Assembly (NCBI GenBank): GCA_030432115.1
Contig: JAUIHY010000004.1
Coordinates: 1 to 39,003 of the forward strand
Source: Gammaproteobacteria bacterium
Lineage (GTDB): Bacteria; Pseudomonadota; Gammaproteobacteria; Xanthomonadales; Marinicellaceae
Reading direction: 5' to 3'
Length of the DNA stretch: 39,003 bases
In this document: piece after piece, positions 1 to 39,003 of the stretch
Layout: the number at the start of each line of letters is the position of its first letter
Numbering within the stretch: position 1 is the stretch's first letter
Translations under genes and position numbers: made by a program
The notes under the pieces: generated by a model
Told to the model about the DNA's origin: nothing
What the model saw: the letters and a program-made list of their open reading frames with translations, nothing else
The model's database searches: none

Positions 1-20
1 GGCATATGTCGGCTTTTTTT
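1..20 (+). terminator. 3' part of a probable intrinsic terminator cut by the window edge
   Basis: The window opens inside what looks like a GC-rich hairpin (GGCATATGTCGGC) followed by seven T. The left arm would lie mostly outside the window. A rightward gene ending just before base 1 would explain it. Inference only, since the left arm cannot be seen. Confidence 0.4.
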
Positions 21-113
21 GTTACTAAAAATGCCAAAGAAAATCAGCCATCACTTGGAAATACCAAATCACAGGAATTAAATAACAAAAAGGTTAAATA
101 GGATTGAAAGAGA

Positions 114-190
114 TGGCGCGCCCAGAGAGATTCGAACTCCCGACCAACTGGTTCGAAGCCAGTTACTCTATCCAGCTGAGCTATGGGCGC
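114..190 (-). tRNA. tRNA-Arg (anticodon TCG)
   Basis: On the minus strand the cloverleaf is complete. The acceptor stem is GCGCCCA/TGGGCGC, the anticodon stem is ACTGG/CCAGT with loop CTTCGAA (anticodon TCG, reads CGA), the T-loop is TTCGAAT, the discriminator is G and CCA is encoded. It stands alone, with its own promoter-like sequence at 201-228. Its T-arm is identical over 22 bases to that of tRNA-Pro(TGG) at 27448-27524. A decayed duplicate of this gene lies upstream at 266-411. Confidence 0.96.
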
Positions 191-200
191 TTAGTTTTAT

Positions 201-228
201 ATTGTAATCGATAAAAGTGAATTATCAA
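201..228 (-). promoter_or_regulatory. Probable promoter of tRNA-Arg(TCG)
   Basis: Read on the minus strand: TTGATA at 228-223, 16 bp spacer, TACAAT at 206-201, about 10 bp before the tRNA 5' end at 190. An overlapping TATAAA (201-196) is an alternative -10. The spacing suits a short 5' leader removed by RNase P. Consensus match only. Confidence 0.5.
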
Positions 229-265
229 TCTGTTTGGTGTGGTTATGGACTTAATAGTTTTCATT

Positions 266-411
266 CAGAGAGATTACTCCACACATCCATGTGTTACACC
301 CCTTCGGGGTCGTCAGCAAGCTGACGGGCTAAAATGTTCCAGACATTTCAGTCAAACTCCCGACCAACTGGTTCCAAAGACAGTGACACTATCCAGCTGA
401 GCTATGGGCGC
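266..411 (-). pseudogene. Decayed tRNA-Arg(TCG) copy interrupted in its T-loop
   Basis: Positions 352-411 match the 5' acceptor strand, D-arm, anticodon region and T-stem of the intact tRNA-Arg(TCG) at 114-190, in the same orientation. Positions 266-275 match the rest of the T-loop and the 3' T-stem strand. Between them sit 76 foreign bases (276-351). The anticodon arm has substitutions and an extra base (8-base loop, broken stem), and the 3' acceptor strand and CCA are missing, so it cannot fold as a tRNA. It appears to be a former tandem duplicate that took an insertion and then degraded. Confidence 0.85.
276..351 (-). repeat. Four-hairpin repeat element, copy A
   Basis: Four inverted repeats follow one another. 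H1 is 281-294 (ACACA/TGTGT, loop TCCA). H2 is 298-310 (ACCCC/GGGGT, loop TTC). H3 is 311-326 (CGTCAGC/GCTGACG). H4 is 329-351 (CTAAAATGT/ACATTTCAG, loop TCCAG, one A-C mismatch that is a G-T wobble on the other strand). Order and apex sequences agree with copies at 27850-27920 and 28154-28215, but the stem sequences differ. On the strand of the host tRNA the H2 loop reads GAA. Strand is given as that of the host tRNA remnant. No coding potential. Confidence 0.8.
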
Positions 412-559
412 ATTTGAATTGGTGTGGGTATTTTACTTGCTTTATTTGAATGAGCAATCATTGAATTCGAGAATTCGGCCTGTTCTTTTATCTAAGCCCA
501 CTAGTTACGCTCTTACATTTAATTGTAAAATCACCATTAACAATACTGAACAGCAAACA

Positions 560-832
560 ATGAAAACCTTTAATAAAAATCAATTGTACTACCTGATCTT
601 ATTTCACGACAAAAACTTGAGCCAACCTGAAATATCTACTGTTACATTTGAATCTGAATATTTAGGCTCTGGGAACAACGCGGTTTACCAATTCGTTAGC
701 ACTGAAGAAAATGAGCCACCAATGAAGTACCGTTTTCATGATGATGCTTCTGCTGTTTTTGCATTTGAAGAAATGGTTGAGGTTTTGAATGATACTTTGG
801 AAATAAGGAGAAAACTGAAACTTAGAACTTAA
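560..832 (+). CDS. Small hypothetical protein
   Basis: A 90-residue acidic protein with no signal peptide and no membrane segment. I chose the ATG at 560 (start MKTFNKNQ) because the reading frame upstream back to 404 runs through the tRNA-Arg remnant and cannot be native coding sequence there. The Shine-Dalgarno sequence is weak. The body looks like a small mixed alpha/beta domain (YRFHDDASAVFAFEEMVEVL). I recognise no family. It stands alone between the tRNA remnant and a terminator shared with cbs, with no operon partner to suggest a role. Confidence 0.55.
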   Translation: MKTFNKNQLYYLILFHDKNLSQPEISTVTFESEYLGSGNNAVYQFVSTEENEPPMKYRFHDDASAVFAFEEMVEVLNDTLEIRRKLKLRT

Positions 833-864
833 GCAATAGAATCAGTTGACATCATGCTAATGCA

Positions 865-893
865 AAAAAAAGCGCACACAAGGTACGCTTTTC
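865..893. terminator. Bidirectional intrinsic terminator
   Basis: An AAAAGCG.../...CGCTTTT inverted repeat with A/T runs on both sides lies between the stop of the small plus-strand gene (832) and the stop of cbs on the minus strand (917). It can serve both converging transcripts. Confidence 0.65.
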
Positions 894-916
894 AATCACA
901 TATATTTATTTAAACC

Positions 917-2293
917 CTACTGGTTCTCATCAATCCGTCTTAAGTAATTCAGCAAATCAATTCGTGTGATCAAGCCAAGGAATTGAGGGCCGTCTTTGAC
1001 AATGGCAACGCGACCTTGGTCGAAGATGGGCATCAGGGCTTCTATGGGGGTTTTGCTGTCGAAAAATTCCAGGTTACTGGTCATGGCGGTTTCTACGGTG
1101 TCACGGAAAGCTTCGGGCTTACCAAAGACTTTCATCAATACATCTGATTCATCAATAATGCCTACGATTTCGTCATTTTCCATCACCGGTAATTGTGATA
1201 CATCATACAGCTTCATGCGTTGATAAACGGCGGCCAAGGTTTCATTCGGACGCATCACTACAGTGTCGTTGCTTTGGTATGGACGTGATATCAGGTCGCG
1301 CAGGTCGCCATGATGTTCAGTTTCGATATATCCATTGTCCAACATCCAATAATCATTATACATTTTGGACAGGTATTTGTTTCCTGTGTCACAAACCAGT
1401 GCCACCACTTTTTGTGGTGTTTCGGATTCTTGACAGTATTTCAAAGCCGCTGACATGATGGTGCCTGTTGATGAACCACCCAGAACGCCTTCTTTTTTTA
1501 ATAATTCACGGCCTGCTTCAAAGCTTTCTTGGTCGGTGACCGCATAGGCTTTCTTGACGTGGGTGAAGTCACTGATGTCAGGCAGAAAATCTTCGCCTAT
1601 GCCTTCTACTTTCCAACTGCCCGCTTCATCGCTCAAGATGCCTTCATTGATGTATTGAGCCAAGATGGAACCTTTGGGGTCGGCCAGTACCAAAGCCGTT
1701 TCTGGGTGCTTTTCTTTGACGTATTGGCTCATTCCGGTAACGGTACCACTGGAACCCACACCAAATACAATGGCATCGACTTCATTGTCGAGTTGCTGGT
1801 AGATTTCTGGCGCGGTGCTTTGGTAATGGGCTTTGGGATTGTCAGGGTTGGCAAACTGATTGATAAAGAAAGCACCGGGTGTTTCTTCAGCAATGGTGGC
1901 TGCCAAGTCTTGGTAATACTGCGGATGACCTTTGGCCACATCCGAACGAGTCAAGACGATTTCGGCGCCCATGGCTTTGAGGTTAAAGATTTTCTCTTTG
2001 CTCATTTTATCTGGAATCACCAGAATCAACTTATAACCTTTTTGAGCTGCAACCAAAGCCAGGCCAATACCGGTATTACCGGCTGTGCCTTCAACCAAAG
2101 TCGCACCAGGTTTTAATTTTCCTGATTTTTCAGCTTCTTCTATCATCGACAAACCAATGCGGTCTTTGATGGAACCACCTGGGTTCATGTTTTCGAGTTT
2201 CAGGTAAAGTTCGCACTTTCCTGTGTCCATATGATTCACTTTGACCATCGGTGTGTTACCAATCAGGTCAAGTACAGTGTTGGCTACTTTCAT
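917..2293 (-). CDS. cbs: Cystathionine beta-synthase (PLP enzyme with C-terminal CBS pair)
   Basis: 458 residues. The N-terminal two-thirds is a fold-type II PLP domain: NPGGSIKDR carries the Schiff-base lysine (K43), the glycine-rich phosphate loop is VFGVGSSGTVTG, and GGSSTGT follows. Two CBS (Bateman) modules fill roughly residues 335-455, distinguishing it from cysteine synthase CysK/CysM, which end after the catalytic core. It is expected to condense serine (or acetylserine) with homocysteine to cystathionine in reverse transsulfuration, in the cytosol. There is no N-terminal haem domain, as usual in bacteria. It is the last gene of a three-gene minus-strand run, 8 bp after the OmpA-family gene. 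No cystathionine gamma-lyase partner lies in the window. Confidence 0.88.
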   Translation of the reverse strand: MKVANTVLDLIGNTPMVKVNHMDTGKCELYLKLENMNPGGSIKDRIGLSMIEEAEKSGKLKPGATLVEGTAGNTGIGLALVAAQKGYKLILVIPDKMSKEKIFNLKAMGAEIVLTRSDVAKGHPQYYQDLAATIAEETPGAFFINQFANPDNPKAHYQSTAPEIYQQLDNEVDAIVFGVGSSGTVTGMSQYVKEKHPETALVLADPKGSILAQYINEGILSDEAGSWKVEGIGEDFLPDISDFTHVKKAYAVTDQESFEAGRELLKKEGVLGGSSTGTIMSAALKYCQESETPQKVVALVCDTGNKYLSKMYNDYWMLDNGYIETEHHGDLRDLISRPYQSNDTVVMRPNETLAAVYQRMKLYDVSQLPVMENDEIVGIIDESDVLMKVFGKPEAFRDTVETAMTSNLEFFDSKTPIEALMPIFDQGRVAIVKDGPQFLGLITRIDLLNYLRRIDENQ

Positions 2294-2301
2294 GTAATTT
2301 A

Positions 2302-3261
2302 TTAATTCAAAATGATGATGTCAACGCGACGATTTTTCGCTTTACCAGATTCGGTGTTGTTGTCGGCCACGGGCAATGATTCTCCCATACCGATGGCTTC
2401 AATACGGTCTTTGTCTACACCATAGTTAATCAGTAATAAGCGAACGGCATCGGCACGTTTTTGAGACAGGTTGAGGTTAAAGGCTTCACTGCCAGATGAG
2501 TCAGTGTGCCCCTCAATTCGGATGCTTCTATCAGGGTAGCCATCAATGAATTCAATGACTTTGCTGAAATTTTCAATGGCGCCTTGCTTGATGTTGGCAG
2601 ATGCCGAATCAAAAACAAAATCACCCAAGGTCATGACCAAACCGTCATTGGTTTCCCGTGCGGCCAGTGATTCTAACTGGCGTTTTAGGGCGTCAATTTC
2701 TTCAAAAGCCAAATCGGCTTCTTGCTTGGCTAAATTTGCCACCTGTTCTTGCTTTTTGGCATAGGCTTTGGTGGTGTCCAGCTCGGCTTGCTTTTGTTCA
2801 ATTTGTTCTGAAGCTTGAGCCAAAGCCGCTTGTTTTTCGGCTTCAATGCGAGCCACTTCTTCTTGTTGTAAACTGAGTAACAGCTGGGCTTTATCTGCTT
2901 GCAAACGCGCCACTTGGGCTTCGGTTTTTAGTGTTTTTAAATCTAAGTCATGCAGCTGTGCATCGGCTTTTTCAATTTCAGCTTGTAAAAATTCTTTCTC
3001 CGCAGTCATTTTGGCCAAAGCCAAGCTTTTGCGCGCCATAAATACAGCATGTTCTTTCGGCTTTCTGCGGCTGCTTTGGTAAAGCGATTCAATTCGTTCT
3101 TTCGCTGCCTTTTTCTCAGGCTTGGCGTAGGGTCTGTATTTTTCCACCTGATAAAAATCTTCATACTCAAGGCGCAAAGCTTCCAACTCCAGATTTTTCT
3201 TTTTGGCCGCCCAAGCAGGCGAGACCACAATCAGCACAGCCAACATCATCCACTTGTTCAT
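2302..3261 (-). CDS. OmpA-family peptidoglycan-binding protein with coiled coil
   Basis: 319 residues. The signal peptide is residues 1-18 (cleavage after SPAWA), followed by a long charged alpha-helical, probably coiled-coil stretch (about 20-205). The C-terminal OmpA domain (about 210-319) contains GHTDSSGS and SQKRADAV, giving the Asp (254) and Arg (269) that bind diaminopimelate in this family. There is no beta-barrel, so it is a periplasmic peptidoglycan-associated protein rather than a porin. Its start overlaps the end of the upstream DUF4398-like gene by 4 bp, implying translational coupling. This pairing is common in gammaproteobacteria, where the two are sometimes found as one protein. 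Confidence 0.85.
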   Translation of the reverse strand: MNKWMMLAVLIVVSPAWAAKKKNLELEALRLEYEDFYQVEKYRPYAKPEKKAAKERIESLYQSSRRKPKEHAVFMARKSLALAKMTAEKEFLQAEIEKADAQLHDLDLKTLKTEAQVARLQADKAQLLLSLQQEEVARIEAEKQAALAQASEQIEQKQAELDTTKAYAKKQEQVANLAKQEADLAFEEIDALKRQLESLAARETNDGLVMTLGDFVFDSASANIKQGAIENFSKVIEFIDGYPDRSIRIEGHTDSSGSEAFNLNLSQKRADAVRLLLINYGVDKDRIEAIGMGESLPVADNNTESGKAKNRRVDIIILN

Positions 3262-3698
3262 TTTAACTGCTCCTTCAAATCCAAAAGATACACTTCAGAG
3301 GCTGAAATTTGGTCCCTTTTATTCAACAGCTCCGCATTCAATCGATTCACTTCAGCTCGCAGTTGAGCAATGCCCATTTCCGCACGAATTTGTTCTGTCA
3401 GCTGACCTTCTAACTTCTTTTTCTTTTCTGCTTTGGCTTTTTTGGCCAGCACCATTTTTTCTTTGATGAATTTGATTTCCAATGGCGCGGCATTCGCCAC
3501 TTCGGAGGCCATCAAGGCCTGCACGTCAGCTTCCAATTCAAAATAACTGTTTTTGTCGTACTTTTTGGCCACGGCTGAAGTGACCAAAATGACCACCAAG
3601 CCCGCCGTTAATGTGGTGTTTTTCAATAAATTCACTGAAAATCTGGATAGATTCGCAGTCTCTGGTTCAACTTGTTTGTCTAAACTGTATGATTTCAT
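3258..3698 (-). CDS. DUF4398-like periplasmic/membrane-anchored helical protein
   Basis: 146 residues. A hydrophobic segment at about 31-44 (TAGLVVILVTSAVA) follows a longer than usual N-terminal tail and could be an uncleaved anchor or late signal peptide. The remainder is helical and lysine-rich. The APLEIKFIKEKMVLAKKA stretch resembles the DUF4398 repeat, in which an AP..(l)..A..k...A pattern precedes a long helix. It is the first gene of the run and overlaps the OmpA-family gene by 4 bp. TATAAT overlaps the start codon, so the true translation start may lie slightly downstream. Family assignment is by pattern only. Confidence 0.65.
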   Translation of the reverse strand: MKSYSLDKQVEPETANLSRFSVNLLKNTTLTAGLVVILVTSAVAKKYDKNSYFELEADVQALMASEVANAAPLEIKFIKEKMVLAKKAKAEKKKKLEGQLTEQIRAEMGIAQLRAEVNRLNAELLNKRDQISASEVYLLDLKEQLK

Positions 3699-3736
3699 TA
3701 TAATTTGTGGCCTATTGACCCTGATTGATTAAACAA

Positions 3737-4357
3737 ATGGTTTCTTTTAAAACAACGAAATTTTTGACTGTGTTGCTGATTAGCCTCATTACTGTGAGCA
3801 CACATGCTGGCAACTTAAAAGTCTATAAACACGTTGATAAGAACGGGATTATACACTATTCATCAAAGAAGCCCGCGGGCAAATCTTATAAGATCATGAA
3901 TATTCGTTGCCCTGAATGTGCCGCCTGGCGTAACAGTGTGAACTGGAACACCACCCCTTTAATCAAAGACAAATTCAACAAAGAAATCTTCGTGGCCTCC
4001 AGAAAGCATGGCGTCGGCGAACACATTCTGCGGGCGGTGATACACGCCGAATCGGCCTTCAAGCACCAAGCCGTTTCATCTGCTGGCGCCCAAGGTTTAA
4101 TGCAATTGATGCCATTGACCCAGAAAACTTACCAAGTGAACAACCCTTTTGACCCTGCCCAAAACATCAATGGCGGCGCTGCTTATTTAAAGCACTTGAT
4201 GGACACATACGGTACATTGGATGTGTTTTTGGCCGCTTACAATTCAGGAGAAACTGCGGTTGAGCGTTATGGCAAAACAGTCCCACCTTTTCCAGAGACA
4301 CGTGAATATGTACGTCGGGTCAAAATATTGCTCAGGCGTTATAAGCAAAGCACCTGA
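3737..4357 (+). CDS. Lytic transglycosylase (SLT domain) with N-terminal DUF4124
   Basis: 206 residues from the ATG at 3737; an in-frame TTG at 3725 would add four. The signal peptide is residues 1-24 (ends STHAG). A DUF4124-type segment follows (VYKHVDKNGIIHYSSKKP), then an SLT domain with catalytic glutamate in VIHAESAF, the SAGAQGLMQLMP signature and LAAYNSGE. It should cleave the MurNAc-GlcNAc bond with formation of 1,6-anhydroMurNAc in the periplasm. It lies head to head with the DUF4398/OmpA run only 38 bp away, so the two cell-wall units share a very tight divergent promoter region. Confidence 0.9.
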   Translation: MVSFKTTKFLTVLLISLITVSTHAGNLKVYKHVDKNGIIHYSSKKPAGKSYKIMNIRCPECAAWRNSVNWNTTPLIKDKFNKEIFVASRKHGVGEHILRAVIHAESAFKHQAVSSAGAQGLMQLMPLTQKTYQVNNPFDPAQNINGGAAYLKHLMDTYGTLDVFLAAYNSGETAVERYGKTVPPFPETREYVRRVKILLRRYKQST

Positions 4358-4360
4358 TCA

Positions 4361-5014
4361 TTGGATCAAGCAAAGCCAGACATTTTAAATCCCTCCAAAG
4401 CACTGACCATTGTGTCCTTTTTGGTACTGTGGTTTGTTGTTTTGATTGTGCCATTGGCAAAATTTCAACTGACGACCCACATCACGCCTGCGGTTTTGTT
4501 ACATGGGTCGGCCTTGGGATGGTTGTTACTTTCAGTCACAGCATTTAAAGGATCTTGGCCCAATGATTTGGCCATCAAGTCATTCAAGCCGGTCTATTTT
4601 TTTGTTGCTGTCTTTATCGCGTTTGTCTTCTGGCAAATTCAACAAATCACCCTTGCCATCTCAGCTGAAGTTTCTTGGGAATCAGGAGCAAGACAATGGC
4701 AACAAGCGCAACAGGGTTTTGCCATGTGGTCGGTGTTTCTGGCCAGTTGTGTGTTGGCGCCCGTGCTTGAAGAAATGTTTTTCCGAGGTTTGGTTTTTAC
4801 ACAATTGAAAGCCCGCATGCCCGTGCTGTTCGCTGCCATGCTGTCCAGTGCTTTGTTTACGCTGTTGCATTGGGATGCCAATCAAGCAGTTTGGTTATTC
4901 AGCACAGGGGTTTTCTATGCTTATTTTCGTGAAAAAAGCGGCAGTGTATGGCCCGCTGTTTTGGCACACATCACTCACAACGTGATGACTTTTTGGCTTT
5001 ACGCCTCGCTTTGA
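4361..5014 (+). CDS. CPBP family intramembrane metalloprotease
   Basis: 217 residues with about six to seven hydrophobic segments. The CPBP (Abi/CAAX-protease) motifs are present: EEMFFRG (EExxxR), a histidine in TLLHW and the final HITHN. The start is TTG, 3 bp after the stop of the transglycosylase, and no nearby ATG fits, so translation is probably coupled. Members process prenylated or other membrane substrates in some organisms, but the substrate here is unknown. Its 3' end overlaps the convergent tadA gene by 44 bp. Confidence 0.85.
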   Translation: MDQAKPDILNPSKALTIVSFLVLWFVVLIVPLAKFQLTTHITPAVLLHGSALGWLLLSVTAFKGSWPNDLAIKSFKPVYFFVAVFIAFVFWQIQQITLAISAEVSWESGARQWQQAQQGFAMWSVFLASCVLAPVLEEMFFRGLVFTQLKARMPVLFAAMLSSALFTLLHWDANQAVWLFSTGVFYAYFREKSGSVWPAVLAHITHNVMTFWLYASL

Positions 5015-5462
5015 AAAAATCTGAAATCAGTTGGCTGCATTCGCTCTGTAACACACCGCCTTGCCACTCGACTTGGTGATTGTGGTAAGGTTTTGTGAAG
5101 CATTCATCCACCGTTTCGATCACACCTGTTTTGGCATCAAAGGCACCAAAGACCACTCGTGAAACGCGTGCATGCACCAATGCACCGGCACACATCATAC
5201 ACGGTTCCAAAGTCACATAAAGGGTACAACTTGGTAATCGGTAATTGTTTTGACTTTGGCCTGCCGCTTGCAAGGCCATGACTTCGGCGTGGGCTGATGG
5301 GTTGTTTAAGCTGATAACTTGGTTGTGGCCTTGACCAATGACTTTGTTTTCAAAAGTAACAACAGCACCAATAGGTACTTCGCCTTGTGATTGTGCCAGA
5401 TGCGCTTGATCAATCGCCAAACGCATCATGGCTTCATCATTTTCTTGCGAATTTACTCCCAT
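4971..5462 (-). CDS. tadA: tRNA-specific adenosine deaminase TadA
   Basis: 163 residues, the usual length. The zinc and catalytic signature is HAEVMAL (His ligand plus proton-shuttling Glu) with PCMMCAGAL (two Cys ligands). It converts A34 to inosine in tRNA-Arg(ACG), and that substrate is encoded in this window at 27664-27741. Its start overlaps the end of guaA by 10 bp, making it the third gene of guaB-guaA-tadA. Its last 44 bp overlap the CPBP protease gene on the other strand. Confidence 0.93.
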
Positions 5463-7003
5463 TCAATGGTGGCAGGTGGTTTACTGGATACGTCATACAC
5501 AACTCGTGACACCTGATCAATTTCATTGATGATGCGGCGTGATACCAAGTCAATGAATTCATAAGGCAAATGCGCCCATCGGGCTGTCATGAAATCAATG
5601 GTTTCAACCGCCCTGAGTGCAATCACATATTCATAACGACGGGCATCGCCCACCACACCCACAGATTTAACCGGCAAAAACACGGCAAAAGCCTGGCTGG
5701 TTTTGTGGTACAAATCATGGTTGCGCAGTTCTTGGATAAAGATGTGATCAGCACGGGCCAATATATCGGCATATTCGGCTTTCACTTCACCCAAAATACG
5801 TACACCCAAACCAGGACCTGGGAATGGATGCCTGTGAACCAATTCAGGTGCCAAGCCCAAATTCACACCCAACTGTCTGACTTCGTCCTTGAACAAATCT
5901 TTCAAAGGTTCAATCAGTTTCAGTTCCAAATCATCTGGTAAACCGCCGACATTGTGGTGAGATTTAATCACGTGTGCTTTGCCTGTTTTGGCGCCAGCTG
6001 ATTCAATCACATCGGGGTAAATCGTGCCTTGTGCCAGCCATTGTATGCCATCCAAATCACGCGCTTCTTTCTCAAAAATCCGAATGAACAATTCACCAAT
6101 GATTTTGCGTTTTTTCTCAGGATCAGACTCGCCCTTGAGTGCTTCGTAGTAGCGTTCTTGGGCGTTGACTCGAATCACATTGATGTCCATTTTCTCGGCC
6201 ATCACAGCCATCACATCATCACCTTCTTGGAATCGTAACAATCCGGTGTCAACAAACACACACACCAGTTGTTTACCAATGGCTTTGTGCATCAAAGCCG
6301 CCACCACCGATGAATCCACACCACCTGACAAGCCCAACAACACTTTTTCTTCACCCACCAAAGCGCGGATGTTTTCCACATGGGTGTCGATGATGTTGTC
6401 GGTTTTCCACAGTTTTTCGCAGCCACAGACTTGGTGAACAAACTGTGACAAGATTTCACGACCGTCTTTGGTGTGTTCTACTTCAGGGTGAAATTGCACG
6501 CCATATATGGGCAATTCTTTGTGTTGACAGGCCGCAAAGGGCGTTGATGACGTGTTGGCCGTGGCATAAAACACATCTCCTAAAGATTTGACTTTATCGC
6601 CGTGGCTCATCCAAACATCCAACTGTTTGTGATCCAATGTTTTGAACAAATCAGATTCACCAGTCACATTGACTTCAGCATAACCAAATTCTTTTTCGTC
6701 AGAGCCTTCCACTTCACCACCGAAGTGGACATTGAGTAATTGCATGCCGTAGCACACACCCAACACAGGAACACCCAATTCAAGCACGATCTCATTCAAA
6801 GTGGGCGCACCAGCCATATGAACAGATTCGGGGCCACCAGATAGAATGATACCATTGGGTGCGAAAGCCTTGATGTCTTCGCTGTCAGCATCCCAGGCGT
6901 AAATTTCACAATACACATCGGCTTCACGCACGCGTCGTGCGATCAACTGGGTGTATTGTGAGCCATAATCTAAAATCAGGATTTTGCTTTGTTTGATGTC
7001 CAT
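5453..7003 (-). CDS. guaA: GMP synthase (glutamine-hydrolysing)
   Basis: 516 residues, close to the family norm of about 525. The N-terminal class I amidotransferase has nucleophile Cys in GVCYGMQLL and His/Glu in [11 protein letters not shown]. The ATP pyrophosphatase domain has PP-loop [10 protein letters not shown]. The C-terminal dimerisation domain ends in the typical KPPATIEWE. It converts XMP to GMP using glutamine and ATP. It lies 9 bp downstream of guaB, in the same operon. Confidence 0.98.
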
Positions 7004-7012
7004 GGCAGTCTC

Positions 7013-9861
<2,849 letters not shown>

Positions 9862-9903
9862 ACCATCTAAGCCCACTGATTTAACCAAACGATAGAGAAA
9901 AAC

Positions 9904-10320
9904 ATGTCACAATCAAAATCGATACTCATGCCATTTATCATCATTGCCGTTTTGATTTTTGGCGGTGCTTTGGCGTGGAAAAGCTTCCAAGGTGAAGCGC
10001 CCGCCGTTGAAGAAAAACCAGCAAAGCCTGTGGTAGAAAAACCTGCCAAAAAAGTCATTGCTGACACAGAAGAATTCGAAATCATTGAATATGATGACTC
10101 CATTGAAGCCGAACCCGCGGTAATGGATGAAGCTTTATTAGAAGAAAAAAGGAAGCTGGCACCACATTTCATGGACTTCGCCATCAAGTACGATTCGGAA
10201 GCAAAACTTTTGAAAGCCTTGAAAAAAAATCATGAAATGGGCCGGACTGAAAAATTCGAGTTATTACTCAAGTATGCAGAGAGAACCTTTCCTGATTTAG
10301 AAATTCCTTCATTTGAGTGA
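9904..10320 (+). CDS. Membrane-anchored hypothetical protein
   Basis: 138 residues. One N-terminal membrane segment (about 8-26, ILMPFIIIAVLIFGGALAW) is followed by a Pro/Lys/Val/Glu-rich linker (VEEKPAKPVVEKPAKK) and an acidic, mostly helical C-terminal region. The topology suggests a single-pass inner-membrane protein with a periplasmic tail. I do not recognise the family. It lies 42 bp after xseA, and its end overlaps the next gene's TTG start by 8 bp, so it is probably co-transcribed with yigZ. Confidence 0.75.
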   Translation: MSQSKSILMPFIIIAVLIFGGALAWKSFQGEAPAVEEKPAKPVVEKPAKKVIADTEEFEIIEYDDSIEAEPAVMDEALLEEKRKLAPHFMDFAIKYDSEAKLLKALKKNHEMGRTEKFELLLKYAERTFPDLEIPSFE

Positions 10321-10906
10321 AAAACGCTTAACGCAAACCATCAGCCTTGAAGAGGACATCAAAAAAAGCCTCTTCATTGGCATATGCAGCCCAATCAAAA
10401 GCATCGATGATTTCGGTGCTTTTTATGATCAGCATGCCATCCTGGATGCCACCCACAATTGCTGGGCTTATCGCATCGGACAAAATTATCGATTCAATGA
10501 CGACGGGGAACCCTCAGGCACCGCAGGAAAACCCATACTCGCTGCCATTGATGGCGCAGGGTTTGATGGTGTGGCCGCCTTGGTTATCAGACATTATGGT
10601 GGCATAAAACTCGGTACTGGTGGCTTGGCCAGAGCATATGGCGGTGTGATTGCCCGCGCCTTGAATCAGGCACCATTTGAAATACATGTCCCTCAACAAC
10701 AACTCGAAATTCACCTGCCTTTTGCATTTGAACAAATCATGTACCAATTATTGAAAAGCATTGGTGGTACCAGCCAATCCACAGCATACTCAGCGCAAGG
10801 TCTGAAGGCCGTTATAGAATTGCCCGCCACCGCCTCCAATACCTTTGCAGATCAATTAAACAACGCCACCAAAGGTGCTGCAAAAATCAAAGCAATGGAC
10901 GTTTAG
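10313..10906 (+). CDS. yigZ: YigZ/IMPACT (UPF0029) family protein
   Basis: 197 residues. The family signature is in place: HNCWAYRIG, DDGEPSGTAGKP, and VIRHYGGIKLGTGGLARAY. The C-terminal half matches the DUF1949 ferredoxin-like region. The start is TTG, overlapping the previous stop region. Bacterial YigZ is structurally related to the eukaryotic translation regulator IMPACT; its bacterial role is not firmly established. The 3' end overlaps the convergent DUF4105 gene by 20 bp. Confidence 0.9.
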   Translation: MSEKRLTQTISLEEDIKKSLFIGICSPIKSIDDFGAFYDQHAILDATHNCWAYRIGQNYRFNDDGEPSGTAGKPILAAIDGAGFDGVAALVIRHYGGIKLGTGGLARAYGGVIARALNQAPFEIHVPQQQLEIHLPFAFEQIMYQLLKSIGGTSQSTAYSAQGLKAVIELPATASNTFADQLNNATKGAAKIKAMDV

Positions 10907-11954
10907 GCCATTGATACACCAAATAAAAATTGGCCAAAGCCAATGGCCAAACATACCAACTGCCTTGCCAAAGCGCCAATGGAAACCACAACAAGGCCGC
11001 AACAGCCATCAAGTACCTAAGCACCCTAAACTTCAATGACAGCAAAGCCCAAGGCATAAAGATCAATAACTGAAGGTTCCAAGCGGCCATTTCATGCGCA
11101 GTGCCGAACCACAGGTATATCAACACCAAGCCCACCACTGTTTGGACAGACAACCAAGTCTGTCTTGTCAGTTTTTGGCTGTGATTAAAAGACAGACCCA
11201 AAACCAAGAATAAAGCCACCAGGGTCAACGCCCAATGCGTTTGAATAAAGACCAGCCAACCTTGGGGCGCTGGAAAATCAACCACCATTTCCAACGCACC
11301 CCGCCATGGCGCCATCGATTCATCCAGCATCTGCTGGCGCAATTGCTCAGGAAATGCCATCAACTCCCAAGCGGATCTTGGCTGATAAGCCGCTTTTCCG
11401 TAAGCCACAGCAAGGGCCAGCGTCATCAATGATTGTTTTTTAACTGGGAATGTCTGCGAAAAATAACTGCCTACTGGTTTTTGATCAAATTGTTGCTTGA
11501 ACTGACCTTGGGTGGCCTTATTGATGATGTCTCGTATTTTGGTGGCACAATTTTGTAAAAAATAATCATAAGCATAGCTTTGATTTTCGGGTTTGAAGTG
11601 CCAACGCAAATAATCAATAATTTCTTGTTCGGCTGCTTCAGAAAATTGCAAAGGCAGCAAAGTCAAAGTCCTGCCATCTTCTGTTGCCCACAAAATTTCG
11701 TTGTCAATGTCTGTATGCCCCACCTCATACGTCATTTCATTGCGCACAAAGGACTGATAAAAGTCCTCTTGCTCAAAACTGAAGACCCCAAATCCAAAAA
11801 CACTGTCATCTATCACCAATGCGGTGTGGCCATACACAGACCAAAATTCACTGCCCGGTTCCACTGTCATCAAATAAAACCGTTTTGCCAAAGCAAACTG
11901 GGTTGCACAAAGCAACCCAATTACAAGCATCATTTGGATATACGACCGCCTCAA
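10887..11954 (-). CDS. DUF4105 (Lnb N-terminal domain-like) multi-pass membrane protein
   Basis: 355 residues. The signal peptide is residues 1-23 (ends FALA). The periplasmic DUF4105 domain follows, with a conserved His in VYGHTALVI and a conserved Cys in LQNCATKIRD. From about residue 235 there are roughly five hydrophobic segments to the C-terminus. The family's periplasmic domain is the one named after Lnb, the lipoprotein N-acyltransferase of Bacteroides (from memory). The start is TTG overlapping the corC stop, preceded by GAGG 10 bases upstream; an ATG seven codons in is the alternative. In many gammaproteobacteria corC is followed by lnt, so this gene sits where an apolipoprotein N-acyltransferase often is. 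Function inferred, not shown. Confidence 0.75.
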   Translation of the reverse strand: MRRSYIQMMLVIGLLCATQFALAKRFYLMTVEPGSEFWSVYGHTALVIDDSVFGFGVFSFEQEDFYQSFVRNEMTYEVGHTDIDNEILWATEDGRTLTLLPLQFSEAAEQEIIDYLRWHFKPENQSYAYDYFLQNCATKIRDIINKATQGQFKQQFDQKPVGSYFSQTFPVKKQSLMTLALAVAYGKAAYQPRSAWELMAFPEQLRQQMLDESMAPWRGALEMVVDFPAPQGWLVFIQTHWALTLVALFLVLGLSFNHSQKLTRQTWLSVQTVVGLVLIYLWFGTAHEMAAWNLQLLIFMPWALLSLKFRVLRYLMAVAALLWFPLALWQGSWYVWPLALANFYLVYQWPKRPLL

Positions 11955-12799
11955 TTGAGCTCAACCTCGAGAAATTCAATGCGCCTTTTGTCAGCCTTGG
12001 CAACCTTGAAAGACAGTTGTTCAACTTGAATCAATTCACCGGTTTCCGGCAAACGACCAGCAAAAGCAGCCACCAAGCCTCCCAATGTATCATATTCAGA
12101 GTCGTCAAAAGAATAGCTGAATTGCTCATTGAAATCCGCAATGGTGGTCAGCGCATTGATGCGATACAAACCCTCTTTCACTTTCATCACATAGGGGTCT
12201 TCATGGTCATCATACTCATCATCGATTTCACCCACAATTTCTTCCAAAATGTCTTCAATGGTAATCAAACCAGCCACCCCGCCGTATTCATCAATGATGA
12301 TGGCCATGTGATTGCGGGTGGTTCTGAATTCATTGAGCAGAATATTGACCTGCTTTGATTCTGGAATCACCACAGCAGGTCTGATAAAACGACTTAAATC
12401 AAACTGCTCTTCCTCTCTGACGAAGGACTTGAGTACATCCTTGGCCAACAAAATACCTTCCAATTCATCTTTGTCTTCTCCCACCACAGGGAAACGCGAA
12501 TGGCCAGACTCAACAATGATGGGTAAAATAGATTCTAAAGAAGCTGTTTTGGGAATCACCACCATTTGTGCCCGAGGCACCATCACTTGACGCACTTGTA
12601 ACTCAGACACTTTCAATGCGCCTTTCATCATATTCAAGGCATCAATGTCTAACAGTTTATTGCGATGGGCTTCGGTGAGAACTTCTAGCAAGTCGGTGCG
12701 GTTTTGAGGTTCGTCCGTGAACATGTTGGCCAATTTACTCAGCCATGATGATTTCTGATTTTCCTGTTCAGAATCATTCCTACTCTGGTCTTCTGTCAT
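11951..12799 (-). CDS. corC: CorC/HlyC-type transporter-associated protein with CBS pair
   Basis: 282 residues. A short N-terminal helix region is followed by two CBS domains at about 70-190 (VMVPRAQMVVI, MAIIIDEYGGVAGLITIED) and a C-terminal CorC_HlyC domain from about 205 (YRINALTTIADFNEQF, YDTLGGLVAAFAGRLP). There is no DUF21 membrane domain, so it is the soluble YbeX/CorC type rather than the larger membrane type. The family is linked to Mg/Co efflux and, in the YbeX context, to ribosome or envelope maintenance. It overlaps the DUF4105 gene by 4 bp. The ybeZ and ybeY neighbours seen in E. coli are absent. Confidence 0.88.
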   Translation of the reverse strand: MTEDQSRNDSEQENQKSSWLSKLANMFTDEPQNRTDLLEVLTEAHRNKLLDIDALNMMKGALKVSELQVRQVMVPRAQMVVIPKTASLESILPIIVESGHSRFPVVGEDKDELEGILLAKDVLKSFVREEEQFDLSRFIRPAVVIPESKQVNILLNEFRTTRNHMAIIIDEYGGVAGLITIEDILEEIVGEIDDEYDDHEDPYVMKVKEGLYRINALTTIADFNEQFSYSFDDSEYDTLGGLVAAFAGRLPETGELIQVEQLSFKVAKADKRRIEFLEVELN

Positions 12800-12885
12800 T
12801 CAGGTCTTTTAATACACCCAAGATTATTCAACAAGCTGAAAGTTTAATCTGCTTTCAACGTGCTTGTCTATGTTTTTAAGTGGAT

Positions 12886-13941
12886 TCACTGTGAAAAATA
12901 ATAAGCCATACCTCCCAATGATGCCAATGTCAGTACCAAGCCCGCAATTTTCCACCAACTCCATGGCCTTTCACCATAGGCTTTACCATTTTGACCATTG
13001 ATGACATAGCGATAGGTTTTTTTATTGTAATTAAATGCCGATATCCAAATGGGCGCCAATATCAGTTGAAACCCCAAATCATGGTAATCAGTATGGGTAG
13101 AATAAATCCTTTGGTGATCGCCACCAATGTCCCTTCTGATGTGTGCCCTGATGACATCATTCATCACATGCTTGGCATTTTGCAGGCCTTGAGACAGCGG
13201 CAAGGTGTACAATTCAGAGCGAAAACCACTTAAATAGCGTTCGTCATAAGCCTTCGATGCTTGCAACTGCCATTTGGATAAAAAGTTTTGAAACTTCAAT
13301 GGCAAACTGTTGGTGCCCAAGACCAACAAGTCATCAAACTGGACATAGACATCGCCGCTGACATTGCGCCAACGGGTTTTAACCACTGTTTGGGTTTGCC
13401 CATTGCGCCTAACAGTGGTGACGTAATTATCACCTCTTGATCCTGTATATCGGGTGTCAGTTTTGGCATCAAATGACCACAAAGGCATGTAAGAACCGAC
13501 AATAGGCTGTGCTTGAATGGCCTTTTTCTTAAGTGCACTGGGCGCAAACCACAGACCATGCAACCATTTTTTGAACCCGGATTCAGCTGCCTTTTGGTCA
13601 ATTTCAAAAGGCATTAATCCGTCAGGTGTGAGTTGTCGTTCTAAATCCAACGGCACCACTACATTCAAATCACAATAGGGGCATTCATCGGCATGCGCAT
13701 GGGCTGGCAGCTGAAAATCAGCGCCACAATTTTCACAATGCAATTCATGTTGCACATGGTTGACATCGTCACGGTCGATGTGGCGTGAGGTCTGGCTGTA
13801 GTCATGGGCTGTGAAGTCCATGCCTGCCACTTCCATCACCTCTGCCTCACCACAACTGATGCATTTCAAAGAATGCTGGCCGATGGCATAGTCCATGTCT
13901 GAACCACAGACTTGGCACTTGAACGCGCTGTATTGCGTCAT
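12886..13941 (-). CDS. Zinc-ribbon membrane protein, partner of the SPFH protein
   Basis: 351 residues. There are three zinc-ribbon-like Cys pairs near the N-terminus: CQVCGSD/CISCGEA, then CENCGAD and CPYCDLN. A large soluble middle domain is followed by one C-terminal membrane segment (about 330-348). The family is often mislabelled as a primosomal-protein or helicase relative because of the ribbon, but no helicase motifs are present. It starts 3 bp after the SPFH gene. The combination recalls Bacillus subtilis ydjG-ydjI in the ydjFGHI envelope-stress operon; I infer a membrane-associated complex. A PspA homologue is not in the window. Confidence 0.75.
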   Translation of the reverse strand: MTQYSAFKCQVCGSDMDYAIGQHSLKCISCGEAEVMEVAGMDFTAHDYSQTSRHIDRDDVNHVQHELHCENCGADFQLPAHAHADECPYCDLNVVVPLDLERQLTPDGLMPFEIDQKAAESGFKKWLHGLWFAPSALKKKAIQAQPIVGSYMPLWSFDAKTDTRYTGSRGDNYVTTVRRNGQTQTVVKTRWRNVSGDVYVQFDDLLVLGTNSLPLKFQNFLSKWQLQASKAYDERYLSGFRSELYTLPLSQGLQNAKHVMNDVIRAHIRRDIGGDHQRIYSTHTDYHDLGFQLILAPIWISAFNYNKKTYRYVINGQNGKAYGERPWSWWKIAGLVLTLASLGGMAYYFSQ

Positions 13942-13944
13942 GGC

Positions 13945-15048
13945 TTAGGGCATGGCTGGTGGTTGATTAGCCAATAATGCCTCCACTTCATTGATGGTGT
14001 CTGCGGCCACCCACTCTGGCAGTCCAGCGGTCCACATCAAAGTTTCAGCCACCACATTTTGCTTTTCTATCAATTCTTTTACAGCAGCCAAATTGATGGG
14101 GCCCACCCGCTCACCATCCACCACAGCATAATAATGTTTTACGACTTCGGTTTTCGGTGGCACAGGAGGCGGTGCCAGTGGATCAGTACCGTCTCCGCGC
14201 CCCAAGGCTTGACCAAAAGATTGTGCCATCCCAAACCCCATGCCCATTGCCATACCAGAACCTGCTGTGCTCTGGTTGTTGGCCGCATCCCTCATGGATT
14301 GGGCTTGTTGGTATCGAGTGAAGCGATTCAAATCACCCACAGCCACTGCACTGGCCCTTTCGTCCAAAGCTTTTTCAACCGCTTCAGGAACTGAAACATT
14401 TTCCACTAACAGGGTTTCTAAAGACAAACCATAGGCCTCAAACATGGGCTGTAGGTTCACAGTTAAAAATTGACCTAAATCGTCATAACTGGCCACCAAA
14501 TCCAGAATCGGCACTTTGGCTTCGCTGATGACCTTGGCAAATCCAGTGACCACCAAATTTTTCAACTGACCAATGATTTCCTCCAGCACAAAGTGGCCGT
14601 CAGTTCCTACTATTTCTTTCAACATAACACCTGGGTCTTTGATTTTGAAAGCATAAGAACCAAAAGCTCGGGTTCGAATGACACCAAATTCAGGATCGCG
14701 CAATATCAACGGATTGCGCAAACCCCACTTCATGTCGGTGAACACAGTGGTGTTGAAGAAATAGACTTCTGCCTTGAACGGGCTTTCAAAACCATGCTTC
14801 CAACCCTGAAGCGAAGAAAGGATGGGAATATTGGCAGTTGATAATTCATACAACCCCGGCGTAAATACATCAGCCACTTCGCCTTCATTGACTAAAATGG
14901 CGACCTGACCTTCCCGCACCGTCAGCATGGCACCGTTTTTGATTTCATTACCATAGCGTGGAAAACGGTACACCAAGGTGTGTTGTGTGTCATCCGTCCA
15001 TTCTATGACATCAACCAATTCACCAAACAGTTTGTCCCAAATACCCAT
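13945..15048 (-). CDS. SPFH-domain protein (YdjI/virion-core-like) with C-terminal GYF_2 domain
   Basis: 367 residues from the ATG at 15048 (MGIWDKLFGELVDVIEW). A GAGGG Shine-Dalgarno sequence lies 8 bases before it, but only 2 before the ATG at 15054, so I chose the inner start. The SPFH/band-7 fold spans about 25-250, followed by a Gly/Met-rich linker (GSGMAMGMGFGMAQSFGQ), a proline-rich spacer and a GYF_2 domain at about 310-355 (YYAVVDGERVGPI...LMWTAGLPEWVAA). The GYF_2 domain probably binds proline-rich peptides. It is the first gene of a two-gene unit with the zinc-ribbon protein. Confidence 0.85.
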   Translation of the reverse strand: MGIWDKLFGELVDVIEWTDDTQHTLVYRFPRYGNEIKNGAMLTVREGQVAILVNEGEVADVFTPGLYELSTANIPILSSLQGWKHGFESPFKAEVYFFNTTVFTDMKWGLRNPLILRDPEFGVIRTRAFGSYAFKIKDPGVMLKEIVGTDGHFVLEEIIGQLKNLVVTGFAKVISEAKVPILDLVASYDDLGQFLTVNLQPMFEAYGLSLETLLVENVSVPEAVEKALDERASAVAVGDLNRFTRYQQAQSMRDAANNQSTAGSGMAMGMGFGMAQSFGQALGRGDGTDPLAPPPVPPKTEVVKHYYAVVDGERVGPINLAAVKELIEKQNVVAETLMWTAGLPEWVAADTINEVEALLANQPPAMP

Positions 15049-15120
15049 CAGCATTGCCCTCTTTGTTAAAAGTAACTATTATAGCAACATTGTACAACGA
15101 ACATAAATAGTCCAAAAATA

Positions 15121-15582
15121 ATGTCCTCTCAGATTGTGATCAACGACCCAAAAATGGCCCCGTATTTTAAAACGTTGAATTTGGCATGGTTAACCAAATA
15201 CTTTGTGGTAGAACCCATTGACGAACAGGTACTTTCACACCCCGAACAACTGATTGAAAAAGGTGGGTTCGTATTTTATTTGCTACACAATGAAGATGTT
15301 GTTGGTTGCTGCGCACTCAAACACCATGACAACAGCTGTTTTGAGTTAACCAAGATGGCCGTAGATGAAGCCTTTCAAGGCCTTGGACTTGGAAAAAAGT
15401 TGATGCAAGCCTGTCTCAAACAATTTGATGAAATAGGAGGTGATTTTTTGTATTTAGAAACCAATTCTCAATTAACCACTGCCATTAAACTGTATGAACA
15501 ATTTAACTTTAAAGCCTGTGACTGTCCTTTTGATACACCTTATCAACGCGCAGACTATTATATGGAATGGCAGGGCAACTAA
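15121..15582 (+). CDS. GNAT-family N-acetyltransferase
   Basis: 153 residues, a single GNAT domain. The acetyl-CoA pyrophosphate loop is in MAVDEAFQGLGLGKKLM (Q/RxxGxG/A type), followed by LYLETNSQLTTAIKLYEQFNF, the usual beta5-alpha4 region. The substrate is unknown. It is divergent from the SPFH gene, with 72 bp between the start codons, and its stop overlaps the PPK2 gene's stop by 4 bp tail to tail. No clear ribosome-binding site precedes the ATG. Confidence 0.87.
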   Translation: MSSQIVINDPKMAPYFKTLNLAWLTKYFVVEPIDEQVLSHPEQLIEKGGFVFYLLHNEDVVGCCALKHHDNSCFELTKMAVDEAFQGLGLGKKLMQACLKQFDEIGGDFLYLETNSQLTTAIKLYEQFNFKACDCPFDTPYQRADYYMEWQGN

Positions 15583-16505
15583 AAAACAGGCTGCTGACTT
15601 TTCTGGTACATGTTATCAACCGATCCAATTATATTGCCATCAGCTGAACAGACAATGTCTGTGTTTTTACCAGGGTAATCCAAACGATCTAAAAAATATC
15701 GCATACAATTGATTCTTGCCCTTTTCTTGTCATCTGATTTCACCACTGTCCATGGTGTTTGTGGGTTGTCAGTATGAAAAAACATGTCATTTTTGGCCAC
15801 CGAATAATCTTCCCATTTTTCCAATGAAGCCACATCTACAGGGCTTAATTTCCAGTGTTTTAAAGGATCATTTTTTCTACTGTGAAACCGCCTTAACTGT
15901 TCTTGCCTAGTGACTGAGAACCAAAATTTAAACAAAATCAGCCCCGAATTGACCAACATTTGCTCAAGCGGAAACACCTGACGCATGAATTCCAAGTATT
16001 GAAATTCACTACAAAAACCCATCACTCGTTCAACACCTGCTCGGTTATACCAAGATCGATCAAAAAAAGTCATTTCTCCACTGGTCGGCAGGTGTGCAAT
16101 ATACCTTTGAAAATACCACTGCCCTAATTCCTTTTCTGTTGGCTTTTCCAAAGCCACGACATGGGCTGCACGAGGATTCAAATGTTCCATAAATCGTTTG
16201 ATGGTACCACCCTTCCCGGCTGCATCACGCCCTTCAAAAACACAAACAATTCTTTGCCCCGATTCTCTGACCCATTTTTGCACTTTTAACAGCTCAATTT
16301 GCAATAACCGTTTTTCTTTTTCATATGCAGAAGCTGACATCTTATCCGGATAGGGATAATCACCTGCACGATGAGTAATTTCAATCAATTCACGTGATCG
16401 GATGGTGTACTTTTGTTTCATCACAAACCGATGATCTGTGTATTTTTTCAATGCCACCAATGCTTTTTCTTGGCTTTTGGGGATTTTGAGTTCTTTCTGA
16501 ATCAT
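15579..16505 (-). CDS. ppk2: Polyphosphate kinase 2 (PPK2 family)
   Basis: 308 residues from the ATG at 16505; a TTG eight codons upstream is possible but less likely. It is a single P-loop kinase domain: Walker A FEGRDAAGKGGTIKRF near residue 90, Walker B TFFDRSWYNRAGVERVMGF, then a lid region. The length and single domain fit class I or III enzymes that phosphorylate nucleoside di- or monophosphates with polyphosphate; the class cannot be fixed by eye. Monocistronic, converging on the GNAT gene with a 4-bp overlap. Confidence 0.92.
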   Translation of the reverse strand: MIQKELKIPKSQEKALVALKKYTDHRFVMKQKYTIRSRELIEITHRAGDYPYPDKMSASAYEKEKRLLQIELLKVQKWVRESGQRIVCVFEGRDAAGKGGTIKRFMEHLNPRAAHVVALEKPTEKELGQWYFQRYIAHLPTSGEMTFFDRSWYNRAGVERVMGFCSEFQYLEFMRQVFPLEQMLVNSGLILFKFWFSVTRQEQLRRFHSRKNDPLKHWKLSPVDVASLEKWEDYSVAKNDMFFHTDNPQTPWTVVKSDDKKRARINCMRYFLDRLDYPGKNTDIVCSADGNIIGSVDNMYQKSQQPVF

Positions 16506-16561
16506 TGAACTGGGCCGGGCGTAGGTCAAAAGTATGTCGAAGTCGCGACTTGTATTTTACA

Positions 16562-16596
16562 CATTGTAAAAAAAAGGTGCCAAGTTGGCACCTTTT
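16562..16596 (-). terminator. Intrinsic terminator of the glycine-zipper gene
   Basis: Hairpin AAAAGGTGCC / GGCACCTTTT (16572-16581 and 16587-16596) is followed, on the minus strand, by an unbroken T run. It lies 30 bp after the stop of the gene at 16627-17124. Confidence 0.85.
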
Positions 16597-16626
16597 AAAA
16601 TGATTTATTTTATAAACTGTTAACAA

Positions 16627-17124
16627 TCATTCTATAACAGCCACATCTACCCTTAACTTCAATTTATCACCTGGGTGATCTTGCAATTGAACATACCGCA
16701 GTTCTCCATCATATCGGTATGACACATCATAGCCGACTAATTGTTCCTCCTCACGATAAACGGTATCGATATGACAACGGGTCTCTACTCCATGATGATT
16801 GTGACGCCTGCGTTCTTTTTCAGCACCCACACCTGCACCAATCATGACACCTGCCGCAGTGGCCGCTTTTCTGCCATTGCCTTTGCCAAACCGGTTACCG
16901 ATCACGCCACCAATGACTGCACCTAACAAAGCGCCACCACCGTGGCTGTGCTTTCTTGTCCCTTGCTGCTCTGGGAACCGTTCACAAATTTCTCTGCGCT
17001 CGGGAACTGAAATGGTTTCAATAATGGGTTGTGCATCTATCACATCCACGTAAACCACATCATTGTATCTTCCAGCCATTGCTGCGCTACTTAACAATAA
17101 AGTCATTGTGATGATTGTTTTCAT
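16627..17124 (-). CDS. Exported glycine-zipper (2TM, 17-kDa antigen-like) protein
   Basis: 165 residues from the ATG at 17124, preceded by GAGG 9 bases upstream; a longer frame to 17196 lacks a supported start. The signal peptide is residues 1-17 (ends AAMA), with no lipobox Cys. The glycine-zipper block at about 65-105 (GGALLGAVIGGVIGNRFGKG, then AATAAGVMIGAGVGAEKE) is flanked by His/Arg-rich loops. The C-terminal beta-rich part (YDVSYRYDGELRYVQL) resembles the Rickettsia 17-kDa surface antigen family. Probably an outer-membrane-associated protein of unknown role. It has its own terminator. Confidence 0.8.
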   Translation of the reverse strand: MKTIITMTLLLSSAAMAGRYNDVVYVDVIDAQPIIETISVPERREICERFPEQQGTRKHSHGGGALLGAVIGGVIGNRFGKGNGRKAATAAGVMIGAGVGAEKERRRHNHHGVETRCHIDTVYREEEQLVGYDVSYRYDGELRYVQLQDHPGDKLKLRVDVAVIE

Positions 17125-17225
17125 AAGCTGTGCCTCATTAATTATAGTACCAGCACAGCATAATACAGGGGCAATGAATAAAAACTGAATAAACAAGAAG
17201 CAAAATTGAGGATAGGACTTAAAAG

Positions 17226-17328
17226 GTTGGCCGAGATAAACTCGGCCAACAAAGGTGACATCATAACCCTATGATGTCAACCCATGTTCACTTCAAGGAC
17301 TTTGACCATATCCTGTAAAGAAGTGAAC
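17226..17328 (-). terminator. Three consecutive inverted repeats after the cNMP-EAL gene
   Basis: In the gap between the EAL gene's stop (17376) and the next gene's start there are three inverted repeats. GTTCACTTC/GAAGTGAAC is at 17286-17328, with a smaller AGGA/TCCT pairing inside. TGACATCAT/ATGATGTCA is at 17256-17279. GTTGGCCGAG/CTCGGCCAAC is at 17226-17250 and is followed on the minus strand by CCTTTT. The last acts plausibly as the terminator; the first two have no T run and no obvious role. No coding sequence is visible here. Confidence 0.55.
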
Positions 17329-17375
17329 TTACCCACGCATAGAATTCTAAGACAAAACATGTCAAAAGTCATGGT

Positions 17376-18530
17376 TTATTTTTCCACTTCTTTTTTGATC
17401 AAAGCAAAAACATCCAATTCATCCATCGGCCTGCCGAAAAAATAACCTTGTCCATAATCAAAACCCAATAATTTCAACGATTGGTATTGGGCATTTTCTT
17501 CAACACCTTCTGCCACCAGTTTCATGCCTAAATCCGCCGCTATACGAGCAATGGTTTGTAGAATGATGGCATATTTTTTGTTTTCATACATATTGCGGAT
17601 GAAAACCTGGTCTACTTTAAGCACATCAAAATCGAGAGCCACCAATTGCTGCATGCCCGAATGCCCGGTACCAAAATCATCTGCACAAATAGGGAAACCC
17701 AGACCCTTACATTTTTGAATCCATTGATTGGCTCGTTGATAATCCACCACCATGGTCTCTGTGATTTCCAATTTCAATCGGGCTGGAGACACACCCTTTG
17801 ATTTCATCAACTGGACCACATGATTGAGGAACAAATCGTTGTCTAATTGTTTCGGAGAAACATTGATGTTGATGAAGAAATGTTCTGGTAACTGACTGAG
17901 CACATGACAGGCACGCTCAAAAACCAATCGCCCCACATCCACAATCAGATCAGTTTCTTCAGCCAATGTGATGAACTCGAAGGGTGAAATCATCCCTTTT
18001 TCTGGATGCTCCCAGCGGCTCAAGGCTTCGAAACCTGCAATGTTTCCAGTTTCAATGTCATTGATGGGTTGGTACACGGTTTGAATCTGTTGGTTGGCAA
18101 TCGCAGAACGCAATTCACTCTCCATCTTTATTTTGCTCAAGCCTTCATCTTCTATGACAGATTCAACTTCAGAAAAAAGCACATCAGTGCTGAATGTATT
18201 GTCAGATGATAACAAAGACCTAAAACGCTTTAGGAGCACCCTAACCAAAGCCTTAACTATCGGGTCACTGCTTTTCAAACGTTCAGTGATTTGATTGGTT
18301 TTTACTTCTAATAAAGCCAAATCCGTGGCAGCCCTGGCTGATGTGGACCTGGGCTGTTGATCCAGCACACCCATTTCACCAAACAAATCACCTGCCACCA
18401 GTGTGTCCAAGGTTTCGTTTTCGATGAAGATGTCAACCTTCCCTTGATCAATCACAAAAGCGCAGTCTGATGCCTCTCCTTGATTGAAAATGATGTCACC
18501 TGCTTGATAAAACTTAAGATGAGAGCCCAT
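17376..18530 (-). CDS. cNMP-binding/EAL fusion: cyclic-nucleotide-sensing c-di-GMP phosphodiesterase
   Basis: 384 residues; GGAGG 7 bases before the ATG supports the start. The N-terminal cyclic-nucleotide-binding domain (about 5-105) has FNQGEASDCAFVIDQGKV and a phosphate cassette FGEMGVLDQQPRSTS. The EAL domain (about 140-380) has FEALSRW (168-170), ININVSP, LEITETM, CADDFGTG (284-289), LKVDQVF, AEGVE (340-344) and GQGYFF. All metal and catalytic positions appear kept, so hydrolysis of c-di-GMP to pGpG is expected. There is no membrane segment or GGDEF domain, so it is a soluble enzyme. cNMP binding probably tunes its activity, an inference from the domain order. Monocistronic. Confidence 0.9.
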   Translation of the reverse strand: MGSHLKFYQAGDIIFNQGEASDCAFVIDQGKVDIFIENETLDTLVAGDLFGEMGVLDQQPRSTSARAATDLALLEVKTNQITERLKSSDPIVKALVRVLLKRFRSLLSSDNTFSTDVLFSEVESVIEDEGLSKIKMESELRSAIANQQIQTVYQPINDIETGNIAGFEALSRWEHPEKGMISPFEFITLAEETDLIVDVGRLVFERACHVLSQLPEHFFININVSPKQLDNDLFLNHVVQLMKSKGVSPARLKLEITETMVVDYQRANQWIQKCKGLGFPICADDFGTGHSGMQQLVALDFDVLKVDQVFIRNMYENKKYAIILQTIARIAADLGMKLVAEGVEENAQYQSLKLLGFDYGQGYFFGRPMDELDVFALIKKEVEK

Positions 18531-18623
18531 GATAAACCTCCAGTGATGTCATTTTATTCTGAACCTTTTATCCACAAATGGCAAACAAAATAGCCTTTGA
18601 GTCATGATTTATCAAAATTCAGG

Positions 18624-18654
18624 CAAAAAAAATCCCCAGCTGAACTGAGGATTT
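18624..18654 (-). terminator. Intrinsic terminator of ppiD
   Basis: On the minus strand an AAATCCTCAG/CTGGGGATTT stem (arms 18654-18645 and 18639-18630, one G-T pair) with a 5-base loop is followed by a run of T, 23 bp after the ppiD stop. Confidence 0.85.
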
Positions 18655-18676
18655 CTCTTCATGTCGTTTCGCTCTA

Positions 18677-20575
18677 TCAGAAGGCTGATTGATTCAACAG
18701 CTCTTCATTGATAAACACTTCTGATTTCTCACGCATGGCAGCAATGATCAGTTGTTGCTCATTGGCTTTGATATTCCGAGCAAGTTGTGCTGATTCTGCT
18801 GACAAGTCTATGCTAGATAAATCAGCATCATTGATGTTTTTTAAGATCACCAATGCCACATCATTTCCGTTAGCATTTTCAATGGTTGCTGTTGGTGTTT
18901 CTGTCGCTTCCAATGTCATGTTGAAAACATTTTTTACCAAAGTAAATGGGTGCTCAGACCCTGATCTTTTGACCGACGTGGCATCTACTACCACCAATTC
19001 ATTGGATTCTGCTACATTTTGTAATGTCAAGTTTTCATCATTGATTTGCGCAATCAGCGTGGCAGCCAAATCATCCGCTTTATTTTTAGCTTTTTGATTT
19101 TTTACCGCTGTTTCGACAGTGTCTTTCACCAAATCAAATGCTTTTAATTCAGCCTCTTTACTTTCATTTAAATGCAAAAAGACAATGTGGGTATCAGAAA
19201 TATTGATCACATCAGAATTTTGCAGGTCATCTTTGACTAAAGAAGAAAAAGCCGCTGCCTTGAAATCTTCATTAGCCGCCAGGCCTTCACCACCATTTCT
19301 ATCGAATAATTCGGTTGTTTTGAGTTCTAAACCCGCCGCTTCGGCAACTGGATCCAAACTGTCTTCAGCATCTAAGACCAAGGCCGCCAATTCACTGGCC
19401 TTGTCCAAAAACAGGTTTTCAGCTTCTTTGGCTTGTAATGCTTGAACAATGTCATCTTTGACCTCTTCAAACAGAGGTGGTTCAGGTAACTTGATGTCAT
19501 TCAACTGAATCAAATGATAACCAAAAGTGGTCTTAACCACATCAGAAATACTGCCAGACTCCATAGCAAACAAAGCATGGTCAAACTCAGCGACCATATC
19601 ACCTGGGTTAACCCAACCCAAATCACCACCCTGTCCAGCTGAGCCAACATCTTGGGACTCAGATTGGGCCAATGTAGCAAAATCTGCACCTTCATCTAAC
19701 TGTTTTTTGATATCTTGAATTTTTACCAAAGCATCATCTGACTCATTAATTAATATATGAGATGCCAGACGTTGTTCTGATTTAACATACAATTCTTTGT
19801 TATTTTCAAAATGAGAAAGTGCTTGCTCATCAGATATTTCTATCCCTGAAGCCACTTCTTCTGCATTCAACTCAATATAATCAACAGCAACCATAGGAGC
19901 AGTCATGTATTGTGCCTTGTTTTCTTCATAATAAGCCAACAACTCATCATCAGTATATGTCACTTCATCCAAGTAATTATTAGGTGAAATTACGGCATAT
20001 TCAAAATCCCTGGTTTGCAAGTTCAAAGCGGCCATGGCTTTCTGTTCGTAAGGTGTAGTGAATGTTGTTACATCTAGTGCATCATTGATGGCAGTGGCCA
20101 CCAAACCATCTATGATTTTTCCCTCTAACACCGCAGACGATTGATTGGTTTGAGCCAAGAATGCAGCATACAGTTCGGTACTGAATTGACCGTTTTCATC
20201 CTTAAAGGTGGCAGCGTCTTCTAAAATATTTCTGATTTCAGCGGCTGTAACCACATAACCATTATCAGAAGCCGCTTGCTTAAACAATTCGTTGTTTATC
20301 ATCGATTCTAAAAAGTTACGTTTCATCATGGGTGAATCAAAATAACTGGGATCAAATCCATCACCAAACTGATTCATTAAATTTTGTCTGTACTGGCCAA
20401 ATTGTTGACTGTAATCATTCAATGAAATTTTTTCTCCATTGACGACCGCAACAGCATCATTACTCGACTGGGTGAAATAGTCTTGCACACCCCACATGGC
20501 AAAAGCCAAAATCAACAACCCCATAATAAAGGTCATTAACAAACCTGAAGATTTTTTTCTGATCCAAGTTAACAT
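18677..20575 (-). CDS. ppiD: Periplasmic folding chaperone PpiD (parvulin-type, inner-membrane anchored)
   Basis: 632 residues from the ATG at 20575 (MLTWIRKKSSGLL), which matches family N-termini and has AGGT upstream; a frame 14 codons longer is rejected. One N-terminal membrane segment (about 13-31) is followed by a SurA_N-like chaperone region, a parvulin domain at roughly 260-360 (EQRLASHILI, GGDLGWVNPGDMV, FGYHLIQLND) and a long C-terminal helical region. It assists outer-membrane and periplasmic protein folding near the Sec translocon. It lies downstream of hupB as in E. coli, but two tRNA genes and a terminator separate them here. Confidence 0.93.
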   Translation of the reverse strand: MLTWIRKKSSGLLMTFIMGLLILAFAMWGVQDYFTQSSNDAVAVVNGEKISLNDYSQQFGQYRQNLMNQFGDGFDPSYFDSPMMKRNFLESMINNELFKQAASDNGYVVTAAEIRNILEDAATFKDENGQFSTELYAAFLAQTNQSSAVLEGKIIDGLVATAINDALDVTTFTTPYEQKAMAALNLQTRDFEYAVISPNNYLDEVTYTDDELLAYYEENKAQYMTAPMVAVDYIELNAEEVASGIEISDEQALSHFENNKELYVKSEQRLASHILINESDDALVKIQDIKKQLDEGADFATLAQSESQDVGSAGQGGDLGWVNPGDMVAEFDHALFAMESGSISDVVKTTFGYHLIQLNDIKLPEPPLFEEVKDDIVQALQAKEAENLFLDKASELAALVLDAEDSLDPVAEAAGLELKTTELFDRNGGEGLAANEDFKAAAFSSLVKDDLQNSDVINISDTHIVFLHLNESKEAELKAFDLVKDTVETAVKNQKAKNKADDLAATLIAQINDENLTLQNVAESNELVVVDATSVKRSGSEHPFTLVKNVFNMTLEATETPTATIENANGNDVALVILKNINDADLSSIDLSAESAQLARNIKANEQQLIIAAMREKSEVFINEELLNQSAF

Positions 20576-20603
20576 GTTCAAAATACCTAAAAAAAAACTA
20601 AAA

Positions 20604-20632
20604 AAAAAGGGTGTCAAAAGACACCCTTTTTA
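20604..20632 (-). terminator. Intrinsic terminator after tRNA-Asp
   Basis: Inverted repeat AAAAAGGGTGTC/GACACCCTTTTT with an AAAA loop and flanking A/T runs, directly after the encoded CCA of tRNA-Asp on the minus strand. It would end the hupB-tRNA-Val-tRNA-Asp transcript before ppiD. Confidence 0.88.
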
Positions 20633-20635
20633 GTA

Positions 20636-20712
20636 TGGCGGAGCGGACGGGACTCGAACCCGCGACCCCCGGCGTGACAGGCCGGTATTCTAACCAACTG
20701 AACTACCGCTCC
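20636..20712 (-). tRNA. tRNA-Asp (anticodon GTC)
   Basis: Full cloverleaf on the minus strand: acceptor GGAGCGG/CCGCTCC, anticodon stem CCGGC/GCCGG, loop CTGTCAC (anticodon GTC), T-loop TTCGAGT, discriminator G, encoded CCA. It lies 5 bp downstream of tRNA-Val and is followed at once by a terminator. Confidence 0.97.
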
Positions 20713-20717
20713 GAATC

Positions 20718-20793
20718 TGGTGGGTGCTGAGGGGATCGAACCCCCGACCCTCGCCTTGTAAGGGCGATGCTCTCCCAGCTGAGCTAAGCACCC
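20718..20793 (-). tRNA. tRNA-Val (anticodon TAC)
   Basis: Full cloverleaf: acceptor GGGTGCT/AGCACCC, anticodon stem TCGCC/GGCGA, loop CTTACAA (anticodon TAC), T-loop TTCGATC, discriminator A, encoded CCA. The mature 5' end is only 14 bp after the hupB stop codon, leaving no room for a separate promoter outside hupB. Confidence 0.97.
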
Positions 20794-20807
20794 GATTCAG
20801 TGGAGCG

Positions 20808-21080
20808 TCAGTTTACTGCATCTTTAAGTGCTTTACCAGCCTTAAATGAAGGAATTTTTGCAGCTTTAATTTCAATGGTTTCGCCAGTACGTGGGTTACG
20901 ACCTTGACGTGCTGCACGCTCTTTTACAGCAAAAGTTCCAAAACCAACAAAAGTCAATTTGTCATCGTTTTTCATGGCATTGGTAATGGTATCTACAACG
21001 GCATCAAATACATCTGAAGCGGTGTTTTGAGAGACATCTGCAGATTCTGCAACTGCTCTGATGAAATCTTGTTTTTTCAT
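20808..21080 (-). CDS. hupB: DNA-binding protein HU
   Basis: 90 residues, the standard HU length. The signature GFGTFAVKERAARQGRNPRTG includes the DNA-binding arm with its proline tip (RNPRTG). The Shine-Dalgarno sequence is AAGGAG. HU dimers bend and compact DNA and bind distorted structures without sequence specificity. A near-consensus promoter lies at 21137-21165. Conserved position between lon and ppiD. Transcription probably runs on into tRNA-Val and tRNA-Asp. Confidence 0.97.
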   Translation of the reverse strand: MKKQDFIRAVAESADVSQNTASDVFDAVVDTITNAMKNDDKLTFVGFGTFAVKERAARQGRNPRTGETIEIKAAKIPSFKAGKALKDAVN

Positions 21081-21136
21081 TTCTTAACTCCTTCGTTCTT
21101 ATTTTTAAATCCGACATTCCGTCGAGAAAGGCGCAT

Positions 21137-21165
21137 TTTATACTAACAATTAGCTTTTATGCCAA
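21137..21165 (-). promoter_or_regulatory. Strong sigma-70-type promoter of hupB (and the tRNAs behind it)
   Basis: On the minus strand TTGGCA (21165-21160), 17-bp spacer, TATAAA (21142-21137), followed by a GC-rich ATGCGCC discriminator of the type seen at growth-rate-controlled stable-RNA promoters. This gives a leader of about 50 nt before hupB. Confidence 0.75.
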
Positions 21166-21259
21166 TTTATTTTAACTATTTTTAAACTTTTTTATTTTTT
21201 TTCATTTTTGGCCAAAAAAGCAGTCTCAAGCTACATGATTTGAAGCACAATTGCCAGCA

Positions 21260-23653
21260 TTAATGGCGGTTTTCTTTCTCAGAAACTTTGGTTTTGACTG
21301 CCGCAGTGGCTTGACGTACATCAGTTACTGATTTTTCAATGGGTACAATCTTGTGTGCCAAAGCCAGGGTCAACACCTCATCAATCCATTTAACTGGAAT
21401 GATCTCCAACTGATTGAGAATGTTGTCAGGCATTTCTTTCAAATCTTTTTCATTCTCCTTAGGAATGATTACTGTTTTGATACCGCCTCGCAATGCAGCC
21501 AATAATTTCTCTTTCAAGCCTCCAATGGCTAACACCCGACCCCGCAAAGTGATTTCACCGGTCATCGCTACGGTCCTTTTGACCGGATTATTGGTTAAAG
21601 CTGAAACCAAAGCTGTACACATACCAATACCAGCACTTGGGCCGTCTTTGGGCGTGGCACCTTCTGGAACATGAATGTGAATGTCATTGGCCTTAAATAA
21701 AGATTCATCAACACCCAATATGTGCGCTCTTGATTTCACAACAGACAAGGCCGCCTGTATTGACTCTTTCATCACATTGCCCAGATGACCTGTGAGTGAT
21801 AACTTACCTGCACCCGGATAAACAGCCGATTCTATTTGCAATAAATCACCGCCCACTTCGGTCCAAGCCAAACCTGTCACCACACCGACTTCATCTTTCT
21901 TTTCTGCCACACCATAACTGAATTTTTGCACGCCTAAAAATTCTGCCACATTTTTAACTGACACATTAAGGGTGTTGATCGACGCTTCAGTGAGGATTTT
22001 CTTGACCGCTTTTCTTGCCACCTTGGCCACTTCACGCTCCAAGCCCCTGACTCCAGATTCTCGGGTGTAAAAACGGACCATTTCTTTGATGGCTGCTTTC
22101 GAAATTTTGACCTCTGACTTACTTAAGCCATGGGCTTTCAATTGTTTGGGTATTAAATAACGTGTGGCAATTTCAATTTTTTCTTCTTCTGTATATCCCG
22201 GTATGCGAATGATCTCCATGCGATCACGCAATGGACCAGGTATATTCAAAGAGTTTGCCGTCGCAATAAACATCACTTCTGAAAGGTCAAAATCGACTTC
22301 CAAATAATGATCAGCAAAAGCATTGTTTTGCTCTGGATCCAACACTTCTAATAGCGCTGCTGCTGGGTCACCTCTAAAATCTCGGGACATTTTGTCCAAT
22401 TCATCCAATATCATCACTGGATTACACTTTTTTACTTTACTCAAGTTTTGTATCACACGACCTGGCATGGAACCAATGTAGGTTCGTCTGTGACCACGAA
22501 TTTCTGATTCATCAGAAACGCCTCCCAAAGAAAAGCGACTGAATGACCTGTTGGTTGCTTTGGCAATCGACTTGCCGAGAGAAGTTTTTCCGACACCTGG
22601 CGGGCCCACCAAACACATAATGGCGCCTTTCATTTTAGGTGTGCGCTGTTGCACTGCCAAATACTCTAAAATTCGCTCTTTAATTTCATCCAAACCATAG
22701 TGATCTTCGTCCAACACTTTCTTGGCATAGGCCAAATCAAGCTTAAGCTCAGAGCGTTGCTCCCATGGCAATGCCAACACCGTGTCCAAGTAGTTTCTGA
22801 CCACCGTGGCTTCTGCCGACATGGGTGGCATCATTTGTAATTTTTTGAATTCTGAATCCACCTTTTCTTTGGCCGCTTTAGGCAAAGGCGTCTGGCTGAT
22901 TTTTTGCTCTAATTCACCGTATTCTGAATTGGTTTCATCAATATCAGTCAACTCTTTTTTGATGGCTTTGATTTGCTCATTCAAATAGTATTCACGCTGA
23001 TTTTTCTCAATTTGCCCTTTCACACGACCACGGATTTTTTTCTCCATCACCAACATTTCCAACTCTTTTTCTATCAAAGTCAAAATGTACTCAAGGCGGG
23101 CTTTGGCATCGAGAATTTCTAAAATCGTTTGTTTTTCTTGGTGTTTGATTTGTAAATGAGCAGAAACGGTATCAGTTAACTTTTGGAAGCTTTCTATGCT
23201 GCCAATGTTATTCAGAATTTCTTTGGGTATCTTTTTATGCTTGTTTACATAATCTGCAAATCGCTCTCGCAATGCACGTTTCAGTGCCGCCGTTTCGGCA
23301 TTGTTTTCAGGTTCAATGCAACGTAACTCTTGGTAGTCAGCCTGAAAAAATTCTTGATCAACCAAGCCTTGAAGTTGCACTCGGGTTTTGCCTTCTATCA
23401 ACACTTTGTGGGTGCCGTCTTGAAGCTTCACCATTTGCAATATGGAAGACAAAGTACCCATTTCAAACACGTCATCTACTGTGGGTTGATCTTCTTCTGG
23501 GTGTCGCTGAGCCACCAGAATCACGGGCGAATTGTCTTTCATCGCCGTTTCTAGTGCTTTGATGGATTTTTCCCTGCCAACAAACAAGGGAACCACCATA
23601 CCAGGGAATACCACCACATCTCTCAGTGGCAATACAGATGTTTTCATTGTCAT
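21260..23653 (-). CDS. lon: ATP-dependent protease Lon
   Basis: 797 residues from the ATG at 23653 (MTMKTSVLPLRDVVVFPG); the ATG at 23647 is equally possible. A longer frame to 23722 would overlap clpX and lacks homology-like sequence. N-terminal substrate-binding domain (about 5-200), coiled coil, AAA+ module with Walker A GPPGVGKTS near residue 350 and Walker B VMILDELDK, then a serine protease domain with the catalytic Ser in DGPSAGIGM and a Lys in the following helix region. It degrades misfolded and regulatory proteins in the cytosol. It starts 13 bp after clpX. Confidence 0.97.
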   Translation of the reverse strand: MTMKTSVLPLRDVVVFPGMVVPLFVGREKSIKALETAMKDNSPVILVAQRHPEEDQPTVDDVFEMGTLSSILQMVKLQDGTHKVLIEGKTRVQLQGLVDQEFFQADYQELRCIEPENNAETAALKRALRERFADYVNKHKKIPKEILNNIGSIESFQKLTDTVSAHLQIKHQEKQTILEILDAKARLEYILTLIEKELEMLVMEKKIRGRVKGQIEKNQREYYLNEQIKAIKKELTDIDETNSEYGELEQKISQTPLPKAAKEKVDSEFKKLQMMPPMSAEATVVRNYLDTVLALPWEQRSELKLDLAYAKKVLDEDHYGLDEIKERILEYLAVQQRTPKMKGAIMCLVGPPGVGKTSLGKSIAKATNRSFSRFSLGGVSDESEIRGHRRTYIGSMPGRVIQNLSKVKKCNPVMILDELDKMSRDFRGDPAAALLEVLDPEQNNAFADHYLEVDFDLSEVMFIATANSLNIPGPLRDRMEIIRIPGYTEEEKIEIATRYLIPKQLKAHGLSKSEVKISKAAIKEMVRFYTRESGVRGLEREVAKVARKAVKKILTEASINTLNVSVKNVAEFLGVQKFSYGVAEKKDEVGVVTGLAWTEVGGDLLQIESAVYPGAGKLSLTGHLGNVMKESIQAALSVVKSRAHILGVDESLFKANDIHIHVPEGATPKDGPSAGIGMCTALVSALTNNPVKRTVAMTGEITLRGRVLAIGGLKEKLLAALRGGIKTVIIPKENEKDLKEMPDNILNQLEIIPVKWIDEVLTLALAHKIVPIEKSVTDVRQATAAVKTKVSEKENRH

Positions 23654-23666
23654 GTTTTTGCTCTGC

Positions 23667-24926
23667 TTATTCTGTCCCTTGATTGGGAATGGCACCGTAA
23701 ACGATGTAAGGGCTGTTGCCATCTTCTATAACAGCACGGTCAATAACCACTTTTTCTACATTGTCTAAATCAGGTAAATCGTACATGATATCCAACAGGG
23801 CGTTTTCCATTATGGTTCTTAAACCGCGTGCCCCAGTTTTTCGAGACAAAGCCAAAGTGGCGATGGACTCGTAAGCATCTTCCCTGATTTCTAATTCCAC
23901 ATTTTCCATGTCAAACAAGCGCATGAATTGTTTAGAAATTGCATTTTTTGGCTCTTTCAATATCCTAACCAATGCATCTTTATCCAACCTTTCCAAGGTG
24001 GCCGAAACAGGTAACCTACCCACAAACTCTGGAATCAAGCCAAATTTAACCAAATCATCAGCTTCCAGTCCTTTGAACAAAGCCAATTCTTCTTCATGTT
24101 CTTTTTGAGATGCCACTGTAGCAGAGAATCCTATACCTGTTTTCACAGAACGTTCCTGAATGATTTTCTCCAATCCAGAAAAAGCACCACCACAGATGAA
24201 CAATATGTTTTTGGTATTCACTTGCAAAAATTCTTGCTGCGGATGCTTCCTACCACCTTGTGGCGGAATCGAAGCCACGGTGCCTTCAATTAATTTCAAC
24301 AACGCTTGTTGAACACCTTCGCCAGAAACATCTCGCGTGATTGAAGGGTTTTCTGATTTGCGTGACACCTTGTCTATTTCATCAATATAAATGATGCCAG
24401 ACTCTGCTTTTTCTACATCGTAATCACAATTTTGTAATAATTTTTGAATGATGTTTTCAACATCTTCACCCACATAACCAGCTTCAGTCAAAGTGGTGGC
24501 ATCCGCAATGGTGAATGGAACATTCAAGATTCGTGCCAATGTTTCGGCCAACAACGTTTTACCAGAGCCTGTAGGGCCTACCAATAAGATGTTTGATTTT
24601 GAAAGCTCAACCTCAGAACCGTCGGTATAGTTAGAGCGTATTCTTTTGTAATGGTTATAAACCGCAACAGCCAATACTTTTTTGGCAGTTTCTTGGCCAA
24701 TAACATAATCATTGAGCAATTCATGAATTCGCTTGGGTGTAGGCAAATCTTCCAAGCCTTCAGACAGGTTCTCTTCTATTTCGTCACGAATGATTTCATT
24801 ACACAAATCCACACATTCATCACAAATAAAGACACTGGGCCCTGCGATCAATTTGGTCACTTCTTGCTGGTTTTTTCCACAAAAACTGCAATGCTTGATT
24901 TCTTCAATTCCTCTGTCTTCGCTCAT
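23667..24926 (-). CDS. clpX: ClpX, ATPase subunit of ClpXP
   Basis: 419 residues. N-terminal C4 zinc-binding domain (CSFCGKNQ ... CDECVDLC), Walker A GPTGSGKT near residue 117, pore loop GYVGEDVE, Walker [10 protein letters not shown], a GIGFSA loop that docks on ClpP, and a C-terminal sensor-2 region ([11 protein letters not shown]). It unfolds tagged substrates and feeds them to ClpP. It lies 205 bp after clpP, with a hairpin and its own near-consensus promoter between. That promoter sits so close to the ATG that the transcript may be leaderless. Confidence 0.97.
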
Positions 24927-24931
24927 TTCGC

Positions 24932-24960
24932 TGTATAGATTAGTTAAGTTTATATGACAA
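24932..24960 (-). promoter_or_regulatory. Probable clpX promoter, immediately before the start codon
   Basis: On the minus strand TTGTCA (24960-24955), 17-bp spacer, TATACA (24937-24932). The expected start of transcription falls on or next to the A of the clpX ATG at 24926, and no Shine-Dalgarno sequence precedes that ATG. Confidence 0.5.
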
Positions 24961-25089
24961 TATCATACAAAATTCACCTCATAATATCGATCATTTGGGA
25001 GAATTTTGCTTTACTGTTTTTGAATATGTGGGAATTGTCTGAATATTCAAGACAATTTTCTTCTCAATGACAAATTGGGGGAATCATCA

Positions 25090-25118
25090 GCCGAAGAACA
25101 AAGCACATGTTCTTCGGC
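25090..25118 (-). other. Hairpin in the clpP-clpX intergenic region
   Basis: Perfect 10-bp stem GCCGAAGAAC/GTTCTTCGGC with a 9-base loop, 14 bp after the clpP stop. There is no T run on the minus strand, so it is a poor classical terminator. It may be an attenuator or an mRNA-stabilising end. Confidence 0.6.
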
Positions 25119-25131
25119 CAATAAATGGTCA

Positions 25132-25737
25132 TTATCTTTGGGTGATCACTTGATCAATGATGCCATATTCTTTGGCCTCTTCAGCACCTAAGAAATGGTC
25201 TCTGTCAGTGTCTTTTTCTACTTTTTCAATGGGTTGGCCAGAATGTTTCGCCATCAACTCATTCATCTTTCCTTTGATTTTCAACATCTCACGAGCATGA
25301 ATATCAATATCAGAGGCTTGACCTTGAAAACCACCCAATGGTTGGTGGATCATCACCCGGGCATTGGGCAAAGCATATCGTTTACCTGCAGTACCTGCAT
25401 TCAACAAAAAAGCACCCATACTGGCGGCTTGTCCAATACACATGGTACTGACATCCGGTTTGATGAATTGCATGGTGTCATAAATCGACATCCCGGAAGT
25501 GATCACACCACCGGGGCTGTTAATGTACATATTGATGTCTTTATCAGGATTTTCTGCCTCTAAAAACAACAATTGAGCAACAACCAGATTGGCCATATGA
25601 TCATCAATTGGGCCCACCAAGAAAATGATGCGCTCTTTCAGCAACCGTGAATATATGTCATAAGAACGTTCACCTCTGGCAGTGCGTTCTACCACCATCG
25701 GGATTAAATTCATTGCTTCTTTGTTTTCAAAGGTCAT
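25132..25737 (-). CDS. clpP: ClpP, proteolytic subunit of ClpXP
   Basis: 201 residues. GAGGAA precedes the ATG. The catalytic Ser is in [11 protein letters not shown] and the His in MIHQPLGG; the Asp follows about 50 residues later. The oxyanion-hole glycines in YINSPGG are present. The N-terminal stretch before [11 protein letters not shown] resembles the removable propeptide of other ClpP proteins. It is a tetradecameric serine protease in the cytosol. It follows tig by 17 bp. Confidence 0.97.
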
Positions 25738-25754
25738 GATCAGTTCCTCACAAA

Positions 25755-27056
25755 TCAGGCTTTTGGCTTCATAATATCATCAAAAGATTTTTTATCTTCA
25801 ACGATAGACACTTGAGACTCTACCCATTCCATCACTTGAGCTTCCATGACATTTTGTTCAACACCAGACATCAATTCAGGGGTCTTGTAATACATTTGAA
25901 CCACTTCTTCTGGTTTTTCAAATGTCTGAGCCATCTCATTGATTTGTTCACGCACTTTAGCAAAGTCGGTTTTGATGTCTTGCTCTTTGGCGATGTTTTG
26001 CAAAATCAACGTGTTCAAAATGCGGTTAGAAGCTTGCTCTTTAAAGGCGTCTGCTTCAGGCAATGGTGCATCTTGAATACCCATTTGTTTTGCTCTTTGT
26101 ACTTCTTGCTCCGCCATATGCTGACTTTCACGCTTGACCATAGACTCAGGCAATAGAGTGCCTTCACAAGCACCACGCAAAGCAGCCAAGGCATTGTTTT
26201 TAAAGTCCATTGAAATGGATTGTTTCAATTCACGCTCTAAGTTTTTGCGGATGTCGCTCTTGAATTCTTCTACTTCACCACTTTCAACGCCAAATGATTT
26301 CACAAATTCTTCATCAACTTTTGGCAATTTGGCTTTTCTTACATCGGCAACATCAAATGACACCGTGGCTTTTTTACCAGCCAATTCCGCTACATTGAAG
26401 TCAGCAGGGAAATCAACTTCTACTTCAGCAGATTCTTTGACTTTCAAACCGATGATGGCTTTTTTCAATTCAGCAGGGATGTTGCTTTCACCTAACAAAA
26501 CACCCATTTTTTCGGTGCCTTCTGCAGGGTATGCAACTTCACCTGATGTTTTGTACTCTATGGTAACCAAGTCACTGTTAGCAATCTTGCCTTTACTTTC
26601 TTTCCAGTCTTGCTTTTGCTTTTGCAAGTTAGCTATCATGCCATCAATGTCTTTATCAGTGATTTCAGCCGCCATTTTTTCAACTTTTAATGCGCTGTAA
26701 TCAATACTTGGAACTTCAGGCATCAATTCAACTTTGGCTTTGAAAGCAAAACCGCCGTCTTCCTTGTCATCCGCCTCAGTCACTTCAGGAGCCGCGACAA
26801 TGTTTAATTCATTGTCTTTTAACGCTTGCTCGATGGAGTTTTGCATCATTTCGCCCAACACTTCTTGACGAGCGTGCTGACCAAATCGTTGCTTCAAAAT
26901 ATTTTTTGGCACTTTGCCTTGTCTGAATCCTTTCAATCGAACTTCTTTTCCAAGCTCAACCAATTTGGCATCTACTTTTGATTGAATTGCATCTGCTGCT
27001 AAATCGATGTTAACAATTCTTTCCAAGCCTTCTGACTGATCAATAGAGATTTGCAT
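25755..27056 (-). CDS. tig: Trigger factor
   Basis: 433 residues, the family length. The N-terminal ribosome-binding domain carries the GFRQGKVP signature (about 43-50). The middle is an FKBP-type PPIase domain (about 155-245) and the C-terminal arms are helical. It binds ribosomal protein uL23 and shields nascent chains. GGAG precedes the ATG. It starts 32 bp after the CCA of tRNA-Leu, with no terminator between, so the tRNA operon probably continues into tig and clpP. Confidence 0.97.
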
Positions 27057-27088
27057 CTTTACTCCAAAGTTTTCTAATTCAATAAATA

Positions 27089-27173
<85 letters not shown>

Positions 27174-27262
27174 ATGTTTGTTGTATATGGGGCAATTGAA
27201 AATAAAATTCAAGATGCCAACACCCCCAAGGGGGATACATATATTTTGATGAGAAGAATGAA

Positions 27263-27339
27263 TGGGGTGGCCGATGGGGCTCGAACCCACGACAACCAGA
27301 ATCACAATCTGGCGCTCTACCAACTGAACTACGGCCACC
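27263..27339 (-). tRNA. tRNA-His (anticodon GTG)
   Basis: Anticodon stem CCAGA/TCTGG with loop TTGTGAT (anticodon GTG). The extra 5' G (-1) pairs with discriminator C, the hallmark of histidine tRNA. Encoded CCA. The 90-bp spacer to tRNA-Leu contains a CCCCC-AA-GGGGG palindrome. Confidence 0.97.
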
Positions 27340-27353
27340 ATATCAACCCCGCC

Positions 27354-27430
27354 TGGCGCGCCCGGCAGGACTCGAACCTGCAACCCTCGGCTTAGAAGGC
27401 CGATGCTCTATCCGGTTGAGCTACGGGCGC
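27354..27430 (-). tRNA. tRNA-Arg (anticodon TCT)
   Basis: Acceptor GCGCCCG/CGGGCGC, anticodon stem TCGGC/GCCGA with loop CTTCTAA (anticodon TCT, reads AGA), T-loop TTCGAGT, discriminator G, encoded CCA. It lies 14 bp before tRNA-His in the same run. Confidence 0.97.
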
Positions 27431-27447
27431 ATTGCGGTTTTAATTAA

Positions 27448-27524
27448 TGGTCGGGGTAGAGAGATTCGAACTCCCGACCCACTGCTCCCAAAGCAGTTGC
27501 GCTACCAGGCTGCGCTATACCCCG
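27448..27524 (-). tRNA. tRNA-Pro (anticodon TGG)
   Basis: Acceptor CGGGGTA/TACCCCG, anticodon stem ACTGC/GCAGT with loop TTTGGGA (anticodon TGG), T-loop TTCGAAT, discriminator A, encoded CCA. First gene of the Pro-Arg-His-Leu-tig run, an order also found next to tig in Pseudomonas (from memory). Confidence 0.97.
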
Positions 27525-27562
27525 ACTGGTCTTACTTCACTCATTTCATCAAGCTGGCGAAT

Positions 27563-27589
27563 TTTATACGTTCACCACCTCAAGTTCAA
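27563..27589 (-). promoter_or_regulatory. Probable promoter of the tRNA-Pro-Arg-His-Leu(-tig) unit
   Basis: On the minus strand TTGAAC (27589-27584), a short 15-bp spacer, TATAAA (27568-27563), then ATTCGCC, a GC-rich discriminator typical of stringently controlled stable-RNA promoters. It lies about 38 bp before the tRNA-Pro 5' end. Confidence 0.5.
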
Positions 27590-27663
27590 TCATAAAATAA
27601 GTTTTATTCTTCGCCTCCTTGGCAAAGTTTTTGGTCATTGATAGTTACCAACGACCGGTAAAA

Positions 27664-27741
27664 TGGCGCGCCCGGAAGGATTCGAACCTCCGACCACCTG
27701 GTTCGTAGCCAGGTACTCTGATCCAACTGAGCTACGGGCGC
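27664..27741 (-). tRNA. tRNA-Arg (anticodon ACG)
   Basis: Acceptor GCGCCCG/CGGGCGC, anticodon stem CCTGG/CCAGG with loop CTACGAA (anticodon ACG), T-loop TTCGAAT, discriminator G, encoded CCA. The wobble A34 is the substrate of TadA, encoded at 4971-5462. Downstream of csrA and tRNA-Ser, as in E. coli. Confidence 0.97.
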
Positions 27742-27827
27742 TCAAGGGTTGCGAATTATGTTGTTTTTAAAATTTAAAGTCAACACTAATTCTCACTTTT
27801 TTTCACCTCACCCACAAAGGCAGTGTG

Positions 27828-27934
27828 AAAATGGCGGAGAGTGAGGGATGTATAAAAAACGTCCTGTTTTTTACCCCTTCGGGGCGCCTTCGGCGTGAAA
27901 AATCGTTCCAGACGATTTTTTTGAACCTCGGGAC
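27828..27934 (-). pseudogene. tRNA-Ser 3'-end fragment split by repeat copy B
   Basis: Positions 27828-27849 are a perfect 22-base direct repeat of 27987-28008, the 3' end of the intact tRNA-Ser (CCA, acceptor strand, 3' T-stem) plus a few flanking bases. After the repeat insert, 27921-27934 again resembles the T-loop and 5' T-stem of tRNA-Ser (TTGAACCTCG against TTGAACCCTCG). So a tRNA-Ser T-arm appears to have been split in its loop. The rest of the tRNA is not recognisable. Confidence 0.7.
27850..27920 (-). repeat. Four-hairpin repeat element, copy B
   Basis: H1 is 27853-27873 (TAAAAAAC/GTTTTTTA, loop GTCCT). H2 is 27874-27884 (CCCC/GGGG, loop TTC). H3 is 27885-27895 (CGCC/GGCG, loop TTC). 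H4 is 27898-27920 (AAAAATCGT/ACGATTTTT, loop TCCAG, 9 perfect pairs). The hairpins are in direct succession with almost no spacer. Same order and apices as copies A and C, with different stems. Strand given is that of the neighbouring tRNA-Ser. Confidence 0.85.
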
Positions 27935-27952
27935 TTCACCGTCACCATCCAA

Positions 27953-27992
27953 CATTTTTTAAAATAGCAAAGTCTTGCTGTTTTAAAAAATG
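27953..27992 (-). repeat. Long perfect hairpin at the 3' end of tRNA-Ser
   Basis: CATTTTTTAAAA (27953-27964) pairs with TTTTAAAAAATG (27981-27992). Inside it AGCAA pairs with TTGCT around a 4-base loop. The right arm includes two bases of the encoded CCA of tRNA-Ser. It may act as the tRNA's terminator, since a T run follows CCA directly, or as part of the repeat scar. Confidence 0.7.
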
Positions 27993-28081
27993 GCGGAGAG
28001 TGAGGGATTTGAACCCTCGATGGGCTTTTGACCCATACTCCCTTAGCAGGGGAGCGCCTTCAGCCGCTCGGCCAACTCTCC
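27991..28081 (-). tRNA. tRNA-Ser (anticodon GCT)
   Basis: Acceptor GGAGAGT/ACTCTCC, anticodon stem CTCCC/GGGAG with loop CTGCTAA (anticodon GCT), long variable arm typical of serine tRNA, T-loop TTCAAAT, discriminator G, encoded CCA. Next to csrA-alaS, as in E. coli. Both flanks carry partial duplicates of this gene joined to four-hairpin repeats. Confidence 0.97.
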
Positions 28082-28153
28082 GTTCTTCACAATGATTTTT
28101 TTACTTGCCATTGTTTACAAGTTACGGCGCTCCCATGGGAATCGCCTGACTTC

Positions 28154-28215
28154 GGGCTCCTGCCCTTCGCCCTTCGGGTCCGCTTCGCGGGGCTAAAATG
28201 TTCCAGACATTTTAG
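28154..28215 (-). repeat. Four-hairpin repeat element, copy C
   Basis: H1 is 28154-28165 (GGGC/GCCC, loop TCCT). H2 is 28170-28178 (CCC/GGG, loop TTC). H3 is 28180-28190 (CCGC/GCGG, loop TTC). H4 is 28193-28215 (CTAAAATGT/ACATTTTAG, loop TCCAG, 9 perfect pairs). On the tRNA strand H3 contains GCGAAGC, known as an unusually stable single-stranded DNA mini-hairpin. An extra palindrome (GGCG..TCCC-AT-GGGA..CGCC) lies just before it at about 28126-28145. Confidence 0.82.
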
Positions 28216-28219
28216 TCGT

Positions 28220-28243
28220 CCGCTCGGCCAACTCTCCGTTCTT
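28220..28243 (-). pseudogene. tRNA-Ser 5'-end fragment (24-base duplication)
   Basis: These 24 bases are identical to 28064-28087: the D-arm and 5' acceptor strand of the intact tRNA-Ser plus six bases upstream of its mature 5' end. The duplication therefore includes flanking DNA and is not a processed tRNA copy. It abuts hairpin copy C. Confidence 0.85.
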
Positions 28244-28279
28244 TGTAACTTTTTTATACTTGATGTCACTTTCAAGTGT

Positions 28280-28325
28280 GTTAAAGCACTGCTTTAACGG
28301 GTCGCTCATTTTAAGTGATAAAATG
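28280..28325. repeat. Two adjacent perfect inverted repeats between csrA and tRNA-Ser
   Basis: GTTAAAGC/GCTTTAAC with a 3-base loop (28280-28298), then CATTTTA/TAAAATG with a 5-base loop (28307-28325). No T run follows on the csrA strand, so these are not typical terminators. They may belong to a degraded four-hairpin element, but the TTCGG and TCCAG apices are absent. Confidence 0.6.
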
Positions 28326-28362
28326 ATTTTTGCAACTTGAATTTGAAATATTTAGGGATTTT

Positions 28363-28590
28363 TTATCGGTTGCCTAAATTGTCTTCAGAATGGTCTTCTG
28401 TCTCCAGCTCAACAACCACTTCTGTTTGTTCATTTTTAATGCGTTCATAAATTTCTTCCCTATGAACGGCAATTTCTTTTGGGGCATTGATTCCAATTCT
28501 GACTTGGTTTCCTTTGATGCCAAGGACAGTGACCGTTACATCGTCACCTATCATCAGCGTTTCACCAACTCTTCTTGTCAAAATTAACAT
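28363..28590 (-). CDS. csrA: Carbon storage regulator CsrA
   Basis: 75 residues. [40 protein letters not shown] (split here only for length: residues 1-20 and 21-40) is near-invariant in the family, including RNA-binding R44 in [10 protein letters not shown]. The tail after residue 60 is longer and more acidic than the usual 61-65 residue protein. It is a homodimeric mRNA-binding regulator recognising GGA motifs. AAGGAG precedes the ATG, and another GGA lies in the leader next to a hairpin at 28616-28634, which would suit autoregulation. Downstream of alaS, as in E. coli. Confidence 0.96.
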
Positions 28591-28668
28591 GCTATTCTCC
28601 TTATATGTTTCTATTCAGCCCTCGGGGCAGGCTGTTCCAATTGAGCCTTGTTTTTATTTTTTTCAGCC

Positions 28669-28703
28669 CAGACAGAAAATAGATTAAACTATATTTCTGT
28701 CTG
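28669..28703. other. Strong hairpin between alaS and csrA
   Basis: CAGACAGAAA pairs with TTTCTGTCTG, extended by ATAG/CTAT past a one-base bulge, around a 6-base loop. It starts 17 bp after the alaS stop and has no T run on the minus strand. It may slow transcription, or mark a processing site between the alaS and csrA messages. Confidence 0.6.
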
Positions 28704-28720
28704 CATTTAAAGTGCTATTT

Positions 28721-31336
28721 TTACTTTTGCTGTAATGATTTCATTACTTCATCGATAGATTTTTCAAGGGTTTTTACATCCCCATCACCACCACCTTGTG
28801 CAAAATCAGGGCGACCACCACCCCTGCCACCCAAGGGTGCCAACACATCTTTAATAACCACGCCCGCTTTGACCGTTTTGCAAAGGGCATCTGTCACTCC
28901 GACCAATATTTGTGCCTTGTTATCAATGACATTGGCAAACACAACCACACCTTGATCAAATTTTCCTTTGAATCCATCAATATGGTCTCTCAATACTGAC
29001 ACTTCTGTATTTTCAAACACATGTGACAAATAATGCACCCCATTCACCTCTGCTACGGAAGCAAAGACATCTTTCACAGCTGCATTGGCTTGCATTTGTT
29101 TAACGCCATCTATCTCTGCTTGCAATGACTTGTTCTTTTCCAGCAGTTGTTGCACCGATTGCTCTATATGGTTGGGTTGCGCCCTTAATATATGCGCCAA
29201 TTCTTTTAATTGTTGCTCACTGTTTTGAACCCACAACAATGCCGCTTCGCCGGTGACCGCTTCAATGCGTCTGATACCAGAAGCCACAGCCGTTTCTTCC
29301 GTGATTTTAAACAGGCCTATGTCACCCGTGGCATCCACATGGGTACCACCACACAGCTCCACTGAAAATCCACCAAAATCCATGACCCTGACGCCATCAC
29401 CATATTTTTCACCGAACAAAGCCATGGCACCACTGGCAACCGCATCATCAAAACCCATGACATTGGCCTTGGCTTGGTAATTCGCTCGTATGGCTTGGTT
29501 GACCTGTGTCTCAACTTGTTGCAACACCTCAAGACCAATGGCTTGATCATGTGAAAAGTCGAAACGTAATTTTTCCGCATTCACCAATGAGCCTTTCTGC
29601 TGCACATGTGACCCCAATGTCTCTCGCAAGACCTTGTGCAATAAATGGGTGGCTGAATGATTCAAAATCACTTGCTTTCGGTGCTTTCCGTCCACTTTGG
29701 CCACAATTTTTTGACCCTCATGAAGGACACCGCTTTCCACGGTCACATGATGCAAATGAAATTGGTTGGCTGCCTTTTGTGTGTCTGTAACGCTCAACAG
29801 CAAACCATCATCACCTGAGATTTGACCAATGTCACCCACCTGCCCACCTGATTCGGCATAAAATGTTGTGGCATCCAAGACCACAATCGCTTGCGCTCCT
29901 GCTTGCAACTGACTGACTTTTTGATCACCTTGAACCAAAGCCACCACTGAAGCTTCTGTTTCCAAATCACGGTAACCCGAAAACTGAGTGGCTGGTAAAG
30001 ATTGGATGATTTCTGCCGACAACTGATTACTCTGAGTAAACTGCTTACTTGAACGTGAACGTTCTTTTTGAGCAGCCATTAAAGCTTCAAAACCAGCCAC
30101 ATCCACAGAGCGATCAGATTCTCGGGCCACATCTTGAGTCAAATCAAGCGGAAAACCATAAGTGTCATACAATTTAAATGCCACTTCACCACTGACGGCA
30201 TCACCTGCAGGCAATGATTGTGTTAATTTGTTGTATTCCTGCATACCCAGGCCCAAGGTTTCAGCAAACTTCTGCTCTTCTTTTTTTAATCCCTTCATAA
30301 TGGCATCTTGTTGTGAAACCAATTCAGGGTAGTCTGCGCCCATCACTTCAGCCAATGCGGGCACCATTTGATAAAAGAACAACGATTGAGCACCCAATTT
30401 ATGCCCATGCCTGGCGGCCCTTCTGATGATTCTTCGCAAAACATACCCTCGCCCTTCATTTGACGGTAATACGCCATCTGCAATCAGAAAAGCACAGGTC
30501 CTGATGTGATCTGCAACGACTTTCAATGATGGGTCTTTTAAATTTCGGGCACCTGTTAATGCCGCTGCTTTTTTTATCAAATGTTGAAACAAGTCAATGT
30601 CATAATTATTGTGCTTGCCTTGCATGATTGATGCGATGCGCTCCAAACCCATGCCCGTATCAACACAAGGCTCTGGCAACGGCAATAAAGTACCATCAGC
30701 TTGGCGGTCATATTGCATGAACACCAAATTCCAAATTTCTATGTAACGATCACCATCTTCTTCTGGTGTTCCTGGAGGCCCACCTGCGATGTCCTCGCCA
30801 TGGTCATAAAAAATTTCTGTACAAGGCCCACAGGGGCCTGTGTCACCCATTTGCCAAAAATTATCTTTGGCACCAATGCGAGAAAGGCGGTCTTTTGGAA
30901 AACCCATGTCATCCAACCAGATGCGTTCAGCTTCATCATCTTCCTCAAAGACTGTGACCCATAATTTTTCCACGGGCAATCCCATCTCTTTGGTCAAAAA
31001 GTCCCAAGCCATTTGAATCGCTTCTTTTTTGAAATAATCACCAAAGCTGAAATTCCCCAACATTTCAAAAAAGGTGTGGTGTCTTGCTGTATAGCCCACT
31101 TGATCTAAGTCGTTGTGTTTACCACCTGCCCTGACACAGCGCTGAGAAGATGTGGCACGCGTATAATTTCTTTTTTCGGCACCTAAAAACACATCTTTGA
31201 ACTGTACCATGCCCGCATTAACAAATAACAACGTAGGATCATTACCTGGAATCAAAGAACTGCTTTTGACTTTGGCATGTTGGTTTTCTGCAAAAAAATT
31301 TAAAAATTTCGCCCTGATTTCTTGTGTGCTCAGCAT
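28721..31336 (-). CDS. alaS: Alanyl-tRNA synthetase
   Basis: 871 residues from the ATG at 31336 (MLSTQEIRAKFLNFF), which matches family N-termini; a TTG-started frame 17 codons longer is not supported. Class II catalytic core in the first 440 residues (RATSSQRCVRAGGKHNDLD, GMGLERI), editing domain with zinc ligands HSATHLLH and CGGTHVDATGDIG, and a C-terminal C-Ala/DHHA1 domain ending GGRGGGRPDFAQGGG. It charges tRNA-Ala and clears mischarged Ser or Gly. No clear ribosome-binding site is visible. Confidence 0.97.
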   Translation of the reverse strand: MLSTQEIRAKFLNFFAENQHAKVKSSSLIPGNDPTLLFVNAGMVQFKDVFLGAEKRNYTRATSSQRCVRAGGKHNDLDQVGYTARHHTFFEMLGNFSFGDYFKKEAIQMAWDFLTKEMGLPVEKLWVTVFEEDDEAERIWLDDMGFPKDRLSRIGAKDNFWQMGDTGPCGPCTEIFYDHGEDIAGGPPGTPEEDGDRYIEIWNLVFMQYDRQADGTLLPLPEPCVDTGMGLERIASIMQGKHNNYDIDLFQHLIKKAAALTGARNLKDPSLKVVADHIRTCAFLIADGVLPSNEGRGYVLRRIIRRAARHGHKLGAQSLFFYQMVPALAEVMGADYPELVSQQDAIMKGLKKEEQKFAETLGLGMQEYNKLTQSLPAGDAVSGEVAFKLYDTYGFPLDLTQDVARESDRSVDVAGFEALMAAQKERSRSSKQFTQSNQLSAEIIQSLPATQFSGYRDLETEASVVALVQGDQKVSQLQAGAQAIVVLDATTFYAESGGQVGDIGQISGDDGLLLSVTDTQKAANQFHLHHVTVESGVLHEGQKIVAKVDGKHRKQVILNHSATHLLHKVLRETLGSHVQQKGSLVNAEKLRFDFSHDQAIGLEVLQQVETQVNQAIRANYQAKANVMGFDDAVASGAMALFGEKYGDGVRVMDFGGFSVELCGGTHVDATGDIGLFKITEETAVASGIRRIEAVTGEAALLWVQNSEQQLKELAHILRAQPNHIEQSVQQLLEKNKSLQAEIDGVKQMQANAAVKDVFASVAEVNGVHYLSHVFENTEVSVLRDHIDGFKGKFDQGVVVFANVIDNKAQILVGVTDALCKTVKAGVVIKDVLAPLGGRGGGRPDFAQGGGDGDVKTLEKSIDEVMKSLQQK

Positions 31337-31413
31337 AGGAAAAAGTTCAGTAATAAAACCGTGTGATTGTATTGAACTGGCTGACAAGTTACAACTGGAT
31401 TAAATTCTGTTTG

Positions 31414-31441
31414 CACAAAAAAAGGCGCATCAAGCGCCTTT
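31414..31441 (-). terminator. Intrinsic terminator of the FHA gene
   Basis: AAAGGCGC/GCGCCTTT with a 5-base loop (arms 31421-31428 and 31434-31441), followed on the minus strand by seven T, 20 bp after the FHA stop. Confidence 0.87.
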
Positions 31442-31460
31442 ATGGTGTTCTATATGACAA

Positions 31461-32261
31461 TCAGCCTATCAGGCCACTTAAATAACCCATTTTCCAAGCC
31501 GCAATAAATGCACCACCCAAAACGCCGACTGTCACCAACCACTTGATGGCATTTGAGCCACCTGACGCCTCTTCTTGTATTGGGGCAGCCGTGCCATGAG
31601 GTGCCGTTGTCTTTTGTGCGGCCTCTTTACTGGCAGGTTCAGGCATACCTGGTGTTTGAATCAAAAAACGCAGGTTATCAAGTTTCACTTCATCACCTAC
31701 ATTTAAATGTGCTTCTTCCACTTTATCGCCATTCACATAAGTCCCGTTAGAAGAACCCAAGTCTTTCACCGTTAAACCATCGGCCTCCACTGTGATTTGC
31801 GCATGTTTTCTGGAGATTCCATCGGCATTGATGCACACATGACACTCTGAATGACGCCCCAGTACTGTGGCGCCTCGCAAGGGAAATGTTTTTCCAAAGT
31901 AAGCACCAGAAACTCCACGCAAAACAAATTTAGGCAAGGCCATGCGAATTCTGGTGCGATTGTCGTCCTCTTCTTCTTCCACTGAGTCCAAAACCTTCAA
32001 GTGCACTTGCGCCATAATGATCAAATCATTGGGACGCACTTCTTTGTTTTGCTTCACCAATTTACCATTGACGGAGACCAAACGCGCTTCATTGTCTATT
32101 GAAATCGACATCTCGTTCCCTTTGACATGTAATGTGGCATGCACATCTGCCAAACCTTTGTCTTTGATGACCACATCCGCATCATCAGATGCGCCAATGC
32201 GATAGCTGCCATCGACCAAGTCCTTGTCGTTCATTTCACCATGAGGAAAGTTTAATTTCAT
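31461..32261 (-). CDS. Tandem FHA-domain protein with C-terminal membrane anchor
   Basis: 266 residues. The N-terminal FHA-like fold (about 15-92, YRIGASDDADVVI ... LADVHATLHV) is degenerate and lacks the full phosphothreonine-binding set. A canonical FHA domain follows (about 112-205) with GRHSECHVCI, SRKHAQI and SSNGTYVNG. A low-complexity Ala/Pro/Glu linker leads to one membrane segment (about 243-262). This orientation leaves both FHA domains in the cytoplasm, tethered to the membrane by the tail. No kinase, phosphatase or type VI secretion gene is nearby to suggest a partner. Monocistronic with its own terminator. Confidence 0.83.
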   Translation of the reverse strand: MKLNFPHGEMNDKDLVDGSYRIGASDDADVVIKDKGLADVHATLHVKGNEMSISIDNEARLVSVNGKLVKQNKEVRPNDLIIMAQVHLKVLDSVEEEEDDNRTRIRMALPKFVLRGVSGAYFGKTFPLRGATVLGRHSECHVCINADGISRKHAQITVEADGLTVKDLGSSNGTYVNGDKVEEAHLNVGDEVKLDNLRFLIQTPGMPEPASKEAAQKTTAPHGTAAPIQEEASGGSNAIKWLVTVGVLGGAFIAAWKMGYLSGLIG

Positions 32262-32345
32262 TGTTTTAAGTCCCGCAAAATATCGTTTTAAAGGTTTTTT
32301 GTTCTTTTGATTATAGCAAACTCAACAATCGGCGCAAGCAAACAA

Positions 32346-34404
<2,059 letters not shown>

Positions 34405-34408
<4 letters not shown>

Positions 34409-34839
34409 GTCAATTGCTCCGCTTCTGCTCTGGCCGCTTCATCGACCCGTTCATTGTTTTCATCACCTGAATGGCCTTTTACCCAATGCCAATCAATGTG
34501 GTGTCGTTGCATGGCTTCATCCAATTGTTGCCACAGTTCTTTGTTTTTCACCGTTTCTTTTTTGCTATTTTTCCATCCCTTGGCTTTCCATCCGTGAATC
34601 CAAGATGTGGCACCATCCATGACGTATTTAGAATCGGTAAACAAAGCGATATCACAAGGTGCTTTCAGTGCCAAAAGGGCCGATATCACCGCTTGCATTT
34701 CCATTTGGTTGTTGGTGGTATCATGTTGCCCGCCAGACAACATTTTTTCTTTGCCTCGACACAGCAACAAAGCCGCCCAACCGCCCGGCCCAGGGTTTCC
34801 CAAGCATGAACCATCGGTATAAATCGTTACCTTTTGCAT
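34405..34839 (-). CDS. rnhA: Ribonuclease HI
   Basis: 144 residues from ATG 34839 ([20 protein letters not shown]), the start that aligns with E. coli RNase HI. Catalytic residues are in YTDGS (Asp), [12 protein letters not shown] (Glu), FTDSKYV (Asp) and [13 protein letters not shown] (Asp), with a basic handle [12 protein letters not shown]. It removes the RNA strand of RNA-DNA hybrids. GAAAGG touches this ATG, which is too close to be a good ribosome-binding site. The ATG at 34860 coincides with the predicted transcription start and is the alternative (seven residues longer). Confidence 0.94.
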
Positions 34840-34866
34840 CCTTTCAGTAGTATCATTCATCTGGGC

Positions 34867-34894
34867 ATTATAAGACATCAAACAGATATGACAA
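34867..34894 (-). promoter_or_regulatory. Near-consensus promoter of rnhA-dnaQ
   Basis: On the minus strand TTGTCA (34894-34889), 16-bp spacer, TATAAT (34872-34867). Expected transcription start is about 34860. The -35 box overlaps the first codons of the divergent gloB gene. Confidence 0.65.
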
Positions 34895-35655
34895 TCAAGA
34901 TTCACCCCATCAAGGCATTCAATGACAATTACATTTGGACCCTACATGATGACCATTATGCAGTGGTCGTTGATCCCGGTGACCCTCATGTGGTCTTGGA
35001 ATACTTATCCCAACATCAGCTGTCCTTGTTGGGTATACTCATCACCCACCATCATTATGATCATGTTGATGGTTTGGTGGCACTACAAGAACAATGGGAT
35101 TGTCCAGTGTACGCCCCAAACGATGAACGAATTCCTGGCCGGTTAACCACGGTAAAACAAGGTGATGTGATCAGGTTCGATGCCTTGTCATTGTGTTTTA
35201 ATGTGTTGTTCACACCCGGTCATACATTGACCCATATATGCTACCACGATGATGACAACCTATTTTGTGGCGACACCTTATTCAGCTTGGGCTGTGGCCG
35301 CATGTTTGAAGGCACTGCCGCACAATTTTATAACGCATTGAGCCTTTTGAAAAACTTACCTGATGCCATCCATGTCTATTGCACGCATGAATACACCGAA
35401 TCCAATTGGCAATTTGCCAATCACGTTAGGCCCAACGATAGTCAGCTTCAAGCATTTAAAAAATCATTGGACGCCAAAAGGTCTCAGCAACTGCCCAGCT
35501 TACCCAGTACCTTAGCCACTGAAAAAGCACTGAATCCTTTTCTTCACTGCGACCAAGCCGATTTGCAAAAAATATTAGCACAAAAGTTCAATCAAACCAT
35601 TGAGTCTCCAGAGCAATCTTTTGGGCTGTTAAGACACTGGAAAGACCATTTTTGA
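34888..35655 (+). CDS. gloB: Hydroxyacylglutathione hydrolase (glyoxalase II)
   Basis: 255 residues from ATG 34888 ([19 protein letters not shown]), which fits the family; a longer frame from 34834 would run through rnhA's start. The metallo-beta-lactamase binuclear metal site is [10 protein letters not shown], with further ligands in [28 protein letters not shown] and CTHEYTESN. The C-terminal HAGH domain binds glutathione ([18 protein letters not shown]). It hydrolyses S-lactoylglutathione to lactate and glutathione. Divergent from rnhA, as in E. coli. Confidence 0.95.
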
Positions 35656-35738
35656 TTGAATTCTGCGATCGAAAACTTGCCCTGATTTTTACCAGAAAAT
35701 GTAGTATGATTAATAACATGTGGCTGTGTGACCTATGA

Positions 35739-38306
35739 ATGCTATTTAAATTTATCTTTTTTTACGTGATTTTGGCGTGCTTGACAAGCACTGCTTTGGC
35801 ACAAGAGCAGCAAGGTCAAACATACCGAGTCGGTTATTTTTCAAGCCCGCCCTTGGCCTATTTAAATGAAGATACCCAACAAGCTGAAGGGTTGTTGGTT
35901 GATTTGATGAATCAAATGTCTAAGGAGCACCACTTCAAAATCAATTGGATTCATGAGGACTGGCCTACCTTATTGGAACTGGCTAAAAAAGACCAAATCG
36001 ATATGGTCACTTCTGCAGGCTATAACGCTGAACGAGCCAGTTATATGGATTTTTCAAAGCAAAGTTTCATCACTGTTTGGGGGCAGGTTTTTTTACCAAC
36101 CGATTCTGGGATTGAAAGTATTTTCGACTTATCCAACAAAACCATCGCCGCAATGAATGGCGATATCAATGCCATTAACTTACTTAAGCAATGTGAAGAA
36201 TTTGAAGTTGAGTGTCAAATCAAAGAAGTCAATGCATACCCTGAAATTTTTGAGTTGATAAAAAATAAAGAGGTGGACGGCGGTGTTTCCAATAATTTGG
36301 TTGGCCTAGAATATGTTAAAAACACTGAGATTCTCAGCAGCAGTGTGGTTTTTAACCCATTCAAAGTTTATGTGGCCATCCCCAAAAATCATGAACGTTC
36401 TTTACTCAATATTTTTGATCAATCCATTGCCCAGTGGAAACAAAATAAAAATTCTTTTTACTATTCAACCCGACTCAAATGGTTACAAGTAGAAACCGAC
36501 CAAATTTTCCCACCTTGGCTTTGGCCATTGTTACTTATTATTGGCCTAGTTACCCTGTTGGCCATTATTTTTGCAGCCTTGTTTAAGAGCCAAGTCAACC
36601 GCAGGGTCAAAGAACTTTCGGGCAGAGAAGAACAACTTCAACAAATCATCAACCTGGTGCCACACATGATTTATGTGGTGGATGTTAAGGGCAGCATATT
36701 ACTGGCCAACGAAACAGCCAGTCATTTTTTCGGTTTAACCACCAAAGCATTTGAATCGATCAACAGTGATCGCTTGATGTCATCGCGTCCAGAATATGAA
36801 CCGTTTTTTAACAATCAAATTTTACTGAACCCCAGAAATTCTCAGCCCATACACAAAGAGTATACCATCGATGATTTCAGTGGACAGGAACATGTCCTTT
36901 ATTTATCCCGCATGCCTTTCTTAGGCCGTCACGATGAATTACCTGCCATTTTAACTGTCGGCGTGGACATTACCGAAGCCAAAAAATTTGAGGAAAAAAT
37001 CAAATTCATGGCACAACATGATGCGCTGACCGATTTACCCAATCGCATATTGCTCAGTGATCGATTGACCCATTCATTGGATCGGGCCGCACAGCACAAA
37101 CACCATGGTGCCATTTTATTTCTGGACATTGACAATTTTAAAAACATCAATGATTCACAAGGCCACCACATTGGAGACTTGATGATCAAAGAAATGGCCA
37201 ATCGACTGAAAAGCATCATTGGTAAAGGCGATACCATTGCCAGATTGGGTGGCGATGAATTCATCATCGAGGTTTCGGAATTGGGCCAAGACTCTCAATC
37301 AGCAGAAACCAAAGCACTGAACATATGCGAACAAATCCTGCAATCAATCTCCCAAACATTTGTTCTCAAAGACCGTAAGTTTCACATCACCAGCAGCATT
37401 GGCATGGTCATATACCCCAGAGATGGGGACAACCAAAACGTATTGATTCAAAGAGCCGATACCGCCATGTATGAAGCCAAAGCCAGAGGTGGCAATCAAG
37501 TGGTGGTATTCAAAAACTTGTTAGAACAAGAAGTCATCAAATCTCATGAGCTCGAAAACGAACTGCGCAGGGCCTTGGACAAAAACCAAATACACCTAGC
37601 CTACCAACCAATCATTGCAGCAAACACAGGAAAAACCGCTGGGTATGAAGCCTTGATGCGTTGGCAACACCCTGTTAAAGGCATGATTCAACCTAATGAA
37701 TTCATTCCCATAGCTGAAAAAACCCACATCATTTTGGAATTGGGTTTCTGGGCTTTGGAACAAGCATGCAAACAAATCCAAACTTGGCAGTCCCAGAGTG
37801 ACCAACCATTTTTTGTGGCGGTTAATTTATCGGTAATTCAAATCAGAGACAACCAATTTTTGGAAAGGGTGACACAATTGATTCACCAATACCAAACGCC
37901 ACCCAATCATTTGGAAATAGAAGTGACTGAATCTGTGTTGATGCGGGAAACCAAACGCTCCATCAGGATATTAAAAGAATTAAAGCAGCTGGGCATCCGC
38001 ATTTCCATTGATGATTTTGGCACCGGCTATTCTTCGTTTAATTACATCAGAAAACTGCCTTTAGATAAAATTAAAATTGATCGTGCTTTCATTAAAGACA
38101 TTCCCAATGACAGCAGCAGCATAACCATCGTCAGGACAATTTTAGGCATGGCCAAAGAAATGAATTTTGATGTCGTGGCCGAAGGCATAGAAACCCAACA
38201 GCAGGTTGATTTCTTGAAAAAAGAACACTGTCACTTTTTTCAAGGTTACTTTTTTGCCAAGCCGCAAAGAAACACAGAATTAAACCAACAAATTCAAACC
38301 AAATAA
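35739..38306 (+). CDS. Membrane SBP-PAS-GGDEF-EAL protein (dual c-di-GMP domain sensor)
   Basis: 855 residues. Signal peptide 1-21, periplasmic solute-binding domain of the SBP_bac_3 type (about 27-245), membrane segment 260-282, cytoplasmic PAS (about 303-415), GGDEF (about 425-590, motif intact at 504-508) and EAL (about 605-845: YEALMRW 636-642, VNLSVIQ, IEVTESV, DDFGTG 758-763, AEGIE 814-818). Both catalytic domains look complete, so either synthesis or hydrolysis could dominate. The Asp of the inhibitory RxxD site is present, but the Arg position holds Gly (GKGD), so product inhibition there is unlikely. The SBP domain suggests sensing of an amino acid or similar small ligand. Monocistronic; weak ribosome-binding site. 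Confidence 0.93.
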   Translation: MLFKFIFFYVILACLTSTALAQEQQGQTYRVGYFSSPPLAYLNEDTQQAEGLLVDLMNQMSKEHHFKINWIHEDWPTLLELAKKDQIDMVTSAGYNAERASYMDFSKQSFITVWGQVFLPTDSGIESIFDLSNKTIAAMNGDINAINLLKQCEEFEVECQIKEVNAYPEIFELIKNKEVDGGVSNNLVGLEYVKNTEILSSSVVFNPFKVYVAIPKNHERSLLNIFDQSIAQWKQNKNSFYYSTRLKWLQVETDQIFPPWLWPLLLIIGLVTLLAIIFAALFKSQVNRRVKELSGREEQLQQIINLVPHMIYVVDVKGSILLANETASHFFGLTTKAFESINSDRLMSSRPEYEPFFNNQILLNPRNSQPIHKEYTIDDFSGQEHVLYLSRMPFLGRHDELPAILTVGVDITEAKKFEEKIKFMAQHDALTDLPNRILLSDRLTHSLDRAAQHKHHGAILFLDIDNFKNINDSQGHHIGDLMIKEMANRLKSIIGKGDTIARLGGDEFIIEVSELGQDSQSAETKALNICEQILQSISQTFVLKDRKFHITSSIGMVIYPRDGDNQNVLIQRADTAMYEAKARGGNQVVVFKNLLEQEVIKSHELENELRRALDKNQIHLAYQPIIAANTGKTAGYEALMRWQHPVKGMIQPNEFIPIAEKTHIILELGFWALEQACKQIQTWQSQSDQPFFVAVNLSVIQIRDNQFLERVTQLIHQYQTPPNHLEIEVTESVLMRETKRSIRILKELKQLGIRISIDDFGTGYSSFNYIRKLPLDKIKIDRAFIKDIPNDSSSITIVRTILGMAKEMNFDVVAEGIETQQQVDFLKKEHCHFFQGYFFAKPQRNTELNQQIQTK

Positions 38307-38424
38307 TTGAAACCCTTCCACTTAATCCAATTATTCATCTTAGGAGGAGAAATAAGCAATCAAACATTATCCAAAAATCTATCGAGGCAAAGCTCAGTAA
38401 TTAGCCAACGATTTCACTGGTAAG

Positions 38425-39003
38425 TCAGTGAGTCAGCACCTCTTGTATCGATGTTTTTTCCAATGCCGCTTCGATCAACTGATGACTGGGTCTGATTCGA
38501 TATTCTTCGGATAATTGCAGGTTGATTTTCTGTTTACTTCCAATGTAGTGGACATAGATATGAGCTTTACCCATGCCAAATTCTGACAGCAGGGATTCGA
38601 TGTCCTTGACTAAATTTTGGCTGTTTTCTTGACTGACAAAACACAAACGGTCGCAGTACAAGGCTATGGCGTCATTCAAACTCATCAAACTACTGATTTG
38701 GCAAGCAAAGTATTCTTTGTCGTCCTCTCCTTCTTTGCCCTTGAAGGTACGCTTTCCAGCGCTGCCTTCTATCATCACTATGGCATAATTCTCAATCTCT
38801 TCTTGGTATTCGATGAATTGTTTGGCTGTTAATGTGAATTCAAAACTCCCCGATGCGTCTGACAAGGCCATTTTCATTTTGTCACCAAAGCCCGGTCTGA
38901 TACCAGTCACCATACCAAGCAAGCGAAACTCGCCACCTGACTCCATGTTCTTTTCCATGTCTGACATGCGGCTCAATTCATAGCTGCATTGGTGTTCTAA
39001 ATA
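38425..39003 (-). CDS. dnaE: DNA polymerase III alpha subunit, C-terminal part (cut by window edge)
   Basis: The frame stays open to the right edge, giving 192 C-terminal codons. The visible part starts in YLEHQCSYELSR, the region before the OB-fold, then LLGMVTGIRPGFGDKMKMAL, SDASGSFEFTLTAKQFIEY and YAIVMIEGSAGKR: the OB/anti-codon-like nucleic-acid-binding domain of DnaE. The last 80 residues match the tau-binding tail region in length. No polymerase motifs are visible because they lie beyond the window. A separate small gene starting at 38976 or 38967 is unlikely, because the frame and the DnaE-like sequence continue upstream. No clear terminator follows in the 118-bp gap to 38306. Confidence 0.85.
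   Translation of the reverse strand, partial: YLEHQCSYELSRMSDMEKNMESGGEFRLLGMVTGIRPGFGDKMKMALSDASGSFEFTLTAKQFIEYQEEIENYAIVMIEGSAGKRTFKGKEGEDDKEYFACQISSLMSLNDAIALYCDRLCFVSQENSQNLVKDIESLLSEFGMGKAHIYVHYIGSKQKINLQLSEEYRIRPSHQLIEAALEKTSIQEVLTH

Follow-up and report, generated by a model that had tools for sequence, protein, structure and literature searches.

What kind of sequence is a short repeat of four hairpins that recurs three times beside tRNA genes on a single gammaproteobacterial contig? We addressed this question in a 39,003-nucleotide stretch of DNA, hereafter the window, from an assembly of 303 contigs and 2.54 Mb. The original prediction described three copies, A, B, and C, with hairpins H1, H2, H3, and H4 in a fixed order and a common H4 apex, and both the sequence and its folding agreed with that description. 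Copy A, delimited by sequence and fold, lies at positions 276 to 352 of the plus strand (H1, 281 to 294; H2, 299 to 309; H3, 311 to 326; H4, 327 to 353). Copy B, delimited by sequence, lies on the same strand at approximately 27852 to 27921 (H1, 27854 to 27872; H2, 27874 to 27884; H3, 27885 to 27895; H4, 27897 to 27921), as does copy C at 28149 to 28216 (H1, 28154 to 28165; H2, 28170 to 28178; H3, 28180 to 28190; H4, 28191 to 28217). The apex of H4 is GTTCCAGAC in all three. In copy A, an internal mismatch interrupts the H4 stem (CTAAAATGT/ACATTTCAG), and it is visible in the letters of the original prediction itself. An Rfam search of the whole window at the gathering threshold returned tRNAs only. 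A covariance model matched copy A at 274 to 353 (66.4 bits), copy B at 27850 to 27922 (69.3 bits, with a right edge uncertain by a few T residues), and copy C at 28147 to 28217 (78.7 bits). The three copies were among the 18 seed copies of this model, so the independent evidence comes from other genomes.

All three copies are hosted by broken tRNA copies, a setting that the original prediction had missed. The T-loop is the site in two cases (tRNA-Arg for A and tRNA-Ser for B), and for C it is a tRNA-Ser D-loop. The host of copy A is a decayed minus-strand tRNA-Arg(TCG) copy (265 to 411, traced by direct repeats D1 and D2), which adjoins an intact minus-strand tRNA-Arg(TCG) gene (114 to 190, called by ARAGORN and Rfam) and is, in pieces, 91 to 92% identical to it; the intact gene, on whose 5′ side copy A lies, is presumably the source of this host. 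The junctions are TT at 274 to 275 on the left and C at 353 on the right. When the element was deleted from the locus orthologous to copy A in a sister species (L007, G013), ARAGORN again called a tRNA-Arg(tcg).

Copies B and C flank an intact minus-strand tRNA-Ser(GCT) gene (27991 to 28081, called by ARAGORN), with B on its 3′ side and C on its 5′ side. Left of copy B is the 3′ end of a tRNA-Ser copy, comprising the acceptor and T-stem strand (27828 to 27851, minus strand, direct repeat D1), with 22 nucleotides (nt) identical to the intact tRNA-Ser. Its right arm (27919 to 27970, minus strand) consists of TTGAACC and then a decayed inverted tRNA-Ser 3′ end with downstream sequence, an arrangement like that of the RtT units discussed below; inverted repeat I1 (27939 to 27970 and 27975 to 28006) is 81% complementary. 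This inverted arm is better preserved in relatives (loci L268 to L282) and is absent at copy A. Copy C is hosted by the D-loop of a tRNA-Ser 5′ fragment whose acceptor strand and D-arm (28220 to 28243, minus strand, direct repeat D4) have 24 nt identical to the intact gene. In most of the genus relatives examined (L268, L270 to L273, and L282), the T-loop copies are found 3′ and the D-loop copies 5′ of the intact tRNA-Ser, and several of these copies are near-exact tandem duplicates of about 161 to 215 bp.

The original prediction had proposed a covariance-model search as a check, and such a search revealed many further copies. At an E value of ≤0.01 per genome, the model was positive in 141 of the 321 gammaproteobacterial genomes searched; in a sample of 200 genomes from the phylum, 53 were positive. 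Metagenome assemblies make up many of these genomes. The whole genus was positive (18 of 18 genomes, with 1 to 31 copies each), and the source genome itself held six copies. The same four-part order was found in more than 100 genera, with the best E values near 1e-14 per genome. A nongammaproteobacterial family (f201; for example, G513, G517, and G498) supplied many of the positive genomes in the phylum sample and was rich in copies, with up to 23, and the highest numbers, 52 and 62, occurred in two genomes. Many of the 62 copies in the latter (G345; for example, L182, L190, L219, and L220) score alike, and those fetched share one larger palindrome, CCCTCACCCC...GGGAGAGGGGG, which was apparently multiplied as a unit.

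An exact-pattern scan of public genome contigs gave mostly chance matches and few genuine copies. BLAST searches of E. coli, plasmids, and phages with a Serratia copy as the query returned mainly the flanking 23S rRNA, along with genuine copies in Proteus and on Pantoea plasmids. Copies occupy the 23S-5S rRNA spacer in Serratia marcescens (L122, 835 to 912) and Proteus mirabilis (L152, 979 to 1056), and seven places match in the P. mirabilis record, all of them probably rRNA operons. On large Pantoea plasmids (L150, 1476 to 1554; L151, 1467 to 1546), the copies lie within a larger inverted repeat and are preceded by an extra hairpin with a loop of the TCCATG or TCCCTG type. We found no description of the standalone element in the openly licensed literature by name, topic, or sequence.

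The prediction that the stems vary and still pair held in other genomes as well. In an alignment of 110 matches from other genomes (A3; 105 distinct rows), 96.3% of stem cells were paired, and changes on both sides were found in 16 of 17 pairs. The covariation score was 0.599, against 0.163 in shuffled alignments and 0.06 to 0.10 when the pairing partners were slid, and double-sided changes numbered 394 cells in the 105 distinct copies versus 99.5 in shuffles. This alignment was fitted to the model and is hence biased towards the model structure; given the outcome of the slid and shuffled controls and the range of pair types, the covariation, which far exceeds chance, can nevertheless hardly be doubted. 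A short stem uniting the element ends (ACT...AGT) was considered and rejected, since its AGT side already lies within the H4 stem and the pairing is not independent.

The kinds of pairs bear on the level at which pairing is maintained. The internal stem pairs comprised 1,539 Watson-Crick, 8 G-T, 13 A-C, and 7 other pairs. G-U wobble thus amounted to 0.5% of pairs in element stems versus 7.2% in 99 tRNAs of the same locus set (P = 5e-28), a low count to which model-based detection may contribute somewhat. G-T and A-C pairs are about equally rare, so neither strand resembles an RNA strand, and the near-absence of wobble suggests that hairpins at the DNA level are the conserved feature. Stem pairing thus seems to be maintained in DNA. 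Of the two alternatives offered by the original prediction, a single-stranded DNA stage or a structured RNA, this result speaks for pairing at the level of DNA. The loops of both end hairpins keep TCC in most copies (nTCCnG in H1 and G[TC]TCCnG[AG]C in H4), which suggests that a single protein may bind both ends.

We characterized the target from 101 nonredundant insertion sites, drawn mostly from the best-scoring matches of each genome. Each element lies between a terminal TT of the left flank and an initial C of the right flank; at sites away from tRNA, the two T positions were each conserved at 82% and the C at 86%, with a weak G at position -5. Of the 101 sites, 37 resemble a T-loop, and 41 have an intact tRNA no more than 400 bp away. 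The tRNA T-loop target, GGATT^CGAACC, is strongly overrepresented: GAAC follows the junction C at 29 of the 101 sites versus 52 of 4,990 other TTC trinucleotides in the same loci (odds ratio [OR], 38; P = 2e-30). An intact tRNA is present in the locus at 25 of the GAAC sites; in every one of these the element runs antisense to it, and 19 of them lie on the tRNA 3′ side; a Pseudoalteromonas copy (L073) is in the sense orientation. D-loop and anticodon-loop insertions also occur, less often than T-loop insertions. A more general targeting of hairpin loops was considered and dropped, because 25 of 101 folded joined junctions fell in loops compared to 359 of 1,212 control TTC sites.

Insertion is clean, with neither target duplication nor terminal inverted repeats, in tRNA genes as well as in a transposase open reading frame. 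The element ends are A[CT]T...TGT, and an inverted-repeat match between them is no longer than 1 to 3 bases. Removing the element restored a tRNA callable by ARAGORN at 7 of 158 matches versus 1 of 632 control deletions. One tRNA-Ser copy (L282) carries both a clean T-loop and a clean D-loop insertion, and the joined copy is too decayed for an ARAGORN call. An element also lies in frame within an IS256/Mutator-type transposase gene (L158, 1501 to 1575), where it adds 72 nt, or 24 residues, at GDGALG^FW; the joined protein reads GDGALGFWAAL and is an uninterrupted PF00872 protein. Elements are also found within one another: in one genome (G021, L013), a copy is nested between H1 and H2 of another. 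The tRNA-Ser locus in that record (L013, 746 to 1400) has several pseudocopies with T-loop and anticodon-loop insertions, two of which hold nested elements. Head-to-tail arrays occur in two further genomes, with a 72-bp period at L365 (376 to 734; G235) and a period of about 68 bp at L373 (524 to 729; G224). Many copies have clearly spread within larger repeats or by tandem duplication and not by movement of their own. Among the copies that the analysis covered, neither a longer, gene-carrying form nor an insertion distinguishing near-identical strains turned up.

RtT RNA (Rfam RF00391) is among the known systems closest to the element. The tyrT operon repeats of E. coli have been familiar for decades and, to our knowledge, have had no explained origin. 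E. coli K-12 has four RtT units behind tyrT and tyrV, and each holds an antisense four-hairpin core at the T-loop TT^C. The core layout is TT^ACTC-H1-CCCTTCGGG-H3-H4-T^CGAACC, in the same orientation and T-loop position as the element, and three of the cores are alike, reading ACTC-AGCGC/GCGCT-CCCTTCGGG-GTTGCC/GGCAAC-CTCTCGC..GCTCGAG-T or nearly so. The TCC loops of H1 and H4 are lost in E. coli. With filters off, model R1 found four copies in the E. coli tyrT repeats (28.1, 28.1, 28.1, and 18.6 bits), and it also detected the element in most of 30 fetched RtT-matching loci. In the reverse direction, the RtT model matched element-carrying loci over its full length at 30 to 43 bits, below its Rfam gathering cutoff of 45 bits. 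Across the class, the RtT model matched 84 of 321 genomes at an E value of ≤0.1 and 19 of 321 above the cutoff; among 14 named control genomes it matched E. coli only, and in the source genome it found no match even at an E value of ≤1. The original prediction did not recognize the repeat as a named Rfam family, which is not quite accurate: the window copies fall below the RtT model, E. coli RtT holds a diverged version of the core, and many loci with the element are matched by the RtT model.

RtT-like units lie mostly 9 to 80 nt downstream of an intact tRNA-Tyr, -Gln, or -Ser in many families, and where the locus holds a tRNA, most units end like that tRNA's own 3′ end, with 16 to 20 of their 24 terminal bases identical to it. 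An RtT unit thus combines a tRNA 3′ end, the same end in inverted form, and the four-hairpin element. The modeled 130-nt RtT RNA and the element thus share the core, its orientation, and its T-loop position in the E. coli repeats (rttR), and differ in that the element core also occurs alone outside tRNA. Copy B fits the RtT layout, a core in the T-loop of a tRNA 3′ end located 3′ of an intact tRNA; copy A is in a T-loop on the 5′ side and keeps the whole tRNA body, and copy C, in a D-loop, has neither feature. The arm of the RtT closing stem (GGATGAGAACC) is decayed in copy B, and copy A has none.

Taken together, these observations are best explained by a nonautonomous mobile DNA element of about 65 to 85 bp, with RtT units deriving from decayed copies, a reading to which we assign a probability of about 0.62. 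Movement is suggested by the structure, the target, the clean junctions, the nesting, and the spread. A putative enzyme acting in trans would probably recognize the TCC loops of H1 and H4 and insert the element between TT and C; the target is not duplicated, and the element lacks terminal inverted repeats. The preferred site is the antisense strand of the tRNA T-loop (GGATT^CGAACC), with D- and anticodon loops used less often, and copies persist in tRNA duplicates adjoining an intact gene; we propose that the T-loop is the safe site used most often because the cell can do without a second tRNA copy. Within such duplicates, decay, tandem duplication with the tRNA 3′ end, and often the gain of an inverted tRNA 3′ end would yield the kind of RtT unit seen at E. 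coli tyrT. A speculative origin for the inverted arm is fold-back copying during replication. On the best reading, the RtT core is a form of the mobile element that has decayed or been domesticated. A broader version of this proposal is possible and decidedly more tentative: a distinct class of mobile DNA, consisting of a 70-bp four-hairpin element and a putative enzyme that reads folded DNA hairpins, may use the universal tRNA T-loop as a refuge across the Gammaproteobacteria and some others of the phylum and may be where a small group of tRNA-tail RNAs and the E. coli RtT repeats originated.

The main rival explanation invokes a functional structured RNA, an RtT-like noncoding RNA that is processed from tRNA transcripts, acts as a tRNA-end mimic or sponge, and needs the hairpins as RNA, with its spread due to tRNA duplication and vertical inheritance. 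In the E. coli tyrT operon, RtT does carry an RNA annotation, the position of RtT units behind intact tRNA-Tyr, -Gln, and -Ser genes and their possession of that tRNA's own 3′ end fit this idea, and the inverted arms and the adjacent GA motif are conserved. One paper mentions a tandem GA motif in RtT that has covariation support (PMC7657543). Such an RNA would explain the tRNA context, but not stems that pair by Watson-Crick rules with G-U nearly absent, nor copies within a transposase gene, other repeats, and one another. An intact tRNA is within 400 bp at only 41 of 101 sites, and the orientation, antisense at every T-loop site tested, is nevertheless sense in Pseudoalteromonas. We consider this RNA reading unlikely.

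The original prediction had suggested looking for a RAYT/TnpA-type or other transposase, and a second rival would make the element REP/BIME-like or IS200/IS605 derived, moved by a Y1 (HUH) transposase such as RAYT that recognizes single-stranded DNA hairpins. Products of IS200/IS605 elements have end hairpins without terminal repeats or target duplication, and the element resembles them in these respects. Y1 genes were also more common in element-positive genomes (84 of 141) than in other genomes (75 of 180; OR, 2.06; P = 0.0016), a weak co-occurrence. However, 57 of the 141 positive genomes, including the source genome, had no Y1 match at an E value of ≤1e-10. Among 20 Y1 loci, we found one clear element match (38 bits, L329), one weak match, and no flanking pairs; the Y1 genes inspected were flanked by other repeats, several with CTGACCC ends. 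No GTAG motif was present in the profile of the 101 insertion sites. Lagging-strand insertion was likewise rejected, with 32 of 72 copies in six single-contig genomes co-oriented with replication (P = 0.41, assuming a terminus opposite dnaA). The RAYT/TnpA link was therefore dropped, and we regard a Y1-mobilized origin as improbable. The least credible rival, that these are ordinary hairpins between genes (terminators or leftovers of tRNA processing, for instance) that look alike by chance, could draw on the location of copies in tRNA arrays rich in terminators and tRNA fragments, but we count it as already refuted by the E values near 1e-14, the order kept in more than 100 genera, the covariation, and the fixed TT^C.

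The repeat can be set beside several known systems. Like REP/BIME sequences and REPINs with RAYT, it is short, palindromic, mostly extragenic, multicopy, and gene-free; it differs in its four ordered hairpins, TT^C target, and tRNA preference, in the lack of GTAG, and in that no cognate RAYT was found at the 20 Y1 loci. MITEs are also short, nonautonomous, present at many sites, and often nested, whereas the element has neither terminal inverted repeats nor a target site duplication. With miniature IS200/IS605-derived elements, which have subterminal hairpins and transpose as single-stranded DNA, it shares hairpins near both ends, the lack of terminal repeats and of target duplication, and a fixed orientation to a short target. 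Those elements insert 3′ of a fixed 4- to 5-nt motif; the target here is conserved on both sides, with TT only (and a weak G at -5) on the left and C on the right, and there is no strand bias and no linked TnpA at the 20 Y1 loci. Rickettsia palindromic elements offer a parallel to the copy at L158, being short hairpin sequences that can occupy a coding gene in frame; they belong to an unrelated host group.

If the mobile-element reading is true, the E. coli tyrT repeats would be a decayed local form of a mobile element present in almost half of the gammaproteobacterial genomes sampled. The known mobile elements would gain one with an unusual target, a tRNA loop and TT^C, and a gene-free body of four hairpins, and the hunt for the mobilizing enzyme would become a defined task. 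It would also call for caution with tRNA pseudogenes, tRNA-tail small RNAs, and rRNA spacers of these bacteria, which may contain inserted mobile DNA.
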